This document shows, piece by piece, positions 1-64,000 of a stretch of 64,000 bases of DNA. Numbering within the stretch: the first letter of the stretch is position 1; the number at the start of each line of letters is the position of its first letter. The translations under genes were made by a program, and so were the position numbers. The DNA is taken from the NCBI GenBank assembly GCA_017461565.1, contig JAFTXQ010000011.1, forward strand, positions 62,001 to 126,000. The letters run 5' to 3'. The stretch is from Oscillospiraceae bacterium (GTDB lineage: Bacteria > Bacillota > Clostridia > Oscillospirales > Ruminococcaceae). The notes beneath the pieces are model-generated. The model searched no databases. It was given only the letters and a program-made list of their open reading frames with translations, and was not told the DNA's origin.

Positions 1-1263
1 ATTCAGTGTACCGCCATTGATATTGATATAGCAGCTTTCGTTTGACGAAAAGATATCCCCCCCGCCAAAGCCGCTCTGATCGTTACCACCGCCTGCATTG
101 ATGCCGTCATCGCTTGATGTAAGTGCGACCTCGCCACCGTTGAACTCCATACACAGGCCCTCAAGACCCTCGTAGCTTTTGCTGACCACGATCTTTCCGT
201 TGTTGACAGTCAGCTTTTCATCTGTATGCACAGCATCGTCGCCCGAAGCTATCTCAAAGCTGCCGCCGTTTACCTCAATTGCGGAATTTGCATGGACAGC
301 ATCGTCCGCAGAGTCTATCACAAACTCTCCTCCATTTACAAGCAGGCTGCCACCTGCCTTAAGTCCCTTGCAGCTGGAGGAGCTATTGGCATTGCTTCCG
401 CCGCCCGAAAGGATATCAAACATTCCGCTGTCTATCTGCGTATAGGAAGACGAGCTGATGCCGTCGCCACCGCTTGTTATATCAAATGTTCCGCTCTCAA
501 TATAGACATAGCCGAGCGAAGCGTCCTCTGAATTATCACACTGAATGCCGTCCTTGCCCGAATCGATCCTGACCGATGCATTTGCGATCATCACAGCATC
601 CTTAGCTTTCATGCCGTGGGACGCAGCGGTGATATCATAATTGCCGCTGGTAAGCACCAGATCGTCCTTTGATACGATACCATGACCCGCAGGCGACTGT
701 ATGGTAAGCTTGCCCGAGCCGTTGAAAGTAATATCCTCTTTTGAAAAAACCACGGAATCGATATTATTGTCATCAATAGCGGTGAATGTTCCGCCGTTTG
801 CCAGAGTATTCTCGCTGCCGTCAGCAACAGTCACGAATATTTTGTCAGCCTTCCTGATATACAGAGGAGCGCAGTTGCTGCTTGTCACAGATACGCCGTC
901 AAGGACCAGCTGAAGCTTGTTCTCCTTTGTTGAATCGACCACGATCATGCCATCATCAAGCTGCCCCGAAAGCACATAGGTTCCATCGCCTGTTATCGTG
1001 ACAGTACTTCCGTCTATATCAACAGTGTCGCTGTCACAGGTGGCTGTATCCCCTTTCAGTTCAATATAAATACTGTCAGGCTCCTTGTAGCCCACTTCAT
1101 AATCACGGTCGGAAAACGCCGAATCATCAACTGAACTGATATTCGTATCCGAATCGGCGGAACTGCTGTTTTCAGTAGCCGATGATCCATCCTCGTTACC
1201 CGAACACCCTGCAGCAAGCATAGCAAATGCCGCAGTAACAGCAAGTAAAGATGTTTTTTTCAT
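1..1263 (-). CDS. Cthe_2159-like carbohydrate-binding lipoprotein (partial, C-terminus outside window)
   Basis: The open frame runs from ATG at 1263 through the left edge, so the C-terminus is missing. The first 20 or so residues are a lipoprotein signal (MKKTSLLAV... with lipobox LAAGC), followed by a Ser/Asp-rich linker and then many short strand repeats of the type GDGIS, SGGDGI, ADDAVHANS and SGDDAVHTD. Such right-handed beta-helix repeats are typical of the Cthe_2159 (DUF4353) family, known to bind acidic polysaccharide and calcium. It lies 14 bp downstream of the DUF4956 gene and is probably cotranscribed with it and the polyphosphate polymerase gene. It is likely exposed on the outer face of the membrane. 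The family call rests on repeat style only. Confidence 0.75.
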   Translation of the reverse strand, partial: MKKTSLLAVTAAFAMLAAGCSGNEDGSSATENSSSADSDTNISSVDDSAFSDRDYEVGYKEPDSIYIELKGDTATCDSDTVDIDGSTVTITGDGTYVLSGQLDDGMIVVDSTKENKLQLVLDGVSVTSSNCAPLYIRKADKIFVTVADGSENTLANGGTFTAIDDNNIDSVVFSKEDITFNGSGKLTIQSPAGHGIVSKDDLVLTSGNYDITAASHGMKAKDAVMIANASVRIDSGKDGIQCDNSEDASLGYVYIESGTFDITSGGDGISSSSYTQIDSGMFDILSGGGSNANSSSSCKGLKAGGSLLVNGGEFVIDSADDAVHANSAIEVNGGSFEIASGDDAVHTDEKLTVNNGKIVVSKSYEGLEGLCMEFNGGEVALTSSDDGINAGGGNDQSGFGGGDIFSSNESCYININGGTLN

Positions 1264-1277
1264 AAACTGACTCCTTA

Positions 1278-1973
1278 TCAAAGCTCGGCTATGGATGTAT
1301 CCTGTCTCGAAATAGAAATTTCAAGATTGCCGTTGCGGCAGCGGAGCTTGTCGATCATTTCCTTCTCGTTTGCAGCTTTCTTAAGCGTGATATTGTATGT
1401 AAGGCGGAAAAGGCTGCCCATGTTAGTCGTCTTTACCTTGATAAGCTCGCACGAAGTTGTGTACTCTGAAAGTATGCCCTCGAAAACATCAGTGTAATCA
1501 AGATCCTCGGGAATAGTTATGGTAAGTGTTCTGTATATTACGGCATTCTTTTTTGTACCAAAATCAAAACGATTGTAGATGATGACGAACACACACATCA
1601 CAACAGCGAACAGCACCGCAAAACCGAGATAGCCCATACCTGCGATAAGACCCGTTCCCATCGCAACGAACAGCATGCTGATCTCTTTGGCAGTACCGGG
1701 AACAGAACGGAAGCGAACAAGGCTGAATGCACCTGCTACCGCAACGCCTGTGCCTACATTTCCGTTCACCATGAGGATAACAACGCACACTACCGCAGGA
1801 AGCAGTGCGAGAGTAACCACAAAGCTCTTAGTGTAGCGTGTACGGTACATATAGCTGAATGCAAGGATAAGTCCTATGACAAGCGAGCAAGCTATACAGA
1901 GCAGAAAGTCAGTAACACTTATCACATTAGTCATCGAGGTATCAAAGAGTCCTTTAAAAAGATCGTCAAGCAT
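1278..1973 (-). CDS. DUF4956 family membrane protein
   Basis: A 231-residue protein with four or five hydrophobic segments in the first 140 residues (for example around 22-41, 53-69 and 75-85) and a soluble C-terminal domain of about 85 residues. The segment GVAVAGAFSLVRFRS, in the second half of the membrane domain, is the hallmark of DUF4956 proteins. The start has a clear GGAGG Shine-Dalgarno site 8 nt upstream. It overlaps the end of the VTC-domain gene by 8 bp, implying translational coupling. The family is commonly encoded beside VTC polyphosphate polymerases; its biochemical role is unknown. Confidence 0.85.
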   Translation of the reverse strand: MLDDLFKGLFDTSMTNVISVTDFLLCIACSLVIGLILAFSYMYRTRYTKSFVVTLALLPAVVCVVILMVNGNVGTGVAVAGAFSLVRFRSVPGTAKEISMLFVAMGTGLIAGMGYLGFAVLFAVVMCVFVIIYNRFDFGTKKNAVIYRTLTITIPEDLDYTDVFEGILSEYTTSCELIKVKTTNMGSLFRLTYNITLKKAANEKEMIDKLRCRNGNLEISISRQDTSIAEL

Positions 1974-2682
1974 AAATAAATCCTCCCTTTAATTGTGGAA
2001 AAATAATGTTCCGATAAGCCGTTCCGTATTTTGAAAACGACGTTTTGTATATCTTCTCTCTTGACAGCACCTCTGTCATCCACAAAGGTATGCCGCCCGA
2101 GGTCTTGATCTCCATAAGCACCTTACCCTCCTCGAGGATAGGCTTGCCCCATACGTCCGCAGTAAGCGAAAGTTCCTCCTGACGGCATAGGATGTTGTCA
2201 TCAAAAGTCACACGGAAATCGTCGCCATTTCTGGTATAATAAGCCTCTCGCTCATACGAAAGGAACACCGTCGGCTTAAGCGTCTGATAATACTCCATAA
2301 AATAATCTATCTCATCAGTTATCTGCGAGTGTACATCACACTCACCGCCGCTAAGCCAATCCATAGCCCGCTGCTCAGGCAGCGAGATACGACGTTTGTA
2401 TACCACTTTTTTGTACTTCTTTTTCAGCTCCACAAATACAGGCTCGTCCGATGTGACCCTGCAATAGCTTCTGACACGCAGCTTTTCCTTGTACACAGGC
2501 TTCTCTATCGACCTGCGTATCAGCCTGTAACTGTCTGTATCAAAATAAAGGTTGCGTATCGTAGTTCGACCATATTTATCAAGCTTCATATAAGGCTCCA
2601 TAGCTTCAAGGATACGCTGCTTCTGATCAAGCGTCAGCATATATTTAAGCTCGTACCGCTTGAAGATAGCCTGATAGGCCAT
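1966..2682 (-). CDS. VTC-domain polyphosphate polymerase family protein
   Basis: A 238-residue CYTH/VTC-superfamily protein. It begins MAYQAIFKRYELKYML, the usual tunnel-domain start with the first basic strand (KRYELKY). Further basic and acidic strands follow: LRVRSY, VFVELKKKYKKVVYKRR and VLMEIKTSGGIPLW, which in VTC proteins line the tunnel that binds ATP and polyphosphate. An upstream in-frame GTG at 2691 is possible, but AGGTGA lies 5 nt before the ATG at 2682, which is preferred. It is the first gene of the leftward three-gene unit and divergent from the response regulator. Activity is inferred from family. Confidence 0.8.
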   Translation of the reverse strand: MAYQAIFKRYELKYMLTLDQKQRILEAMEPYMKLDKYGRTTIRNLYFDTDSYRLIRRSIEKPVYKEKLRVRSYCRVTSDEPVFVELKKKYKKVVYKRRISLPEQRAMDWLSGGECDVHSQITDEIDYFMEYYQTLKPTVFLSYEREAYYTRNGDDFRVTFDDNILCRQEELSLTADVWGKPILEEGKVLMEIKTSGGIPLWMTEVLSREKIYKTSFSKYGTAYRNIIFPQLKGGFIYA

Positions 2683-2740
2683 AATTCTCACCTGCTTTCC
2701 GTATCAAAGTATAAACGCCGAAACATAATTAAACTTAAAA

Positions 2741-2782
2741 TTCACATAAAATTCACAATTTCTTTTAAAAATGTGCTATACT
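2741..2782 (+). promoter_or_regulatory. Putative response-regulator direct repeat and -10 box upstream of the two-component genes
   Basis: Two TTCACA hexamers at 2741-2746 and 2752-2757 are spaced exactly 11 bp, the helical period preferred by OmpR/PhoB-type regulators. A TATACT -10 hexamer follows at 2777-2782. The site lies in the 141-bp gap between the divergent VTC gene and the response regulator, so it could control both directions. Inference from spacing; not a known consensus. Confidence 0.45.
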
Positions 2783-2823
2783 TAGATAAAGGATAAAAAT
2801 CTATCGAAAGGCGGCACAACAAA

Positions 2824-3495
2824 ATGCGGATACTTCTTGCCGAGGACGAGCGCTCACTTGCAAAGGCGCTGGTGAAGATCCTCGAAAAAAACAACTACTC
2901 CGCCGATGCGGTCTACAACGGTGAGGACGCACTGAAATATCTTGAGCTTGGAAATTACGACGCTGCTATCTTAGATGTCATGATGCCCGGCTTCGACGGT
3001 ATAACAGTGCTGAAAAAGCTCCGTGCAAACGGCAGCAGGATACCTGTCATCATGCTAACGGCAAAGTCCGAGATAGAGGATAAGATACTCGGCCTTGACA
3101 GCGGAGCTAACGACTACCTGACAAAGCCGTTCGATACAAGAGAGCTTCTCGCAAGGATACGTGCAATAACAAGAAGCACCGCTTCAACTGACTCCAAACT
3201 CACTATGGGCAATATAACCCTCGACAGAGCATCTTTTGAGCTTTCATCTCCATCAGGCAGCTTCAGACTCGCAAACAAAGAGTTTCAGCTTTTTGAGATG
3301 TTGATATCAAATCCAAACCGCCTTATTGCCACCGAAAGGATCATGGAAAAGATCTGGGGCTATGACAGCGAAGCTGAAATAAACGTGGTTTGGGTATATA
3401 TCTCATATCTGCGTAAAAAGCTGATCGCACTTAAAGCCGATATTCAGATTAAAGCCAGCAGAAATGCAGGCTACTCGCTGGAGGAGCTTAAATGA
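2824..3495 (+). CDS. OmpR/PhoB-family response regulator
   Basis: A 223-residue regulator. The N-terminal receiver (about 1-120) shows the acidic pair in LLAEDER, the phospho-acceptor Asp in AILDVMMPG (about residue 51), the conserved Thr of IPVIMLTAK and the Lys of TKPFDTREL. The C-terminal winged helix (about 130-220) contains LANKEFQLFEMLI and the recognition-helix region INVVWVYISYLRKKL. The stop overlaps the start of the histidine kinase by 4 bp. Position opposite the VTC/DUF4956/Cthe_2159 unit suggests it controls that unit as well as itself. Confidence 0.93.
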   Translation: MRILLAEDERSLAKALVKILEKNNYSADAVYNGEDALKYLELGNYDAAILDVMMPGFDGITVLKKLRANGSRIPVIMLTAKSEIEDKILGLDSGANDYLTKPFDTRELLARIRAITRSTASTDSKLTMGNITLDRASFELSSPSGSFRLANKEFQLFEMLISNPNRLIATERIMEKIWGYDSEAEINVVWVYISYLRKKLIALKADIQIKASRNAGYSLEELK

Positions 3496-4718
3496 TAAGA
3501 TCATTACAGGTCAGATTTGTGATAGTTGCACTTATTTCTATGCTTGCAGTACTGACGCTGATAATCGCAGGTATAAATATCGTAAACTACAACAGCACCA
3601 TAGGTTCGGCTGATAAGATACTGACCCTCCTGTCAGAGCACAGGGGCAGATTTCCAAAGGACGAGCCGCATTTCGGAGGTGCATTCTCTCCCGAAATGTC
3701 AGCAGAACTGCCCTATGAGACACGTTATTTCTCGGTCATGCTTAAAAACTCGGGATCCATAATTCAGGTGGAAACAGGCAATATTGCCTCGATAGACACT
3801 TCAGACGCAATAGATCTGGCAAGATCGGTACTTGACGCCCAAAATGAACGTGGATTCGCTCAGAACTACCGATATCTGGTAACATCCCACAAAGGAACAA
3901 GCCACATTATATTTCTTGATTGTGCCAGCAGATTTCAGGCGTTTTATAGTTTTCTTATAACAAGCTGCATAATATCCATAGCAGGATTTATCTTAGTGGG
4001 AATACTTATTACTGTCACATCCGCAAGGATATTGCGTCCAATAGCGGAAAGCTATGAAAAGCAAAAGCGGTTCATTACAGACGCAGGCCACGAAATCAAG
4101 ACTCCGCTCACTATCATCAATGCCGATGCTGATGTGCTTGAAATGGACTATGGCAGAAACGAGTGGCTTGACGATATCAAAACTCAGGCAAAACGCCTTA
4201 CAGAGCTGACAAATGATCTTGTTTATCTTGCACGCATGGAGGAGGCTGACAACAGTATCAGGATGATAGAATTCCCGTTGTCTGATGTTGTACGAGAAGC
4301 TGTCGGCTCATTCAATGCTCCTGCGCAGACTCACGGTAAGCAGCTTAGCTGCGAAGTTCAGCCTATGCTGACCTTAAGGGGCGATGAACGCTCTATCCAG
4401 CAGCTTGTCTCAATTTTGATGGATAATGCCATAAAATACTCTGACGAAGGCGGTAAAATTAATGTTAAGCTTGAAAAGCAGGGAAAGAATATCCGTCTTA
4501 CAGTCTCAAACACGACTGCTGCAAAGCTCTCACCCGATAATATAGAGCGAATGTTTGACAGATTTTATCGTGGCGACCCCTCCAGAAGCTCTGAGAAAAA
4601 CGGCTACGGAATCGGACTTTCGATAGCAAAGGCTATCGTTAATACACACGGTGGCAGAATATCAGCAAGAATCTCGGGCAGAAAAGAGCTTACGATCACT
4701 GCTTTATTCCCACAATAA
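3492..4718 (+). CDS. Sensor histidine kinase
   Basis: A 408-residue membrane kinase: transmembrane segment about 8-30, an extracytoplasmic domain of about 120 residues, a second transmembrane segment about 157-180, then HisKA with phospho-acceptor His in DAGHEIKTPLT (about residue 200) and HATPase_c with N-box LMDNAIKYS and G2 box NGYGIGLSI. The usual DxGxG G1 box is absent; VSNTTAAKLS stands in its place, a variation seen in some Firmicutes kinases. It partners the regulator that overlaps it by 4 bp. The rlmN-like gene follows after 15 bp. Confidence 0.92.
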   Translation: MIRSLQVRFVIVALISMLAVLTLIIAGINIVNYNSTIGSADKILTLLSEHRGRFPKDEPHFGGAFSPEMSAELPYETRYFSVMLKNSGSIIQVETGNIASIDTSDAIDLARSVLDAQNERGFAQNYRYLVTSHKGTSHIIFLDCASRFQAFYSFLITSCIISIAGFILVGILITVTSARILRPIAESYEKQKRFITDAGHEIKTPLTIINADADVLEMDYGRNEWLDDIKTQAKRLTELTNDLVYLARMEEADNSIRMIEFPLSDVVREAVGSFNAPAQTHGKQLSCEVQPMLTLRGDERSIQQLVSILMDNAIKYSDEGGKINVKLEKQGKNIRLTVSNTTAAKLSPDNIERMFDRFYRGDPSRSSEKNGYGIGLSIAKAIVNTHGGRISARISGRKELTITALFPQ

Positions 4719-4733
4719 TGAGAAGGAAAAACA

Positions 4734-5747
4734 ATGAACATATTTGGAATCACACCCTCTGCCCTTTCGGAATATTTCATATCTAAAGGTGAAAATCCCG
4801 CAAAGGCGGCATTGGTTTTCGATGCGATCTATCGCAAAAAAGCAACAAGTTTTTACGATATCGGCTTTTCGGAACGTGTTACGGAAATGCTACAAAAGGA
4901 TTTTGATTTTTCATTGCCACAAATCATCGAAAAGCTTGACAGCAACGACACAGCAAAGCTGCTTCTTCGTCTGACGGACGGGGAATACGTAGAAACCGTA
5001 CTTATGCGACAGAAATTCGGAAACTGCATCTGCGTTTCAACTCAGGTCGGTTGTGCTATGGGATGCAGATTTTGCCAGAGCGGACGCTTGAAAAAACGCC
5101 GCAATCTGTTTACTCATGAGATAGTAGGTCAACTTATGGCGATACAGAAAGAGTTTGATGTCAAAGTTACAGGTGTTTCTGTAATGGGTATCGGAGAGCC
5201 CTTCGACAACTTTGACAACGTGAAGCGCTTCTGTGAAATACTCACCGCTCCAAAAGGGCTTGAAATAGGCGAAAAGCATATCACAGTCTCTACCTGCGGG
5301 TTGGTTGACGGGATACGCAGATACGCCGAGCTTCCGCATCCATGCAATCTGGCGATAAGCCTTCATGCACCAGACGACGAGCTTCGTTCGGAGTTAATGC
5401 CGATAAACAAGAAGTATCCGCTCAGCGAACTTATATCTGCGGCCGAATACTTCTCATTAACTGCAAATCGTCGTGTCACTTTAGAATACATCATGTTATC
5501 GGGAATAAACGATCTCCCCGGGCACGCACAGCAGCTTGCTGACCTTATCGGAAAGCGCAACTTTTATGTTAATATAATACCGTACAACCCAACCGATGCC
5601 GACTGTTTTCAGAAAAGCAGCCGAGAACGTATAATGGCGTTTTATGATATCCTCAAGAAGAACGGCATCGGTGTTACGATGCGCAGAGAGTTCGGTTCAG
5701 AGCTTAAAGCCGCCTGCGGACAGTTAAGTGCAGAGCAAACAAAATAA
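4734..5747 (+). CDS. rlmN: RlmN/Cfr-family radical SAM 23S rRNA methyltransferase
   Basis: A 337-residue radical SAM enzyme. CAMGCRFC carries the CX3CX2C cluster motif, MGIGEP is the SAM-contact motif, and ACGQL near the C-terminus holds the second catalytic Cys of the RlmN/Cfr mechanism (C2 methylation of A2503 in RlmN, C8 in Cfr). NIIPYNP and STCGLV resemble RlmN. However GRFCQSG-type wording (FCQSGRLKKRRN instead of FCAT/FCAS) and FDNFDNV instead of NY after GEP suggest a divergent clostridial paralogue. It shares the operon with the two-component genes. A second, canonical rlmN elsewhere would make this an accessory copy. Confidence 0.8.
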   Translation: MNIFGITPSALSEYFISKGENPAKAALVFDAIYRKKATSFYDIGFSERVTEMLQKDFDFSLPQIIEKLDSNDTAKLLLRLTDGEYVETVLMRQKFGNCICVSTQVGCAMGCRFCQSGRLKKRRNLFTHEIVGQLMAIQKEFDVKVTGVSVMGIGEPFDNFDNVKRFCEILTAPKGLEIGEKHITVSTCGLVDGIRRYAELPHPCNLAISLHAPDDELRSELMPINKKYPLSELISAAEYFSLTANRRVTLEYIMLSGINDLPGHAQQLADLIGKRNFYVNIIPYNPTDADCFQKSSRERIMAFYDILKKNGIGVTMRREFGSELKAACGQLSAEQTK

Positions 5748-5751
5748 AAAA

Positions 5752-5780
5752 GACTGCGTATTTTTACGCAGTCCTTTTTT
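5752..5780. terminator. Bidirectional intrinsic terminator between rlmN and rplA
   Basis: A perfect 9-bp stem GACTGCGTA/TACGCAGTC (5752-5760 and 5765-5773) with a TTTT loop is followed by CTTTTTT and preceded by AAAATAAAAAA, so it can end transcription of the convergent rlmN and rplA genes on both strands. Confidence 0.9.
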
Positions 5781-5794
5781 ATGATGAAATTTAA

Positions 5795-6487
5795 TTATAC
5801 ACCAAATCTGATTGTGCTTACCTTTACGCCGGGGCCCATTGTAGAGGAAACTGTGCAGCTCTTGATGTACTGACCCTTTGCAGCAGCGGGCTTAGCCTTT
5901 GCTACAGCTTCCATCAGAGCGTTGAAGTTCTCTTCGAGCTTCTCTGCGCCGAAGGATGCCTTACCGATGGGGCAGTGAATGATGTTGGACTTGTCGAGAC
6001 GGTACTCGATCTTACCAGCCTTAGCTTCCTGAACAGCCTTAGCAACATCAGGAGTTACTGTACCAGCCTTGGGGTTAGGCATAAGACCTCTCGGACCGAG
6101 GACCTTACCGAGTCTACCAACAACGCCCATCATGTCGGGAGTTGCGATAACAACCTCGAAATCCATCCAGCCGCCCTGGATCTTAGCGATTGTGTCATTA
6201 TCAGCGATGTAATCTGCGCCTGCTGCCTTAGCGTCAGCTTCCTTCTCAGGCTTGCAGAATACCAGTGTTCTGATAGTCTTACCTGTACCGTTGGGCAGAA
6301 CTACTGCGCCACGAACCTGCTGGTCAGCGTGACGGGAGTCTACACCCAGACGGATGTGCAGCTCAACTGTTTCATCGAACTTAGCCTTTGCTGTCTTGCA
6401 AACTAAGTCGAGTGCTTCGTTGGATTCGTAAACCTTGGTAGAATCAACGAGCTTTGTGCTTTCAACGTACTTCTTACCGTGTTTCAT
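5795..6487 (-). CDS. rplA: 50S ribosomal protein L1
   Basis: A 230-residue protein of normal L1 length. It begins [15 protein letters not shown] and contains the signatures LRLGVD-type [39 protein letters not shown] and the C-terminal [11 protein letters not shown]1 binds 23S rRNA at the exit-site stalk and in many bacteria represses its own L11-L1 operon. It is the last gene of this unit; rplJ and rplL are not next, since the strong terminator follows directly. Confidence 0.98.
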
Positions 6488-6576
6488 TTATTATCCTCCT
6501 TGTGGTCAAACGGAATGATCCTCCCACTTACATAAGTCTTTAGTGAAATGTGGATTTGCTCCTATCGGGTTGCCAA

Positions 6577-7002
6577 TTAGTCAACAACCTCAACGCCCAT
6601 GGAACGAGCTGTACCAGCGATCATGGACATAGCTGTCTCAACGTTTGCTGCGTTCAGGTCGGGCATCTTTGTTTCAGCGATCTCCTGAAGCTGAGCCTTG
6701 GTGATCTTTGCAACCTTGGTCTTGTTAGGAACACCGGAACCGCTCTCGATCTTGCAAGCCTTCTTGATAAGTACGCTTGCAGGGGGAGTCTTTGTAATGA
6801 AAGAGAAGCTTCTGTCTGCGTATACTGTGATAACAACAGGGATGATAAGACCTGCCTTATCCTTTGTACGCTCGTTGAACTCCTTTGTGAATGCCATAAT
6901 GTTTACACCGTGCTGACCAAGTGCAGGACCAACAGGGGGAGCAGGTGTAGCTTTACCGGCAGGAATCTGTAATTTGATAAATCCTGTAACCTTCTGTGCC
7001 AT
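6577..7002 (-). CDS. rplK: 50S ribosomal protein L11
   Basis: A 141-residue protein beginning [20 protein letters not shown] with [17 protein letters not shown], the N-terminal thiostrepton-binding region, and the C-terminal rRNA-binding segment ending [14 protein letters not shown]. It forms the GTPase-associated centre of the large subunit. It lies between nusG and rplA, 89 bp upstream of rplA and 30 bp after nusG, in the usual secE-nusG-rplK-rplA order. Confidence 0.98.
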
Positions 7003-7032
7003 GTTATTCTACCTCCATAAAAAACTTGAAGT

Positions 7033-7557
7033 TTAAATCTTGCGGATAGATGAGATCTCAAGTGTAGCGGGTGTTACTCTGCCGAACATGGATACATCGA
7101 TAAGTGCAGTCTGCTTGTCTGCATCGATCTCCTTGACAGTACCCTCAAAGCCCTCGAGAGGACCGGACTTGATACTAACCATATCTCCGATAGCAAAGGA
7201 AACCTCTGTCTCCTTTGAAACAATACCGAGGTTCTTGACCTCTTCCTCGCTGAGAGGGATTGGCTGTGATCCGGGGCCTACGAAGCCTGTAACGCCTCTT
7301 GTGTTGCGGCAGATATACCAGGATTCGTTGGTAACGACCATTTTAACGAAAACATAGCAGGGATATACCTTTTCTTCAACCTCTACGATCTTGCCGTTAT
7401 CCTTTTCCTCAGTAACGGTTGTCGTGGGAAGATAAACATCCTCGATAAGGTGCTGAAGATTTCCGTTCTCTACGACCTTCATGATATCGCTTGCTACTTT
7501 GTTTTCGTAGCCTGAATATGTGTGGAGAATGTACCACTGTGCCTCTGTTTCAGCCAT
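7033..7557 (-). CDS. nusG: Transcription termination/antitermination factor NusG
   Basis: A 174-residue NusG. The N-terminal NGN domain starts AQWYILHTYSGYENKVA and contains CYVFVKMVVTNESWYICRNTRGVTGFVG. The C-terminal KOW domain has FAIGDMVSIKSGPLEGFEG. NusG binds RNA polymerase beta-prime and couples it to Rho or to ribosomal protein S10. It sits 21 bp after secE and 30 bp before rplK in the conserved order. Confidence 0.98.
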   Translation of the reverse strand: MAETEAQWYILHTYSGYENKVASDIMKVVENGNLQHLIEDVYLPTTTVTEEKDNGKIVEVEEKVYPCYVFVKMVVTNESWYICRNTRGVTGFVGPGSQPIPLSEEEVKNLGIVSKETEVSFAIGDMVSIKSGPLEGFEGTVKEIDADKQTALIDVSMFGRVTPATLEISSIRKI

Positions 7558-7577
7558 ATTTACCCCCTTGAAATTTG

Positions 7578-7910
7578 TCAGCCCTGACCCAGCAGAAGCT
7601 GATTAAGCAGACCGAACAGTGCATCTATGCCAAAAATGAATAATGCGGCAAGTATGCACACTACCAGTACGACAACAGTGTTGTTTGTCGTCTGCTTCGG
7701 TGTAGGCCATACGACCTTCTTGAACTCTGATCTTGCGTCCTTGAAGTACTTTACAATGCCCTTCTTAGGCTTCTTGCCTCTTCTGGACTTTGCATCCTTT
7801 CCCTTGGAATCCTTTGCCTTTGCAGCCTTGTCTTCCTTGGAGGACTTCACTTCTGTTTCATCGGGAGTTGCATCGCTAACGTCTTTTGTTAAATCGATAT
7901 CTTTTGCCAT
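7578..7910 (-). CDS. secE: Preprotein translocase subunit SecE
   Basis: A 110-residue single-pass SecE. The C-terminal half holds the conserved FKDARSEFKKVVWPTPKQTTNNTVVVLV block followed by one transmembrane helix (about 80-103). The first 50 residues are a charged Asp/Lys-rich extension (repeated KDAK/KGKD), longer than the about 60-residue minimal form. SecE clamps SecY in the membrane. It follows rpmG by 15 bp and precedes nusG. Confidence 0.96.
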   Translation of the reverse strand: MAKDIDLTKDVSDATPDETEVKSSKEDKAAKAKDSKGKDAKSRRGKKPKKGIVKYFKDARSEFKKVVWPTPKQTTNNTVVVLVVCILAALFIFGIDALFGLLNQLLLGQG

Positions 7911-7925
7911 TATGACTCCTCCTGA

Positions 7926-8075
7926 TTACTTAGTTTCCTTGTGAAGAGTATGCTTCTTGCAGAATCTGCAGTACTTGTTCATTTCAAGTCTGTCGGGATC
8001 GTTCTTCTTGTTCTTCATGGTGTTGTAGTTGCGCTGTTTGCATTCTGTACACGCCAGTGTAATTTTTACTCTCAC
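7926..8075 (-). CDS. rpmG: 50S ribosomal protein L33
   Basis: A 49-residue protein with two CxxC-type zinc pairs ([10 protein letters not shown] and KYCRFCKKH) and [19 protein letters not shown], the standard L33 pattern. The start is GTG at 8075 with a strong AGGAGG site (8081-8086) just upstream; it begins [12 protein letters not shown]. It is the first gene of the rpmG-secE-nusG-rplK-rplA operon, 130 bp downstream of a near-consensus promoter. Confidence 0.95.
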
Positions 8076-8204
8076 TTTCGGCACCTCCTATTTTCTTGCC
8101 TTTTCAGGCATTATTGCCTCCCTCAGCCGCGGAATTGCGGATTTAACGGAGCGGTTGCGCACAAAAAAATGCACAAAAAAATAAGCCCCATTCGAGGTAG
8201 TTAT

Positions 8205-8233
8205 ATTTTATCACAAATAACTACGCTTGTCAA
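8205..8233 (-). promoter_or_regulatory. Vegetative (sigma-A) promoter of the rpmG-secE-nusG-rplK-rplA operon
   Basis: On the minus strand TTGACA (8233-8228) and TAAAAT (8210-8205) are separated by exactly 17 bp. The transcript would start near 8198 and enter rpmG at 8075. Confidence 0.85.
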
Positions 8234-8277
8234 GGGCTTTTTCAAATATTTTTCAGATATTTTAATAACTCAACACA

Positions 8278-8757
8278 TTATATACTGAGAATCATGAGAT
8301 CTGCATAGCAGGATCTGTCTGTTCCATCGTTTTTATATACATAATTATAAATATGATCCTGAGAACTTTCAGTCTGTACAAAACCGTTATGCCGCAGCAG
8401 GGATTGTACTTCGTAGTTTGCAAAGTGTACCTTTGCATTTATGGGACGCTCGGTATCTGAAACACATCTGCGGACGATTGCGGTAGCGATACCCCTGAAC
8501 CGATGCTGCTCTTCAACATAAAGATACCGTAGCTCAATGGAGCCGTCCAATTCGCCCAGACAATAATAAGCGACCTTTTTACCACGGTACTTGACGACAT
8601 GGCAGTCAGACAGATGATTTCTTATGTCATTATAAATGCTGAACCTGAAGTCCTCAAAAAACAGCATATACGGCTGAAACATCTCATAGACACTGATCGC
8701 ATTGCAATATATCGTATCGATATCCTCACTGCACGCCGTAGTAAATTTAATATCCAT
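8278..8757 (-). CDS. GNAT family N-acetyltransferase
   Basis: About 159 residues from MDIKFTTACSEDID. The acetyl-CoA loop is visible in YLYVEEQHRFRGIATAIVRRC (motif A, R-x-x-G-I/A), followed by INAKVHFANYEVQSLLRHNGFVQTES, the usual end-of-fold helix and GF turn. An upstream in-frame GTG at 8793 would put the start inside the terminator hairpin of oadB, so ATG at 8757 is preferred, although its ribosome site (AGGTG) is close. Substrate unknown. It lies downstream of the oadG-oadB unit but behind a terminator. Confidence 0.8.
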   Translation of the reverse strand: MDIKFTTACSEDIDTIYCNAISVYEMFQPYMLFFEDFRFSIYNDIRNHLSDCHVVKYRGKKVAYYCLGELDGSIELRYLYVEEQHRFRGIATAIVRRCVSDTERPINAKVHFANYEVQSLLRHNGFVQTESSQDHIYNYVYKNDGTDRSCYADLMILSI

Positions 8758-8764
8758 ATCACCT

Positions 8765-8800
8765 GACAAAACAGCTGTGCAGAAAAACCACACAGCTGTT
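8765..8800 (-). terminator. Hairpin terminator after oadB
   Basis: A perfect 10-bp stem AACAGCTGTG/CACAGCTGTT (8791-8800 and 8770-8779) with an 11-nt loop lies 8 bp after the oadB stop. On the minus strand it is followed by a short TTTTG tract, so termination may be partial. Confidence 0.6.
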
Positions 8801-8807
8801 ATCCTTA

Positions 8808-10079
8808 TTAACCAAGTACGCTGAGCAACACACCTGCCGCAACAGCAGAGCCGATAACACCGGCAACGTTCGGACCCATAGCATGCATGAGCAGGAAGTT
8901 GCTGGGATTGGTCTGCTGGCCGACCTTCTGCGATACACGTGCAGCCATAGGAACAGCGGATACACCGGCAGAACCGATAAGAGGATTGATCTTACCGCCA
9001 CTAATGACATACATCAGTTTACCAAGCAACACACCACATGCAGTACCCACGCAGAAAGCAGTAAGGCCAAGCACGATAATGAACAGTGTCTTTACACTGA
9101 GGAAGTTCTGTGCCACAGCAGTAGCGCCTACCGTTGTACCGAGGAAGATCGTAATGATATTCATCAGCTCATTCTGTGCTGTCTTAACAAGACGGTCGCA
9201 TACGCCACTCTCCTTCATCAGGTTACCGAGCATCAGCATACCAACAAGGGATGCGGCATCGGGAACGATAAGAGCAACGATAACTGTTACAGCGATCGGG
9301 AATACCACCTTCTCGATCCTGGATACCTGACGAAGCTGACCCATCTTTACGGAACGCTCCTTTTCGGTGGTGAGCAGCTTCATGATAGGCGGCTGGATAA
9401 CAGGAACGAGTGCCATATAGGAATAAGCAGCAACGGCGATAGAACCGAGGAGCTGAGGCGCAAGCTTGGATGTAAGGAAGATTGCGGTAGGACCATCAGC
9501 ACCGCCGATGATAGCGATAGAAGCAGCCTCTTTGAGAGTAAAGCTGTCAATGCCAGTGAGGTTAAGCAGACATGCGCCGAGGAACGTAAAGAAAATACCG
9601 CCCTGTGCTGCTGCGCCAAGCAGAAAGCTCTTGGGGTTTGCGATCAGCGGACCGAAGTCTGTCATAGAACCAATGCCGAGGAAGATCAGCGGAGGATAGA
9701 TCTGAAGCTTTACACCGAGGTAAAGCATATCCAGAAGTCCACCCTCATGGAGCACTTTTCCGTAATCAAGGCTTGCTTCCTTGACATAGTTCACCACAAC
9801 TCCGTTTGCCTGCTCGATAAACTCGGGGGCAAAATAGGGGTTTGTGGCAGGATCCCACAGTTCGGGATGATACAGGCCTGTCATAGGCAGGTTTGTAAGA
9901 AGCATACCAAATGCAATAGGAAGCATGAGCAGAGGCTCATACTGCTTTACAATAGCAAGATAAAAGAGAACGAAAGATATCAGAATCATTATAATGTTCT
10001 GCCATCCCCCGTCTGCAATAAAGCCCATAAAACCGGATCCTTGCACAAGTCCGTTCAGGGTATCAACAAATATTTCCAT
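8808..10079 (-). CDS. Sodium-pumping decarboxylase beta subunit (OadB/GcdB family)
   Basis: About 423 residues from MEIFVDTLNGLVQGSG, strongly hydrophobic with around ten membrane segments. The signature IIGGADGPTAIFL carries the conserved Asp that binds Na+ in OadB, and PPLIFLGIGSMTDFGPLI and AGVSAVPMAARVSQ are also typical. The beta subunit couples decarboxylation of carboxybiotin to Na+ export. ATG at 10079 is chosen over an upstream start at 10148 because it has AAAGGA upstream and the longer N-terminus is not hydrophobic. It follows oadG by 26 bp. No alpha or biotin-carrier subunit is nearby. Confidence 0.9.
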   Translation of the reverse strand: MEIFVDTLNGLVQGSGFMGFIADGGWQNIIMILISFVLFYLAIVKQYEPLLMLPIAFGMLLTNLPMTGLYHPELWDPATNPYFAPEFIEQANGVVVNYVKEASLDYGKVLHEGGLLDMLYLGVKLQIYPPLIFLGIGSMTDFGPLIANPKSFLLGAAAQGGIFFTFLGACLLNLTGIDSFTLKEAASIAIIGGADGPTAIFLTSKLAPQLLGSIAVAAYSYMALVPVIQPPIMKLLTTEKERSVKMGQLRQVSRIEKVVFPIAVTVIVALIVPDAASLVGMLMLGNLMKESGVCDRLVKTAQNELMNIITIFLGTTVGATAVAQNFLSVKTLFIIVLGLTAFCVGTACGVLLGKLMYVISGGKINPLIGSAGVSAVPMAARVSQKVGQQTNPSNFLLMHAMGPNVAGVIGSAVAAGVLLSVLG

Positions 10080-10105
10080 ATTTAAAAAAATCCTTTCTGT
10101 CGTGC

Positions 10106-10612
10106 TCAGAACGGGCGGGTATTTTCGCCGATGCCTGCAAGGCTCCATGCAGAACGTGTTCTGCTGTCCTTACGTCTGATGCTTCTGATCTCGTACTGCT
10201 TGCCGTCTGCCTCAGAGTACGCAGCAATAGCGGCGCTGATAACAGCGATGATCTCATCATCGTCAGCTACGACATCTTCTTCAGCAGCATCTTCTACAAC
10301 CGCAACGGGTGCGACAGTCTTAACAGCTTCTGCTGCTTTTGCAGCCTCAGCCTTCTGTGCCTTGCGCTTGTCCATAGACTTGAAGAACTGTCCCATTCCC
10401 CAGAAGATGAAGATCAGGATACCAAGGATCAGAAAGACTACTAAAAGACCTGTTATGGTGATAATACCAACCGAACTCCAGTAGTCGGGGTCTGCAAGCT
10501 GCTGCTGTGCAATTGTCTGATCGGCATTTCCGACATAGCTCTGAAGCCTGTCGATTACGCCGGGTGCCTCCGCTTCGGCAGAGACAGTTGACAGAATGGA
10601 ATGTAGATTCAT
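10106..10612 (-). CDS. OadG-family (gamma) subunit of a sodium-pumping decarboxylase
   Basis: A 168-residue protein with one membrane helix (about 49-71, VGIITITGLLVVFLILGILIF), then FWGMGQFFKSMDKRK and an Ala/Glu/Val-rich flexible linker, and a short C-terminal DDEIIAVISAAIAAYSEADG segment that is a hallmark of OadG proteins. Gamma subunits stabilise the complex and bind zinc. It ends RSAWSLAGIGENTRPF, also common in this family. It is the promoter-proximal gene of a two-gene unit with oadB. Confidence 0.85.
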   Translation of the reverse strand: MNLHSILSTVSAEAEAPGVIDRLQSYVGNADQTIAQQQLADPDYWSSVGIITITGLLVVFLILGILIFIFWGMGQFFKSMDKRKAQKAEAAKAAEAVKTVAPVAVVEDAAEEDVVADDDEIIAVISAAIAAYSEADGKQYEIRSIRRKDSRTRSAWSLAGIGENTRPF

Positions 10613-10728
10613 ATTATGTCTCCTTTTTTTCGGAAATCCTTTCCGAATAGTCGTGCAGATCCGCCATTCACAAAACGCCGCTTATACGACGCAGGTGATC
10701 GTCGGACCAATAAAAAAACATCATTTTT

Positions 10729-10757
10729 ATTATACCAAATATTGCGTCAAAATTCAA
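10729..10757 (-). promoter_or_regulatory. Promoter of the oadG-oadB unit
   Basis: Minus-strand TTGAAT (10757-10752) and TATAAT (10734-10729) with a 17-bp spacer, about 110 bp upstream of the oadG start. The leader between contains a short CGGAAA/TTTCCG palindrome around 10630-10645. Confidence 0.7.
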
Positions 10758-10862
10758 CAGATTATTTGAGAATTATTTGACAAAGTTTAAGAGTGCTTTA
10801 TCGTCATTTTGTACAAAAAGCACTACGATACGCACTGCACTTCACACAAAACAACTTCGGCG

Positions 10863-11570
10863 TTAATAAAATCCGCCATCAACACCGAGTATCTGTCCTG
10901 TTATAAAGCGGTTTTCAGCAAGGCAACGCACAGCCTTTGCAACCTCGTCTGCCCTGCCCAGACGCATGAGCGGAGTTGCCTCGCAAAGCTCATTGAGCTC
11001 GTCCTCGGAGAGATGGGCAGAGTTCATAGGGCTGTCGATCACCCCCGGGGCTATGCAGTTCACTGTAATACCAGAAGCTCCCAGCTCCTTTGCCAGAGCC
11101 TTTGTCAAGCCGATCATTCCCGCTTTGGAGGCGGAATATGCGACCTCGCAGGATGCACCGTGTACTCCCCACACGGAGGAGATATTCACTATCGCACCAC
11201 TTTTGCGGGAGATCATGGACTTCACCGCAGCCTGCGTGACATTGAAGCAGCCTGTCAGGTTTATCCCCATGATCCGCTCCCAGTCGGACTGAGTGGTGTC
11301 GGTGAACAGCTTTATCTGCGATATTCCTGCATTATTCACCAGGATATCAATGCGGCCGAAGCTTTTCAGCACCTCAGCCACAGTATTGTCAACGGAGCTT
11401 CTGTCCGAAACATCCATTTTAACTGCAGTACAGTGAAGCTCTTCACAAAGCTTCCGTGCTTCATCGGCACGTGAGTTATATGTGATGACAACATCATCCG
11501 TTGCCGCAAACTCGGCGGCGATGGCACTGCCGATCGCACCTGTTCCGCCTGTCACAAGTACAACGCTCAT
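10863..11570 (-). CDS. Short-chain dehydrogenase/reductase (FabG-like, possibly EF-P 5-aminopentanone reductase)
   Basis: A 235-residue SDR. The NADP-binding glycine motif VLVTGGTGAIGSAIA, the NNAG motif and the catalytic Ser-Tyr-Lys set (NISSVWG, then VAYSASKAG) are all present. FabG/3-oxoacyl-ACP reductases share this plan, but the NISSVWGVHGASCEVAYSASK block resembles YmfI-type reductases that modify elongation factor P. Without comparison the general SDR call is safest. It overlaps the end of the ClpE-like gene by 4 bp and ends the long leftward block. Confidence 0.85.
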   Translation of the reverse strand: MSVVLVTGGTGAIGSAIAAEFAATDDVVITYNSRADEARKLCEELHCTAVKMDVSDRSSVDNTVAEVLKSFGRIDILVNNAGISQIKLFTDTTQSDWERIMGINLTGCFNVTQAAVKSMISRKSGAIVNISSVWGVHGASCEVAYSASKAGMIGLTKALAKELGASGITVNCIAPGVIDSPMNSAHLSEDELNELCEATPLMRLGRADEVAKAVRCLAENRFITGQILGVDGGFY

Positions 11571-13930
11571 TTTGCAGCTACCTTTATCTCGTCATTCTCG
11601 GCTGTGACAGATATTTCCTTAAGCTCCCTGTCAGCGTTATCAATGATAGTTTCAGCTATCACATCCTCGATCTCGCTGCGTATAACCTTTCGGATATCTC
11701 TGCCGCCAAACTTTCCGCCGTGGGACTTCTTGGCTACGACTTTATATACCTCATCATCAATGGTAAGCCCGATGCGCTTTTCCTTGAGAGGATTGCGGAG
11801 CTCCTCCAGCATGAGGGAGGCAATTTTTGCGTAGTCCTCGACCGAAAGCGGTGCAAATGCCACTATCTCATCGATACGGGCAAGGAACTCGGGACGCAGG
11901 AAGTCACGCAGTCCCTTCATGGCGCGCTCCTTGCTGATGTCGCCCTCTGTCTTGCTGAATCCTATGCCGCCCGTGCTGTTGCCTGAACCTGCATTTGAAG
12001 TCATACAGATAACGGTATTTTCGAAGCTTACTGAACGTCCATGGGCATCATTTATCTTACCCTCGTCCAGTATCTGGAGCAGGATGTTCATAACATCGGG
12101 GTGAGCCTTTTCTATCTCGTCAAACAGAATAACGGAATACGGCTTTCTTCTTACACGCTCTGTAAGCTGTCCTGCCTCGTCATATCCCACATAGCCGGGA
12201 GGCGAGCCGATTATCTTGGAAACGCTGTGCTTTTCCATGTACTCCGACATATCAAGACGGATGAGAGGCTCTACCGTATCGAACATCTCCTTTGCAAGCA
12301 CCTTTACAAGCTCGGTCTTGCCGACACCTGTCGGACCTACGAAGATGAAGGATGCAGGTCTGCGACGCTCAGTAAGCTGTACACGGGTACGCTTGATGCC
12401 CTTTGCTACAAGCTCGCACGCCTCGTCTTGTCCGATGACCTTTGCCTTAAGCTTCTCCTCAAGGTTAGCAATACGCTTGTACTCGGTCTCCTTTATCTTG
12501 TTTGCGGGAATACCCGTCCACATCTCAATGACCTTGGAGAGATCCTCCATCGTCACCTGTACATTTTCAGCCTTTTCTTTTATCTCAGCGGTGCGTGCTT
12601 CGTTCTTGGCAAGCTGAGTCTTTATCTCTGCGAGTCTTTCATAATTCGGCTCTTCTGTCGCAGACTCAAGCTCTTCCTTTTCAACAGTGAGCTTTTCTGC
12701 CTCCGCTTTTAGCTTCTCGTACTCGGTGATATCCTCATTGACAAGGCTTGCGCAGGCGCAGGACTCATCAAGCAGATCGATAGCCTTATCGGGCAGGAAG
12801 CGGTCGTTGATATATCTTTCGGAAAGCACCGCACACATCCTGATAAGCTCATGGGATACCTTTACCTTATGGTGATTCTCATAATATTCCTTTATGCCCT
12901 CAAGAAGCTCCACGGTTTCTTCAATTGTAGGCTCATTGATAGTCACGGGCTGGAAACGGCGCTCAAGAGCGCTGTCCTTTTCGATATGCTTGCGGTACTC
13001 GTTGAACGTAGTCGCACCGATCACCTGAAGCTCTCCTCGGGAAAGTGCAGGCTTGAACATATTGGCGGCGTTCATCGTTCCCTCGGAGTCGCCCGAGCCG
13101 ACAAGGTTGTGCACCTCGTCGATGAACAGGATGATGTTGCCTGCATTCTTGACTTCATCAACAAGCGCCTTTACACGGCTCTCAAACTGACCACGGAACT
13201 GAGTGCCTGCGATAAGCGCAGTGAGATCAAGCAGGTACAGCTCCTTGCCCTGAAGTCTGAAAGGAACATCGCCGCTTACAAGTCGCAGTGCGATGCCCTC
13301 TGCAATAGCGGTCTTGCCGACGCCCGGCTCACCGATAAGGCAAGGATTGTTCTTGGAGCGTCTGGAGAGTATCTGTAAAACACGATATATCTCCTTGTCA
13401 CGGCCGATAATACGGTCGATCTTACCCTCTTTTGCTCTGCGGGTAAGATTTGTACAATAGGTCTCAAGGGTTCTGCGCTTCTTGTCGGTCTTTTCCTTTT
13501 TCCTGGACTTCTTTTCGCCGTTATCCTCCTTGGAATCGCCTTCCTTTTTGTCGGAGCTGCCGCCAAAATCGCCGAACAGGTTCTTAAGAAAGCTGGGCAT
13601 GGTATTTGCGCCGCCACGCTCAAAGGAGCTCTCCTCATCGGATGCTTCATCCTCAACGATGTCGCCATCTGTCTCTCCGAGCATATCACCGAAACCGAGG
13701 TGCTTCATAAGCTCCCCGTCAGGCATACCATTTTCATCGAAAACAGCGTCATACGCATTATCAAAGTCCTCCTGAGAAACGCCCATCTGATTGAGCGCCT
13801 CGGTTATCTGCGGAAGATTGAGCTCTTTTGCACACTTAAGGCACAGCCCCTCATTCTTACGCTCGTTGCCCTGCAAGGTCGTGATGAACATGACCGCAGG
13901 ACGCTTATTGCATTTTGAACACATCATCAT
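11567..13930 (-). CDS. clpE: ClpE-like ATP-dependent Clp protease ATP-binding subunit
   Basis: A 787-residue class I Clp ATPase. The first 33 residues hold Cys at 4, 7, 30 and 33, the CX2C-X22-CX2C zinc site that distinguishes ClpE from ClpC. A charged, Lys/Glu-rich linker (about 60-150) follows instead of the double Clp_N domain. Two AAA modules have Walker [12 protein letters not shown] and [11 protein letters not shown], Walker [11 protein letters not shown] and [14 protein letters not shown], separated by a coiled-coil M region. It unfolds substrates for ClpP. AGGTG precedes the first of three ATG codons. No ctsR or mcsAB neighbours are present. Confidence 0.85.
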
Positions 13931-13957
13931 AGAAAATCACCTTAAAACTTTGCTCTG

Positions 13958-14992
13958 TCAGTTAATAAAATTTAAAAACTCAAAATTATAGAACACCTTG
14001 AACACATAGGTCGTTTCGATTGCGGAATTATTGAAGAACATTATGTTTCCACCGCTGAGTATCGTAACAAGTCGTACAAGCAGACAAACTATAAATACGA
14101 CAAGCAGACCCTCGATTATTCCGACAAGACCGCCGCAGAAGGAATTAAGTCCACCGATAACAGGTATCTTGTTCACAAATTTCAGCAGCTTTGCAAGCAT
14201 GTTGAGCACAATGGTAATCACCGAGAATATTATAATAAACGCAAGAGTCTGCACTGCAATGCGGACACAAGGCTCTACTATGCCATTTACCACTGCTTCG
14301 CTCGCTGTCACAGGCAAGTGCAGCATTATCACTACCACAGAACGAAGCTCGGCTATCCCACCGTTTGCAATATCCTCTGCCATTCCGCCGAAGAATATCG
14401 GTACAATATTGCCGACGGTTTCAGCAAACTCGGCAAAGCTCTTGAAAAGCTCTGTTCCCTGCATCTGTACCGAAATCACCTGCGCTGTAACAAGCTTGCC
14501 GAGTCCGTAACGCTCTATATCGGTTATGGTAAACTCAGCTATCTTACCGTTAAGATCGCTGAGGTCGTTCTCATCGGAAAATCCGAAAGCGGAAAGCTCC
14601 TCGGCAGTAATTCCCGTGCCTGTAAGATCTACGCTGGACAGATCGAACATAAGCTTGTTGGAGCCCGAATGATCCGGTGTGATATCCTCAATGGATACTC
14701 CGTTTATCCGCACACGGCTGAAATCAGCATCCGACACAGCGGTGAGCGTCATAGAGCTGAGAGTATCATCCATCACGCTAGACACAGCCTCATTCACAGG
14801 CTTTTCGACCAGATTGGTGTATACCGCATCGCTTATCGGCTGGCTTAAAGTAATGGCGCAGATAAATCCGACCGCTACTGCGGCAAGACTTACAACAGCG
14901 CTTGCGAAGCCCCTCTTGAAACCCGCAAACATCATTCCGATAAGCAGGGCTACTGTAATTATGTCATATATTATTGCAAACTGACTCCCCAT
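13958..14992 (-). CDS. CvpA family membrane protein
   Basis: About 344 residues from MGSQFAIIYDIITVALLIG. The N-terminal hydrophobic segments (IGMMFAGFKRGFASAVVSLAAVAVGFICA) match the CvpA/YkwE-type fold, and a large extracytoplasmic insert (about 80-200) precedes further membrane helices (about 245-330, NKIPVIGGLNSFCGGLVGIIEGLLVVFIVCLLV). The ATG at 14992 has a strong AAAGGAGATAT site; an in-frame ATG at 15013 would overlap the previous gene and is rejected. Function unknown; CvpA proteins are linked to colicin V production and envelope processes. Confidence 0.8.
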   Translation of the reverse strand: MGSQFAIIYDIITVALLIGMMFAGFKRGFASAVVSLAAVAVGFICAITLSQPISDAVYTNLVEKPVNEAVSSVMDDTLSSMTLTAVSDADFSRVRINGVSIEDITPDHSGSNKLMFDLSSVDLTGTGITAEELSAFGFSDENDLSDLNGKIAEFTITDIERYGLGKLVTAQVISVQMQGTELFKSFAEFAETVGNIVPIFFGGMAEDIANGGIAELRSVVVIMLHLPVTASEAVVNGIVEPCVRIAVQTLAFIIIFSVITIVLNMLAKLLKFVNKIPVIGGLNSFCGGLVGIIEGLLVVFIVCLLVRLVTILSGGNIMFFNNSAIETTYVFKVFYNFEFLNFIN

Positions 14993-15012
14993 ATATCTCC
15001 TTTCGTGCGCCA

Positions 15013-16146
15013 TTAAAGCGCTGTACGCTGAACAACATTATATCCCAGCAGGTATGCATACCCATCTATTATTATAACATCCGAATAAACATCGTCGAGC
15101 TCGTAATTCTTGACGAGCCTTAGCGAGCTGTCATAGCAGCTGAGGACAGAGCCTGCCAGTACGTACATCCTGCCTTTGTCCTCGCAGATGGAGGTAAGAT
15201 CGCTGATGTACAGCGTCGCAGATGACTCCAGCGCATTATCGTATACCGTCAGGACATCGCCGCTGGAGGCAGGATCACTGAACACCACAGAAATAAGCTT
15301 ATCACCACGGGGGATCTCAGACACCGACTTGCTGAATGAAGTCTCACACAGCACCTCACCGCTGTCCTTAGCAACCATAACGGCACCGCTGCCTGTTACT
15401 GCAAGAACATCGCTGCCTGCAAGGGTAAGATCATACGAAATATCGTTTCCGATATAGGTCTGCCACATCTGTGACTCGGCATTATCAAGATCAAAGCGGA
15501 ACATATAAAGCTGAAGCTCTCCGCCCTCGGCTCCGAGCGCAGTGACAAAAATGCTCCTGTCATCCTCGGAAAACGTCACCTGCATTATCTTATAATCGGG
15601 AGAAGCCCAGCGGAAAATCTGCTTACCCTCGCCGTTATATACATAAAGATAATTTGAATAGCGTGTAGAAGTCGTCACAACGGCACAGCGCTCGTCATTT
15701 CCTATCTCGGCGAAAACTATGCTGTCCTCGAGAGTAAGCCCGTATTCCTCGCCTGTGCGTGAAAAGAACTTAAACGATTTTCCGTTCTTATCATATACAA
15801 CGACACGTTTTTCATTCGCTTTGGACACTGCATTCTGAAAGCCGTGCTGAACATCGGTGATAAGTGCGCCGTCGCCCGTATAGGTATATATGTACGTATC
15901 GGTGAGCAGATAAAAGTTTTCACCCAGCTCATCAAGATAATATCCCGCACTTCCCGGAAGCTCTACGGGAAAACCTCCCTCGCCCACATCAAGCGCCGCA
16001 TCCTTGAAAGGCGCTATTATCCTGCCCCAGTTTATGATGATGAGCACTATCGTCAGAACCACCAACAGGATCACGCCAAGACGGAGCAGCAGCTTGCGTA
16101 TAGCACGCTTTTTACGGAATTGATTTATATTGTTACGTTCCTCCAT
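15013..16146 (-). CDS. DUF5711-like membrane-anchored protein
   Basis: A 377-residue protein with a Lys/Arg-rich cytoplasmic N-terminus, one transmembrane helix (about 20-43, LLLRLGVILLVVLTIVLIIINWG) and a long outside domain made of short beta-strand repeats (for example YIYTYTGDGALITDVQHG, YLYVYNGEGKQIFRWASP), suggesting a beta-propeller. This plan fits the clostridial DUF5711 family. It is placed between truA and the CvpA-family gene, 20 bp from each. Role not known; an envelope function is suggested only by topology. Confidence 0.65.
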   Translation of the reverse strand: MEERNNINQFRKKRAIRKLLLRLGVILLVVLTIVLIIINWGRIIAPFKDAALDVGEGGFPVELPGSAGYYLDELGENFYLLTDTYIYTYTGDGALITDVQHGFQNAVSKANEKRVVVYDKNGKSFKFFSRTGEEYGLTLEDSIVFAEIGNDERCAVVTTSTRYSNYLYVYNGEGKQIFRWASPDYKIMQVTFSEDDRSIFVTALGAEGGELQLYMFRFDLDNAESQMWQTYIGNDISYDLTLAGSDVLAVTGSGAVMVAKDSGEVLCETSFSKSVSEIPRGDKLISVVFSDPASSGDVLTVYDNALESSATLYISDLTSICEDKGRMYVLAGSVLSCYDSSLRLVKNYELDDVYSDVIIIDGYAYLLGYNVVQRTAL

Positions 16147-16167
16147 AAAGCACCATCCTTGTTTATA

Positions 16168-16911
16168 TCAATAAAACACCTTATTGAGATACAGTCCGCC
16201 GGGCGGCAGTGTTATACCGCTGAGCGCACGCTCACCTGTTTCAAGGGCGTCCAGTATATCCTTTTCGGTACGTCTGCCCTCGCTTATGTAGAGCAATGTA
16301 CCTGTAACTATCCTTACCATATTGTACAGAAAACCGTTGCCGCTTATGCGCACCTCACACACTCCGTCGCTTTCTGTGACCGTAATGTCATAGATCGTGC
16401 GGACTGTAGTCTTCATCCTTGCTTTGCCCTCGGCACGGCAGAAACCGCCGAAATCATGCTCGCCGATAAGCAGCTTTGCGGCACGGTTCATCGCCTCGAT
16501 ATCAAGCTTATAGGGATAATGAAACGCCAGATTCTGCAGAAACACATCACGCTGTGGCTTGTTATTTATAAGATAGACATACTCCTTGCCCTTAGCACAG
16601 TATCGTGCGTGAAAATCGTCGTCCACTTCCTCACAGGAGAGTACTGCGATATCATCAGGGAGTAGTGTATTCATCCCCTTTACAAAGCCCTCGCAGGGGA
16701 TCCTGTTGTCGATATGGACATTGAAGCAGAACTCACGTGCGTGCACGCCCGTATCTGTACGGGAACAACCGTAAATTACAGGCGCAGGTATCCTGAGCAG
16801 CTTTCCTATCGCTTTCTCGACTGTTTCCTGTATCGTGACGGCGTTGTCCTGCCGCTGAAACCCATGATAGGCAGCGCCGTTATAAGCTATAAATACTTTG
16901 AGATTTCTCAT
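16168..16911 (-). CDS. truA: tRNA pseudouridine synthase A
   Basis: A 247-residue TruA of normal length. It begins MRNLKVFIAYNGAAYHGFQRQ and has the catalytic Asp in CSRTDTGVHAREF. GKEYVYLINNKPQRDVF and the C-terminal VRISGNGFLYNMVRIVTGTLL are further hallmarks. It makes pseudouridine at positions 38-40 of tRNA anticodon stems. Its linkage behind ecfA and ecfT is a classic Firmicutes order (ecfA-ecfT-truA). Confidence 0.97.
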   Translation of the reverse strand: MRNLKVFIAYNGAAYHGFQRQDNAVTIQETVEKAIGKLLRIPAPVIYGCSRTDTGVHAREFCFNVHIDNRIPCEGFVKGMNTLLPDDIAVLSCEEVDDDFHARYCAKGKEYVYLINNKPQRDVFLQNLAFHYPYKLDIEAMNRAAKLLIGEHDFGGFCRAEGKARMKTTVRTIYDITVTESDGVCEVRISGNGFLYNMVRIVTGTLLYISEGRRTEKDILDALETGERALSGITLPPGGLYLNKVFY

Positions 16912-16925
16912 AACAATTTCTCCGT

Positions 16926-17738
16926 TTATGGGAGTATCGGGACAAAGTTGATCACTATCACTGCCGCAAGCAGAAGTATCATGATTGCAAGCGCAACATA
17001 ATCCCTGAGTGCAGTTTTAAGCTGCTTAAGGCGTGTTCTGCCCTCGCCGCCCCGGTAACAACGGCACTCCATCGCTGTGGCAAGCTCGTTTGCACGCTTG
17101 AACGCCGACACAAAAAGAGGAATAAGCACAGGGATAAGCGCCTTTGCCTTCTTGATAAGACCACCGCTGTCAAGCTCTGCTCCCCTTGCTTTCTGGGCGG
17201 ACATTATCTTGTCCGTCTCCTCAACAAGCGTAGGGATAAAGCGAAGTGCGATAGTCATCATCATTGATAGCTCATGCACAGGGAAATGCAGCTTTTTAAG
17301 CGGAGATAACAGACGCTCGATAGCGTCCGTAAGCATTATCGGCGAGGTGGTGTAGGTCAGCAGCGACATTCCCACGATAAGTGCAATAACACGGATGAGC
17401 ATAAAGGTCGCCATACGGATACCCTCAGGATAAACTGTTATCACCCACCACTGAAACAGCGGAGTCTCACCCTTTATAAAGAACAGGTTTAGAATACCTG
17501 TAAAGATCATTAGCGGAAGTATCGGCTTGATGCTTTTCAATATCATCACAAGCTTTATCTCCGACAGGATGTAGCAGAAAACTATAAACAGCACCGCAAG
17601 CAGCAGTCCCGTATAGCTCTGTGCAGTGAAGATAACAACAAGATACAGAATATCCAGCAATATCTTCACACGGCTGTCCAGCCGATGTATGACAGAATTT
17701 CCGGGGAAATACTGTCCGATGGTTATATCCTTTATCAT
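16926..17738 (-). CDS. ecfT: Energy-coupling factor transporter transmembrane protein EcfT
   Basis: A 270-residue membrane protein. [21 protein letters not shown] opens the family; [35 protein letters not shown] contains the A-R-G coupling motif that docks on the ATPases. A second Ala-Arg-Gly-like coupling helix is present as [18 protein letters not shown]. It overlaps the ATPase gene by 4 bp. It forms the shared module serving several vitamin-binding S components encoded elsewhere. Confidence 0.95.
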
Positions 17739-19501
17739 TTGTTCTGTCCCTTTATAAGGGCAAGCAGTCTTTCAGCCGCCCTGTCCGTTGTATATATATC
17801 ATTTCCGATGTCGGTACCCATTTCTTTCAGGATATGCGACATACGGGTTATCTGCGGTACGTCAAGTCCTATCTTCGCAAGCTCGTCCGTGCGCTGGAAA
17901 ACACTGTCGGTATCATCGTAGCAGAAAAGCTTTGCTTTATTCATTACAAGCACCTTGGTGGCGTACTTTACGATATCCTCCATCGAGTGCGATACAAGAA
18001 GTATAGTTTTGCCCGACTGCTCGTGGTAATGCTTTATCTGTCCCAGTATCTTGTCCCTGCCTTTAGGGTCAAGGCCTGCGGCAGGCTCGTCAAGGATAAG
18101 CACCTGAGGGTCCATCGCAAGCACTCCTGCGAGAGCGACCCTGCGCTGCTGTCCGCCAGACAGCTCAAATGGTGAACGGTCAAGCAGATGAGTGATGCCC
18201 ATGCTCTCGGCAGCCGACTTCACACGGGCTTCTGTCTCCTCATCGGAGAGCCCCATGTTCTTCGGGCCGTAGGCGATATCCTTTGCAACAGTTTCCTCGA
18301 AAAGCTGATGCTCAGAATACTGGAACACTATTCCTACCTTGAAGCGTATATCACGGATGTTCACCTTTTTATCCCAGATGTTTATGCCGTCAGCGAACAC
18401 CTCGCCTGAGGTGGGCTTAATTAGCCCGTTGAGATGCTGGATGAGCGTGGATTTTCCGCTGCCCGTGTGTCCGATTATACCAACAAACTCACCTTTTTTT
18501 ATCGAAAGGCTGACATGGTCTACTGCGGTCTTTTCAAAAGGAGTGCCTACACTATACTTATATGTCAGACCCTTGGTTTCGATAATGCCGTCGACGTCCT
18601 TTACACGCTCGTCAAGCTCAACACGCTGCGGCAATCTTAATTCACCTTTTTTCGGGAGTGCTGCGATAGCCTCGGCGCACTCCTGCTCAAATATGAGTTC
18701 TGCCGAAATATCCACGCCACCCTTGCGCAGCTTATTGGCAAGCTCTGTCACCTGCGGAACATCAAGACCCACAGCCTCAAGCTCTTCCTCACGGGAGAAC
18801 ACCTTACGGGGCACATCGTCCATGATTATTCTGCCCTTATCCATTACAACAACTCGGTCAGCCTGTGCAGCCTCGTCCATGTAATGAGTTATAAGCACAA
18901 CGGTGATTCCCTTATCCTTGTTAAGGTGTTTTATGGTCTTCATTACCTCACGTCTGCCCTTGGGGTCAAGCATGGCGGTTGGCTCGTCCATGACGATACA
19001 GCGTGGCTGCATGGCGATGACTCCCGCTATCGCAACACGCTGCTTCTGTCCGCCCGAAAGCTGATGCGGAGCGTGTTCACGGAACTCATACATATCCACC
19101 TGCTTAAGCGCATAGTCTACCCTCTCACGTATCTCTGCGGGAGGAACTCCGAGATTTTCGGGCGCAAAAGCAACATCCTCCTCAACAATGGTGGCAACAA
19201 GCTGATTATCGGGATTCTGGAATACCATGCCTACTGTCTGGCGCACATCGAAAAGACGCTCCTCGTCAGCGGTATCTATACCATCGACCAGCACCCTGCC
19301 CTCTGTGGGGGTAAGTATCGCATTGAAATGCTTTGCAAGAGTCGATTTTCCACAGCCGTTATGCCCGAGCACAGCAAGGAACTGTCCCTCGGGAACGGTG
19401 AGGTCTATGCCTTTCAGCACACTGTTGCGCTCTATCTCGTTGCCCTCTTCATCACGGGTGACGTAATCGAAGCTGAGCCCTTCTACTTCTATAATGTTCA
19501 A
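17735..19501 (-). CDS. ecfA: Fused energy-coupling factor ATPase (EcfA1-EcfA2 in one chain)
   Basis: A 588-residue protein with two complete ABC ATPase domains in tandem. Half one has Walker [15 protein letters not shown], signature [13 protein letters not shown] and Walker [13 protein letters not shown]; half two has [28 protein letters not shown] and [12 protein letters not shown]. Each half carries the ECF-specific C-terminal region with repeated [13 protein letters not shown] / [13 protein letters not shown]. In most Firmicutes these are two genes, ecfA1 and ecfA2; here they are joined in one frame with no sign of a stop. It powers vitamin uptake with EcfT. Confidence 0.95.
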
Positions 19502-19530
19502 TTGCTATAACCTCATAAAATCATTTTTTT

Positions 19531-19600
19531 GTAGGGACACAGCTCACCGTGTCCAAGAAAAAACGCCTTTTTTACGGACACGGCAAGCCGTGTCCCTACG
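19531..19600. repeat. GC-rich double-palindrome intergenic element
   Basis: Between ecfA and the methyltransferase lies GTAGGGACAC (19531-19540), repeated inversely as GTGTCCCTAC (19590-19599), so the whole region folds back on itself. Inside are two smaller palindromes, GGACAC...GTGTCC and GGACACGGC-AA-GCCGTGTCC. This resembles dispersed REP-like elements rather than a terminator, as no T-run follows on either strand. Confidence 0.65.
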
Positions 19601-19606
19601 AAATGA

Positions 19607-20473
19607 TCATTTAAATCTTACTATCGCTGTACTTCCGCAGGGTAGCGCCATTCCTGTCTGCTTTACGGGAAGCCCTATCTCCTCTGAAAGCACCTCGATA
19701 TCAAAGCGCTTGCCTACGGTCTGGTGCAGAAGATAGCTCATTACTGATGCTGAAAGACCTGTGGTATAGCTGTTAAGCAGGATAAACAGCGGCTTATCCG
19801 ACATAAGCTGAGTTATCATCGTCATAAGGTCGTAGATGTTATCCTCTAATCTCCACATCTCGCCGTTGGTTCCTCTGCCGTAGCTGGGAGGGTCGAGGAT
19901 TATTCCGTCATAGCGTGTGCCACGGCGTATCTCTCTGCCGATGAACTTCACCGCATCGTCAACTATCCAACGGATGGGCTTATCGGAAAGTCCCGAAAGC
20001 TTTGCGTTGGTCCTTGCCCAGTCAACCATGCCCTTTACGGCGTCGCAGTGGCATACCGAGGCTCCCGCCTTTGCGCAGGCGAGTGTAGCTCCGCCCGTAT
20101 ACGCAAACAGATTGAGCACGTTTATCGGACGGTCAGCCGCCTTTATCTCCTTCATGCAATAGTCCCAGTTTACCGCCTGCTCGGGAAAAAGTCCCGTGTG
20201 CTTGAAGCCTGTGGGCTTTACCATGAATGTGAGCTCGCCGTACTTTATCTGCCAGCTCTCAGGGAGCTTTCTGCGGTAATCCCAGCTTCCGCCGCCCGAA
20301 GAGGAGCGGTTATATTTTGCGTGGGCGCTGTGCCACTCGGGCGCCTCGCCCTCGCACTTCCAGATTATCTGCGGATCGGGACGGATAAGTGTCACATCGC
20401 CCCAACGCTCAAGGCGCTCTCCGTCGGAGGTGTCTATCAGGCAGTAGTCCTGCCACTTGTCGGAAATTCTCAT
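19607..20473 (-). CDS. Class I SAM-dependent rRNA methyltransferase-like protein
   Basis: A 288-residue methyltransferase of the RlmI/Methyltrans_SAM type. The SAM-binding Rossmann motif is VLNLFAYTGGATLACAKAGA (about residues 118-137), followed by an acidic strand CHCDAVKGMVDWARTN and the catalytic-type DPPSYGRG motif (D-P-P-x-F/Y) seen in RlmI and RlmK families. It lacks a PUA domain, so it is shorter than E. coli RlmI. The substrate is unknown. It lies 26 bp downstream of glmM. Confidence 0.8.
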   Translation of the reverse strand: MRISDKWQDYCLIDTSDGERLERWGDVTLIRPDPQIIWKCEGEAPEWHSAHAKYNRSSSGGGSWDYRRKLPESWQIKYGELTFMVKPTGFKHTGLFPEQAVNWDYCMKEIKAADRPINVLNLFAYTGGATLACAKAGASVCHCDAVKGMVDWARTNAKLSGLSDKPIRWIVDDAVKFIGREIRRGTRYDGIILDPPSYGRGTNGEMWRLEDNIYDLMTMITQLMSDKPLFILLNSYTTGLSASVMSYLLHQTVGKRFDIEVLSEEIGLPVKQTGMALPCGSTAIVRFK

Positions 20474-20498
20474 TTTATTATCCTCTGTATTATTTATA

Positions 20499-21851
20499 TC
20501 AGCACAGCGCAGCTCTTACCTCGTCTGCAATCTCGTTCGTAAGCCTGTTTACGAGCTCCTCATCGATGCCCTCAAGCATTACACGTACAAGCGGCTCTGT
20601 TCCGCTCTCACGCACCAGCACTCTGCCGCTGTCGCCAAGCTGTGCTTCCGCCTCGGCTATCTTAGCCATGATGGAGGGAGTCTCGCTCCACTTGCCCTTG
20701 CCCTGCTCGGTTATCTTTACGTTGACAAGAAGCTGAGGGTAGTCCTTAATATCCTTTACAAGCTGCGACAGCTTCATACCTGTTTCTTTCATCACTTTAA
20801 GGAGCATGGCTGCTGTGAGCTGTCCGTCACCTGTGGTGGCATAGTCCAGCAGGATGATGTGTCCCGACTGCTCGCCGCCGATGTTGTAGCCGTATTTCTG
20901 CATCTCCTCCAGCACATAGCGGTCGCCCACCTTTGCACACAGAGTATTTATTCCGTTCTGCTTCATGTAGTTATGGAAGCCGAGGTTGCTCATTACTGTA
21001 ACAACTGCGGTATCGCCCTTGAGCTGTCCCTTATCCTTGAGGTACTTTGCGATAACTGCGATTATCCTGTCGCCGTCAACAACGTTTCCGTCCTCGTCCA
21101 CTGCAAGGCAGCGGTCTGCATCGCCATCAAATGCGAAGCCTGCATCAAATCCGTTCTTTCTTACATAGCGGGCAAGCTTCTCGATGTGAGTAGAGCCGCA
21201 CTTATCATTGATATTGGTGCCGTCAGGAGTATTTGCGATGTAGCCGCCGTTTACTCCCAGTCCCGAGAAAAGCTTCTCGGCAGTTGCTGCGGAGCTGCCG
21301 TTTGCGCAATCAAAGCCGATATCCATGCCCGAAAGGTCAACATCAGCGCATTTTGTGATGTAGTTTATGTAATCATCCGCAGCATTTGAACGGCGCATGA
21401 TATTTCCTACCTCGGTCCCCTCACGGAGGATTATCTCCCCGGGACGGTCGAGGATAAGTGCCTCGATCTCTTCCTCGACGCTGTCGGGAAGCTTGAAGCC
21501 TTCGCCCGAGAACAGCTTGATACCGTTGTACTCAACACTGTTATGTGAAGCGGAGATCATTACGCCTGCATCCGCTCCGTAAGCCTTTACAAGATACGCC
21601 ACAGCTGGAGTGGGAACTACGCCCAGAAGCTCTGCCTGTGCGCCCACCGAAGCAAGACCCGCCGACAGGGCCGCTTCAAGGATACGTGAGGATACACGGG
21701 TATCCATTCCCACAAGTATACGAGGATGCGCCTTTCCGCTCTCCTTTGTAAGCACATAGGCAGCAGCTCTGCCTATCTGCATCGCCATCTCACAGGTAAG
21801 CTCGGTGATGGCTACTCCACGTGCACCGTCTGTTCCGAAAATTCTTGCCAT
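20499..21851 (-). CDS. glmM: Phosphoglucosamine mutase
   Basis: A 450-residue GlmM. It begins MARIFGTDGARGVA, has the phosphoserine loop ISASHNSVEYNGIKLFSG (Ser about residue 100), the metal-binding DGDADRCL and the substrate motif GEQSGHI, with the C-terminal phosphate site RESGTEPLVRVMLEG. It converts glucosamine-6-phosphate to glucosamine-1-phosphate for UDP-GlcNAc and the cell wall. It follows ruvB by 28 bp. Confidence 0.98.
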   Translation of the reverse strand: MARIFGTDGARGVAITELTCEMAMQIGRAAAYVLTKESGKAHPRILVGMDTRVSSRILEAALSAGLASVGAQAELLGVVPTPAVAYLVKAYGADAGVMISASHNSVEYNGIKLFSGEGFKLPDSVEEEIEALILDRPGEIILREGTEVGNIMRRSNAADDYINYITKCADVDLSGMDIGFDCANGSSAATAEKLFSGLGVNGGYIANTPDGTNINDKCGSTHIEKLARYVRKNGFDAGFAFDGDADRCLAVDEDGNVVDGDRIIAVIAKYLKDKGQLKGDTAVVTVMSNLGFHNYMKQNGINTLCAKVGDRYVLEEMQKYGYNIGGEQSGHIILLDYATTGDGQLTAAMLLKVMKETGMKLSQLVKDIKDYPQLLVNVKITEQGKGKWSETPSIMAKIAEAEAQLGDSGRVLVRESGTEPLVRVMLEGIDEELVNRLTNEIADEVRAALC

Positions 21852-21879
21852 AATATTTCCCCCAGATACTTAATTTATT

Positions 21880-22932
21880 TTATTCTAATGTCTGCTGCCC
21901 ATCCTTTAAGATACCTAAATGCTTATACGCAAGCGCTGTTGCGGTACGTCCACGGGGAGTCCTTGCAACAAAGCCCTGCTGCATGAGAAAAGGCTCGCAT
22001 ACCTCCTCAAGGGTAACGCTCTCCTCGCCAAGGGCGGAAGCAAGGGTTTCAAGTCCTACGGGGCCACCGTTGTAGCCCTTGATTATCATTTCAAGGAAGC
22101 GCTTGTCAAGGCTGTCAAGTCCAAGCTTATCGATCTCAAGGCGGTCAAGGGCGATATCCGCTATCTCACGGGTTATCTTACCGTCGCCAAGCACCTCGGC
22201 AAAGTCACGCACACGCTTTAAAAGGCGGTTCGCAATACGGGGTGTGCCTCTTGATCTGCGGGCTATCTCCATTGCGCCATCCCTTGTGCAGGGTATCGCA
22301 AGTATAACGGCCGAACGCTGCACGATATCACAAAGCTCCTCCGCATTGTAAAGCTCCAGTCGCTGTACGACGCCGAATCGGTCACGAAGCGGAGCCGAAA
22401 GCTGTCCCGAACGTGTCGTTGCGCCGATAAGCGTGAAATGCGGCAGATCGATACGTATAGAACGTGCCGAGGGTCCGTTTCCCATGATGATATCAAGCAC
22501 ATAGTCCTCCATCGCAGGATAGAGTATCTCCTCCACCTGACGGGAAAGACGGTGTATCTCATCGATAAACAGCACATCGTTAGGCTGCAGATTTGTCAGC
22601 AGTGCCGCAAGATCACCTGCCTTCTCGATCGCAGGGCCCGAGGTAACACGGATATTTACACCCATTTCGTTTGCGATAATGCAGGAGAGTGTTGTCTTAC
22701 CGAGTCCGGGAGGTCCGTACAACAGCACATGGTCAAGGCACTCGCCACGCTTTTTGGCGGCCTCTATGTATACAGCCATGTTTTCCTTTACCTTTTCCTG
22801 TCCGATATACTCGGAAAGGACTTTCGGGCGCAGGCTGTATTCTATATCGGTATCTGCTGCATTATATTCAGGTTCTACGATCCTGCCACTCGGTGTTTCG
22901 AACAGACCGTCTGAATTATTCATTTCCAGCAT
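21880..22932 (-). CDS. ruvB: Holliday junction branch-migration ATPase RuvB
   Basis: About 350 residues. AAA+ domain with Walker [15 protein letters not shown] and Walker [17 protein letters not shown], arginine-finger area [10 protein letters not shown], and C-terminal winged helix [16 protein letters not shown] / [25 protein letters not shown], all typical of RuvB. Three in-frame ATGs are possible (22941, 22932, 22923); 22932 is chosen because AAGGA lies 8 nt before it. It overlaps the TPR gene end, whose stop is at 22918-22916, so translation is probably coupled. Confidence 0.97.
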
Positions 22933-23815
22933 CGCTATCATCCTTTTCTATATATCTGTAATACTCATGCGGCAGATCGTTGCCCGAACATTCATCGGCA
23001 TTATTGAATTTGAATATGGCAGTTATCCTTGCAGAAAGCTGCGCAGGCTGCTCATACCCGCAGAGTATACTCTTTTCATAATTCTCACGGCACTTTTCTT
23101 CATTGCCTTCCATTGCGTATATCACAGCAAGCTCGGAAAAGACCAACGGGTGATTTTCCTGTATTCTCAGGAGCTGCTCAAGATGATCTATCGCCTTTTC
23201 CGTCTCGCCTCGCACCATGCAGATCTTTGCCAGACTGTAATACGAATATCCGTGATTCGGGTCGTACCGCAGCGCCTGTTCAAAGCAATATATCGCCTTG
23301 TCAAGCTTGCCGTCAACATAATAGGCGTGACCAAGCCTCGACTGTGTCTCGGGGCTGTCGGGAGCATAATCCACTGCCTTTCTGAAGCACCACAAAAGCT
23401 TTGCACTGTCGTCATACAGCTCATAAACACGTATCAGCCACTCGGTACAAAACAGCTGATTCTGACGTATATCGGAAAGGTTGAGTGCCTTAATGAAATA
23501 CTCCTCGGCAACAGGATACTCTCCCTTTATAAAAGCACACACACCTTTATAGGCGATCCTTGCAACCTTGTCCTTCATGACAGCCTTCATACCGCCCCTG
23601 CCCATCGCCTTTATGGCGGTATGTCGCAGCTTTAATGTACTTATCAAAAAATACATGAAAACGCTGAGCAGCAGCACTGCAATAAAACAGACAAACGTCA
23701 TCATAAGCGCAAGCCCGTCACGCTGCCAGTCGCCGCACGTGAATATCAGAAACGTAAGGCATACAAGCCCCACGGCAGAGATAATAACGCCTGAAACAAG
23801 CTCTTCTTTTTTCAA
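22916..23815 (-). CDS. Membrane-anchored tetratricopeptide repeat protein between ruvA and ruvB
   Basis: A 299-residue protein with TTG as the only sensible start at 23815; the coding frame begins [20 protein letters not shown]. Two membrane helices (about 8-27 and 37-60) are followed by tandem TPR motifs, for example [22 protein letters not shown] and [21 protein letters not shown]. Such TPRs mediate protein contacts on the cytoplasmic face. It lies 27 bp after ruvA and overlaps ruvB. Its insertion inside the ruv operon is unusual; no link with recombination is shown by sequence. Confidence 0.85.
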
Positions 23816-23842
23816 CTGCTCCGCCCCCTATACAGGAAAATG

Positions 23843-24439
23843 TCAGTTTCCTAAATTCTTCAGCGCATATTTTATAATGTCCTCTACGGAAGCATCGGGA
23901 CTTACCCCTGCGATAGCCGCCTGCGCCTGCGGCATTCCAAAGCCGAGGACACACAATGCCGTCAGTGCTTCTGACACATTATTCCCGCCTGCAACGGCAG
24001 CAGGCTGCGCAGCAAAATCCACTGCGGAAATATGCTGCTCCTTTGCCACCTTATCCTTAAGCTCAAGCACGATGCGCTGGGCGGTCTTTGCGCCTATTCC
24101 CTGACAGCGTGTAAGCGTCTTGCTGTCGCCTGTTGTTATGCACAGCGCAAGCTTTGACGGTGTAAGGTCAGACAGGATCGAAAGCGCCGCTTTCGGACCG
24201 ACTCCCGAAACAGACAGAAGCTGTTTGAAGCAGGAAAGCTCCGCCGTATCGGCAAATCCGAACAGATCCACCGCATCCTCACGGACATGAAGATACGTAA
24301 AAAGCCTTGCTTCTCCGCTTGAGCCTATCTGCTTTAGCGTATTCATTGTAGTACGGCAGGCATAGCCTACACCCCCACATTCTATCACAGCCAGTGAAGG
24401 CTCGGTGTGGATTATCTCTCCTCTTACACTGTATATCAT
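23843..24439 (-). CDS. ruvA: Holliday junction DNA helicase subunit RuvA
   Basis: A 198-residue RuvA. N-terminal OB fold (MIYSVRGEIIHTEPSLAVIECGGVGYACR), helix-hairpin-helix LLSVSGVGPKAALSIL and CQGIGAKTAQRIVLELKDK, and a C-terminal RuvB-binding domain with VSEALTALCVLGFGMPQA. It overlaps ruvC by 4 bp. RuvA tetramers hold the four-way junction and load RuvB. Confidence 0.97.
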   Translation of the reverse strand: MIYSVRGEIIHTEPSLAVIECGGVGYACRTTMNTLKQIGSSGEARLFTYLHVREDAVDLFGFADTAELSCFKQLLSVSGVGPKAALSILSDLTPSKLALCITTGDSKTLTRCQGIGAKTAQRIVLELKDKVAKEQHISAVDFAAQPAAVAGGNNVSEALTALCVLGFGMPQAQAAIAGVSPDASVEDIIKYALKNLGN

Positions 24440-24951
24440 TGTTTCTTACCTTTCTCCATAGCGATTATCCGTGACAGCGCCGATCCGCTGGAATGTCCGT
24501 GGCATATTGCCAGCGCAACCGCATCGGCGGTATCATCAGGCCTGGGACACTCTTTAAGACGCAGTATGTTCTTTACCATCTCCTGCACCTGGTGCTTCTC
24601 CGCCCTGCCGTAGCCTACCACCGACTGCTTCACCTGAAGCGGTGTGTACTCGTATATCTCGATATTGCGCTGTGCTGCGGCAAGCATTATTACTCCCCTC
24701 GCCTGTGCAACGTCTATACCTGTTGTCTTGTTATTTGTAAAATACAGACGCTCTATCGACATACAATCGGGCTTGAACATATCAAGCAGGCTGCACATAT
24801 CATCATATATCTCAGTAAGGCGCTTATCAAAGGGAACTCCTGCCTCAGTTGTTATCGCACCGTAGTTCACGACAGAAAACACACTTTTATCATAGTCCAG
24901 CACACCATAACCCACGATGGCGTAGCCTGGGTCGATACCTAAAATACGCAT
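24436..24951 (-). CDS. ruvC: Crossover junction endodeoxyribonuclease RuvC
   Basis: A 171-residue RuvC. The catalytic acidic residues are recognisable in MRILGIDPGYAIVGYG (Asp7), SIERLYFTNNKTTG (Glu) and RPDDTADAVALAICHGH (Asp pair). It resolves Holliday junctions with RuvAB. Its start coincides with the stop of the upstream radical SAM gene (1-bp overlap). Confidence 0.98.
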   Translation of the reverse strand: MRILGIDPGYAIVGYGVLDYDKSVFSVVNYGAITTEAGVPFDKRLTEIYDDMCSLLDMFKPDCMSIERLYFTNNKTTGIDVAQARGVIMLAAAQRNIEIYEYTPLQVKQSVVGYGRAEKHQVQEMVKNILRLKECPRPDDTADAVALAICHGHSSGSALSRIIAMEKGKKQ

Positions 24952-25568
24952 TATGTATAGCTCTCGTTATCGGTGATATAGTGCCGCACACGGAGTGGTA
25001 TTCCCATGCTGTCGGCAAGCGACTGACAACGTGATATCTCGTCTTCGGATATGATATCCACCACAGTAAAAGCCACATTTCCGCAGACATTCTTCATCTC
25101 ACGGGCAAAATCAAGCATGATGTCAAAAGACTTCTCGCCGAAAGAGGGACGTGTTACCTCATTATAACGGCAGGCATCGGGAGCGTTAAGGCTTATGGAA
25201 ACACTGTCGATAAGCCCCTTTAATGAAGTGATGTCAAAATCGGGATGGATGAGCTTCACAAGTCCGTTTGAATTAAGACGGATACGCATATCGGAATTAT
25301 CCTTGATGTACTGCGCCACACGCACCATCATATCCGCACGCACGGTAGGCTCGCCGTAACCGCAGAACACCGCATCAGTAATGCCGCTCTTGTCAAAAGC
25401 CTCATAAGCGGCGATTATCTCCTCGTACGACGGCTCATGCTCAAGCCACAGGCTGTCGTTATCCTTTATAGAGTCGCCATTGTCCCTTAAACAGAACACA
25501 CAGCGGCAAGGACAGCCGTTGGTGATATTGATATACATTTTACCCTCAAATTTATAAAAAACTGTCAT
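24951..25568 (-). CDS. TatD-associated radical SAM protein
   Basis: About 205 residues from MTVFYKFEGKMYINITNGCPC. Cys19, Cys23 and Cys26 form the CX3CX2C cluster motif (NGCPCRCVFC). GYGEPTVR is the SAM-contact motif and LRLNSNGL the following strand. This short radical SAM protein resembles the TIGR04038 family usually encoded next to TatD nucleases, here placed with ruvC. An AGGTG site 6 nt upstream supports ATG at 25568 over the GTG at 25577. Reaction unknown. It is the first gene of the long leftward block. Confidence 0.8.
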   Translation of the reverse strand: MTVFYKFEGKMYINITNGCPCRCVFCLRDNGDSIKDNDSLWLEHEPSYEEIIAAYEAFDKSGITDAVFCGYGEPTVRADMMVRVAQYIKDNSDMRIRLNSNGLVKLIHPDFDITSLKGLIDSVSISLNAPDACRYNEVTRPSFGEKSFDIMLDFAREMKNVCGNVAFTVVDIISEDEISRCQSLADSMGIPLRVRHYITDNESYT

Positions 25569-25603
25569 TGTACACACCTACCCAGTATATATTTAATCAT
25601 TTT

Positions 25604-25632
25604 ATTATATCACTATATTACGGATTTGTCAA
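25604..25632 (-). promoter_or_regulatory. Consensus sigma-A promoter of the radical SAM-ruvC block
   Basis: Minus-strand TTGACA (25632-25627) and TATAAT (25609-25604) with a 17-bp spacer: a perfect vegetative promoter about 45 bp upstream of the first gene. No comparable promoter is seen in the short gaps down to 10.86 kb. Confidence 0.9.
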
Positions 25633-25691
25633 ATATTTTTACTTCAATATGTACAAATTTAACGAATTAATTTATTGTTCATAACAAAACA

Positions 25692-25728
25692 ACAAAACAG
25701 CCGCCTTTGACCAGCGTCAAGGACGGCT
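25692..25728 (-). terminator. Intrinsic terminator of the GNAT gene
   Basis: Stem AGCCGTCCTTGAC/GTCAAAGGCGGCT with a GCTG loop (25699-25728, small internal mismatch) is followed on the minus strand by GTTTTGTTGTTTTG, just after the GNAT stop at 25734. Confidence 0.8.
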
Positions 25729-25733
25729 ATAAT

Positions 25734-26282
25734 TCATTTTACGGTCTTTTTATATATTTCACGATACAGAACATCTCTTACAACATTATACTCAGCCTCG
25801 GAAAGCGTCTTGGGCGAGGACATTATCACAAGCGGCACCTCGCTCTCACCATCGGACATTGCTGGCTGCAGATAATCGAAGTCATTCAGTGCAAAGCCAA
25901 GCCGCTGATAAAACGCTATCCTGCGTGCGGCTATTGCGCTGTCACTGGGCGGCTCTGCCTCGAGCACCAGGCATTGCTCCCCGACGATATGCCTAAGCTC
26001 TGACATCAATCCTGCACCTATTCCCTGTCCACGAAGCTCGGGCGTCACAGCAAAATGCTCGATATATACAAATCCGTCAAGCTCCCAATAATTGATAAAG
26101 CCCTTAATTCCATCGGGACAATAGCATAAGCTGTGAAACCGGATGTCTTCAAACTCCTCAAGATGTTTTGCAAAGCTCCAATGCTCGCATTTCGGGAACG
26201 ACATCTCAATAAGCTGATAATATTGCAAAAACAGCTCTTTGCTCAACTTTTTGCCGGTGTCGAATACTTTGATATCATTCAT
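25734..26282 (-). CDS. GNAT family N-acetyltransferase
   Basis: About 182 residues from MNDIKVFDTGKKLSK. The acetyl-CoA motif is EHFAVTPELRGQGIGAGLMSEL (R-G-x-G-I-G), followed by LVLEAEPPSDSAIAARRIAFYQRLGFALND, the usual C-terminal GNAT helix and turn. An AGGAG site 8 nt upstream of 26282 supports this start rather than ATG at 26324. The target is unknown. It is transcribed alone, divergent from the sigK-type gene and closed by a terminator. Confidence 0.85.
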   Translation of the reverse strand: MNDIKVFDTGKKLSKELFLQYYQLIEMSFPKCEHWSFAKHLEEFEDIRFHSLCYCPDGIKGFINYWELDGFVYIEHFAVTPELRGQGIGAGLMSELRHIVGEQCLVLEAEPPSDSAIAARRIAFYQRLGFALNDFDYLQPAMSDGESEVPLVIMSSPKTLSEAEYNVVRDVLYREIYKKTVK

Positions 26283-26381
26283 TTTATCAACTCCTGTTAA
26301 TATAATATCACCTGGACAATCCAATATACAGTAATTTCGTACAGGCGCAAGCTAATAGAATTAGGTCGGGAGGGATATCGT

Positions 26382-27083
26382 ATGTTCAACTTATTTCTAC
26401 AACTGGCGCTTGAAAATATGCTCTTTCTTGGTCTTCATCTCGATGGGAGAAATATGTTCCCGAAACAGCTTTCCAAAAAGGAAGAGGAAGAAGTGATAAA
26501 GCTGATTGCAAACGGAGATACTGCTGCACGTGACAAGCTTATTGAACACAACCTGCGTCTTGTCGCTTATATCGTAAACAAAAATTACCCTGAATCCTAT
26601 GAACAGGACGACCTTATTTCTATCGGTACGATAGGACTTATCCGTGCCGCTGAGACATTCGATTACAGCAAGGGACACCATTTTTCCACTTATGCTTCGA
26701 AGTGTATAGATAATCAGATAAAAATGTATTTCCGCAAGATAAAGCACCAGCTTACCGAGGTTTCCATCAGCGACCCGATAGATTCAGACGCTGAGGGCAA
26801 CGCACTCACGCTTGCTGATATTTGCAGTTCTGACATCAACGTCGAAGAAGATGTCATGCTTAAGATAAACTCCGAGAAGCTGTATCGCTTCATTGAGGAG
26901 GAGCTTGACGACCGAGAGCGGGAGATAATTGCGAAACGCTACGGTATCCCAGACAAGGACGGTCGGGTATGCAAGCCGCTCACACAGCGTGAGATCGCCA
27001 AGGAGCTTAAAATTTCACGGTCGTACATCTCAAGGATAGAGAAACGGGCTCTTGAAAAACTTAAAGGAAGGTTTGAAGCATGA
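26382..27083 (+). CDS. sigK: Sporulation-type RNA polymerase sigma factor, pro-sigma-K-like
   Basis: A 233-residue sigma-70 family protein. A hydrophobic N-terminal pro-segment (FNLFLQLALENMLFLGLHLDG) precedes FPKQLSKKEEEE, matching the pro-sigma-K layout in which this segment is removed by SpoIVFB. Region 2 is LIEHNLRLVAYIVNK / DLISIGTIGLIRAAETFD; region 4 is LTQREIAKELKISRSYISRIEKRALEKL. The gene is continuous, with no skin-type interruption. GGGAGG lies about 7 nt before the start. Alternatives are another sporulation sigma of the E/K group. Confidence 0.85.
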   Translation: MFNLFLQLALENMLFLGLHLDGRNMFPKQLSKKEEEEVIKLIANGDTAARDKLIEHNLRLVAYIVNKNYPESYEQDDLISIGTIGLIRAAETFDYSKGHHFSTYASKCIDNQIKMYFRKIKHQLTEVSISDPIDSDAEGNALTLADICSSDINVEEDVMLKINSEKLYRFIEEELDDREREIIAKRYGIPDKDGRVCKPLTQREIAKELKISRSYISRIEKRALEKLKGRFEA

Positions 27084-27187
27084 CAAAAGTCGATAGCCAC
27101 GAAATTACAAGTCAATTATAGCACTAACTTATACATAAGTCAATTTTCCGGAATTACCACAGAAATATGGCTTTATGTACATTACAA

Positions 27188-27245
27188 TATAGTCAACAAT
27201 TAAGCAGATACCTCATACTGAAGTATCTGCCTGTTGTTGACTATA
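27188..27245. terminator. Long stem-loop between sigK and the small-protein pair
   Basis: TATAGTCAACAA (27188-27199) pairs perfectly with TTGTTGACTATA (27234-27245), and inside it GCAGATAC (27204-27211) pairs with GTATCTGC (27223-27230). It lies between convergent genes and may terminate both, but has only weak T-tracts. Confidence 0.55.
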
Positions 27246-27269
27246 CAATATCTTTAACTCGACAGATTC

Positions 27270-27473
27270 TCAAAGCAACTCATCGTCATCATCAAATGCA
27301 CCCTGGCTGCCCAACATTCCGCCTAAGAGCATCTGATCATCAAAGGAGAAATTGCCTGTTCCTGCCGCAATGCCTGCAGCCTTGTAAGGATCAGGCTTTC
27401 CGTTCTCATCCTTGCTGCACTCAATAATACCCTGCATAGTGATCGCTTTCAGCATTTCATCAAAAAATCCCAT
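27270..27473 (-). CDS. Small acidic hypothetical protein
   Basis: A 67-residue protein starting MGFFDEMLKAITMQGIIECS and ending in an acidic tail FDDDDELL. It is rich in Gly and Ala in the middle (KAAGIAAGTGNFSFDDQMLLGGMLGSQG). AAGGA lies 8 nt before ATG at 27473; the in-frame ATG at 27482 would sit directly on the AAAGG site and is not preferred. It follows the 42-residue membrane peptide gene by 37 bp. No family recognised. Confidence 0.6.
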   Translation of the reverse strand: MGFFDEMLKAITMQGIIECSKDENGKPDPYKAAGIAAGTGNFSFDDQMLLGGMLGSQGAFDDDDELL

Positions 27474-27510
27474 GTTATTCATCCTTTCAATTAATCAGTT
27501 CAGATATACG

Positions 27511-27639
27511 TCACACCTCAGTGCTGCCCTCAGGGATAAAAAGACATATTACTATCGAAATAAGATAGATAGGAAACATAATGATCATCAATGCGAATAC
27601 TATCACCCCTAAGTCTTGTTCCAAACGACTGCCTTTCAT
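27511..27639 (-). CDS. Small single-pass membrane peptide, 42 residues
   Basis: A short gene with a strong AGGAGG site 7 nt before ATG at 27639. The product begins MKGSRLEQDLGVIVFALM and has one strongly hydrophobic helix (about 11-36, with Ile, Leu, Val and Phe) and a short polar end IPEGSTEV. It is upstream of the acidic small protein in a likely two-gene unit. No family recognised; the strong ribosome site and membrane helix support reality. Confidence 0.55.
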   Translation of the reverse strand: MKGSRLEQDLGVIVFALMIIMFPIYLISIVICLFIPEGSTEV

Positions 27640-27853
27640 AATCGATCCTCCTGAATTAAATCTGTTTGCCACCGGTTTCTTCGGTAGCTTTCTTTGTCTT
27701 GATTATATTTTATCATACTATATGGGCGGTTTTCAGGACAGTTATAGTGTTTTCGCAATTTGTTACGCTATTTTTGTACTTAATTTGTAGATTTCGAATA
27801 GATTCTCAAAGATCTGCCGCTTCATCCGCATCGTCCTCCCCTGCTACAGAAAC

Positions 27854-27887
27854 AAAAAATGAGCTGTCTGATCACAGCTCATTTTTT
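27854..27887. terminator. Bidirectional terminator below the HIRAN gene
   Basis: AAAAAATGAGCTGT (27854-27867) and ACAGCTCATTTTTT (27874-27887) pair over 14 bp around a 6-nt loop. It lies 11 bp after the HIRAN gene stop and, by its T/A tracts, works on both strands. Confidence 0.85.
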
Positions 27888-27897
27888 TGCAATAATA

Positions 27898-28380
27898 TCA
27901 GTTAATGGTACAGTGCACCTCCACAAAAAGCACTGCCTGCTTCGCATGGCGGCTTCTCTTTGTAAGTGGGTCCACAAAGCTTATAAAGGCTTCGTCTATC
28001 GTCAACAGGTCATTATCGTATAACGGTGCGATAACATTGCAAAGCTCTGCCGGAAAATGCCCTACATTGTCCCCCCTGGCATTCTCCATAGTGAAATTAT
28101 TGGAATTGTACGGATTAGCTCTGTCACGAAGCACCGTTATCCTATCACCACACTGCATCTTTTCAATGTATTCGGTACGACCATCGTAACGGGTGCCTTT
28201 CGCCTCAAACCGCAGAGTTATCCTGCCTGTTTCGGGTTCATAAATTCCCTCGCTTTTATCGAGATACTCCATCATTCCCGGTTCGAAATAATCAGGTGTT
28301 ACCGTTTTAGAAAGCTCATGCCTGTGATGGAGCTTTTCTATCTCTTTCATCAGATCATTAAAACGCTCATCCATCATCAC
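27898..28380 (-). CDS. HIRAN-domain protein (third gene of the HEPN/ParB operon)
   Basis: A 160-residue protein. The C-terminal half holds a HIRAN-like block: CGDRITVLRDRANPYNSNNF followed by ENARGDNVGHFPAELCNVIAPLYD. In HIRAN domains a G-x-x-V/I-x-L-x-R-E/D-x-x-N-P-Y/H-D/N-x-N motif and a later G-x-I/V-G-Y/H-x-P motif bind single-stranded 3' DNA ends. The N-terminal 45 residues are charged. It overlaps the 972-residue gene by 4 bp, and a terminator follows. A role in sensing DNA ends is inferred from the family. Confidence 0.7.
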   Translation of the reverse strand: MMMDERFNDLMKEIEKLHHRHELSKTVTPDYFEPGMMEYLDKSEGIYEPETGRITLRFEAKGTRYDGRTEYIEKMQCGDRITVLRDRANPYNSNNFTMENARGDNVGHFPAELCNVIAPLYDNDLLTIDEAFISFVDPLTKRSRHAKQAVLFVEVHCTIN

Positions 28381-31295
28381 AAGCCTCCGTTCTCGTCGAT
28401 CTCACGGTAATAAAGCTCCTGATCCGCATAGAATCTCTGAAGCTCGCTGTCATAGAATATATCCGCATCACGTGTCTTGAACACCAGATCATATTTATCT
28501 ATGATATCACAGCCGTATTCTTCTCTGAGCAGTGTGTCGAGGTCGTAAAGATCGATACTGCACTCACGCTTTACGATATCCGCAACAAAATCCTTATAGG
28601 TAATATCTTTTTTGCCCTTGTAGTATATCATCGTGCCCATCAGTTTCTTTCTTGAAAACCTGTTATCAGACAACAGCAGATTTCCACAGAAAAAATCGTC
28701 AAAGCCAATATCAAACATCTCGCTGTAATACCCTTTTTTCTTTAGTGACTGTATACTGAAGCATACTCCATCATCAACATTGTCATATACCTCATTGCAA
28801 AAATCCGATATCATGCCCTTGGTTATACCGAACTTTTCAAGGCGACCTATCGTTATCAGTTTATCCTGCTCGAATTCTACTATTTCAAGATCTTCCCTCA
28901 GTCGCAGATAAATACTGTAATAAGTTTCAAGAGTTGAATATCTATGCTTGAATGTGCTTATATCCGTTACTTCTTCATTTGTGAGAAGGTAAGTAAAATA
29001 ATCTTCGGCCGAATCAAAATGCTGTATAACATATTTCGAATTCACAACAAATCCCATCTGCTTCAGATTATAGCTGTTTATCTCCTCTGCATCGGCATCA
29101 GGGAACTTTGTGAGATACTGCTCACGAAGTTCGTCAATGTAATAGAAATCCTCTGTGAACGCCTTTTTGAATGCCATACGGCGCTCAAAGCTCATTTCCT
29201 TCTGATCGATGGTGAACATTCCGTCGTGGTAATACACCATGATATGCTGAAGGTAATTAGGTATCATCTTCATATCATAGCCGTATTCTCTATGGATCAG
29301 CTCGCACAGGTCGTTCATGCTGATGGGTGCATTATCCACCATCATATCAAACATTGCACTGTCACGGTCGGGAGTACCAAAACGGATAGTCGGCATTTTT
29401 GAGAATTTCAGCTCGGGATAAATACCATAACTATCGCTTTCAAGCGCTTTTTTAAGCAGATTATGCAGCTCATAGCCATCTCTGATATCGTACTTTTCCA
29501 TCAACTCGGGATACTCTTCAACGAATTTTACTGTTGACAGCTCCACATTCTTGTATGAGCCGAGATCAAACACCTCAAAAAGCTCTGTAAAGTCCTGACC
29601 ATCTATATCATAGTACCTGAAACGCTCGCCCAGCTTCCACAGCAGGAAATGGCTTTCCTGAAACCTGTTCTTTCTTGTCGCAAGCACCTCATCCGTATAA
29701 TACAGCTTTTCATCGAAGGGTATCCCCTCGCTGACCAGATAGTTATTGAAAATATCAACAAAATCAGTGAATGTGACTTCATCTGCACAGAATTTCTTAA
29801 CTATGACAGGCTCAAGGTCAGTGCGGCGTTTTTCTATCCATTTACCGTCGATATAGATCCTGTTTCGGTTGATGAAATTCTTTATCCTTAAGCGAAGTCC
29901 AGCTTCAAGGTGACTTACATCCTTTATCGCTGCGTCAAGCGGCGTTGTGCCTTTCTTTACGCCTGCTATCTCAAAATAGTTCCATACCTCATCAGTTACA
30001 CCAAGCCACCGGGAGCTTTCATCGTGGTCGAACCCGTATGTTTCGTAGAGATATCTATAATAATCCTCGTCAAACAGATCGTTGCCTGTTTCAGAGATAT
30101 ATTGCAGCCGTATTTTTTCAACGCTTTTTTTGGACAGCTGGCGAACTCGCTCTCTTGTGATGGATAACTCTGTGCCGATTTCATCAAGCGTAAGTCCCGC
30201 AAGACGACCTTTCACTATCTGCTTACTGCGGTCATCGATATCGCAGTCCACATAGTAATCGGCAAATCGGGTATAGGTCTTATAGCAGCGGTAGTCCACA
30301 TATTCAAGAACGCCTTCTGCTACAAGCTGACCCAGTACCTTTTTCAGCCTGTCATGCGGAAGCTCAACAGTATCTTTCAGCCTTTCTGCAAGCTCGCTGA
30401 CGCTTAATCCACCAAATCCCATTGTGCGATATACGTCAAGCACAAGATCTCTTATCTTTTTATCGGTGACAAGTACAGACGTGTCACCGTTTATGTACTG
30501 AATTATCCTTTCTCCGTGGGTATCAAGATAAAGCCTTATCATATTGCATACCTCATCAACAGAACCTGAACCAAGACCTCCGAGTTTATCTATCTCGTTT
30601 CTCGTCAGAAATATGATACTGCTCATTCTGCTGTATCCGTTGTTGATAAGTGCATTTCTCGGACGTGTGGACAGCCCCATATCCAGCACTGCGATATCAT
30701 TTGCTCTCAAATATTTCAGTATCTCACTGCGATATGTCACATCACGCAGGATATCGGATATGGTAAGCGGCTTCTTTTTTGCGTCCGCTGATATCTGCTG
30801 CGCAAAATCCTCGATCATTTCCCTGTTCTCACGGATATAACGCTTGCAGGCTCTGACGATATCACGAGCCGAAGATTCGTCCATTCCTCTTATGCACATA
30901 AGCTCATCTTCGGTCATGAAAACAAACTTCTCCAGCCTGTCATAACCGCTGAACACCAGCATATTATATGCTCTTGCAGGAAGCAGCTCAAGTACCTCGG
31001 TCTTTACCTTGCTGGCTTTAAGATAGTCTATCACTTTCTGTGCATCATCAATATATGCTTCGTGAGCAGGTGCAACAGCAGGAGGAGCAGCATTAAGCTC
31101 ATTATAATATGCGATCTTCTCCAGTATCTCAGAAACAGATTTCGAACCGAGATTGCGTATTCCGGAAAGGCTCTCTGCATCGTATTTCAGCATATCTCCG
31201 ACAGTATGTACACCAATACGATGAAGCGCATTGCACGACCGTACCGACATTCCCGTTTCATCTATCGGAAGCAGTTTAACATCCATATCATTCAC
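28377..31295 (-). CDS. Large protein with alpha-CTD-like repeats and sigma region-4-like HTH
   Basis: A 972-residue protein. Residues 8-62 (MSVRSCNALHRIG ... SLSGIRNLGSKSVSEILEKI) match the C-terminal domain of RNA polymerase alpha. Two more similar helix-hairpin-helix units follow at about 98-155 (LPARAYNMLVFSGY) and 203-258 (STRPRNALINNGY ... LGGLGSGSVDEV). Then come a winged-helix-like part (about 281-335) and a sigma-70 region-4 type HTH (about 354-396, LTLDEIGTELSITRERVRQL). The last 570 residues show no motif I recognise. Overlaps of 4 and 8 bp with its neighbours mean one operon. It likely binds DNA or RNA polymerase. Confidence 0.8.
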   Translation of the reverse strand: MNDMDVKLLPIDETGMSVRSCNALHRIGVHTVGDMLKYDAESLSGIRNLGSKSVSEILEKIAYYNELNAAPPAVAPAHEAYIDDAQKVIDYLKASKVKTEVLELLPARAYNMLVFSGYDRLEKFVFMTEDELMCIRGMDESSARDIVRACKRYIRENREMIEDFAQQISADAKKKPLTISDILRDVTYRSEILKYLRANDIAVLDMGLSTRPRNALINNGYSRMSSIIFLTRNEIDKLGGLGSGSVDEVCNMIRLYLDTHGERIIQYINGDTSVLVTDKKIRDLVLDVYRTMGFGGLSVSELAERLKDTVELPHDRLKKVLGQLVAEGVLEYVDYRCYKTYTRFADYYVDCDIDDRSKQIVKGRLAGLTLDEIGTELSITRERVRQLSKKSVEKIRLQYISETGNDLFDEDYYRYLYETYGFDHDESSRWLGVTDEVWNYFEIAGVKKGTTPLDAAIKDVSHLEAGLRLRIKNFINRNRIYIDGKWIEKRRTDLEPVIVKKFCADEVTFTDFVDIFNNYLVSEGIPFDEKLYYTDEVLATRKNRFQESHFLLWKLGERFRYYDIDGQDFTELFEVFDLGSYKNVELSTVKFVEEYPELMEKYDIRDGYELHNLLKKALESDSYGIYPELKFSKMPTIRFGTPDRDSAMFDMMVDNAPISMNDLCELIHREYGYDMKMIPNYLQHIMVYYHDGMFTIDQKEMSFERRMAFKKAFTEDFYYIDELREQYLTKFPDADAEEINSYNLKQMGFVVNSKYVIQHFDSAEDYFTYLLTNEEVTDISTFKHRYSTLETYYSIYLRLREDLEIVEFEQDKLITIGRLEKFGITKGMISDFCNEVYDNVDDGVCFSIQSLKKKGYYSEMFDIGFDDFFCGNLLLSDNRFSRKKLMGTMIYYKGKKDITYKDFVADIVKRECSIDLYDLDTLLREEYGCDIIDKYDLVFKTRDADIFYDSELQRFYADQELYYREIDENGGL

Positions 31296-33036
31296 TCTCA
31301 GTCAGCATTTTTCTGAAGCCCTCTGCCATACGTGAGAGATCCTCAAGCTCTGCAACAAGATCACGCTTTTCATCCTCATCCAGCTTGCCGAACAATCTGG
31401 GATCTATGTCAGAAAGCAGGTTCTTGCACTTTGCAACGTTCTCAGATGGCTTATTTACCAGATTCTTTGTTCTCATACGCAGCAGACTACGCTCTATAGA
31501 AGCGTTCATATCATCTGCTAGCTCTGCGTTATCGGAAGCGAACTTATCAAGATCCGCCTTATTTTCAGGAGTAAGACTGCTGAAGTTTTCCGATATATGC
31601 TTTCCGATAGTATCCTGTTCCGCCAGGAAATCAGCCGCACCTTCATCATTAACAAGCTTTTTGATGTCACGGATGAACTTACGCTGATCGGGGCAGGCTT
31701 TCAGCAGAACATTATTGAATGCAAGCTGCATCAGACGCTGCTTGTCCTCGGCACTGCATTTCGAGAGCATAGGAAGAAGCTCGATAAACATACTGTATAC
31801 CTGAAGATCTCTTGCGACATGATACTGTCCGGGAAGCTTTACATAATCAAGGAACTTACTGATAAGTGCTGCTGTTTCGATACGCTTTTTAACATCGGAA
31901 ACAGATTCATTCGCACCCGCAGCATATTCTTCAGCCGTCAGAAGTCCTGTTACCACAACATCTCTGTATGTACCGACAGCATAGTCGATAAGGTCATAAT
32001 CCACCTTTTTCTCCTCGCCGTGCTGGATAGCAAGCTCCAGAAGCTTTATCTGCTTTCTGTCCCTGTTCATGTCAACATTCATGATGACCGTTTCAAAGAA
32101 CTGCGTTTCGCCGCTGTCACGCTGGATACGGCGCAGACAGGTAACTCGTCTGTTACCGTCAACTATTCTGCCATCAGCAAGGATAACACCCGGCTGCTGC
32201 TGACCGACAAGAGCAATATTCTTCTGTGTTCTTCTGATGGACTCGGGATTGCTCTCAAAAATAAAGTTTTCGATGACATCATTGTATTCATCACTGCCAA
32301 GTGTGCTTAAAGCTGATGCGCCATGCTCTGCACGATAGCTTGAGATCCATGTGGAGATTCTGTCATTCTGATCGTTATAATACAGTGCATCGATCCTTAC
32401 TCTATACACGGGATAGAGCTCTGTTTTTCCTGCAAAGGTGATCTTCTTTGTTATCTTAGTCTTATATATCTTATTTGTACGGATAAGCGTCATAAGGTCC
32501 TCAACAGCGCCCTCACGCATATCCACCTCATCAACGAGAGTTTCCTCCAGCGGCATAGGTCCGCTTAAAGAGGAATCATCATCGCTGTCATCCTCTGAAA
32601 ATCTTAGAGCATTGTACAGTTCTCTTATCTCCTGTGCTCCGTCCTCGTCTATCTTCTCGCAAAGGCGTGCCATTGTATCAAGATAACGTTCTGCATCAAG
32701 CTGCTCTATATCCTGTTGACCTATGTGAGCTACGATGTTGCGTATTCCCATAAGCTCATTGGCAAGAGTCTGCGCCTCCCTGTCAAGGGAATATCTGAAC
32801 AGATCCTTCCACTGTCTCTGTACGAGTCTTACGCAATTCGCTATATCAAGTGAATCCACCAGGTCATTATACTCTCCGCCCGACGGAAGCTCATACTCGT
32901 GGTCATTCAATGTATACAGCACCATATCCCACCACTTATTCTTATATTGACGGTGCATTTCATTACCCACAAAGCCTGCAAGCAACGGATGAAGTATTCT
33001 CATACCCTTCTGGACATAATCGAAATATTCCTGCAT
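31288..33036 (-). CDS. Swt1-type HEPN plus ParB-like domain protein
   Basis: A 582-residue protein, first gene of the three-gene operon, with AAGGAGAACG before the start. The N-terminal about 140 residues are helical and contain RNIVAH at 99-104, an R-x4-H HEPN ribonuclease motif, in the layout of Swt1-like HEPN domains (ILHPLLAGFV ... LANELMGIRNIVAH). An acidic linker (about 146-180) follows. Residues about 270-330 contain ILADGRIVDGNRRVTCLRRI, a ParB/sulfiredoxin-type core with the G-x-R-R motif at 294-297. The rest is helical. Candidate RNase or nuclease effector of a defence system; activity not shown. Confidence 0.75.
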   Translation of the reverse strand: MQEYFDYVQKGMRILHPLLAGFVGNEMHRQYKNKWWDMVLYTLNDHEYELPSGGEYNDLVDSLDIANCVRLVQRQWKDLFRYSLDREAQTLANELMGIRNIVAHIGQQDIEQLDAERYLDTMARLCEKIDEDGAQEIRELYNALRFSEDDSDDDSSLSGPMPLEETLVDEVDMREGAVEDLMTLIRTNKIYKTKITKKITFAGKTELYPVYRVRIDALYYNDQNDRISTWISSYRAEHGASALSTLGSDEYNDVIENFIFESNPESIRRTQKNIALVGQQQPGVILADGRIVDGNRRVTCLRRIQRDSGETQFFETVIMNVDMNRDRKQIKLLELAIQHGEEKKVDYDLIDYAVGTYRDVVVTGLLTAEEYAAGANESVSDVKKRIETAALISKFLDYVKLPGQYHVARDLQVYSMFIELLPMLSKCSAEDKQRLMQLAFNNVLLKACPDQRKFIRDIKKLVNDEGAADFLAEQDTIGKHISENFSSLTPENKADLDKFASDNAELADDMNASIERSLLRMRTKNLVNKPSENVAKCKNLLSDIDPRLFGKLDEDEKRDLVAELEDLSRMAEGFRKMLTESE

Positions 33037-33054
33037 AATCGTTCTCCTTTGCGT

Positions 33055-33077
33055 ATTAAATCGACATTTAATTTATA
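33055..33077 (-). promoter_or_regulatory. Inverted-repeat operator and -10 region upstream of the HEPN/ParB gene
   Basis: ATTAAAT (33055-33061) and ATTTAAT (33066-33072) form an 18-bp palindrome around CGAC, directly overlapping or adjoining a TATAAA -10 (33077-33072, minus strand). It lies 18 bp upstream of the start codon, a typical place for autorepression. Confidence 0.45.
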
Positions 33078-33150
33078 ACATATCCGCAGAGCGAAAGTTC
33101 GGTAAAACGGCGTAAACCATTATGTCTGCAACAGCAGACACGGGAGATGC

Positions 33151-33588
33151 TTCAATGAAAACAGCGCAATTGCTAAAAGCAATTGGTAAAAGCTGTTTTC
33201 ATTATACCATGACCTCAAACACGAAGTGTTTGAAAGCTGCGTAAGCAGCACAGTCGCAAAGCGGTCAGGTCAGCCGTTCAATGAAAACAGCGCAATTGCC
33301 GAAAGCAATTGGTAAAAACTGTTTTCATTATACCATGACCTCAAACACGAAGTGTTTGAAAGCTGCGTAAGCAGCACAGTCGCAAAGCGGCCAGGTCAGC
33401 CGTTCAATGAAAACAGCGCAATTGCTGAAAGCAATTGGTAAAAGCTGTTTTCATTATACCATGACCTCAAACACGAAGTGTTTGAAAGCTGCGTAAGCAG
33501 CACAGTCGCAAAGCGGTCAGGTCAGCCGTTCAATGAAAACAGCGCAATTGCTGAAAGCAATTGGTAAAAGCTGTTTTCATTATACCAC
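33151..33588. repeat. Tandem array of 126-bp structured repeats (about 3.5 copies)
   Basis: Units begin TTCAATGAAAACAGC at 33151, 33277, 33403 and 33529, exactly 126 bp apart, with only a few substitutions. The fourth copy stops after its first stem-loop. Each unit holds stem-loop A, ATGAAAACAGC/GCTGTTTTCAT closing an inner CAATTGC/GCAATTG, and branched element B, closed by TGACCT/AGGTCA and containing TCAAACAC-GAA-GTGTTTGA, GCTGC-GTAA-GCAGC and CGC-AAA-GCG hairpins. The array ends 115 bp upstream of the HEPN/ParB start. Confidence 0.95.
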
Positions 33589-33654
33589 AAAACAGTATAT
33601 AAAGTCAATAAAACAGACACGAAAACACCCTCTCAGCCGACACCGTGAGGGATG

Positions 33655-33723
33655 ATATATGTTATCGGAATGAAATTCCGATATGACAGCGAAGCTGTCG
33701 ATTGCGAAGCAACAAACATATAT
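33655..33723. repeat. Cloverleaf-like palindromic element
   Basis: Outer arms ATATATGTT (33655-33663) and AACATATAT (33715-33723) enclose three hairpins in a row: ATCGGAA-TGAAA-TTCCGAT, GACAGC-GAA-GCTGTC and TTGC-GAA-GCAA. It has the same branched plan as element B of the 126-bp repeats but a different sequence. It sits exactly at the truncated 5' end of the IS30 remnant. Confidence 0.75.
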
Positions 33724-33970
33724 TTCAGGGTTCACACAGCCGTCCAAATCGGGCATGAAAGTTTATTTTTGTGACCCTTACTCACCTTGGCAGCGCAGTA
33801 CTAATGAGAACACCAATGGTTTACTACGTCAGCTCTTTCCAAGGGGCACTTCATTTGCCGATATTACCGATGAGATGCTTGCAGAGGTTGTTGACCTTAT
33901 TAACAATAGACCCAGAAAGCGCTTGGGTTATCTCTCACCTGCCGAGGTAATTCATAAATTTTTTCTTTAA
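33724..33970 (+). pseudogene. IS30-family transposase, C-terminal fragment
   Basis: The frame encodes the last about 80 residues of an IS30 DDE transposase: CDPYSPWQRSTNENTNGLLRQ with the catalytic Glu in NENTN, LFPRGTSFADITDEM and the end NNRPRKRLGYLSPAEVIHKFF. The N-terminal two thirds, including the first two catalytic Asp residues, are missing, and the cloverleaf element abuts the broken end. Non-functional remnant. Confidence 0.85.
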
Positions 33971-34045
33971 TATTGTTGCACTTGACTTGACAATCTATCA
34001 AGAAAACTTATGCAAAGCGACTAAGAGAAATCTTGGTCGCTTTTG

Positions 34046-34309
34046 TCATGCAACTTTGAGTCTGTACTCAACTGGTGACATACCATTAAGTTTAAGTTTG
34101 ATGCTTTTTGTATTGTACCATTCTATGTATGAATGAAGTTCGTATATAAAATGTTCGACAGAAGCAAACTCCTGCAAATATAATAATTCAGTTTTCAGCA
34201 ATCCGAAGAAATTTTCTGCGCAGGCATTGTCAAGACAATTTCCCTTTCGTGACATACTCTGTCTTATGCCTTTATCTTTGAGCATTGATTGATACTTTTT
34301 GTGTTGATA
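34046..34309 (-). pseudogene. IS3-family (IS150-like) transposase, C-terminal fragment
   Basis: The product YQHKKYQSMLKDKGIRQSMSRKGNC... continues LDNACAENFFGLLKTELL and ends YNTKSIKLKLNGMSPVEYR, the conserved IS3 OrfB C-terminus with the catalytic Glu in AENFF. The similarity begins upstream of the ATG at 34285, at about 34309, and stops abruptly, so the gene is truncated. No terminal inverted repeats were recognised. Confidence 0.85.
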
Positions 34310-34619
34310 TAGATTACGAATTATTGAAAGATACTATACACCTTGTTTATGCACCATTGTGTTTGCAAGTGATGTTACGTCTGTTACGATTTAAATATAC
34401 ATTCCCATACCGATTACGGCAACGCACGCTCCATGAGAGCCGCAGGAACCGCCGGAACAGCTTTTCTTTCAGTACTTTACCAATATCTATACCAACGCTT
34501 GCGTTGAAAAAGGCTTTCAAAAGCATTCATCACAACCACAATATGATGCTGCGCTCCGAACCATGTATTTGCAAAAATATGGTAGCATAACCCAAACATT
34601 CTTCTTTCATAACGACCTA
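34310..34619. other. Intergenic region without recognised gene
   Basis: This 310-bp stretch between the IS3 remnant and the Crp/Fnr gene has open frames but none with a recognised motif or a good ribosome site. It may be further decayed mobile DNA. Confidence 0.4.
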
Positions 34620-35279
34620 CTATAATAACTCAAATCTGTTTTTTTCAAACGTGATCAGTCCCTCGTCACGCATTTTACACAGCTCATTTGACATTGCACT
34701 TCTGTCAACGGAAAGAAAATCCGCAAGCTGCTGACGATTAAAAGGAATGGAAAACTCACTGCGGTTGTGTCGCTCTGCCTCCTCTGAGAGGTAGGCAAGC
34801 AGCTTCTCCCTCGTGGTGCGTTTGGACATATAACCCAACTTCTGTATGAGCCTTCTGTTCTTCTCGGATATTGCAAAAAACAAATTTTGCACAACCATAG
34901 AATGAAATCTGCAAGCAGCCGAACAAACGGTGATGATGCGCTTAACGTCGAAAAAAATGACTGCGCTGTCCTCAATTGCAAGCACATCGTTCGTCAGTGT
35001 GCCGCTTTCAGGAGCTACATAAGCTTCACCAAACATTTCACCAACACTTACCATGCTTATGATACTGCGGTTTCCCCAGTAATCGTCACGCTGAATGTGT
35101 AGCTTTCCACCCACAAGCACCAGGATTTTGTCGAGATGTTCGCCCTGTCGGAGAACATACTCACCTTTTTTATATGTGTAAAGCTGCGCCTGCAAGCAAT
35201 TAAGCATTGCTCCGATTTCTTCCTCGCCCACTCCAGAAAACAGCTGGGTTCTTTTTAATACAGGGATATATTTCTTCAT
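34620..35279 (-). CDS. Crp/Fnr family transcriptional regulator
   Basis: A 219-residue regulator. The cyclic-nucleotide-type beta barrel spans about 15-125 (YTYKKGEYVLRQGEHLDKILVLVGGKLHI ... GEMFGEAYV), followed by a dimer helix and winged helix with IPFNRQQLADFLSVDRSAMSNELCKMRDEGLI. No Cys cluster typical of Fnr is evident. It is divergent from a TIGR04076/ferredoxin gene set, with a GTTG-N6-CAAC palindrome between them that probably binds it. Similar regulators control nitrosative-stress genes such as hcp. Confidence 0.9.
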   Translation of the reverse strand: MKKYIPVLKRTQLFSGVGEEEIGAMLNCLQAQLYTYKKGEYVLRQGEHLDKILVLVGGKLHIQRDDYWGNRSIISMVSVGEMFGEAYVAPESGTLTNDVLAIEDSAVIFFDVKRIITVCSAACRFHSMVVQNLFFAISEKNRRLIQKLGYMSKRTTREKLLAYLSEEAERHNRSEFSIPFNRQQLADFLSVDRSAMSNELCKMRDEGLITFEKNRFELL

Positions 35280-35294
35280 AAAAACCTCGTTTCC

Positions 35295-35336
35295 GTTGCA
35301 AATACAACCGACTTATCACAGATATTATAGTATAAT
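35295..35336. promoter_or_regulatory. Operator and promoter between the Crp/Fnr gene and the TIGR04076 gene
   Basis: GTTGCAAATACAAC (35295-35308) is a GTTG-N6-CAAC palindrome placed 16 bp from the regulator start. A TATAAT -10 for the rightward genes lies at 35331-35336, so the palindrome overlaps or borders its -35 region. Confidence 0.55.
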
Positions 35337-35363
35337 ATCAACAGAAAGTCAAGGAGGTGCGTG

Positions 35364-35627
35364 ATGAAACCCAAAATCAAAATATCACTTATTGAAAAGA
35401 AAGGTGAATGTGAATGTCACAGAGGGCATAAAGTAGGCGATGCCTTTGATTATTACAGCGAACGAGGAAAGCTATGTCCTATGGCAATGCACGTTGCATT
35501 TCCATACATAGATATTCTTCGCTATGGCGGAACGCCGCCTAAATCAAAGAACGGAGATATACGCTTCTGCTGTCCCGATTGTGATGTGATAAATGTATTT
35601 AAAATAGAAGTGGAGGAACAACTATGA
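35364..35627 (+). CDS. TIGR04076 family protein
   Basis: An 87-residue protein with conserved Cys pairs: KKGECECHRGHKVGDAFDY, GKLCPMAMHVAFPYIDILRYGG and RFCCPDCDVINVFKIE. This is the pattern of the TIGR04076 family, frequent in anaerobes beside ferredoxins. AAGGAGG lies 6 nt before ATG at 35364, which is preferred to the GTG at 35361. It overlaps the ferredoxin gene by 4 bp. Metal or cluster binding is likely from the Cys residues; function unknown. Confidence 0.85.
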   Translation: MKPKIKISLIEKKGECECHRGHKVGDAFDYYSERGKLCPMAMHVAFPYIDILRYGGTPPKSKNGDIRFCCPDCDVINVFKIEVEEQL

Positions 35628-36310
35628 TAAGAAAAATTATAAGAATTGATGAAGAAAAATGCAATGGCTGTGGTCTTTGCGCAGAGGCTTGTCACGAGGA
35701 TGCGATCGAAATGATTAACGGAAAGGCAAGACTTACCCGTGAGGATTACTGCGACGGTCTGGGCGATTGTCTGCCAGCGTGTCCCACAAACGCTATCACC
35801 TTTGAGGAGCGTGAAGCACCTGCATACAATGAAGAAGCTGTTCTTGCGGCAAAGCAAAAGAAAGCGACAACACTTCCTTGTGGATGCCCGGGAACACAGT
35901 CAAAAGCTATAAAGCGTGAAGCGGTTTCATTTTCCGCACCTGTTTCAAGTCAGCTTTCACAGTGGCCTGTTCAGATCAAGCTTGTGCCGGTAAATGCGCC
36001 TTATTTCAATAATGCAAATCTTCTTGTTGCAGCAGACTGCACCGCCTTTGCATACGGAAATTTCCACAACGAATTTATCCGTAATCACATTACGCTTATC
36101 GGCTGTCCGAAGCTTGACGATGGTGATTATACTGAAAAGCTGACGCAGATCATCGCAAACAACAATATCAAAAGCGTCACTGTTGCAAGAATGGAAGTGC
36201 CTTGCTGCGGCGGCATTGAAAACGCTGTTAAGCGTGCTTTACAGTTAAGTGGTAAATTTATTCCGTGGAGAGTTGTAACAATTTCCACAGACGGAAGAAT
36301 TATAGAGTGA
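35624..36310 (+). CDS. Two-[4Fe-4S] ferredoxin-domain protein
   Basis: A 228-residue protein. The N-terminal 60 residues carry two cluster motifs, CNGCGLCAEACHEDAI and the less regular CDGLGDCLPACPTNAI. A C-terminal domain of about 130 residues contains further Cys groups (LIGCPKLDDGDYTEKL and VPCCGGIENAVKRAL). The arrangement suggests electron transfer to a partner or to the second domain. It is translationally coupled to the TIGR04076 gene and part of the Crp/Fnr-controlled set. The redox partner is unknown. Confidence 0.9.
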   Translation: MIRKIIRIDEEKCNGCGLCAEACHEDAIEMINGKARLTREDYCDGLGDCLPACPTNAITFEEREAPAYNEEAVLAAKQKKATTLPCGCPGTQSKAIKREAVSFSAPVSSQLSQWPVQIKLVPVNAPYFNNANLLVAADCTAFAYGNFHNEFIRNHITLIGCPKLDDGDYTEKLTQIIANNNIKSVTVARMEVPCCGGIENAVKRALQLSGKFIPWRVVTISTDGRIIE

Positions 36311-36322
36311 GGATTTCAGGTT

Positions 36323-36496
36323 ATGAGTAAAGATTATTACACACAGCTTATAAGTCTGCTTTCAAACAGATATGGAAGCGAACTTATTGAAATGCTTGAC
36401 CGATATAATAAACACGGACTTAACGAAATAACAGAAGTAGAGGCAAAAGAGTATTATGAAAGCTTAATTGCCGTAAAATCAGAGCAGACAAATTGA
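36323..36496 (+). CDS. Small hypothetical protein after the ferredoxin gene
   Basis: A 57-residue protein beginning MSKDYYTQLISLLSNRYG and ending VKSEQTN, mostly helical and charged (ELIEMLDRYNKHGLNEITEVEAKEYY). The gene starts 12 bp after the ferredoxin stop, with GAGG and AGG upstream, and so is probably cotranscribed. No family recognised. Confidence 0.65.
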   Translation: MSKDYYTQLISLLSNRYGSELIEMLDRYNKHGLNEITEVEAKEYYESLIAVKSEQTN

Positions 36497-36625
36497 AAGC
36501 AAGAAAAATTATATGAGCGATAAAATGTTTTGTTTTAGCCCACCTGGCCGCAGTAAGTAAATCCGAATCACTTGGATGCTTCAATAGCCCTCTTTTAAGG
36601 CAAATTCAGGATTTTCAACAAACTG

Positions 36626-36649
36626 AGCCTCTGCTTTACGGCAGAGGCT
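36626..36649. terminator. Hairpin downstream of the mannanase gene
   Basis: AGCCTCTGC and GCAGAGGCT (36626-36634 and 36641-36649) form a 9-bp stem with a 6-nt loop, 16 bp after the GH26 stop. T-tracts are weak on both strands. Confidence 0.5.
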
Positions 36650-36665
36650 GTCAGAAATATTTTTA

Positions 36666-37742
36666 TCAGGAATAAATATCGGGGAGTTCGTCCAGCGTTA
36701 TTGCCTTTTCATCGTTGTAGACATTCTCCAGCACCTTGACGTTGTTGCCTGTGATATGATCTGTATGCCATATCATGAACCAGGACCACATTGCGCCGTA
36801 ACGCTCGAATATCGGTATACGAGGAACATTTCCGCATTCATGAAATGTAAGCGGCTTGCCAGTTTCCATAGCGGAGAGCTTTTCCCAGGCCTTGACGTGT
36901 GTGGAGTTATCATAAGTATCAGAGCCTATGATATCACAGTAGTCGTTGCCAGGATACCAGCCATCCTTGACCTCGCCGCAATAACCGAGCACCCATATAA
37001 GATTGTTCAGACCGAACTCGTTTGTGTAACGGTCGTACATCATCTGCCAGAGTTTTACGAAGTTATCTCCGCCGCCCTTGCCCCACCAGAACCAGCCTCC
37101 GTCAAATTCGTGGAATGGACGCCACAGCACGGGAACGCCTGCATCACGAAGCTCCTGCAGAGCAACTGCCGCCTTGTCCCAGCTTTCTATCATCTCGTTG
37201 TACTCATCTGTACCCTCGGTAAGCAGCTTGTCAAAATCGGGAGTATCATCCTTTGATTCCTGATATCCGCTGCTTATCACACCTGTGTGCCAGCAAATCG
37301 TTACGATTCCGCCCTTTTCGTGCCATTCGATGGAACGCTGAACGACGCCGTCGAAATCGTTGTTCATGAAGTCAAGTCCACGTATAGCAGGGTACTTTCC
37401 TGTCTTTTCGAAAATATAATCCATCTCATAATCGGGCGAGCCCATCCATGTAGATTCCTGCTGACCCGTGATAATAGCAGTTCCGTATACATCGTTGATG
37501 TAGTCGTACAGCTTGCGTGCGTTTACATCGGCATTGGGGTTTGAGAGCTGATATCGGCTTTCGTATACCTCAACTTCAGGTTCAGAGGGGGCAGATTCAG
37601 TTGTAGTGGTCGTTGCTTCAGAATCCTGAATTACTGCCGATGTGGTGCTTTCAGAGGATGTTTCCTGTGTGCCGCCGCTGCAGGCTGTAGCCGATGTCAG
37701 CGTCACCAGCAGTGCGCAAATTAGTGATATTGTCTTTTTCAT
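36666..37742 (-). CDS. GH26 family mannan endo-1,4-beta-mannosidase-like lipoprotein
   Basis: A 358-residue secreted lipoprotein: signal peptide MKKTISLICALLVTLTSATAC with the lipid Cys near residue 21, a Thr/Ser/Glu-rich linker to about 60, then a GH26 catalytic domain. VLWRPFHEFDGGWFWWG contains the acid/base Glu in the W-R-P-x-H-E motif, and PLTFHECGNVPRI contains the nucleophile Glu. Mannanase activity is the family norm, although some GH26 enzymes act on xylan. It lies 9 bp after the esterase gene and is probably cotranscribed. Confidence 0.9.
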   Translation of the reverse strand: MKKTISLICALLVTLTSATACSGGTQETSSESTTSAVIQDSEATTTTTESAPSEPEVEVYESRYQLSNPNADVNARKLYDYINDVYGTAIITGQQESTWMGSPDYEMDYIFEKTGKYPAIRGLDFMNNDFDGVVQRSIEWHEKGGIVTICWHTGVISSGYQESKDDTPDFDKLLTEGTDEYNEMIESWDKAAVALQELRDAGVPVLWRPFHEFDGGWFWWGKGGGDNFVKLWQMMYDRYTNEFGLNNLIWVLGYCGEVKDGWYPGNDYCDIIGSDTYDNSTHVKAWEKLSAMETGKPLTFHECGNVPRIPIFERYGAMWSWFMIWHTDHITGNNVKVLENVYNDEKAITLDELPDIYS

Positions 37743-37751
37743 ATTGTCTCC

Positions 37752-38840
37752 TTATCCGAACATCTTAGGCAGACCGTTATACATAACGTTCAGCACTGTG
37801 CTCTTATCGTGACCGCCGCCCTCGTGCAGGCAGTGATAGAAGTTTCCGTCAGCAAAATTGTCGCAGTAGACAAAAGTATCGCTGAGCTCTTTCATAGCCT
37901 CAACCTGAGGCTCAAGATTAGGCTTTGCCATATCGTTACCGCCGCAGCCTGTGAAAATGTAGAAATCCTCTGCTGTAAAACCGCTACTGTTCACAGCATC
38001 CGCAAGATGCTGCGCAGTAGCCGTGGGACGGCTTCCTCCTGCTGTACCGCCAAGCGCCCAGCAATCACCACTGACGGGCATATAGTAGGCGATGGAATCA
38101 AGCCTGTTCTCAAATGTCGCCCAAGTGGTGACCGCACCCATCGAGAAACCTCCGAATGCCCTGTGACGTCTTGACGCTCTGATGCCCTCAGGAGTGACAT
38201 CCTCTGCATAAGTGTGATACTTGCTCTCAAACGCAGGTATAAGGTCATTCATCAGCTCGTGGTGGAAGTTAAGACAGTTCTGTGTATCATCTGAACGATA
38301 TTCTGTGTAGTAAGATACGAAACAGATTATCGCAGGCTCCATATCACCATTGGCTATCAGATAGTCAAACATATATGAAAAGGGACTGGTCTTTCCCTCG
38401 CCGTTAAGGAACCATTCGGGTGAATCGCTGCCGCCATGCATAAAGTACATCACATTGTAGCGTGTTTCGGTATCATTTTCGTCATAACCTGCGGGGAGAT
38501 ATGCAAGTGCATACTTCTGATATACAGCATCTCCACCGCCGACATTATCCCTTGTATCATATATGAACCTGACTACTGTTCCATGTTCTGCTATCTCTGC
38601 TTTCTTATATGCCGGATCAAGTGTTTTGTATGTGTTGTCGGGGTATATCCTTTCGGGTTCTATCTCGACCGCCTCCTCTGTTACAGCTGACTCTGTGGTA
38701 GCTGATGTTGTTGATCCTATTGTCGATTCTGTTGCAGATGTCTGGTCTTTGATATCATCCGCAGCACTTTCCGTATTTCCTGTGCAGCCTGTCAGTAACA
38801 ACATAGCTCCCAGAACAGATGTTATTATTTTGGTTTTCAT
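37752..38840 (-). CDS. CE1-like esterase lipoprotein (feruloyl/acetyl esterase type)
   Basis: About 362 residues. The signal MKTKIITSVLGAMLLLTGC gives a lipoprotein, followed by a Ser/Thr/Ala-rich linker. The alpha/beta hydrolase core shows NVMYFMHGGSDSPEWFLNG, the nucleophile elbow FGGFSMGAVTTW (G-F-S-M-G) and a late His in CLHEGGGHDKS, as in CE1 esterases. ATG at 38840 has AGGAGG 8 nt upstream and is preferred to 38846. It precedes the GH26 gene, consistent with stripping acyl groups from mannan or hemicellulose. Confidence 0.88.
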   Translation of the reverse strand: MKTKIITSVLGAMLLLTGCTGNTESAADDIKDQTSATESTIGSTTSATTESAVTEEAVEIEPERIYPDNTYKTLDPAYKKAEIAEHGTVVRFIYDTRDNVGGGDAVYQKYALAYLPAGYDENDTETRYNVMYFMHGGSDSPEWFLNGEGKTSPFSYMFDYLIANGDMEPAIICFVSYYTEYRSDDTQNCLNFHHELMNDLIPAFESKYHTYAEDVTPEGIRASRRHRAFGGFSMGAVTTWATFENRLDSIAYYMPVSGDCWALGGTAGGSRPTATAQHLADAVNSSGFTAEDFYIFTGCGGNDMAKPNLEPQVEAMKELSDTFVYCDNFADGNFYHCLHEGGGHDKSTVLNVMYNGLPKMFG

Positions 38841-38863
38841 GTGCATTACCTCCTGTTTATTGA

Positions 38864-38893
38864 ATTATACACCCATGCTCATGCCTTTGGCAA
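38864..38893 (-). promoter_or_regulatory. Promoter of the esterase-mannanase unit
   Basis: Minus-strand TTGCCA (38893-38888) and TATAAT (38869-38864) with an 18-bp spacer, directly upstream of the esterase start and close to the divergent regulator. Confidence 0.6.
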
Positions 38894-38960
38894 TGCAATA
38901 TAATACTAAAATTATGATGTATCATATCGCAATTGCTGCAAAACGCTAAAATATCGCTGT

Positions 38961-38990
38961 TTGGGATTGCTTTTCAGATCAATGTATGAT
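38961..38990 (+). promoter_or_regulatory. Promoter of the AraC-type regulator
   Basis: TTGGGA (38961-38966) and TATGAT (38985-38990) with an 18-bp spacer lie 24 bp upstream of the regulator. The -10 overlaps the palindrome ATGATATCAT (38986-38995), a possible operator. Confidence 0.5.
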
Positions 38991-39013
38991 ATCATATTAA
39001 TGAGGTGACAGCT

Positions 39014-41110
39014 ATGGCAAGAGGACGAATAGCGGTGCTTATGCCCGCTGTATACGACGAGCTAGACAAGGAGCTTCTTTCGGGAATATATACATCCGCC
39101 GCCGTGATCGGTTTCGACACACTGGTGTTTACAGCTGTATCAGCAGAAAATGATGCAGACTACACAAGGGGCGAGAATAACATTTATGACCTGCCGTTTC
39201 TGACAGATATAGACGGTATCATACTTGTGCCTGACCGTTTTAAGGATAAAGCACTAAAAAATGACATCGTAAAGCGCATCGAAAAGAGCAGACTGCCGTG
39301 CGTGGCAATTAAAGAAAATATAGGCAAGATACAAGGTGTGTTTTTAGACCAAAGCAAAAGCATATATGATATCACAGAACACCTTATAACTGTTCACGGG
39401 TATAGAGATATTCTCTGTCTTACAGGACCTCATAGCAACTCCGAAGCAGAAGAGCGTGCAGCCGGCTACATCAGAGCAATGAAACGCCATTGCTTGAACA
39501 GCATTGATGTTATATACGGCGATTTCTGGCGAAACAGTGCTTCAGAGCTTGCAAAGGAGATAGCTGAGGGCAAACGTCAATGCCCTGAAGCAGTAGTATG
39601 CACAAGCGATATCATGGCGGTAGTTTTATGTGAGAAATTGTCGGAATACGGCTTAAATGTTCCTGAAGATATTGCTGTAACAGGCTATGACGGAAGTGTA
39701 TATACGCTACTTACAAGACCGCCTATAACCACAGTATGCGGAGGAGAAAAAACCATCGGAATGCTTGCTGTAAAAGCACTAGCCCCAAAGCTTGGTATAA
39801 CCTTAGATATTGAATGCAATAAACAGTATATGAGAATATGCAGCAGCTGCGGCTGCCATGATATTGAAAAGGAAAAAGAGCACCTTCTTCAATATACTGA
39901 AAATATAGTCCGCAAACAGCTTGACCGAAAGACGTTCATGTATTCCAACTATATCGCAAAGATGTCCGATTGTGAGTCGATACCAAAATTCGCAGCGGTG
40001 CTGGACAGCCTGAGATATTTGCTGCCCGAGTGCAAAGCTATAAACGTATGCGTATGCGAGGACTGGCAGGTGGAGCATCCCGAATATCGCAAAAGCGGAT
40101 TTTCAGAGAATATGCAGCTCATCTATTCCGAAGAACAGCCCGGTCAGCTTGATTTTCCACTGTATAAGCTGCTGCCTTGTCTTAATCTGCCACATGAGCC
40201 ACAGTTCTGGGTCATCAGCTCTATTCACTATTCTGACAGGATAATCGGCTATATTGCAACATCTTACGACAAAGCAGAGCAGTTTGCGGCAGATGAGCAT
40301 TACATCGGCTGGTGCGATGCAGTAGGAAACGGGCTCGATATAGTGATCAAAAAGAGCAATACCGAATACATCTGGCAGAAGCTTGAAGAAAAGAACATGT
40401 CGGATATCTATACCGGACTGCACAGCAGAAGGGGCTTTGTCTCAAAAATTAATGCCGGCGATACTATAATGCTGTTTTCGTTCCCGAAAAGATATACGAA
40501 TACACCGTATTTTGTCCCTATCGTATCTGCGGTACTGCGCTCCGATGAAGCAGTCAGGGCAGCGGTATATCTCGGCGAAACAGTGTTTGCAGTAACATTT
40601 GAAAAACACGGCACAACAGACTTCACGAGAAAGCTGTGTCAGGCGGTCTCGGAATTGGGCATCTACACCTCGGAAGACGAAATATACAACATTTCCGATG
40701 AGATATCAGCAGATACAGATATGCGCTTAACAGAATTGTATTATCAGCTTATTGAAAGAGGGACTCCCAGAAGCAGTGAAGCATATTCTGAGATTTTCTC
40801 AAGCCTCCGCAAGGAGATGAAATACTCGCCGCAGAACGAATGGAACATAACAGATGCCGCACTTAGGACAGGATTGAGCGGAAGTCACTTCCAGAGACTG
40901 TACAAAAAGCATTTTGGAGTTTCGTTCAATGAAGAGCTGATAACCTTTCGTATGGACAGGGCTAAGTATCTGTTGAAAAACACCTCCATATCCGTTCAGA
41001 GGATTGCGGAAGAATGTGGATATACTAATGCCGCTCATTTTATGCGGCAATTCAAGGATCGTGAAAAAATGAGCGCAGGACAGTACAGAAAGGCGGCTAA
41101 TAATGAGTGA
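39014..41110 (+). CDS. AraC-type regulator with an N-terminal LacI/periplasmic-binding-like sensor domain
   Basis: About 698 residues from MARGRIAVLMPAVYDELDKELL. Residues 1-270 resemble a LacI/XylR-type sugar-binding sensor (DGIILVPDRF, CTSDIMAVVLCEKLSEYGLNVPEDIAVTGYDG). A Cys-rich junction (CSSCGCHDIEKEKEH) and a central domain follow. The C-terminal 100 residues form a double-HTH AraC domain (RTGLSGSHFQRLYKKHFGVSFNEEL and SVQRIAEECGYTNAAHFMRQF). GAGGTG lies 6 nt before ATG at 39014. It is divergent from the esterase/mannanase genes and likely activates them on sensing a sugar. Confidence 0.85.
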   Translation: MARGRIAVLMPAVYDELDKELLSGIYTSAAVIGFDTLVFTAVSAENDADYTRGENNIYDLPFLTDIDGIILVPDRFKDKALKNDIVKRIEKSRLPCVAIKENIGKIQGVFLDQSKSIYDITEHLITVHGYRDILCLTGPHSNSEAEERAAGYIRAMKRHCLNSIDVIYGDFWRNSASELAKEIAEGKRQCPEAVVCTSDIMAVVLCEKLSEYGLNVPEDIAVTGYDGSVYTLLTRPPITTVCGGEKTIGMLAVKALAPKLGITLDIECNKQYMRICSSCGCHDIEKEKEHLLQYTENIVRKQLDRKTFMYSNYIAKMSDCESIPKFAAVLDSLRYLLPECKAINVCVCEDWQVEHPEYRKSGFSENMQLIYSEEQPGQLDFPLYKLLPCLNLPHEPQFWVISSIHYSDRIIGYIATSYDKAEQFAADEHYIGWCDAVGNGLDIVIKKSNTEYIWQKLEEKNMSDIYTGLHSRRGFVSKINAGDTIMLFSFPKRYTNTPYFVPIVSAVLRSDEAVRAAVYLGETVFAVTFEKHGTTDFTRKLCQAVSELGIYTSEDEIYNISDEISADTDMRLTELYYQLIERGTPRSSEAYSEIFSSLRKEMKYSPQNEWNITDAALRTGLSGSHFQRLYKKHFGVSFNEELITFRMDRAKYLLKNTSISVQRIAEECGYTNAAHFMRQFKDREKMSAGQYRKAANNE

Positions 41111-41486
41111 GCTTATAATGACTATAAATGTAACGACTTATGAAGCACAAACGCTCGAAGGGCATTCAAGGGTTGTGATGATACCTTTCAGTGCAGAGGC
41201 GACGGGAAAGTATTTCAGCGGAAAGACTGTTGCAAATGGCATTGATACACAGACAACAACAAATGACGAATATTCCCTTTCTGCACGGTATATGCTTGAA
41301 GGAGCAGACCTCAGCGGTAAGAAATGCAGGATTTTCATTGAAAACAACGGAACATCATTGGATAATTGCAAGCCAAAGATATATACAGACAGTGAGGAGC
41401 TGGCTTTTCTCGAAAACGCAGAGCTTGCGGCTAAGGTGGAGTGCACAGAAAACGGATGTGTAGTGAGAATATTTATGTATGAATAA
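41103..41486 (+). CDS. DUF3237 domain-containing protein
   Basis: A 127-residue protein. FSAEATGKYFSGKTVANGIDTQ, LSARYMLEGADLSGKKCRIFIENNG and the closing strands reproduce the DUF3237 pattern (a small beta-barrel protein of unknown reaction). It overlaps the AraC-type regulator by 8 bp and is followed by a hairpin at 41549. Linkage to a carbohydrate regulator suggests a role in sugar or aromatic metabolism, not proven. Confidence 0.8.
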   Translation: MSELIMTINVTTYEAQTLEGHSRVVMIPFSAEATGKYFSGKTVANGIDTQTTTNDEYSLSARYMLEGADLSGKKCRIFIENNGTSLDNCKPKIYTDSEELAFLENAELAAKVECTENGCVVRIFMYE

Positions 41487-41939
41487 CGAAAGTTAAAAGC
41501 TAAACAAAAATAAACATTCGGCAATTATCTTTATCTGATAGAAAAAATGGGAGTAGCTTCGCTTACTCCCATAAATATTTTCGTAAGCCACAATAACCAG
41601 CTTTAAAGTCCACTGCTGCAACCGTGTAGTTATTCACTGCTAATAGTACATCAAGGTACAGCGGTCCATCCCGGCACGCCTTGTTAAATCCGAAAATGTT
41701 CACAGTGTTCAGTATCTGCTCAGACTGTGCGAGAGTGAATTCCACACGACAGACCGTACACAATTACGCAAAGCACGATCACAACAACCATTCCAACAAG
41801 CATTAAACTTGCGAAAATATCACAAACAAAATAACAAGCACTCATAAATTTTTATTTTAAAATAATTTGTGACCGAATATTTGCTGTTTCTTAATTTAAA
41901 ATATGCTATAATATTAAAAATACTGTTAAGGAGAGAGTA
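41487..41939. other. Intergenic region with a hairpin and possible decayed coding sequence
   Basis: A hairpin GGGAGTAGC/GCTTACTCCC (41549-41570) with A- and T-rich flanks can end transcription from both sides. On the minus strand an open frame at 41563-41763 (ending AVDFKAGYCGLRKYLWE) and a hydrophobic frame at 41764-41866 (MSACYFVCDIFASLML...) abut in different frames, with no ribosome site. They may be remains of one small membrane protein. Confidence 0.4.
41904..41912 (+). promoter_or_regulatory. Extended -10 promoter of the DUF4118 kinase gene
   Basis: TGCTATAAT is an extended -10 element (TGn + TATAAT) 28 bp before the kinase start, in an AT-rich stretch; no good -35 is visible. Confidence 0.5.
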
Positions 41940-43007
41940 ATGAAGAAGACTTCAGGTTACATAAAAGACACTCTGATAACGATCATTCTGCTCTGCATGG
42001 CTTTCGGTATAAGTCTGCTTTTTCAATATATTTTTGAGGTTCAGGAACACATTACCACCATTTTTGTATTTGCAGTCTTTCTTATCTCCCTGCTGACAAA
42101 TGGATATGTTTACGGTATCCTGGCTTCCTTTTGCGGTACGATCGTTGTCAATTACGCATTCACTTTTCCTTTTTTTGCAGTCAATTTTTTGATCCCCATA
42201 AATCTCATTTCGGGTATCATTATGATCATTGTATCCGTTCTTACCAGCGCACTTACAACCAAATTGAAGCGACACGAGGCGATGAAAGCTGAAAGCGAAA
42301 AGGAATGCATGAGAGCCAATTTGTTACGTGCGGTATCACATGATCTACGCACACCGTTAACCACAATATACGGCTCAAGCACGACCCTTCTTGATAAATG
42401 CAGTGATATGACCGAAGCACAGAAAAACAAGATCGTTGAAGGTATCAAAGAGGATTCGGAATGGCTTATGCGTATGGTTGAGAATCTTCTTTCTATTACC
42501 CGTATCGACAGCGGCGAGGTCAAGATCATCAAGACACCTACGGTATTGGAAGAACTAATTGATTCCGTTGTTCTTAAATTCAAAAAGCGTTACCCGGGGC
42601 AGAAAGTTGAGATCGAAATTCCTGATGAAATGGTCATTGTTCCGATGGATGCCATTTTGATCGAACAGGTGATCGTAAATATTCTGGAAAACGCTGTGCA
42701 GCACGCCGAGGGAATGACAAGATTAACTCTTAGAGTTTTTACGCTTGGTAGTCAGGCGATCTTTGAGATCAAGGACAATGGCTGCGGCATTGACCCTAAA
42801 CGCCTGGAGACGATTTTCAGCGGGTATTATGCCTCCAAAGACGACTTTACCGATAGTCAAAAAAGGAATGCCGGAATAGGCTTGTCGGTATGCGCAACTA
42901 TTATTAAAGCACATTGCGGCGATATCAAAGCAGAAAACATTAAGACAGGAGGTGCCGTGTTCCGTTTTGCACTTGATACGGAAGGCAATATCAATGATCA
43001 AGAATAA
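41940..43007 (+). CDS. DUF4118 (KdpD-like) sensor histidine kinase
   Basis: A 355-residue kinase. The first 115 residues hold four hydrophobic segments of the DUF4118 type (QYIFEVQEHITTIFVFAVFLISLLTNGYVYGILASFCG), as in the KdpD membrane domain. A HisKA region with LLRAVSHDLRTPLTTIYGSS and a HATPase with ENAVQHAEG, IKDNGCGIDP and NAGIGLSVCATII follow. The KdpD N-terminal Usp domain is missing, so this is not a full KdpD. It overlaps the response regulator by 14 bp. The Na/Pi cotransporter downstream suggests a phosphate or ion link. Confidence 0.85.
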   Translation: MKKTSGYIKDTLITIILLCMAFGISLLFQYIFEVQEHITTIFVFAVFLISLLTNGYVYGILASFCGTIVVNYAFTFPFFAVNFLIPINLISGIIMIIVSVLTSALTTKLKRHEAMKAESEKECMRANLLRAVSHDLRTPLTTIYGSSTTLLDKCSDMTEAQKNKIVEGIKEDSEWLMRMVENLLSITRIDSGEVKIIKTPTVLEELIDSVVLKFKKRYPGQKVEIEIPDEMVIVPMDAILIEQVIVNILENAVQHAEGMTRLTLRVFTLGSQAIFEIKDNGCGIDPKRLETIFSGYYASKDDFTDSQKRNAGIGLSVCATIIKAHCGDIKAENIKTGGAVFRFALDTEGNINDQE

Positions 43008-43707
43008 GTATAAAATATTATTGGTAGAGGATGAATCAAACATCCGAAACCTTGTTGCTACAATGCTTGAGACGTCCGGCTATCAAGCTCTGATCGCAGA
43101 GTCTTGCTCCGCTGCAAAAACCGTATATAATTCCTATTTGCCTGATCTGATCATTCTGGATCTAGGTCTTCCGGATATGGATGGTATGCATTTTCTTGAA
43201 TATGTCCGCAGGGATTCCCCGACTCCGATCATTGTCTTGTCAGCTAGATCTACCGAAAAAGACAAGGTGACTGCTCTTGATATGGGAGCAAATGATTATG
43301 TAACCAAACCTTTCAGCTCGGCAGAATTGCTTGCAAGAGTCCGATCTGTGCTACGCAGTAATCGATACAGTTCAGTGGAAGGAAGACTGCCGGGCGGCAG
43401 ATTTACCCTTAGGGATCTGGAAATTGATTATGATGCAAGACAGGTGTTTATCAGCGGCGCTGAAATAAAGCTCACGCAGACCGAGTACAATATTATTGCA
43501 CTATTATCCGAAAACTGTGGTAAAATGATGACTTATTCAGCCATAATCAAGGCAATATGGGGTGGATGCGCTCAGGATGGAAGTATAAAAAAACTCCAGG
43601 TCAATATGGCTAACATTCGCAAAAAATTCGGCGCAAAGCTCGGCGAGTCCAATTACATAATCAATGAGCTTGGAGTAGGTTATAGGATGAATGCAGAAAG
43701 AGAATGA
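42994..43707 (+). CDS. KdpE-like OmpR-family response regulator
   Basis: About 237 residues from MIKNKYKILLVEDESNIRN. The receiver carries the acidic pair (VEDE), the phospho-acceptor in LIILDLGLPDMDG, PTPIIVLSAR and TKPFSSAELL; the winged helix holds LTQTEYNIIALLSENCGKMMTYSAIIKAIWG. ATG at 42994 is preferred to the earlier GTG because receivers start just before LLVEDE. It is the partner of the DUF4118 kinase, with which it overlaps. Targets unknown; the nearby Na/Pi gene is a candidate. Confidence 0.9.
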   Translation: MIKNKYKILLVEDESNIRNLVATMLETSGYQALIAESCSAAKTVYNSYLPDLIILDLGLPDMDGMHFLEYVRRDSPTPIIVLSARSTEKDKVTALDMGANDYVTKPFSSAELLARVRSVLRSNRYSSVEGRLPGGRFTLRDLEIDYDARQVFISGAEIKLTQTEYNIIALLSENCGKMMTYSAIIKAIWGGCAQDGSIKKLQVNMANIRKKFGAKLGESNYIINELGVGYRMNAERE

Positions 43708-43880
43708 TCTTTATTCTTTGCTCACTCTTAACCGAGATGATGATAATATTAAATAAAATGGGGCAGTTTCGGAGCGTATTATATATCCCTGGCTTTATAG
43801 AGAAAATGTGTAGATATGTAAACTGAAAATGTTACTGTTTTAAATTATACAAGGCAACAAAAGGAAAAGGAGAAGCAAAT

Positions 43881-45566
43881 ATGTTATCACCGGAAGAAAT
43901 AATGCAATTGATCCAAAGCCTGATATGGCTGCTTGCAGGCGTAGGCGTTTTTATCGTCGGCATGAACTTTATGGGAGACGCTTTGGAAAAAAGTGCCGGA
44001 ATGGGAATGAAGAGACTACTGGAAAGAATAAGCAACAATCGCTTCTCAGGCGTTGGTATCGGAGCAGGAGTAACTGCGATAATTCAGAGCTCTTCCGCAA
44101 CCTCAGTCATGGTCATCGGTCTTGTAAATGCAGGTGTTATGACGCTGATGCAGGCAACGCCTATCATCATGGGTGCCAATATCGGTACAACAATTACCGG
44201 TGTACTGGTGGCACTGAAAAACGATTACTTCAATATGGCAATGTATCTTCTTGCGTTTGCAGGCGTTATGATGGGCTTTGCAAACAAGGAGAAGATCAAG
44301 ATAGCAGGAAGTCTGTGCAGCGGTTTAGGAATGATCTTCGTTGGCTTAAATATCATGAGCAGCGAACAGGCCTTTGGTAATCCTCTTGTTGAAAATCTGT
44401 TCACTGCGATCTTCCAAAAGATCGATTTTCCGCTTCTTTTAATACTGGTGGGCGTTATCTTTACAGCACTTATTCAGAGCTCGTCAGCATCAACCGGTGT
44501 AGTCATCACAATGGTTGGAGCAGAAGTGCTTCCTCTCGACCTTGCTTTGTTTATTGTTCTGGGCGCTAATATCGGTACTTGTGTAACTGCACTCCTTGCC
44601 TCTGTCGGAGCAAACGCAAACTCCAAGAGAGTTGCGCTTATACATTTCACTTTCAATGTTATCGGAACGGTATTGTTTACCGCTATAATATGGCTGTTCA
44701 GAGAGCCGGTCGTAAATCTTCTGGTATCTGTATTCCCTGGGGATGATCCCATGTCGTTACAGATGAGAGTGTCACTGTTCCACGTTATCTTTAATGTGAC
44801 GACAACGTGTCTGCTGCTTCCGTTTGTAAAACAGCTCGTGAACTATTCCTGTGCATTGATCAAGGATAAGAAAGAAGCTGAGAACGAACTGACCTTCAGA
44901 TTTGTCGACGAAAGACTTCTTTCCACTCCGCCTGTTGCTCTTATGCAGGTCAAGAAGGAGATCGATTATATGATCTCTTTGGTCGAGGAAAATGCACACC
45001 TTGCATTTGTGGCGATGGAAAAAGGATCTTCGGAACACAATGAGCTTATCCGTAAAAACGAGGAGATAATCAACTTCACAAACAGTGCTCTGACGAAATA
45101 TCTTATCAGATTATCTGCGGATGTGGAAGAAAGCGACGAAGAAGTTATCGGTTCATATTTCCACGTTCTTAATGACCTTGAACGAATCGGTGATCATGCT
45201 GAAAACTTCCATGAGATAGGTCTTGAAATGATAGCCAGAAAGATATCCTTCAGTGAAAAGGCGCTTGGCGGAATTACAACTATGCGTGACACGGTAATGC
45301 AGATGTTTGCCATTTCCAAGGACGCATTTGAAAATCTGCACAGAGATAAGTTGCCCGAGCTTACTCAGTTAGAGGAAGGTGTTGACGGCATGAAAAAAGA
45401 CCTTATTGCCGGACATTTTACCAGACTTGCTGAGGGCAACTGCAGTGTAGATGTCAGTCCATACTATTCATCCGTTATCGTTGGTCTAGAGCGTGTTGCG
45501 GATCATCTTATAAACGTTGGATATAGTATCGTGAACCCCACCGGTTCTCAAAAACAAGACAACTGA
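43881..45566 (+). CDS. Na/Pi cotransporter family protein with PhoU-like C-terminal domain
   Basis: A 561-residue protein. The membrane half has two QSSSA repeats (GAGVTAIIQSSSATSVM and FTALIQSSSASTGVV), the signature of NptA/YjbB-type phosphate transporters, with NIGTT and NIGTCV nearby. The C-terminal about 200 residues form helical PhoU-like repeats (FTNSALTKYLIRL ... HVLNDLERIGDHAENF). It imports or exports phosphate with Na+. It is convergent with the pst-pho block across a 428-bp gap and ends before a terminator. Confidence 0.92.
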   Translation: MLSPEEIMQLIQSLIWLLAGVGVFIVGMNFMGDALEKSAGMGMKRLLERISNNRFSGVGIGAGVTAIIQSSSATSVMVIGLVNAGVMTLMQATPIIMGANIGTTITGVLVALKNDYFNMAMYLLAFAGVMMGFANKEKIKIAGSLCSGLGMIFVGLNIMSSEQAFGNPLVENLFTAIFQKIDFPLLLILVGVIFTALIQSSSASTGVVITMVGAEVLPLDLALFIVLGANIGTCVTALLASVGANANSKRVALIHFTFNVIGTVLFTAIIWLFREPVVNLLVSVFPGDDPMSLQMRVSLFHVIFNVTTTCLLLPFVKQLVNYSCALIKDKKEAENELTFRFVDERLLSTPPVALMQVKKEIDYMISLVEENAHLAFVAMEKGSSEHNELIRKNEEIINFTNSALTKYLIRLSADVEESDEEVIGSYFHVLNDLERIGDHAENFHEIGLEMIARKISFSEKALGGITTMRDTVMQMFAISKDAFENLHRDKLPELTQLEEGVDGMKKDLIAGHFTRLAEGNCSVDVSPYYSSVIVGLERVADHLINVGYSIVNPTGSQKQDN

Positions 45567-45994
45567 TATTTGAGATGAACATATCTCCATACTGCAATCA
45601 ACTTGATATCGGACAGTGTGATCCTTTAAACAGTCTTCAACAGTGGGATTCTTAGACTTCTGACCACTAAATCTTAAACATACAATTACGAGAGCAGTTT
45701 GCATCTGCTCCCGTAATTATTTTTGATATAATCATCTGAGCCACTCGACCATTCGCAGTATCACCCTAGTAATCCTGCTCGGCTCGGTTCTTTCCTTCCA
45801 GCTAGGTGCCCGCCGGATACTTATACTGCCGATCAATCATGGTTCTGTCTGAGATAAAAGGTCATGCAAGTTTGGATTGCATCACACGAGTAATTGAGAT
45901 TACAGAATCCGAACGATATTCAGATGAAACGAAAGAAATGATCAGCTTTTCATTCAAGTAAAATTGATATTCTGCTTTTTCTAAGAGACCATAA
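45567..45994. other. Intergenic region between the Na/Pi gene and phoR
   Basis: It holds the terminator at 45684 and, at 45839-45961 on the plus strand, an open frame MVLSEIKGHASLDC...SFSFK of 40 residues with an earlier stop and no ribosome site. It looks like the end of a decayed gene; the family is not recognised. Confidence 0.45.
45684..45724 (+). terminator. Terminator downstream of the Na/Pi cotransporter
   Basis: AATTACGAGAGCAG (45684-45697) pairs with CTGCTCCCGTAATT (45705-45718) with one mismatch, loop TTTGCAT, followed by ATTTTTG. Confidence 0.75.
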
Positions 45995-47722
45995 TTACTC
46001 GCATTTTGGCAAAACGACCGTAATAGCAGTACCCTTATTCTCCTCGCTCTGAATTGAAATTTTTCCACCGTGATACTGAACGGAATGTTTAACGATAGAA
46101 AGTCCGAGACCAGTTCCGCCTGTTGCGCTGTGTCGGGCGGCGTCCGTGCCGCCCTTTTGGCGCAACTGCGCAGACATCGTGTCTGCGCCCGACTTCTTTG
46201 AGTGGCTCTTATCCACACGATAAAAGCGTTCAAAAATTCTTGCGTGATGTTCGTGAGCGATACCTATTCCGTTATCCGAAACTGTGAGGGTTACTTCCCT
46301 TTCCGTTTCAGAAATATCCACCCCGACCTTGCCACCGTCGGGAGTATACTTGATACTGTTGTCGCAAAGATTGTAGATGACCTCGAAAAGCAGGTGCTTT
46401 ACGCCGTAAACATTTCCGTTGTCGCCCGATACGGAAAGCGCAATATCCTTTTTATCTGCACTGTCACGGAGAACTCCGCATGCTTCGTTTGCTATGTCGT
46501 AAAGCGAAACATCTTCCCTCGGAAGCGCTGTCTGCTCGTCAAGCTGTGAAAGCCTGATGATATCCTCTACAAGCGTTACAAGCCGTGTTGCTTCCTCTCG
46601 GATATGACATACAAAGCGTGGCATATCTTCCTGTTTCACAAGTCCGTTTTCAATAAGCTCCGCACTGCCTGTGATAGTCTGAAGCGGAGTTTTAAGCTCG
46701 TGTGAAACATTCGCTGTAAATTCTCTGCGGAGCCTTTCAGCGTCAGCCTGCTCTGTTATATCAAACACAAGGATTACCGCACCGACTGTTTCCCCGTCCG
46801 TTTCAATACGGCTGATGTCAAACTGATATTCCTTTTCACCCGGCTTTGTACGGATTTCAGCGTGTCCGTCTGTAATCGCCTTTTCGATCGCAGATGTTAT
46901 TTCGTGTCTGCGGTTTATCGTCAGGAACTCATTGCCAACACACTTTTCATCTGTACCGAAGATCGTCATTGCCGCTGGATTTATAGTCAGAATGTTTCTG
47001 CTTTTATCAAGCAGAACAAGTCCTTCTCGCATGTTCTTTGTGATAAGCTCGAACTCGTCTTTTCTGCGGTTAAGCTCTGCCGCCTTGCGCTCAATCTTCA
47101 TATTCTGCTTGTGGATACGGCTTAAAAGCGGAGCTATCTCCTCATAAGCGTCATTCTCTGTCGGATTATCAAGATCAAGCTTATTCAGCGGTTCGATTAT
47201 CCTTTTCGACATCTTATGCGCAAGAACTGCCGAAACAACAACTGCAATTATGATCACAATAACGACAGGATACATCATTCCTAACAGCAGGACAAATCCG
47301 CTTGCACGGTTTACCGAAATACGAAGCACTGTTCCGTCCGAAAGAAGTACCGCCTCATAAAGTGTCTTCTCAGTAAGGGTCGCAGAACGGCGTGAACTGC
47401 TTCCCTTTCCTGTTTCAAAAGCCTCTGCTATTTCCTCACGGTCAAGGTGATTATCCATTGTCGCTTTGTCAGCCTGGGAGTCGAAAAGCACTGTTCCGTC
47501 GCTGTCTACCCATGTCAGACGGAAGTTATCCGATCTCAGCTCTTTAAGATATTCTGCACCCGATCGTTCTGTTCCCACAGAAGCGATGGAAAGCTCATCT
47601 TTAATTTGATTTATCTGAATATTTGTGAAGTAATCATATAGAAAAGTCGTTATTATCGCAAGAGTTGCCAGAAGCACAATTAGCGAGGTAGAAAAAATAG
47701 AACGAAAGATCTTACTTGTCAT
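45995..47722 (-). CDS. phoR: PhoR-like phosphate sensor histidine kinase with in-frame insertion
   Basis: About 575 residues from MTSKIFRSIFSTSLIVLLATL. Two membrane helices (about 9-31 and 158-180) flank an outside domain; a HAMP-like linker, a PAS domain (about 240-335), HisKA with EFTANVSHELKTPLQTITGSAE and HATPase with LCDNSIKYTPDGGK, DNGIGIA and GGTGLGLSIVKH follow. Between VDKSHSK and ATGGTGLG sit 23 extra residues (KSGADTMSAQLR...) encoded by two palindromes at 46130-46196. GGAGG lies 5 nt upstream of ATG at 47722. It partners the upstream regulator, overlapping by 11 bp. Confidence 0.9.
   Translation of the reverse strand: MTSKIFRSIFSTSLIVLLATLAIITTFLYDYFTNIQINQIKDELSIASVGTERSGAEYLKELRSDNFRLTWVDSDGTVLFDSQADKATMDNHLDREEIAEAFETGKGSSSRRSATLTEKTLYEAVLLSDGTVLRISVNRASGFVLLLGMMYPVVIVIIIAVVVSAVLAHKMSKRIIEPLNKLDLDNPTENDAYEEIAPLLSRIHKQNMKIERKAAELNRRKDEFELITKNMREGLVLLDKSRNILTINPAAMTIFGTDEKCVGNEFLTINRRHEITSAIEKAITDGHAEIRTKPGEKEYQFDISRIETDGETVGAVILVFDITEQADAERLRREFTANVSHELKTPLQTITGSAELIENGLVKQEDMPRFVCHIREEATRLVTLVEDIIRLSQLDEQTALPREDVSLYDIANEACGVLRDSADKKDIALSVSGDNGNVYGVKHLLFEVIYNLCDNSIKYTPDGGKVGVDISETEREVTLTVSDNGIGIAHEHHARIFERFYRVDKSHSKKSGADTMSAQLRQKGGTDAARHSATGGTGLGLSIVKHSVQYHGGKISIQSEENKGTAITVVLPKCE
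46130..46196. repeat. Palindromic insertion inside the phoR ATP-lid
   Basis: A GTCGGG...CCCGAC outer pair encloses GGGCGGC-GTCCGT-GCCGCCC (46136-46155) and GCGCAGACA-TCG-TGTCTGCGC (46168-46188). The 69-bp insert keeps the reading frame. It resembles mobile palindromic elements that insert in genes. Confidence 0.75.
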
Positions 47723-48392
47723 AGCCGCCTCCGAACTTGTAACCAACGTGGCGAACAGTTTCGATCATTTCACCGTATTCGCCCAGCTTCTGACGCAATG
47801 TTCCTATGTGCATATCTACTGTCCTTGTTTCGCCTACATAATCTGCACCCCATATCTTCAGGTACAGAGCGTCCCTTGTGAACACCATTCCTATGTTCTT
47901 CATGAAAAGAGCAAGCAGCTCAAACTCCTTGTATGTAAGCGATATCCTTTTGCCGTCCACCGTCACGGTGCGCTCGTCAGGATTAAGTGAGAGTCCGCCT
48001 GTCTGTAAAATACGGTTTACCGTTTTCGGTTTACAGCGGCGCATTACCGCTTTTACTCTCGAGATCATTTCCATCATCCCGAAAGGCTTTACAAGGTAAT
48101 CATCTGCCCCCAGGTCAAGTCCCTGCACCTTATCAAATTCAGCGCCCTTTGCAGTTGCCATAATAACGGGAATATCCACATATTCTGCCGTACTTTTGAG
48201 AGTTTTCAGCACCTCGATGCCGTCAGTTCCGGGTAGCATTACATCAAGGATCACAAGGTCAGGAAGCTCATTTTTCAGCGCAGACAGAAAGCTGTCACCG
48301 TCCTCAAAACCCTTTGCCTCAAACCCTGTTGACTGCAAGGCGTAGACCTCTATATCACGGATACTTGCGTCGTCCTCAACGCACCATATCAT
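47712..48392 (-). CDS. phoP: PhoP/PhoB-like response regulator
   Basis: A 226-residue regulator. The receiver has WCVEDDASIRD, phospho-acceptor region PDLVILDVMLPGTDG, DIPVIMATAKG and VKPFGMMEM. The winged helix contains SLTYKEFELLALFMKNIGMVFTRDALYLKIWG and the recognition part TRTVDMHIGTLRQKL. Its place after phoU and before phoR, behind a pst operon with a Pho-box-like promoter, supports the PhoP role. It overlaps phoR by 11 bp. Confidence 0.9.
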   Translation of the reverse strand: MIWCVEDDASIRDIEVYALQSTGFEAKGFEDGDSFLSALKNELPDLVILDVMLPGTDGIEVLKTLKSTAEYVDIPVIMATAKGAEFDKVQGLDLGADDYLVKPFGMMEMISRVKAVMRRCKPKTVNRILQTGGLSLNPDERTVTVDGKRISLTYKEFELLALFMKNIGMVFTRDALYLKIWGADYVGETRTVDMHIGTLRQKLGEYGEMIETVRHVGYKFGGGYDK

Positions 48393-48405
48393 AAAATCAA
48401 CTCCT

Positions 48406-49050
48406 TTATGAGTTTTTGTGTTCGCCTGTTACGGAAAAGATCACCCACTCGGCGATGTTCGTTGCGTGGTCGCCGATACGCTCAAAATACTTTGCAATCA
48501 TCAGCAGGTCGAGAGCATATTCGCCGTTATCGGGATCCTCTGCGATCATTTTAATAAGGCTGCCCTTTATCCTGTCGAAATACTCGTCAACCTTGTCATC
48601 GTGGAAAATGACCGCTTTTGCAAGTTCTGTATCCTTTTTGACATAGGCGTCAACGCTGTCTGTTACCATTGAGATCGTTTCAGCCGCCATATCACGGATA
48701 TGCACTGTTTCCTCGGCTGTTCTGCCCTCAAGATAGGTGATTATCTCTGCGATATCCTCCGCCTGGTCTCCGATACGCTCCATATCGGTTATCATTTTAA
48801 GTGCGGCGGAGATCTGCCTTAAATCCCTTGCAACAGGCTGCTGCTGTAAAAGTAGTTTCATGCAGCGTGCTTCGATATCACGCTCCTTGTGGTCGATGTC
48901 TGCTGAAATTGACGAAACGTTTTCAGCAAGCGAAACATCTCCCGTAGTAAGCGCCTTTGAAGCAAGAGCGATAGCCTCCTCGCAGAGTGCGCCCATTTCT
49001 ATCATTTCAGTGTTAAGTATGCTTAACTGCTCATCAAATCTGCTTCTCAT
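48406..49050 (-). CDS. phoU: Phosphate signalling complex protein PhoU
   Basis: A 214-residue helical PhoU. It opens [20 protein letters not shown] and holds the repeated metal-binding motifs KMITDMERIGDQAEDIAE and MIAKYFERIGDHATNIAEW, about 110 residues apart. PhoU links the Pst transporter to PhoR so that signalling is off in high phosphate. It starts directly at the end of pstB (1-bp overlap). Confidence 0.96.
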   Translation of the reverse strand: MRSRFDEQLSILNTEMIEMGALCEEAIALASKALTTGDVSLAENVSSISADIDHKERDIEARCMKLLLQQQPVARDLRQISAALKMITDMERIGDQAEDIAEIITYLEGRTAEETVHIRDMAAETISMVTDSVDAYVKKDTELAKAVIFHDDKVDEYFDRIKGSLIKMIAEDPDNGEYALDLLMIAKYFERIGDHATNIAEWVIFSVTGEHKNS

Positions 49051-49805
49051 TATCCAAACCTTCCTGTAATATAGTCTTCGGTACGTTTATCTGTCGGCTG
49101 TGAAAACAGCTTTTCGGTCTCGCCGTATTCGATAAGCTCGCCCAGTAAAAAGAATGCCGTATTGTCGGAGATTCGGACTGCCTGTTGCATATTGTGAGTC
49201 ACTATGACAATAGTATAACTCTTTTTCAGCTCGATTGCAAGCTCTTCTATCCTCGAAGTTGAGATAGGGTCAAGGGCAGATGTAGGTTCGTCCATGAGGA
49301 GTATTTTCGGCTTTACTGCAAGCGCTCTTGCAATGCACAATCTCTGCTGCTGACCGCCCGACATTCCGAGAGCGTTTTTCTTCAGTCTGTCTTTTACCTC
49401 GTCCCAGATAGCCGCATCGCGGAGGGACTGCTCAACTATCTCGTCAAGCTTTACCTTTGATTTTATTCCGTGTGTACGGGGACCGTAGGCTATGTTGTCG
49501 TAAATGCTCATAGGAAAGGGATTAGGCTTCTGAAACACCATTCCAATCTCACGGCGAAGCTCGTTTACATCAACGCTGCTGTCATAGATGTTCTGTCCGT
49601 TGTAGCAGACCTCGCCTGTTATCCTGACCGAGGGAATGAGGTCGTTCATACGGTTTAAGGTCTTGAGAAATGTGGATTTTCCGCAGCCTGACGGCCCGAT
49701 AAATGCGGTTATGCTTTTTTCGGGTATTGTAATGTTTACGTTTTTGAGTGCCTGAGTCTGGTCATACCATAAATTAAGGTCTTTCGCTGTCATTATATCG
49801 CTCAT
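49050..49805 (-). CDS. pstB: Phosphate ABC transporter ATP-binding protein PstB
   Basis: About 251 residues from [20 protein letters not shown]. Walker A is [22 protein letters not shown], signature [19 protein letters not shown], and Walker [14 protein letters not shown], all standard for PstB. The Q-loop [21 protein letters not shown] is also typical. An earlier GTG/ATG-like start at 49826 is rejected because AAAGGA lies 8 nt before ATG at 49805. It powers high-affinity phosphate import. Confidence 0.97.
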
Positions 49806-49822
49806 TGTATCATTCCTTTCGG

Positions 49823-50674
49823 TCAAAGCTCACGCTTTTTTGCAAAATATCTGCTGACAAGAGTTGCAGAAAAATTTATAAGAAGCGTTAAGATCATAAG
49901 TATCGCAGCTATTGCGAAAGCAACTCCGAACTCGCCCTGTTCCTTTGCGTAGACATAAAGCGCAACGGTAAGAGAGGCACCAGGACTTGTAAGCCCCTCG
50001 AAAATTCCGTTCAGAGCGTGGGCAAAGCCTGCTGTAAAGAGCAGTGCCGCAGACTCGCCTAAAATTCGTCCTATGGACAGGATACAGCCTGTGATAACTC
50101 CGTCAACACAGCCCGGGAGTACGACAGTTCTTATTACTCTCCACTTACCTGCACCAAGTCCGAATGCGCCGTCACGATAGCTTTGCGGTACTGTTTTAAG
50201 GCTCTCCTGAGTGGTACGCATCACGGTAGGAAGATTCATGATCACAAGTGTCAATGAGCCTGCTAAAAGCGAGGTCTTGAAGCCAAGAAACTGACAGAAA
50301 AACAGCATTCCAACAAGTCCGTAAATTATAGACGGAATACCAGAAAGCGTTTCCGCCGCATATTCAATAATTCCTACAAGTCTTTTGTTCTTTGCGTATT
50401 CGGTAAGATATATCGCCGCACCTACTCCCAGCGGAATAACGAAAATCAATGTTGCAAGAACGATATAAAGTGTATTTAAAATATCGGGGAGAATACCTAT
50501 TCTTCCGCTTATGTAGCTAGGCTTTGTGGACAAAAGCTCCCACGAGATATGCGGAACACCCTTGACAAAAACATACACCACAAGGAATATTACAAGCGCC
50601 GCAGTAAGTCCCGTAGAGATATACATTGCGGCTTTCATAGCGCCGATATAAAGCTTTCTTTTTTTACTAAGCAT
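49823..50674 (-). CDS. pstA: Phosphate ABC transporter permease PstA
   Basis: A 283-residue inner-membrane permease with six hydrophobic helices. [40 protein letters not shown] and [38 protein letters not shown] are the PstA-type EAA loop region that contacts PstB. It overlaps pstC by 1 bp and reaches pstB. It forms the channel with PstC. Confidence 0.96.
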
Positions 50675-51537
50675 CAGTCTTTCTCCTTTTTCAAGAAAAA
50701 GTTAAGCGTTGCGTTTATCAGCATAATAAAGAGGAACAGCACAAGTGCTATCGAAAAAAGCGCCTGCTGCTGAAGTCCGCTTGAATAGGACATTTCGCTT
50801 GCAACTGCCGTTGTGAGGAAACGCACACTCTGGAAAAGCGACGGCATATTCGGCACATTTCCCGATACCATCATAACCGCCATAGCCTCGCCTATCGCAC
50901 GTCCTACACCAAGCACCACAGCCGCCGCAATTCCGCTTTTTGCCGCAGGCACGGAAACCCTGAAATATGTTTCTACGGGAGTTGCACCTAGGGCAAGAGA
51001 TGCGTCCTCGTATTCCTTCGGAACAGCTTCAAGGGCGGTCATAGACACTTTGATAATAGAAGGTAAGATCATAATTGCAAGAACGATGATAGCTGAAAAC
51101 AGGCTTGCACCATCGGGAATATCAAATATCTCACGCACAGCAGGCACAAGCACCAGCATACCCACAAGACCATACACAACTGACGGGATTCCTGCAAGCA
51201 GGCTTACCGCTCCCTCCATAAAGGCTTTTACCTTTGGGGTTGCCATCTTTGAGAGATAGACCGCCGCAAAAAAACCTATGGGAACACCGATGAGGATCGC
51301 TCCTGCTGTTCCGTAAACGCTTGTAAGGATAAAGGGCAGTATGCCGTACTTTGGCTCTGTGGCGGTTGACGCCCACTCCGTTCCGAAAAGGAAGTCAAAA
51401 AGCCCTATCTCCGCTATTGCGGGAACGCCCGAAATTACGAGATATATCGTGATAAGCAGAACACAGCCAACCGTCAGCAGTCCAAGTATCAGAAATACGC
51501 CGTGAATGACTCTTTCTATCATTTTATTTTTCTTCAT
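50674..51537 (-). CDS. pstC: Phosphate ABC transporter permease PstC
   Basis: A 287-residue permease with six helices. PIGFFAAVYLSKMATPKVKAFMEGAVSLLAGIPSVVYGLVGML and MTALEAVPKEYEDASLALGATPVETYFRVSVPAAKSGIAAA are the PstC-type EAA motif. LGVGRAIGEAMAVMMVSGN near the C-terminus is also diagnostic. It follows pstS after a stem-loop and is translationally joined to pstA. Confidence 0.96.
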   Translation of the reverse strand: MKKNKMIERVIHGVFLILGLLTVGCVLLITIYLVISGVPAIAEIGLFDFLFGTEWASTATEPKYGILPFILTSVYGTAGAILIGVPIGFFAAVYLSKMATPKVKAFMEGAVSLLAGIPSVVYGLVGMLVLVPAVREIFDIPDGASLFSAIIVLAIMILPSIIKVSMTALEAVPKEYEDASLALGATPVETYFRVSVPAAKSGIAAAVVLGVGRAIGEAMAVMMVSGNVPNMPSLFQSVRFLTTAVASEMSYSSGLQQQALFSIALVLFLFIMLINATLNFFLKKEKD

Positions 51538-51554
51538 AGTTCGCTCCGTATATG

Positions 51555-51588
51555 ACAGTATGCGGCAGGACAGCCCTGCCGCTACTGT
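51555..51588 (-). other. Stem-loop between pstS and pstC
   Basis: ACAGTA-T-GCGGCAGG (51555-51569) and CCTGCCGC-TACTGT (51575-51588) pair over 14 bp with one bulged base around a 5-nt loop. It follows the pstS stop by 12 bp and has no T-run, so it may stabilise or attenuate rather than end the transcript. Confidence 0.6.
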
Positions 51589-51600
51589 AACCTATTTATA

Positions 51601-52401
51601 TCAGTTTGCCGCAACAACACCTGCGGAGGAAATTGCTTCTCTTGCGTTTTCAGAGGTGATGTAATCAAAGAACTCCTGTGCGCTCTCTGAAAGCTCTGTA
51701 TCAGCCTTTGTTACCAGTACAAATGGGCGCTGAACGATATAACTGCCGTCCTTGATTGTTTCTTCTGTGGGAGCAACACCGCCAACTGTAAGCATCTTGA
51801 CGTTGTCCTTTACAGACGCTACCGAAGCGTAGCCGATAGCCGCAGGGTTGCCTGCAACAGTTGTGATAACATCGCCAGTGGAGGTAAGCTCCTGACGATA
51901 CTTGCAGTTGTCCTCTGTGTCTGTGATAGACTCGAAGCCGTCACGGGTGCCGCTTCCTGCCTCACGTCCGATAAGCACGATCTCGCTGTCATTGCCGCCT
52001 ATCTCGCTCCAGTTTGCGATCTCGCCTGTGTAGATCTTGGCAATAGTTTCAACATCAAGGTCAGAAACGGGATTTTCGGGGTTTACGATGATCGCAATTC
52101 CGTCATAAGCGAGAACTGTTGCTGTAAGTCCCTGTGCCTTTTCTTCGTCCTTGAGGTCACGGCTGGAAAGTCCGATGTCGCAGGTTCCTGCGGCTACCGC
52201 CTTGATGCCCGAGCCTGAGCCTGTGGGGTTATATGTAACTGTAATTCCTGTGTCCAGCTCAAAGGTCTCGCCGAGTACGCCTATTACCTTTTCCATTGAG
52301 GTCGAGCCGTCTGTTGCTACTGCTTCCTTTTCGGCGGAGCAGCCTGCAAGGGCACTGCACATAATAAGTGCTGCTGTTAAAAAACTGATGATCTTTTTCA
52401 T
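51601..52401 (-). CDS. pstS: Phosphate-binding lipoprotein PstS
   Basis: A 266-residue lipoprotein. The signal MKKIISFLTAALIMCSALAGC puts the lipidated Cys near residue 21. The mature protein has GSTSMEKVIGVLGETF, YNPTGSGSGIKAVAAGTCDIGLSSRDLK and VLIGREAGSGTRDGFESI, which hold the phosphate in PstS. It is first in the pst operon behind a promoter with TTTTACA direct repeats. It delivers phosphate to PstCA. Confidence 0.96.
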   Translation of the reverse strand: MKKIISFLTAALIMCSALAGCSAEKEAVATDGSTSMEKVIGVLGETFELDTGITVTYNPTGSGSGIKAVAAGTCDIGLSSRDLKDEEKAQGLTATVLAYDGIAIIVNPENPVSDLDVETIAKIYTGEIANWSEIGGNDSEIVLIGREAGSGTRDGFESITDTEDNCKYRQELTSTGDVITTVAGNPAAIGYASVASVKDNVKMLTVGGVAPTEETIKDGSYIVQRPFVLVTKADTELSESAQEFFDYITSENAREAISSAGVVAAN

Positions 52402-52435
52402 TGTAGTTCTTCCTTTCTCATTTGGTTACGATATG

Positions 52436-52491
52436 ATTATACCAACGCATTGTAAAATCACAAAGAGGCTGTTTGTAAAATCAATGTAAAA
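52436..52491 (-). promoter_or_regulatory. pst promoter with PhoP-box-like direct repeats
   Basis: TGTAAAA (TTTTACA on the minus strand) occurs at 52451-52457, 52474-52480 and 52485-52491; the last two are 11 bp apart, the period of PhoP boxes, and the first 23 bp away. A TATAAT -10 lies at 52441-52436, 35 bp upstream of pstS. Confidence 0.75.
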
Positions 52492-53148
52492 TTATTTTCT
52501 CTTTTTGCCGCCATAACCAGCATCACTGAAGCCGCAGCTGCCAGAAGTGCAGTTGTGCTGCCTGATGATACTCCCGTATCGGGATTTTTTGTGTTTTCAT
52601 CGGAGCTTATGTCAAGTTCCTCCACCGAATATGCCGCTACCGTGCCGCTTACTTCAAACGCCGCAAGCAGCAAGGGCGTACCTGTGGTGGAATGTTCAGT
52701 GGTTACAAAGCACAGCCCCTCGGGAGATATGTCATTTTCGAAGTGGGTATGCTCATCGGTAAGCTCCATTTCTTCGGAGAAATCACGGGTGTTGATGTAA
52801 CCTGCAAATACTGTGCTTTCAGGAACGGTGATGTCATAAGCGGCAATACCGCCTATTCTTTCGAGTCCGACAAAGGTGAATGTTCTGTCACCGACAATGC
52901 CGATCGTCACGCTTTCAGGCTCAGGTCCTTTTTTCTGCGAGCGGCTGTCTGTTTCATTATCATCATTGGAGCAGTTGAAATATTCGGGCGCAAATTCGGC
53001 TGTGATAGTTTCAAGCTGACTTCCGCTGTCGAACACCTGTGCAAGTCCGTTCTCGTCTGCTCTGTATATTGAGAATGAACGACCGCCGTACAGTGATCTT
53101 CAGCACATCAATGAAATCTTCTGCCACAGATACGGTATACTCATTCAC
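52458..53148 (-). pseudogene. Decayed cell-surface protein gene with C-terminal NPDTG anchor
   Basis: The reading frame at 52458-53036 encodes SGSQLETITAEFAPEYF... and ends with NPDTGVSSGSTTALLAAAASVMLVMAAKRE, the sortase-style NPDTG motif, hydrophobic helix and basic tail seen in Ruminococcus-type surface proteins. Upstream the frame is broken: VNEYTVSVAEDFIDVLKITVRR lies in one frame and LYGGRSFSIYRADENGLAQ in another, shifting near 53085-53100. No true start is seen upstream. The 3' end overlaps the Pho-box repeats. Judged a fragment, not a working gene. Confidence 0.65.
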
Positions 53149-53166
53149 ACGGACTATTTACACATA

Positions 53167-53199
53167 AAATGCGGGAGCATTTCTGCTCCCGCTATTTAT
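53167..53199. terminator. Terminator of the 7TM/HD-GYP gene
   Basis: GCGGGAGCA (53171-53179) and TGCTCCCGC (53184-53192) form a 9-bp stem with a TTTC loop, flanked by AAAAT and ATTTATT, so both strands can be ended. It lies 90 bp after the stop at 53281. Confidence 0.7.
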
Positions 53200-53280
53200 T
53201 CATGTATATTACCAAAAGCCACTCGAAGGTCAAAGGTAAACCGCATAGTTCGCCACTGTCAGTATTTCATAAGTGCTGTA

Positions 53281-55326
53281 TCAGATCTCAATTCTTTCGG
53301 TCGTGTTATGTACTACTTCCTTTATAAGGAGAGGAAGGAAAGGCTTGGTTATGAAGTCATCACAGCCAAGCGCTGCGAACTCGGATGCAGTGTCAAGATT
53401 TTTATCCGCTGTCATTATTACCACAGGAATATCATACTTTTCTCTTATATGTTGCAAGGTTTCTAAGCCACTCATTCCGTGCATATTTACATCAAGCATA
53501 ATAAGATCAAACACTTCATTTTTGAGAAGCTCCAATTCCGCTTCGCCACTATCTACTGATTTAAGCTCATACATTGGCTCATCCTTCATGATATGTGCGA
53601 GTATCTTATTATTTATAGGCTCATCATCAACAGTTAATATTTTTCTTGTTAATTCCTCACCCTGACACATAGTATAATCTTTGTCCTCGTCAATCACATG
53701 AAGCATGATCTCTGCGATATCAGGGTCAAACTGAGTTCCCTTTCCCTTTTCTATTTCAGCCCTTACAACATCCTGAGGCAGCGCTTTACGATAGCTACGG
53801 TTACTTGTCATAGCGTCGTATGTATCGGCAACGGCAAGTATTCTCGCTGCCAGAGGTATCGTCTCTCCAACCAGGCCATTCGGGTAGCCTCTTCCGTCGT
53901 ATCTTTCATGATGATACTTAGCAGCCAGTGCAATAAGATTATTTCCCGCTATTCCACGAAGAATATTGTAACCCGTTACAGGATGTATTTTTATTATATT
54001 GTACTCTTCATCGGTAAGCTTGCCGGCCTTGTTGATTATTTCTACAGGTATACGTATCTTTCCTATGTCGTGAAGAAGACCTGCACGATATATTTCCTCC
54101 TGCTCCTCCTCAGACATACCCATACGCTTTGCCAGCATACGTGCATACTCCGCAACACGTTTTGAGTGACCACTTGTGTAGCGATCCTTTGCATCCACCG
54201 CTTCACTAAGTGCAGTTACAGTCTGCACGAAAATCTTTTCTATCGCTTCCTGTTTTTTAATCAGTTCTGCATTCTGCGCTCTTACCGTTTGCTCAAGTTC
54301 GGTATTATTATCAGACAAATAGTTTATGTGCTTCCACTTGTAGGTATCCTCAACAAGCTCCAACATATAGCCGTATACCTTATCATTATAAAATCGCCTG
54401 TTAAAACGGCACTCGAAATGACGATCGCCAACGGTAACGGTAGTTATATATTCCTTGTTATCTTTGTTATCTTTCGGGTAGGCTTTTATGACATCCTCAA
54501 GCTCGGATATACCTTTAATCGGGTAGTCAATGTAGCATTTTTCAAGTTGAGTGAATACACTCTCTGCCGTTTTGTTGCAGCCAACATAATTAAAGGCTTC
54601 ATCAAACATTATATATCCGTTATTCTGGTTTTTCTGAAGGACCTCCGCAACGCTTTCTTCAATATTGTAACACCTCAGCCTGTAATGGATCACCAGGAAA
54701 AACCATCCGTTGAACACATACAATGCAGGCATTACCTCAAAATCAGCATTGATGAGCCTGCCTATGAAAAACAAGCTGACATTCATAACCTCCAGACCGA
54801 ACAAAAGAAAAAGATTCTTTCGTGATACGGAACGTTTCTTTATCGTGGAATGTATCAGCATGACCATCTGAACGATTATTGCGCCATAAAGGATAAGATA
54901 GAACATAGAATGTCCGATGCCGTACTCATTGACAAGTATGGTGGAATCCCACAGACTATCCAGATGGTATTCGGTATAGTAAAGGTCGTTATATCCTATT
55001 GTTAGTACCATGAAGTAAACGATTAAGCAGTACGCATATATACCTATTCTGAACCACTTTCCGAAATCATACTTACATATCGAACATATCAGGAGTATCA
55101 TGAGCGGAGAAGTAAAACAGCCGCCGATATACGAAACCTTGGTAGCAAGCACCGCCTCCTGTACAGTCTCAGACAGACCTACCGCAAGATAGCCTGCGTT
55201 TGATATCGCCATGATCAGCATCAGCAGTATAAAATAGTAATTTATCTTTTTGTTATCAACGACAACGATAAGAGCAAAAAGATTAACTATGGCAAGCACT
55301 GTCGTTATAATATAATATTCTATCAT
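53281..55326 (-). CDS. 7TM-HD-GYP protein with C-terminal receiver domain
   Basis: A 681-residue protein. Residues 1-225 have seven or eight membrane helices (histidine-kinase 7TM-like sensor). A PAS-like cytoplasmic domain (about 230-345) and a coiled-coil linker follow. The HD-GYP domain (about 370-545) has LLHDIGKIRIP (H-D), KYHHERYDGRGYPNGL (GYP motif) and VADTYDAMTS. A receiver lies at the C-terminus with VDDEPIN, LIMLDVNMHGMSG and TKPF. HD-GYP domains break down cyclic di-GMP. Receiver placed last is unusual. Upstream is a TTGTAT-17-TATAAT promoter. Confidence 0.88.
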   Translation of the reverse strand: MIEYYIITTVLAIVNLFALIVVVDNKKINYYFILLMLIMAISNAGYLAVGLSETVQEAVLATKVSYIGGCFTSPLMILLICSICKYDFGKWFRIGIYAYCLIVYFMVLTIGYNDLYYTEYHLDSLWDSTILVNEYGIGHSMFYLILYGAIIVQMVMLIHSTIKKRSVSRKNLFLLFGLEVMNVSLFFIGRLINADFEVMPALYVFNGWFFLVIHYRLRCYNIEESVAEVLQKNQNNGYIMFDEAFNYVGCNKTAESVFTQLEKCYIDYPIKGISELEDVIKAYPKDNKDNKEYITTVTVGDRHFECRFNRRFYNDKVYGYMLELVEDTYKWKHINYLSDNNTELEQTVRAQNAELIKKQEAIEKIFVQTVTALSEAVDAKDRYTSGHSKRVAEYARMLAKRMGMSEEEQEEIYRAGLLHDIGKIRIPVEIINKAGKLTDEEYNIIKIHPVTGYNILRGIAGNNLIALAAKYHHERYDGRGYPNGLVGETIPLAARILAVADTYDAMTSNRSYRKALPQDVVRAEIEKGKGTQFDPDIAEIMLHVIDEDKDYTMCQGEELTRKILTVDDEPINNKILAHIMKDEPMYELKSVDSGEAELELLKNEVFDLIMLDVNMHGMSGLETLQHIREKYDIPVVIMTADKNLDTASEFAALGCDDFITKPFLPLLIKEVVHNTTERIEI

Positions 55327-55472
55327 AAATATTCACATCCTCAGTATTTCTTTTACTTCAAAAATCACAGATCATGTTATCCTTCTCTGATTAATAATGT
55401 TGCTACTTGTCTGATTGCTTCACTGATCCATCGACTTACAGATCTTTCTCAAAAGTATGTTCAGCAACAAAA

Positions 55473-55501
55473 ATTATATCATATTTTTTAACAGGATACA
55501 A
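55473..55501 (-). promoter_or_regulatory. Promoter of the 7TM/HD-GYP gene
   Basis: Minus-strand TTGTAT (55501-55496) and TATAAT (55478-55473), 17-bp spacer, about 147 bp upstream of the gene start. Confidence 0.6.
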
Positions 55502-55593
55502 AATTTACTGAATGTCACTGATCATATAACAATGATAAAACATGATATAAATATTAGCTACAACTTACAAATGAGATCAGCAGGAATTACTGC

Positions 55594-56436
55594 TCATTTA
55601 TCAAAAAATCCTGCAAATACCTCGTCTGCGTAGCCCACAGCGACCTTGGGATATGCAAAGCCCTTAAGCGCTGCCACTTCTTCTGCGGTATGCGCAAACA
55701 GGGATTTCGTTTCTGCGAGTGCAGCTATCATGTCTTCCCTGTCGTAATGTGCAAAGCACTTCGGAAGCGAAGTTTTTATGCTCTCATCTGCCCAGCGATC
55801 AAGAAGTCTTCCGTCATGCCATACATCGCTTTTATACTTATTTACGGCGTACATCTCCAGCATTATGAGCAGATGATTTTTGAGATATGCGTCAATGCAC
55901 ATCTTTGCCGTCCACAGCTCTCCACGAAGTATCTTTTTGCCTGCCCATACAACATGAAAGCAAAAATCATTCACAATGTTTTTGTACTCATCTTCTGTTA
56001 ACTGAGAGTATTTTACCTCACGGCAGACATATTCATCCAACATCTCACCTATTCCCATTGTATCATACAATACTTTGTATCCTCTGTTGCACACCCAGCC
56101 TGCAACACCATCTCTCACAGCAGACACAAGCTGCTCAGGCGTGAATACTATCATATCCACATCAAGGGCGTTATTGTATAATACTCTGCGCTCCTTACCG
56201 CCACCAAGTGTCGGATCAACAAAGGATATCTTCACATCCCCCAGCCGCCCCGGAATATCCCCGTACAGCCATTTTTCCGTGTCCTCGGCAGCTATTATCA
56301 GATCAAGGTCGGAGTATTCGTCAGCCTTGACCTCGCTCCTTGTTGATGAGCCTATCGCAACAACTGCCTTTATCCCCTCGTCAGCCTCAGCGAGTTCAAG
56401 TATCCTCGATCTTATCTGTGCATATCTGTCCTGCAT
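55594..56436 (-). CDS. Aminoglycoside 6-adenylyltransferase-like nucleotidyltransferase
   Basis: A 280-residue member of the streptomycin adenylyltransferase-type family. The nucleotidyltransferase motif is VVAIGSSTRSEVKADEYSDLDLIIAA (G-S, D-x-D). VSFVDPTLGGGKERRVLYNNALDVDMIVF gives the third acidic residue, and a helical C-terminal half (about 150-280) includes KYSQLTEDEYKNIVNDF and YLKNHLLIMLEMYAVNK. ANT(6) enzymes adenylate streptomycin. Whether this one gives resistance is not evident from sequence; chromosomal members are often of unknown role. Confidence 0.75.
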   Translation of the reverse strand: MQDRYAQIRSRILELAEADEGIKAVVAIGSSTRSEVKADEYSDLDLIIAAEDTEKWLYGDIPGRLGDVKISFVDPTLGGGKERRVLYNNALDVDMIVFTPEQLVSAVRDGVAGWVCNRGYKVLYDTMGIGEMLDEYVCREVKYSQLTEDEYKNIVNDFCFHVVWAGKKILRGELWTAKMCIDAYLKNHLLIMLEMYAVNKYKSDVWHDGRLLDRWADESIKTSLPKCFAHYDREDMIAALAETKSLFAHTAEEVAALKGFAYPKVAVGYADEVFAGFFDK

Positions 56437-56529
56437 TTTATCACTGCCTTTCTTTTTGTGCTTGATAAGTATACCACATTATCGCAATTTTTGCAACATA
56501 AATAATAAGTACTTTGTACTGCAGGAACG

Positions 56530-56560
56530 ACACTCCCCGACCTCGATGGTCGGGGAGTGT
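56530..56560. repeat. Perfect 13-bp palindromic hairpin
   Basis: ACACTCCCCGACC (56530-56542) and GGTCGGGGAGTGT (56548-56560) pair without mismatch around a TCGAT loop. No T-run follows on either strand, so a simple terminator is unlikely. It sits in the gap between the ABC permease and the nucleotidyltransferase gene. Confidence 0.65.
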
Positions 56561-56615
56561 TACGTTATGGAATATAAAATCACAACGAATGACAAGCGGA
56601 TCATATCAAATGTAA

Positions 56616-58199
56616 TCAAACAGTGCGCAGATCTTTCCTCAAACAGCTGCGGTACAATACAAGTGTAACTGCGCACAGCACAACGCACGCACAGGCATTA
56701 AATATCAACAAGAATCCCTGCGGGATAACAGCAGCCGCAAACGCAAATACGATCATCACAAGTATTCCTCCAACTCCGCCTGCCATCGAAGATGCGCTCT
56801 GCTTTACTACCTCGACCTCGGTCTCCCACTGCAGCTTAGGCAGCTTGAGATTCATGAAAAGTCCGAACACGCAGGATAATACTGCACTGAATGCAGGGAC
56901 GAGCACAAACCATATACGCTCCATGATGTCAAAATTCTGAGTAGCCATCACGACTATCTCCGACACCACATAAAACGGAGCAATTAGGCACAGGCTGAAA
57001 AGCAGCTTTCCGTTGATGATATCCCTGGCTGACAGTGGCAGGCTCATAACTATCCACCACTGCTTGCCCTCCAGTGAAACAGAGCAGGCGCTTGGATTCA
57101 TCATACAAAGGACTGCGGAAAAAACGAACGGCAGTGCCGCATTGACATTGATCTCAACAGGTAGCTCGGGAAGCAGCGTATTCACATCGACGAATATCAG
57201 CGCAACACACATAGCTACTGCAAGTATCGGACCGATTATCGTGTTCGTAACATACGCACTGGAGGAGAAATAACGCTTAGCCTCACGCTGCACAAGTGCT
57301 TTAGTCAGTGAAGTCTGCTGCTGTGCCTGCATTCTGTAGCTGTGTTTAGCCGTAGTGCTGTGCAATCTTCGGCATATTCCACGGAAATTCACCGATACTA
57401 TCAGCACCACTGCCGCAAAGGCAGCAACCGAGATCCCCACAAAAAGCATAAGGCTTATGACATCTCCGTTTACAGCAGCATTACCGAACATCACAGCAGG
57501 CGGATACACCTTTCCAAGAACGTCGGAAATGCTTCCCACAAGCTGCATCATCATTTCTTCGGTCATCACGCTCTCTGTTTCCGAAACCGAGGAAGACAGT
57601 GTGAATACTCCGAGGACAAGAATCACCGCAAGTACCGCTTCTGTTATCGCCTTGTGCTTCATGCGTGAAGCTATTCCGGTGATCAGAGCGCTTATCGCCG
57701 TAGCTATTGCAACGGGAACAAGCGGTGCAGAGATCATTCCGAACAGCACGCTTATGTAAAACATGGCATCAGTAGCGCACATGACCGCATATACGACTAT
57801 CCCCGGAAGAATTATCAGTGAAGATATGATAAGGCTTTCAACATACAGCCTTAAAAACCTGCTGAACACCACTGCGCTGTCAGACAATGGTAGCGACGAA
57901 ATGATATCAAAGCTGTTTTTGCGGAATATCACACCACTCGCTTTAAATACCGCCAGCATCAGCGACAGGATACATGACATCGTGATGAGGTATGAGGGCA
58001 CAGCGTTTCCTGCGCCATAAGCTATCAGCACAAAGCTCAATGCTCCTGCATAAGACACTACAAACAACAGAAGCAATACAACAATTCCATATACCACAAG
58101 CTTTTTTCTACGCTCAACAGGGTCTTTGGTGTGCCTCAGGACATTGAATCCATAAAGATCACACAGCTCTGCTACTGCAAGTGCCTTAATCTGTTTCAC
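56616..58199 (-). CDS. ABC exporter permease protein
   Basis: A 527-residue membrane protein with about twelve hydrophobic segments. The first helices are at about 37-66 and 73-95, and further groups at about 115-225 and 310-515 form two membrane halves. It matches ABC-type putative exporter permeases that pair with a short single-domain ATPase. It overlaps the ATPase gene by 14 bp. Substrate unknown; the downstream sdpRI-like pair is a separate unit. Confidence 0.8.
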   Translation of the reverse strand: MKQIKALAVAELCDLYGFNVLRHTKDPVERRKKLVVYGIVVLLLLFVVSYAGALSFVLIAYGAGNAVPSYLITMSCILSLMLAVFKASGVIFRKNSFDIISSLPLSDSAVVFSRFLRLYVESLIISSLIILPGIVVYAVMCATDAMFYISVLFGMISAPLVPVAIATAISALITGIASRMKHKAITEAVLAVILVLGVFTLSSSVSETESVMTEEMMMQLVGSISDVLGKVYPPAVMFGNAAVNGDVISLMLFVGISVAAFAAVVLIVSVNFRGICRRLHSTTAKHSYRMQAQQQTSLTKALVQREAKRYFSSSAYVTNTIIGPILAVAMCVALIFVDVNTLLPELPVEINVNAALPFVFSAVLCMMNPSACSVSLEGKQWWIVMSLPLSARDIINGKLLFSLCLIAPFYVVSEIVVMATQNFDIMERIWFVLVPAFSAVLSCVFGLFMNLKLPKLQWETEVEVVKQSASSMAGGVGGILVMIVFAFAAAVIPQGFLLIFNACACVVLCAVTLVLYRSCLRKDLRTV

Positions 58200-58908
58200 C
58201 TACAAGCACCTCCATAAAGATATCCTCCAGTGAATCGCCGTTTTTCGTAAGCTCACTCATACTACCGCCTGCAATTATCCTTCCATCTTTGATTATCGTA
58301 ACCTTATTACACAGTTTTTCTGCAACATCAAGCACATGGGTGGAGAAGAATATCGCTCCGCCATTGTCACAGATATCATGCATAACTCCTTTCAGCACTA
58401 CTGCGGCCTTGGGGTCAAGGCCCACAAAAGGCTCGTCAAGGATAAGCAGCTTTGGCTCGTGCACAAGTGCAGAGATCAATGCAAGCTTCTGCTTCATTCC
58501 GTGGGAATAGCTTGAAATAAGATCGCCAAGCGATGCTGTTATCTCGAATTCACCGGCGTATTTCGCAATTATCTCACTGCGCTTTGCCGAGGGGACCTCA
58601 AAGACATCCGCAATAAAATTGAGGTACTGTATACCTGTCAGATACTCATAAAGGTCGGGATTGTCTGGGATATAGGCAAAGTTTCTCTTGCAGGCGATAG
58701 GCTCCTTACTTAGATCCTTGCCGTCTACAAGGATCTCTCCGCTGTCGAAGCCGTGTATTCCCGTAACGCATTTCAGTGTAGTGGTCTTTCCCGCACCGTT
58801 ATGTCCGATAAATGCGTAGATATCGCCCTTTTCCACATGGATATTGATATCCTGTACACCCTTATCGCTGCCCTTGTATTTTTTGCAGAGGTTATTGATC
58901 TTAAGCAT
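58186..58908 (-). CDS. ABC transporter ATP-binding protein
   Basis: A 240-residue ATPase. Walker A is AFIGHNGAGKTTTLKCVTG, signature ISSYSHGMKQKLALISAL, Walker B LLILDEPFVGLDP, and H-loop AIFFSTHVLDVAEKLC. It belongs to the group of drug/antibiotic-export type ATPases, working with the permease that overlaps it by 14 bp. The gene lies 29 bp after sdpI and is probably cotranscribed with the sdpR-sdpI genes, which suggests regulation by the ArsR-type repressor. Confidence 0.93.
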   Translation of the reverse strand: MLKINNLCKKYKGSDKGVQDINIHVEKGDIYAFIGHNGAGKTTTLKCVTGIHGFDSGEILVDGKDLSKEPIACKRNFAYIPDNPDLYEYLTGIQYLNFIADVFEVPSAKRSEIIAKYAGEFEITASLGDLISSYSHGMKQKLALISALVHEPKLLILDEPFVGLDPKAAVVLKGVMHDICDNGGAIFFSTHVLDVAEKLCNKVTIIKDGRIIAGGSMSELTKNGDSLEDIFMEVLVGETD

Positions 58909-58937
58909 TTCAGTTCTCCTTTTTATGATATCCGCCC

Positions 58938-59621
58938 TCAGGCGATGCTTTTTTTATATGCATAATATGAGTATATCACAGCCACAGCAACCGCAACTGC
59001 CAGTATTCCGACCATTATGTACAGTGCTGTCATTCCTCGGAATATAAGCGCCTCTGCAATTATCATAACTCCTGCCACAAACAGCACTGCTCCGCCGAAA
59101 CGGTTGCTGTTCTGCCACGCCTGTTCATTCTTTATGCTCCACCGTGTCCTTACACCAAGCACCGTACCGAGCCGTGCCTTGGGGATTATATTACCTATCA
59201 CCGCATACAATATGCCGAGCATAACACAAATCGCTGAAGAAAGCTCAGCCGGCATTGCTCCACCGTTTTCCTCCCCCATAGAGATCAGATGCACCGTCAT
59301 GACTGCCTGACCCAGAAGCACAAACGCCTCATAAGCAAGCAATATCACAAACAGCACTCTGCCGTTATTTTTCATGTGCGCTGCTGTCTTATCATCGGCG
59401 GTGCCGAGATTTTTCCCTCTTGCTATGGTATATATCTTCCAGACTATGGTTGCGATAACGGCGATCAGCGGAAACAAAAACAACCAGTATTTACTTCCTC
59501 TGTTGCCGACTTCACCAACGAAGTTATAATTTATCGGCACCTCGTCAGGCAGAAAGTTCATCGCCGCAGCCGCTGCAATAAGCGATACTGCTGCAATTAT
59601 CGGCATTATTTTATTTCTCAT
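58938..59621 (-). CDS. sdpI: SdpI/DUF1648 family membrane protein
   Basis: About 227 residues from MRNKIMPIIAAVSLIAAAAAM with six membrane helices. The DUF1648 start (FLPDEVPINYNFVGEVGNRGSKYWLFLFPLIAV) and the SdpI segment VIGNIIPKARLGTVLGVRTRWSIKNEQAWQNSNRFGG are characteristic. SdpI in B. subtilis is the immunity protein against the SDP toxin and a signal transducer for SdpR. GGAGG lies 8 nt before ATG at 59621. It overlaps the repressor gene end by 11 bp. Confidence 0.88.
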   Translation of the reverse strand: MRNKIMPIIAAVSLIAAAAAMNFLPDEVPINYNFVGEVGNRGSKYWLFLFPLIAVIATIVWKIYTIARGKNLGTADDKTAAHMKNNGRVLFVILLAYEAFVLLGQAVMTVHLISMGEENGGAMPAELSSAICVMLGILYAVIGNIIPKARLGTVLGVRTRWSIKNEQAWQNSNRFGGAVLFVAGVMIIAEALIFRGMTALYIMVGILAVAVAVAVIYSYYAYKKSIA

Positions 59622-59895
59622 CCTTACCGCCTCCAAACTGTCCGAACCACATCAGCATCTCATCAAAAACGCTGGTGTTAAGCTCGTAATAAACAAAATT
59701 TTTCTCCTTGTACTCCATAAGCATATCGGCTTTTTTCAGCAGCTTAAGATGATATGAAAGCGCCGCAGGAGTTATATTAAGCTTTTCCGCAATATCGCCC
59801 GCACTCATTCGCCCGACTCGGAGCATAACAAGTATCTCACGGCGCTGCGGGTCGGAGAGTATTTTAAATGTATCGGATATGCTCGTGTTACTCAC
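59611..59895 (-). CDS. sdpR: ArsR-family autorepressor (SdpR-like)
   Basis: A 94-residue winged-helix regulator. ISDTFKILSDPQRREILVMLRVGRMSAGDIAEKLNITPAALSYHLKLLKKADML contains the DNA-binding helices, and the short tail follows. No metal-binding Cys cluster is present, as in SdpR. It is the first gene before sdpI; two palindromic operators flank its promoter. SdpR represses its own operon until SdpI senses toxin. Confidence 0.93.
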   Translation of the reverse strand: MSNTSISDTFKILSDPQRREILVMLRVGRMSAGDIAEKLNITPAALSYHLKLLKKADMLMEYKEKNFVYYELNTSVFDEMLMWFGQFGGGKDEK

Positions 59896-59902
59896 CCTTT
59901 CG

Positions 59903-59983
59903 ATCTATTTAAAAAATTCTTTAAATAGATTATAATGCATTATGATCGGGTTGTCAATAGTTATTTAAAAATTTTTTTAAATA
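59903..59983 (-). promoter_or_regulatory. sdpR-sdpI promoter with two palindromic operators
   Basis: Minus-strand TTGACA (59957-59952) and TATAAT (59934-59929) are separated by 17 bp. Operator 1, ATCTATTTAAA-N6-TTTAAATAGAT (59903-59930), overlaps the -10 and start site; operator 2, TATTTAAA-N6-TTTAAATA (59962-59983), sits just upstream of the -35. Their shared core TATTTAAA-N6-TTTAAATA is very likely the SdpR binding site. Confidence 0.85.
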
Positions 59984-60014
59984 CTTGCAGACATCCATTG
60001 ATATCATCTGACAG

Positions 60015-60173
60015 TTGGAACATCAGCAAAAATATGATATAATATAAAAAGCGATCGACTATCACGTTACGTCATAGTATTGAAGATAAACGAAGCACCC
60101 CCGACCATTTGACCGCTCCAATTTATGCAGATAGCACAAAACCGGAACGGTGCAGACAGATCGGGGGCGTTTT
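60015..60173 (+). ncRNA. Candidate small RNA with its own promoter and terminator
   Basis: TTGGAA (60015-60020) and TATAAT (60038-60043) are 17 bp apart. The transcript from about 60050 ends at a hairpin: CCCCCGA (60098-60104) pairs with TCGGGGG (60161-60167), enclosing ACCGCTCC/GGAACGGT, and is followed by CGTTTT. The stretch has no convincing ORF. The family is not recognised. Confidence 0.5.
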
Positions 60174-60203
60174 AGTTATAACGTTTATACAGCAGAAATT
60201 TTC

Positions 60204-60968
60204 TTATCTCTTTTTATAAATAACGATCTCGGGATCTTCGCCGTTTTCCCCATAGGTGCTTATAAGGATGAACTCCATATTTGCAGCAATACCGAAACAT
60301 CTTTCCCCTCCGAATTCACATTCAAGCTGATTACCGAGATATGTAGCATTATCATCAAGAAGCTTTACGGTTCTTCCGCTTGGGAGTCTGTATTCAAGAT
60401 TGATGTAACTTCCCACAAGTGCGTTAAGCTTCTCAAGTTTCGGCATACCCTCAATGTTAAGTGCATTTATTTCCGAAATAAGGTGCTTTTTGAACTCCTC
60501 AAAAGCTTTATTGCCGCCAAGCTCTTTGTATCGCTTCCAGTAATCCAGCTTAGGCAGTGATTCCTTAAGATATGAGCGCACCTCATCCTCAGTGTGCTCC
60601 TCACTCACCATATTTTTCACACAGACATCTATAAGATCATCCATATCACTGTACATATAGTTTCCGTCGGCATAGCACCATTTGCAGTAATCCTCGTTGA
60701 AGAAGCCGTCCTTTTCACGGCTGGTGCTGTGATCTTCAAGCGGCATACCACAGCACTGACATATAAGCTTTCTGGGTGCGCCCAGAAGCGTATTGATTGA
60801 AACATCAAACAGCTTTGACAAAAGCTTCAGGGTTTCCGTATTCGGAACGGTGTCTCCATTCTCCCAGCGTGAAACAGCCTGACGTGTCACAAACACTTTC
60901 CCGGCAAGCTCGTCCTGTGACAATCCGTTTTTCATGCGCAGTTCAAGTATTATGTCTTTAGTTTCCAT
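60204..60968 (-). CDS. XRE-type regulator with zinc-ribbon domain
   Basis: A 254-residue protein. The first 62 residues are an HTH of the XRE type (GLSQDELAGKVFVTRQAVSRWENG). Residues about 68-105 hold a zinc-ribbon with KLICQCCGMPLEDH and YCKWCYADGNY (four Cys). The remaining 145 residues end in a mixed alpha/beta region (GGERCFGIAANMEFILISTY). Combination of XRE with a putative zinc ribbon is known in clostridia. The target is unknown. Confidence 0.85.
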   Translation of the reverse strand: METKDIILELRMKNGLSQDELAGKVFVTRQAVSRWENGDTVPNTETLKLLSKLFDVSINTLLGAPRKLICQCCGMPLEDHSTSREKDGFFNEDYCKWCYADGNYMYSDMDDLIDVCVKNMVSEEHTEDEVRSYLKESLPKLDYWKRYKELGGNKAFEEFKKHLISEINALNIEGMPKLEKLNALVGSYINLEYRLPSGRTVKLLDDNATYLGNQLECEFGGERCFGIAANMEFILISTYGENGEDPEIVIYKKR

Positions 60969-61297
60969 ATTTTCACCTCAATGAAAGTATAGCATGAATA
61001 AACCGAATTTTCAAGCAACCAACTGTTGCTTTGATCAAGACTCAACAAAACTACACGCTCCATTACCTTGATTTATTCAGAAAACATTAATACACGATCG
61101 TTATCTCAAGCGCATAGGATATAATCCTGTATGGCGTTAGTGTGCCACATTTCTGCGAAAAATTGCACGGAGAAGATAAATTGATCTGCGTACAATTTCC
61201 AAACAGCGTCTATTTATTTTATTCTCACAAAGCCTTGAACTTTTACGGAATATGAGATATAATTAACGTACAACAATTTCTGATACGGAGGTATTTT
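60969..61297 (+). other. Intergenic region with the promoter of the flavin reductase gene
   Basis: Nothing coding was recognised in this 329-bp gap. Near its end TTGAAC (61235-61240) and TATAAT (61258-61263) form a promoter with a 17-bp spacer, 35 bp before the flavin reductase start. Confidence 0.6.
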
Positions 61298-61858
61298 ATG
61301 AGAAAGAACTTCGGCGCAAAGCCAATCCTTTACCCTATGCCAGTATTCATTATTGCCACTTATGATGAAAACGGAACACCCGATGCAATGAATGCTGCCT
61401 GGGGCGGCATCGGTGAAGAGGATCAGATCTTTATCTGTCTTGATCCATCACATAAGACAACCAAGAACATCCTCACAAGAAAGGCGTTTACAGTCAGCAT
61501 GGCGGACGCAGCTCATGTTGTCGAGTGCGACTATGTAGGAATAGTCTCGGCAAACGAAGTTCCCGACAAGCTGGAGAAATGTGGCTTCCATACTACGAAA
61601 AGCGAGCTTGTGGACGCACCTGTTATCGACGAGCTGCCTATGTCCATCGAATGTGAGCTTATCAGCTATGACGAGGAGTCCTGCCATCTTTTTGGCAGAA
61701 TTGTAAATGTAAGCGCTGATGAAAGCATACTGAATGAAGCCGGCAGGATAGACCCTGCAAAGCTCCGTCCTATCACCTACGACGCTGCCAACCACGAGTA
61801 TCTTGAGCTTGGTGCCAAGGTCGGAAACGCCTTCAAGGACGGTGCAAGGCTGAAATGA
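61298..61858 (+). CDS. Flavin reductase family protein
   Basis: A 186-residue protein of the flavin reductase-like domain. FGAKPILYPMPVFIIATYDENGTPDAMNAAWGGI and CLDPSHKTTKNILTRKAFTVSMAD resemble FMN-binding split-barrel proteins such as those of the DIM6/NTAB group. It binds FMN and may reduce flavin or act as a redox carrier. It has a good promoter and GGAGG 7 nt upstream of the ATG, and is transcribed alone; a terminator follows. Confidence 0.85.
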   Translation: MRKNFGAKPILYPMPVFIIATYDENGTPDAMNAAWGGIGEEDQIFICLDPSHKTTKNILTRKAFTVSMADAAHVVECDYVGIVSANEVPDKLEKCGFHTTKSELVDAPVIDELPMSIECELISYDEESCHLFGRIVNVSADESILNEAGRIDPAKLRPITYDAANHEYLELGAKVGNAFKDGARLK

Positions 61859-61905
61859 CAGTATAGTTGAGCATAAGTTTTGTGTACTGTCAGCATAATA
61901 AAACA

Positions 61906-61933
61906 GCCTCTCTGACCTTTTGGTCAGAGAGGC
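61906..61933 (+). terminator. Hairpin downstream of the flavin reductase gene
   Basis: GCCTCTCTGACC (61906-61917) and GGTCAGAGAGGC (61922-61933) pair perfectly around TTTT, 47 bp after the stop. The T-tract that follows is weak (ATATTGTTT). Confidence 0.7.
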
Positions 61934-62010
61934 ATATTGTTTGCAACAGATTTACCATCTTACCTTCCACCGCTCACGGAGCTTTTCTATGCTCTCTCCA
62001 TGAGCGGATA

Positions 62011-63123
62011 TTATTTTTTTGAGCTTTTTTCGTTTTTACAAAGCTCATTCAGGTGCTTTTCAAACAGCGCCTCATCAGTGGGGATGTCTGCCCAATCGTT
62101 CGTCCATGCTGATATGTATGCCGCATTAGAGATAGAAAGAGAATTAAGCCCCTCTTTTCCGTCGGCGATCATTTCAGTTCCTTTCAGGATGGACTGTGCA
62201 AATGCCTCAAGCACCTCGGGATGGCCCTCAGGCTCTGGTGCAGTGAATTCTTCATAGGTGGTCGAAGGTGTAGCAAATCCCTCCTTGGATGTGAAGCAGA
62301 ATTCACGCTCGGGAGTTTCAAGCTTCCACCAGCTGAGCTTGCCGTGCTCGATCACGATCTTTCCTCTGTCGCCTGTTATCTCAAGGCGATTTGTTCCACA
62401 GGCATCACCTGTTGTTGTGATAAATGCAGCGGTCGCTCCGTTTTCATATTCGCCGAAAATAGTCACATCATCCTCTACGCCAATATTGTGATACTTGCCG
62501 AACTCGCAGAAGGCTCTGACTCTTTTCGGCATACCGAATATCCACTGCCAGAGATCGAGATTATGCGGCGCCTGATTCAGCAGCACACCGCCGCCCTCGC
62601 CGTTCCAGGTTGCACGCCAGCTGCCCGAGTCATAATAAGCCTGTGTACGATACCAGTTCGTGATTATCCACACCATTCTCTTAAGCTCGCCCAACTGACC
62701 GCTGCTGACAATTTCCCTTGCCTTTGCATACATGGGATTTGTACGCTGATTGAACATTATGCCAAACTTTACACCTGACTTTTCGGCTGCTTCGTTCATC
62801 TCACGCACCTGCCTTGCGTATACGCCTGCGGGCTTTTCGGTGAGAACATGGATACGGCGCTTAAAGCACTCCTTTGCTACCGTCGGGTGATCGTAATGCG
62901 GAACTGCTATCAGCACTGCGTCAACAAGTCCGCTGTCAAGCATTTCAATATAATCTGTAAAACACACTACTTCGGGGTGAGCATTTGCCTTTTCCATTTT
63001 ATCAGCGATGATATCACAAACAGCTGTGACCTTGACCGACGGACATTTGCCGCCCATTACATTGTAAAAATGTCCGCTGCCCATGTTGCCTAAGCCGACG
63101 ATACCAAGTCTTATCTTTTCCAT
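62011..63123 (-). CDS. Gfo/Idh/MocA family oxidoreductase
   Basis: A 370-residue NAD(P)-dependent oxidoreductase. The Rossmann motif is LGIVGLGNMGSGHF (N-terminus), and the conserved TEKPAGVYARQVREM holds the K of the EKP motif. WRATWNGEGGGVLLNQAPHNLDLWQWIFG supplies the usual GG-(x)-L-x-x-Q-x-x-H-x-x-D catalytic site. Substrate is probably a sugar or inositol. The partner gene is the TIM-barrel protein 11 bp upstream. Confidence 0.93.
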   Translation of the reverse strand: MEKIRLGIVGLGNMGSGHFYNVMGGKCPSVKVTAVCDIIADKMEKANAHPEVVCFTDYIEMLDSGLVDAVLIAVPHYDHPTVAKECFKRRIHVLTEKPAGVYARQVREMNEAAEKSGVKFGIMFNQRTNPMYAKAREIVSSGQLGELKRMVWIITNWYRTQAYYDSGSWRATWNGEGGGVLLNQAPHNLDLWQWIFGMPKRVRAFCEFGKYHNIGVEDDVTIFGEYENGATAAFITTTGDACGTNRLEITGDRGKIVIEHGKLSWWKLETPEREFCFTSKEGFATPSTTYEEFTAPEPEGHPEVLEAFAQSILKGTEMIADGKEGLNSLSISNAAYISAWTNDWADIPTDEALFEKHLNELCKNEKSSKK

Positions 63124-63134
63124 AGCTATTCTCC

Positions 63135-63953
63135 TTATATCAGTTCCTTAAGTGCATTTACAGCAGCGTCAAATGCCGCTCTTGAGGATGGGTAGCAATA
63201 TCCCATCTTTGTTTTTTCCTCTGCTTCCAGCTTGTCAAAGCCGTCAAACACTGACAGATGAGGTTCCAGTGTCAGAACGCTTCCCTTATATTGCTCCAGC
63301 AGATACGGCAGGTTGCCTGTTCCCTTTCCTGCCGGCACTACCGAGCCATCCGATGTTGCATCCTTTATATGCATATACTCGACATAAGCGGAAAGCTTTT
63401 CCCATGCTTCTTTTGTATCCTGACCGCACTGGATGAAGTTAGCAGGATCAAACACTGCCTTCAACTGCGGAAACTCCTTATGTATCTCCTCGCAGCGTGA
63501 AGCTATGTCGCCGTAGATACCCTTTTCATTTTCATGGCACAGTATTATTCCGCTGCCCTCTGCGGCACAGATGAACTGTTCAAGACGACTCATGACCACG
63601 TCACGGTAACGCTCTGCGTCGTCTGACGGAACGTAAAAGCTGAACATCCTGATATGCTTTGCACCAAGGACCTCAGCAAGCTCCAGACCATGCTTGAACT
63701 TACCAAGGTGCGCTGAAAAATCATCGCATATCCCTGTCTTTCCGTAAGGCGAACCTAGCGACCACACAGCAAGTCCTGCATCGTCAAGCTGCCTGCGGAC
63801 TTCACGTGCCTTATCAAGCGAGATATCAGAGATATTCTCACCGTCAACACCTCTTATTTCAAGATAATCAACGCCGTTATCACGCATAGCCTTTATCTGC
63901 TCTGATATTCTGCCGTCTGCCTCATCTGCAAATGCTGCAAGCTTAAACCTCAT
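63135..63953 (-). CDS. Sugar phosphate isomerase/epimerase (xylose isomerase-like TIM barrel)
   Basis: A 272-residue protein of the AP endonuclease 2 / xylose isomerase-like barrel. RFKLAAFADEADGRISEQIKAMRDNGVDYLEIRG opens it; CHENEKGIYGD and KAVFDPANFIQCGQD are metal-site strands (Glu, Asp) and VEYMHIKDATSDG adds a His. With the Gfo/Idh gene it likely handles a sugar or inositol derivative. GGAGG lies upstream of the ATG at 63953. Substrate unknown. Confidence 0.9.
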   Translation of the reverse strand: MRFKLAAFADEADGRISEQIKAMRDNGVDYLEIRGVDGENISDISLDKAREVRRQLDDAGLAVWSLGSPYGKTGICDDFSAHLGKFKHGLELAEVLGAKHIRMFSFYVPSDDAERYRDVVMSRLEQFICAAEGSGIILCHENEKGIYGDIASRCEEIHKEFPQLKAVFDPANFIQCGQDTKEAWEKLSAYVEYMHIKDATSDGSVVPAGKGTGNLPYLLEQYKGSVLTLEPHLSVFDGFDKLEAEEKTKMGYCYPSSRAAFDAAVNALKELI

Positions 63954-64000
63954 AATGATACCTCCGTTTTATTTTATATCTATATTTTATCACGGATGTT

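Follow-up and report, generated by a model that had tools for sequence, protein, structure and literature searches.

An operon of HEPN–ParB, polymerase-like and HIRAN proteins that looks like a bacterial immune module of undescribed type

Genes for a HEPN RNase-like protein, a protein with RNA polymerase alpha-CTD-like and sigma region 4-like parts, and a HIRAN protein lie side by side in the genome of an Oscillospiraceae bacterium, raising the question of what such a combination could do. The window analysed here is a 64,000-nucleotide stretch of contig JAFTXQ010000011.1 (assembly GCA_017461565.1). The initial annotation suggested that the three proteins might sense foreign DNA or RNA polymerase and then cleave RNA, a course of events that we keep as a conjecture. 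We propose, with a probability of about 0.5, that these genes form a mobile conflict module of three proteins, most likely directed against phages, in which the gene 2 product (hereafter the sensor) would read promoter-like DNA, the ParB-like part of gene 1 would couple this event to its HEPN domain, and the latter would cleave RNA. The trio looks like a bacterial immune module of undescribed type.

The gene layout is as first described: three minus-strand open reading frames with successive overlaps of 8 and 4 bp (Table 1). Terminator-like and promoter-like consensus matches flanking the genes are compatible with a single transcription unit. Terminator-like sites across the region numbered 8 compared with 4.3 in shuffled sequences, and promoter-like sites 19 compared with 15.0, so the promoter-like site is taken as a consensus match only. 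Between that site and gene 1 lies a 126-bp repeat (3.5 copies, 97%) with strong predicted folding (z −12.6). A type III toxin–antitoxin RNA array was considered and rejected because the repeat is dispersed in genome G000 (18 matches, 5 of them within the array upstream of gene 1) and no comparable array was found upstream of the HEPN–ParB gene in 19 other loci checked, 5 of which show just 282–823 bases upstream (L056 and L061 were left out). One congener holds 15 matches to the repeat, and Rfam at the gathering threshold gave no match in positions 26000–36000. The array is not counted as part of the system.

Table 1 Features of the operon and its flanks; positions are those of the window.
Feature	Position	Strand	Basis
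Gene 1, HEPN_Swt1 + ParB-like protein (P0001), 582 aa	31288..33036	-	ORF, Pfam, alignment
HEPN_Swt1 domain, residues 10-130	32647..33009	-	Pfam E 1.4e-26
R-x4-H motif RNIVAH (R99-H104), predicted RNase active site	32725..32742	-	invariant residues
ParB-like region, residues 175-480	31597..32514	-	invariant core, weak canonical-ParB profile match
DGRIVDGNRR core of ParB-like region	32146..32175	-	alignment
Gene 2, alpha-CTD/sigma-4 protein (P0002), 972 aa	28377..31295	-	ORF, Pfam
alpha-CTD copy 1, residues 8-61	31113..31274	-	DNA-contact positions R19, N22, G50, K52, S53 kept
alpha-CTD copy 2, degenerate, residues 105-148	30852..30983	-	E 2e-4
alpha-CTD copy 3, degenerate, residues 203-253	30537..30689	-	E 1e-6
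Sigma-70 region 4-type HTH, residues 354-396, RERxRQ recognition helix	30108..30236	-	Pfam Sigma70_r4 E 2.9e-9
C-terminal module, residues 401-967	28395..30095	-	no Pfam family above cut-off
Gene 3, HIRAN protein (P0003), 160 aa	27898..28380	-	ORF, Pfam
HIRAN domain, residues 56-137	27970..28215	-	Pfam E 1.8e-11
Promoter-like site TTGACT-18-TATAAT, TG preceding -10, upstream of gene 1	33579..33608	-	11/12 match
Terminator-like hairpin, 14-pair stem, directly 3' of gene 3	27854..27887	-	consensus match only

The RNIVAH motif that the initial annotation placed in a Swt1-like HEPN domain of gene 1 is intact: the HEPN_Swt1 profile is matched by all 17 aligned HEPN–ParB homologues, and R99, N100 and H104 are invariant in every one of them. 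With both the profile of the Swt1 branch of the HEPN superfamily and the R-x4-6-H signature present, the gene 1 product is a predicted RNase. The ParB-type GNRR core is likewise present. Its residues D288–R290 and V292–R297, and with them the DGNRR string, are invariant in the same 17 proteins and near-invariant in a related set that lacks the HEPN domain, but the ParB label itself is weak, since Pfam ParB families match 0 of the 17 and profile–profile comparison (hhalign) of the HEPN-fused set with canonical ParB from relatives gave E 0.12. The HEPN-less set aligned with canonical ParB at E 7e-4 (hhalign, probability 27%), in register at the DG(N/E)RR core. The ParB label is the weakest element of the domain reading, and the weak homology counts against our proposal.

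Pfam also bears out the composition first noted for gene 2, namely alpha-CTD repeats, a sigma-4 HTH and approximately 570 residues outside any Pfam family. RNA_pol_A_CTD matches the protein in three stretches (E 9.5e-28); copy 1 is a strong alpha-CTD match by both profile and DNA-contact residues, and copies 2 and 3 are degenerate. The contact positions of copy 1, which we take to be the equivalents of Escherichia coli R265 and its companions, are conserved, with R19 (the Arg265 equivalent) kept in 13 of 13 trio proteins, whereas positions that we equate with D259/E261, the residues that contact sigma and activators, vary. The RERxRQ string of the sigma-4 recognition helix is exact in 29 of 32 sequences. 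Because Sigma70_r2 is not matched up to E 1 (Pfam), the product is not regarded as a sigma factor. Some of the distribution counts against our proposal: 7 of 38 bacterial sensors lack alpha-CTD, which is therefore not essential, and the sigma-4 HTH scores poorly in L080 (E 1e-3, without a Pfam match) and falls under the Pfam cut-off in L071.

The C-terminal module also occurs without alpha-CTD or sigma-4, in archaeal genes and in bacterial paralogues of 660 and 663 aa. Among bacterial genes with this module, 39 of 41 carry the sigma-4 HTH and the other two adjoin a full sensor, compared with neither sigma-4 nor alpha-CTD in any of four archaeal genes, whose loci belong to one phylum and are not independent. 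One of these (L192) has its sensor gene read as two open reading frames; in another (L193) the winged-helix stretch of the sensor N-terminal half still matches (E 4.5e-4), which counts against our proposal. The split between bacteria and archaea fits a part that would be directed at bacterial promoters or polymerase. An alternative interpretation is that the alpha-CTD and sigma-4 copies are bait for phage proteins that take over the RNA polymerase of the host, and that binding or modification of the bait frees the HEPN RNase, much as T4 Alt and ModA ADP-ribosylate alpha Arg265 and AsiA binds sigma region 4 (PMC2988021, in excerpt). The universal retention of R19 in trio proteins and the lack of both domains in the four archaeal versions would suit such a decoy, but we consider it quite unlikely because the conserved residues are those of DNA contact, the protein-contact positions vary, some bacterial sensors (7 of 38) dispense with alpha-CTD altogether, and we know of no T4-type polymerase hijackers for these hosts.

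The HIRAN block reported in gene 3 was recovered by Pfam, and the profile of its family matches the HIRAN structures of HLTF (E 5e-4); unlike HLTF, gene 3 encodes a small stand-alone protein without a helicase. It is likely a DNA-end binder. Whether the three genes travel together in other genomes could be read from their neighbourhoods in bacteria of gut and rumen, where the trio recurs: among 21 HEPN–ParB loci, 15 leave room to read the next genes, and 12 of these 15 carry the complete trio with its gene order unchanged, so that the claim of a joint unit is well supported. The distances of proteins 1 and 2 are closely correlated (r = 0.94, 12 loci); for HIRAN the link weakens when near-identical pairs are left out (r = 0.25 and 0.36). 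Purifying selection acts on each of the three genes (dN/dS 0.06–0.31 in nine tests, three locus pairs by three genes). Two loci (L060 and L061) have HEPN–ParB without sensor or HIRAN and one (L067) is truncated, which counts against our proposal. The distribution is patchy: of 394 genomes in the order, 5 give a hit to gene 1 (E ≤ 1e-3) and 5 give one to the gene 2 C-terminal module at the same threshold, and neither was found in congeners G094 and G180.

The surroundings of the trio say little about defence. Among 13 neighbourhoods (those of the 12 loci and that of the window), L046 alone is clearly a restriction island; L048 has the PADLOC candidate genes PDC-S01 and PDC-S48 nearby, and the remaining PADLOC matches were mapped for 10 proteins. 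This thin defence context counts against our proposal. Carriage of the trio by phages was considered and set aside, as scans of viral contigs with queries A1 and A4 gave no relative; the ParB-only form gave five loci, and four phage records match gene 1 outside its HEPN part.

Support for a defence role comes indirectly, mainly from 23 further loci in which the ParB-like gene has no HEPN part. A sensor-type gene, or its C-terminal module, precedes the ParB-like gene in 21 of 21 such loci with room, and an SNF2/SF2 helicase comes next after it in 21 of 22 (fused to it in L081). MutH-type endonuclease and C5-methylase genes are present in 8 of the 23 loci, Vsr is also found among their genes, and this sister form is carried on plasmids and in prophages. 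Fusions join the parts (HEPN–ParB; ParB–helicase in L081; MutH–sigma-4–C-terminal module in L084), and both branches have the sensor–ParB core, with the effector exchanged between HEPN and an SNF2/PLD helicase. The defence role proposed by the initial annotation is supported indirectly by the nuclease, methylase and helicase genes of the sister loci, their plasmid and prophage carriage and the L046 island; the trio's own context otherwise adds little.

Two further interpretations bear on these comparisons. The HEPN superfamily is made up of toxin domains that mostly act as RNases (PMC3710099, in excerpt), and HIRAN proteins in HipA operons have been proposed as antitoxins (PMC11706625, in excerpt); together with the tight coupling of the genes, this is consistent with a HEPN–ParB toxin held by HIRAN and/or the sensor as antitoxin and autoregulator, with phage defence at most secondary. 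We think this rather unlikely because L060 and L061 retain HEPN–ParB with neither partner, HIRAN is found in 0 of 23 loci of the sister branch (tblastn), where the helicase takes its place, and at 972 aa the sensor would be a large antitoxin. The operon could instead serve host stress or transcription control, as a regulator that resembles polymerase, paired with a partner in RNA turnover and with no immune role. A lone sensor homologue among housekeeping-type genes (L041, between neighbours resembling CheV and pyrH/frr by eye) counts in this direction and against our proposal, and some trios have MoxR-type AAA and LRR_5 genes as recurrent neighbours; nevertheless, we regard it as very unlikely given that the genes are rare, patchy and not found in two congeners, and that the core is found repeatedly alongside restriction genes and on plasmids.

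Known systems resemble the operon in parts. Table 1 of the HEPN survey (PMC3710099, in excerpt) gives HEPN_Swt1–ParB fusions of the Saro_3948 type, mostly active and from a family found in restriction–modification operons. Like them, gene 1 joins a Swt1-type HEPN domain to a ParB-like region, but the portion of that survey drawn on here mentions neither an alpha-CTD/sigma-4 partner nor a HIRAN gene. PglW of type 2 BREX is a defence protein with a domain resembling the polymerase alpha C-terminal domain (PMC12839542, in excerpt), and its PADLOC model matches gene 2 residues 10–92 (E 1e-6); PglW is a kinase, whereas gene 2 gives no kinase match and carries a sigma-4 HTH. The defence-linked protein MzaA (MZA system) has a sigma-type HTH, and the NCBIfam MzaA model matches gene 2 over that stretch only (residues 354–402), at 23 bits compared with a cut-off of 800 bits, which places gene 2 outside the family. 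The PLD-SF2 helicase of sister locus L075 matches PbeA of the Pbe/CxC system (E 8.5e-70; PMC10853773, in excerpt), and an SspB/SspC–PbeA–PbeC cluster in L042 ends with a sensor homologue, with a similar order in L043 by eye. The trio itself falls outside Pbe/Ssp phosphorothioation, as none of its proteins matches the PADLOC Pbe/Ssp models up to E 1. The literature searched, which does not cover most subscription journals and preprints, yielded no account of either the trio or the sensor–ParB–helicase form.

We infer the defence role, promoter binding, nucleotide switching, RNA cleavage and the part of HIRAN from these domains and their associations. In the three-protein conflict module that we favour, the sigma-4-type HTH and alpha-CTD copies of the sensor would read promoter-like DNA, that is, a −35-type major-groove site together with an A/T-rich minor-groove site, without forming a working sigma factor. 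Its C-terminal module would dock the ParB-like partner, a coupling subunit that is probably a nucleotide-dependent clamp or switch, and once the sensor complex was engaged wrongly or in excess the HEPN RNase would cut RNA, either phage transcripts or, in the style of abortive infection, host tRNA or mRNA. HIRAN may add a check for DNA ends or replication damage, or may restrain the RNase. A broader and more tentative reading, on balance doubtful, is that both branches represent immunity that watches transcription initiation, in which a sigma-4/alpha-CTD sensor acts through its C-terminal module and a ParB-like switch on exchangeable effectors (HEPN RNase with HIRAN, or SNF2/PLD helicase with restriction genes).

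The 570-residue module and the ParB-like family are unnamed by Pfam and PADLOC in the proteins scanned. If our proposal is true, they would belong to an immune sensor made of the promoter-recognition parts of polymerase, with a sensor–ParB core whose effector is swapped, cleaving RNA in one form and acting by DNA translocation or as a nuclease in the other, and the operon would offer a testable proposal for how a cell may tell foreign transcription from its own.

Overlaps of 8 and 4 bp, on which the initial annotation had joined the three genes into one unit, are borne out by the ORF coordinates, and the HEPN, alpha-CTD, sigma region-4 HTH and HIRAN domains that it had read in them were recovered as Pfam matches in the three ORFs. 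Gene 1 (582 aa) carries a HEPN_Swt1 part before a ParB-like part, gene 2 (972 aa; with its homologues, the sensor) ends in a C-terminal module (residues 401-967) and gene 3 (160 aa) is the HIRAN protein. The genome containing the window comprises 2.19 Mb in 19 contigs. The window also holds a tandem repeat of 126 bp (3.5 copies, 97%) in which every unit contains an extended -10 box, TGGTATAATG, together with a strong, nested hairpin; the repeat family is dispersed, with 18 matches in this genome (5 within this array) and 15 in one congener. A 233-aa sigma factor, of sporulation type by eye, is intact in the window; in one congener (G094) its two parts are matched separately, at sites ~48 kb apart in a single contig, and in another (G180) only the C-terminal part is matched, four times, a pattern that a sigma gene interrupted by an excisable element would give.

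Features of the trio region in the window and of compared loci (L numbers)
Feature	Coordinates	Strand or place	Basis
Gene 1, HEPN_Swt1	31288-33036	minus	ORF; Pfam E 1.4e-26
Gene 2, three RNA_pol_A_CTD stretches + Sigma70_r4	28377-31295	minus	ORF; Pfam E 9.5e-28 and E 2.9e-9
Gene 3, HIRAN	27898-28380	minus	ORF; Pfam E 1.8e-11
Terminator-like hairpin	27854-27887	3' of gene 3	consensus match; region 8 sites vs 4.3 in shuffles
Promoter-like site	33579-33608	upstream of gene 1	consensus match; region 19 sites vs 15.0 in shuffles
Integrase-like ORF fragment	33683-33970	strand opposite to trio, further upstream	below family's curated cut-off
126-bp tandem repeat	33151-33587
Sigma factor, 233 aa	26382-27083
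MoxR-type AAA ATPase gene, L050	8267-9805		by eye
MoxR-type AAA ATPase gene, L054	8187-9701		by eye
MoxR-type AAA ATPase gene, L066	5326-6855		by eye
Methylase and HEPN-ParB variant genes, L060	6357-12103

In a family sample of 197 genomes, the matches listed included a full-length sensor in the window's own genome only and partial, more distant homologues in three others (G090, G010, G137), the remainder covering chiefly the N-terminal alpha-CTD, as expected of RpoA. Gene 1 and the C-terminal part of gene 2 were each matched in 5 of 394 genomes of the order, and the strong gene 2 matches (G000, the window's own genome, G203, G382 and G507) adjoin strong gene 1 or ParB matches in the same four genomes; two further genomes match one of the two alone, G315 the ParB (29%, E 4e-19) and G329, weakly, the sensor (E 6e-8). 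All three genes recur in the same order in G203, from another family, at 54, 45 and 57% identity. A wide scan of one genome per species (84,980 species), with the gene pair alignment as query, yielded 44 loci; since it ran on short peptide seeds, its counts refer to the loci detected and are not a full census. The HEPN part is present in 21 (in L061 only its last third matched), six of which are cut off by the end of a contig too early to reveal the trio (L045, L052, L058, L059, L068, L077). The neighbourhood check that the initial annotation had called for came out in favour of co-occurrence, the trio being complete in 12 of the 15 readable HEPN-ParB loci and incomplete in L060, L061 and L067 (truncated); among the 12, L056 and L062 are near-identical and L054 is the G203 locus (identical over 10,011 bases compared). 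Spacing in ten trio loci ranges from 4-bp overlaps to gaps of 17 bp. L060 (Butyrivibrio hungatei) has two C5-methylase genes, then a HEPN-ParB variant of 705 aa, with neither sensor nor HIRAN.

All three genes gave dN/dS values of 0.06-0.31 (three locus pairs, nine tests). Protein distances over 12 loci correlate at r 0.94 (genes 1-2), 0.71 (1-3) and 0.80 (2-3), and at 0.86, 0.25 and 0.36 once pairs closer than 0.2 are removed, which argues that genes 1 and 2 are tightly bound and HIRAN less tightly. An unlikely but serious rival is that the trio is a toxin-antitoxin system, because part of a published account (PMC11706625) proposes HIRAN proteins beside HipA as antitoxins.

Known defence genes are few around the trios (13 neighbourhoods, 91 neighbour proteins): these proteins match 56 PADLOC families (E 1e-10), the 25 families listed having one to three proteins each, Pfam families among those listed are mostly ordinary, and six of ten neighbour proteins mapped to loci had no PADLOC match. 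Strong PADLOC matches occur in L046 (MmeI-type methylase, Mrr, GmrSD (HEC-05)) and L048 (PDC-S01, PDC-S48). Three loci have MoxR-type AAA ATPase genes, similar by eye, directly upstream of the sensor operon, in surroundings that also include leucine-rich-repeat and DUF2201-type genes; Pfam bpMoxR and DUF2201 have two members each among trio neighbour proteins. PADLOC gave no convincing name for any of the three genes, its best matches being PglW (E 1e-6), over one alpha-CTD only, and PDC-M03B (E 1.3e-8), over the HIRAN. Swt1-type HEPN fused to ParB is listed in part of a HEPN survey (PMC3710099), so the gene 1 protein is of a described kind; the literature searched showed no description of trio, sensor or sensor-ParB-helicase form. 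Many genomes (for example G1056, G1280, G995) also have open frames of ~1100-1160 aa that match the HEPN_Swt1 part, perhaps the HEPN-AAA type of that survey (PMC3710099, in part).

The remaining 23 of the 44 loci encode a ParB-like protein without HEPN. Directly upstream stands an alpha-CTD/sigma-4-type gene in 19, whereas archaeal L085 and L086 have the C-terminal module only and L073 and L081 have no room to show it. HIRAN was found by tblastn in none of the 23. An SNF2/SF2 helicase comes next in 21, L081 having it as a fusion with ParB; of the other two loci, L066 lacks it and L069 leaves no space to show it. The L075 helicase has an extra PLD domain and a PbeA match (E 8.5e-70). Eight of these loci also have MutH-type endonuclease and C5-methylase genes and four have Vsr, and in L084 the sigma-4 protein is fused to MutH. 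Gene 1 was matched in 66 plasmid records (52 Enterococcus) and the sensor in 51 (48 Enterococcus); the Enterococcus plasmids carry this helicase form, an Exiguobacterium plasmid a dcm-Vsr-sensor set and Streptococcus phage Javan191 a ParB-helicase-methylase set. By eye, the ParB-like gene on viral contigs (L160-L164) adjoins methylase-like and helicase-type restriction subunit-like genes. From the exchange of HEPN and helicase on one sensor-ParB core, and from the fusions, the ParB-like protein would join effector to sensor. A sensor homologue also ends an SspB, SspC, PbeA, PbeC cluster (L042, G010), with similar gene order by eye in L043 (G137), and is possibly an extra part of phosphorothioation systems. 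A lone homologue among housekeeping-looking genes (L041, one genome) argues against a purely immune role.

At the HEPN motif, R99, N100 and H104 show no variation across all 17 HEPN-ParB proteins, nor do D288, G289, R290, V292, D293, G294, N295, R296 and R297 in the ParB-like core. No Pfam family supports the ParB label in any of the 17; in profile comparison with canonical ParB of relatives, the HEPN-less set reached E 7e-4 (probability 27%) and the HEPN-fused set E 0.12 (HEPN part as control, 0.45), the alignments agree in register at the DG(N/E)RR core, and the two sets form one family (E 2e-108). The second part of gene 1 is probably ParB-like, judged by sequence. With the HIRAN family profile, HLTF HIRAN chains are recovered at E 5e-4.

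In the sensor, positions of alpha-CTD copy 1 that we take to be equivalent to R265, N268, G296 and S299 (S or T) are conserved in all 13 trio proteins and that of K298 in 12; these DNA-contact equivalents are kept in most of 19 further proteins aligned, and positions presumed to correspond to D259 and E261 vary among the aligned copies. Of 32 proteins, 29 have a sigma-4 recognition helix of the form (T/S/Q)RERxRQ (exceptions L074, L075, L080); R383 and Q386 do not vary. SigA and RpoS structure matches of the sensor family profile reach beyond region 4 into the preceding part; gene 2 as a sigma factor was ruled out, as Pfam found no sigma region 2 in it. A decoy model draws on phage T4, where Alt and ModA modify alpha Arg265 and AsiA binds sigma region 4 (PMC2988021, in part), but the conservation pattern favours DNA reading over protein mimicry; we consider a decoy improbable and put promoter reading first.

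ParB matches occur in 5 of 164 genomes of one archaeal phylum, of which four loci were used (L085 and L086, Methanomassiliicoccaceae; L192 and L193, two other genomes) and the fifth (G1414, weak matches only) was left out. In each of the four, the gene that precedes ParB has a match to the C-terminal module (E 1e-12, 4e-17, 5e-7 and 1e-69, respectively), reading as two ORFs in L192, and in none does it match alpha-CTD or sigma-4; Pfam yielded nothing stronger than a sub-threshold MutH match, which was in L193, where a winged-helix stretch of the sensor N-terminal half still matches (E 4.5e-4). The four loci may go back to one event. Conversely, sigma-4 is present in 39 of 41 bacterial genes that have the module (by alignment in 13 trio proteins, by profile in 26 others; weakest L080, E 1e-3, without Pfam match), and alpha-CTD in 31 of 38 full bacterial sensors with room to show it. 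Several of the bacterial genes counted are close relatives. The two genes without sigma-4, also without alpha-CTD, are paralogues of 660 and 663 aa (L038, L039), each adjoining a full-length sensor. This contrast is as would be expected if sigma-4 and alpha-CTD were aimed at bacterial promoters or polymerase, and we infer, with a probability of roughly 0.5, that the sensor would read promoters, together with a role in defence.
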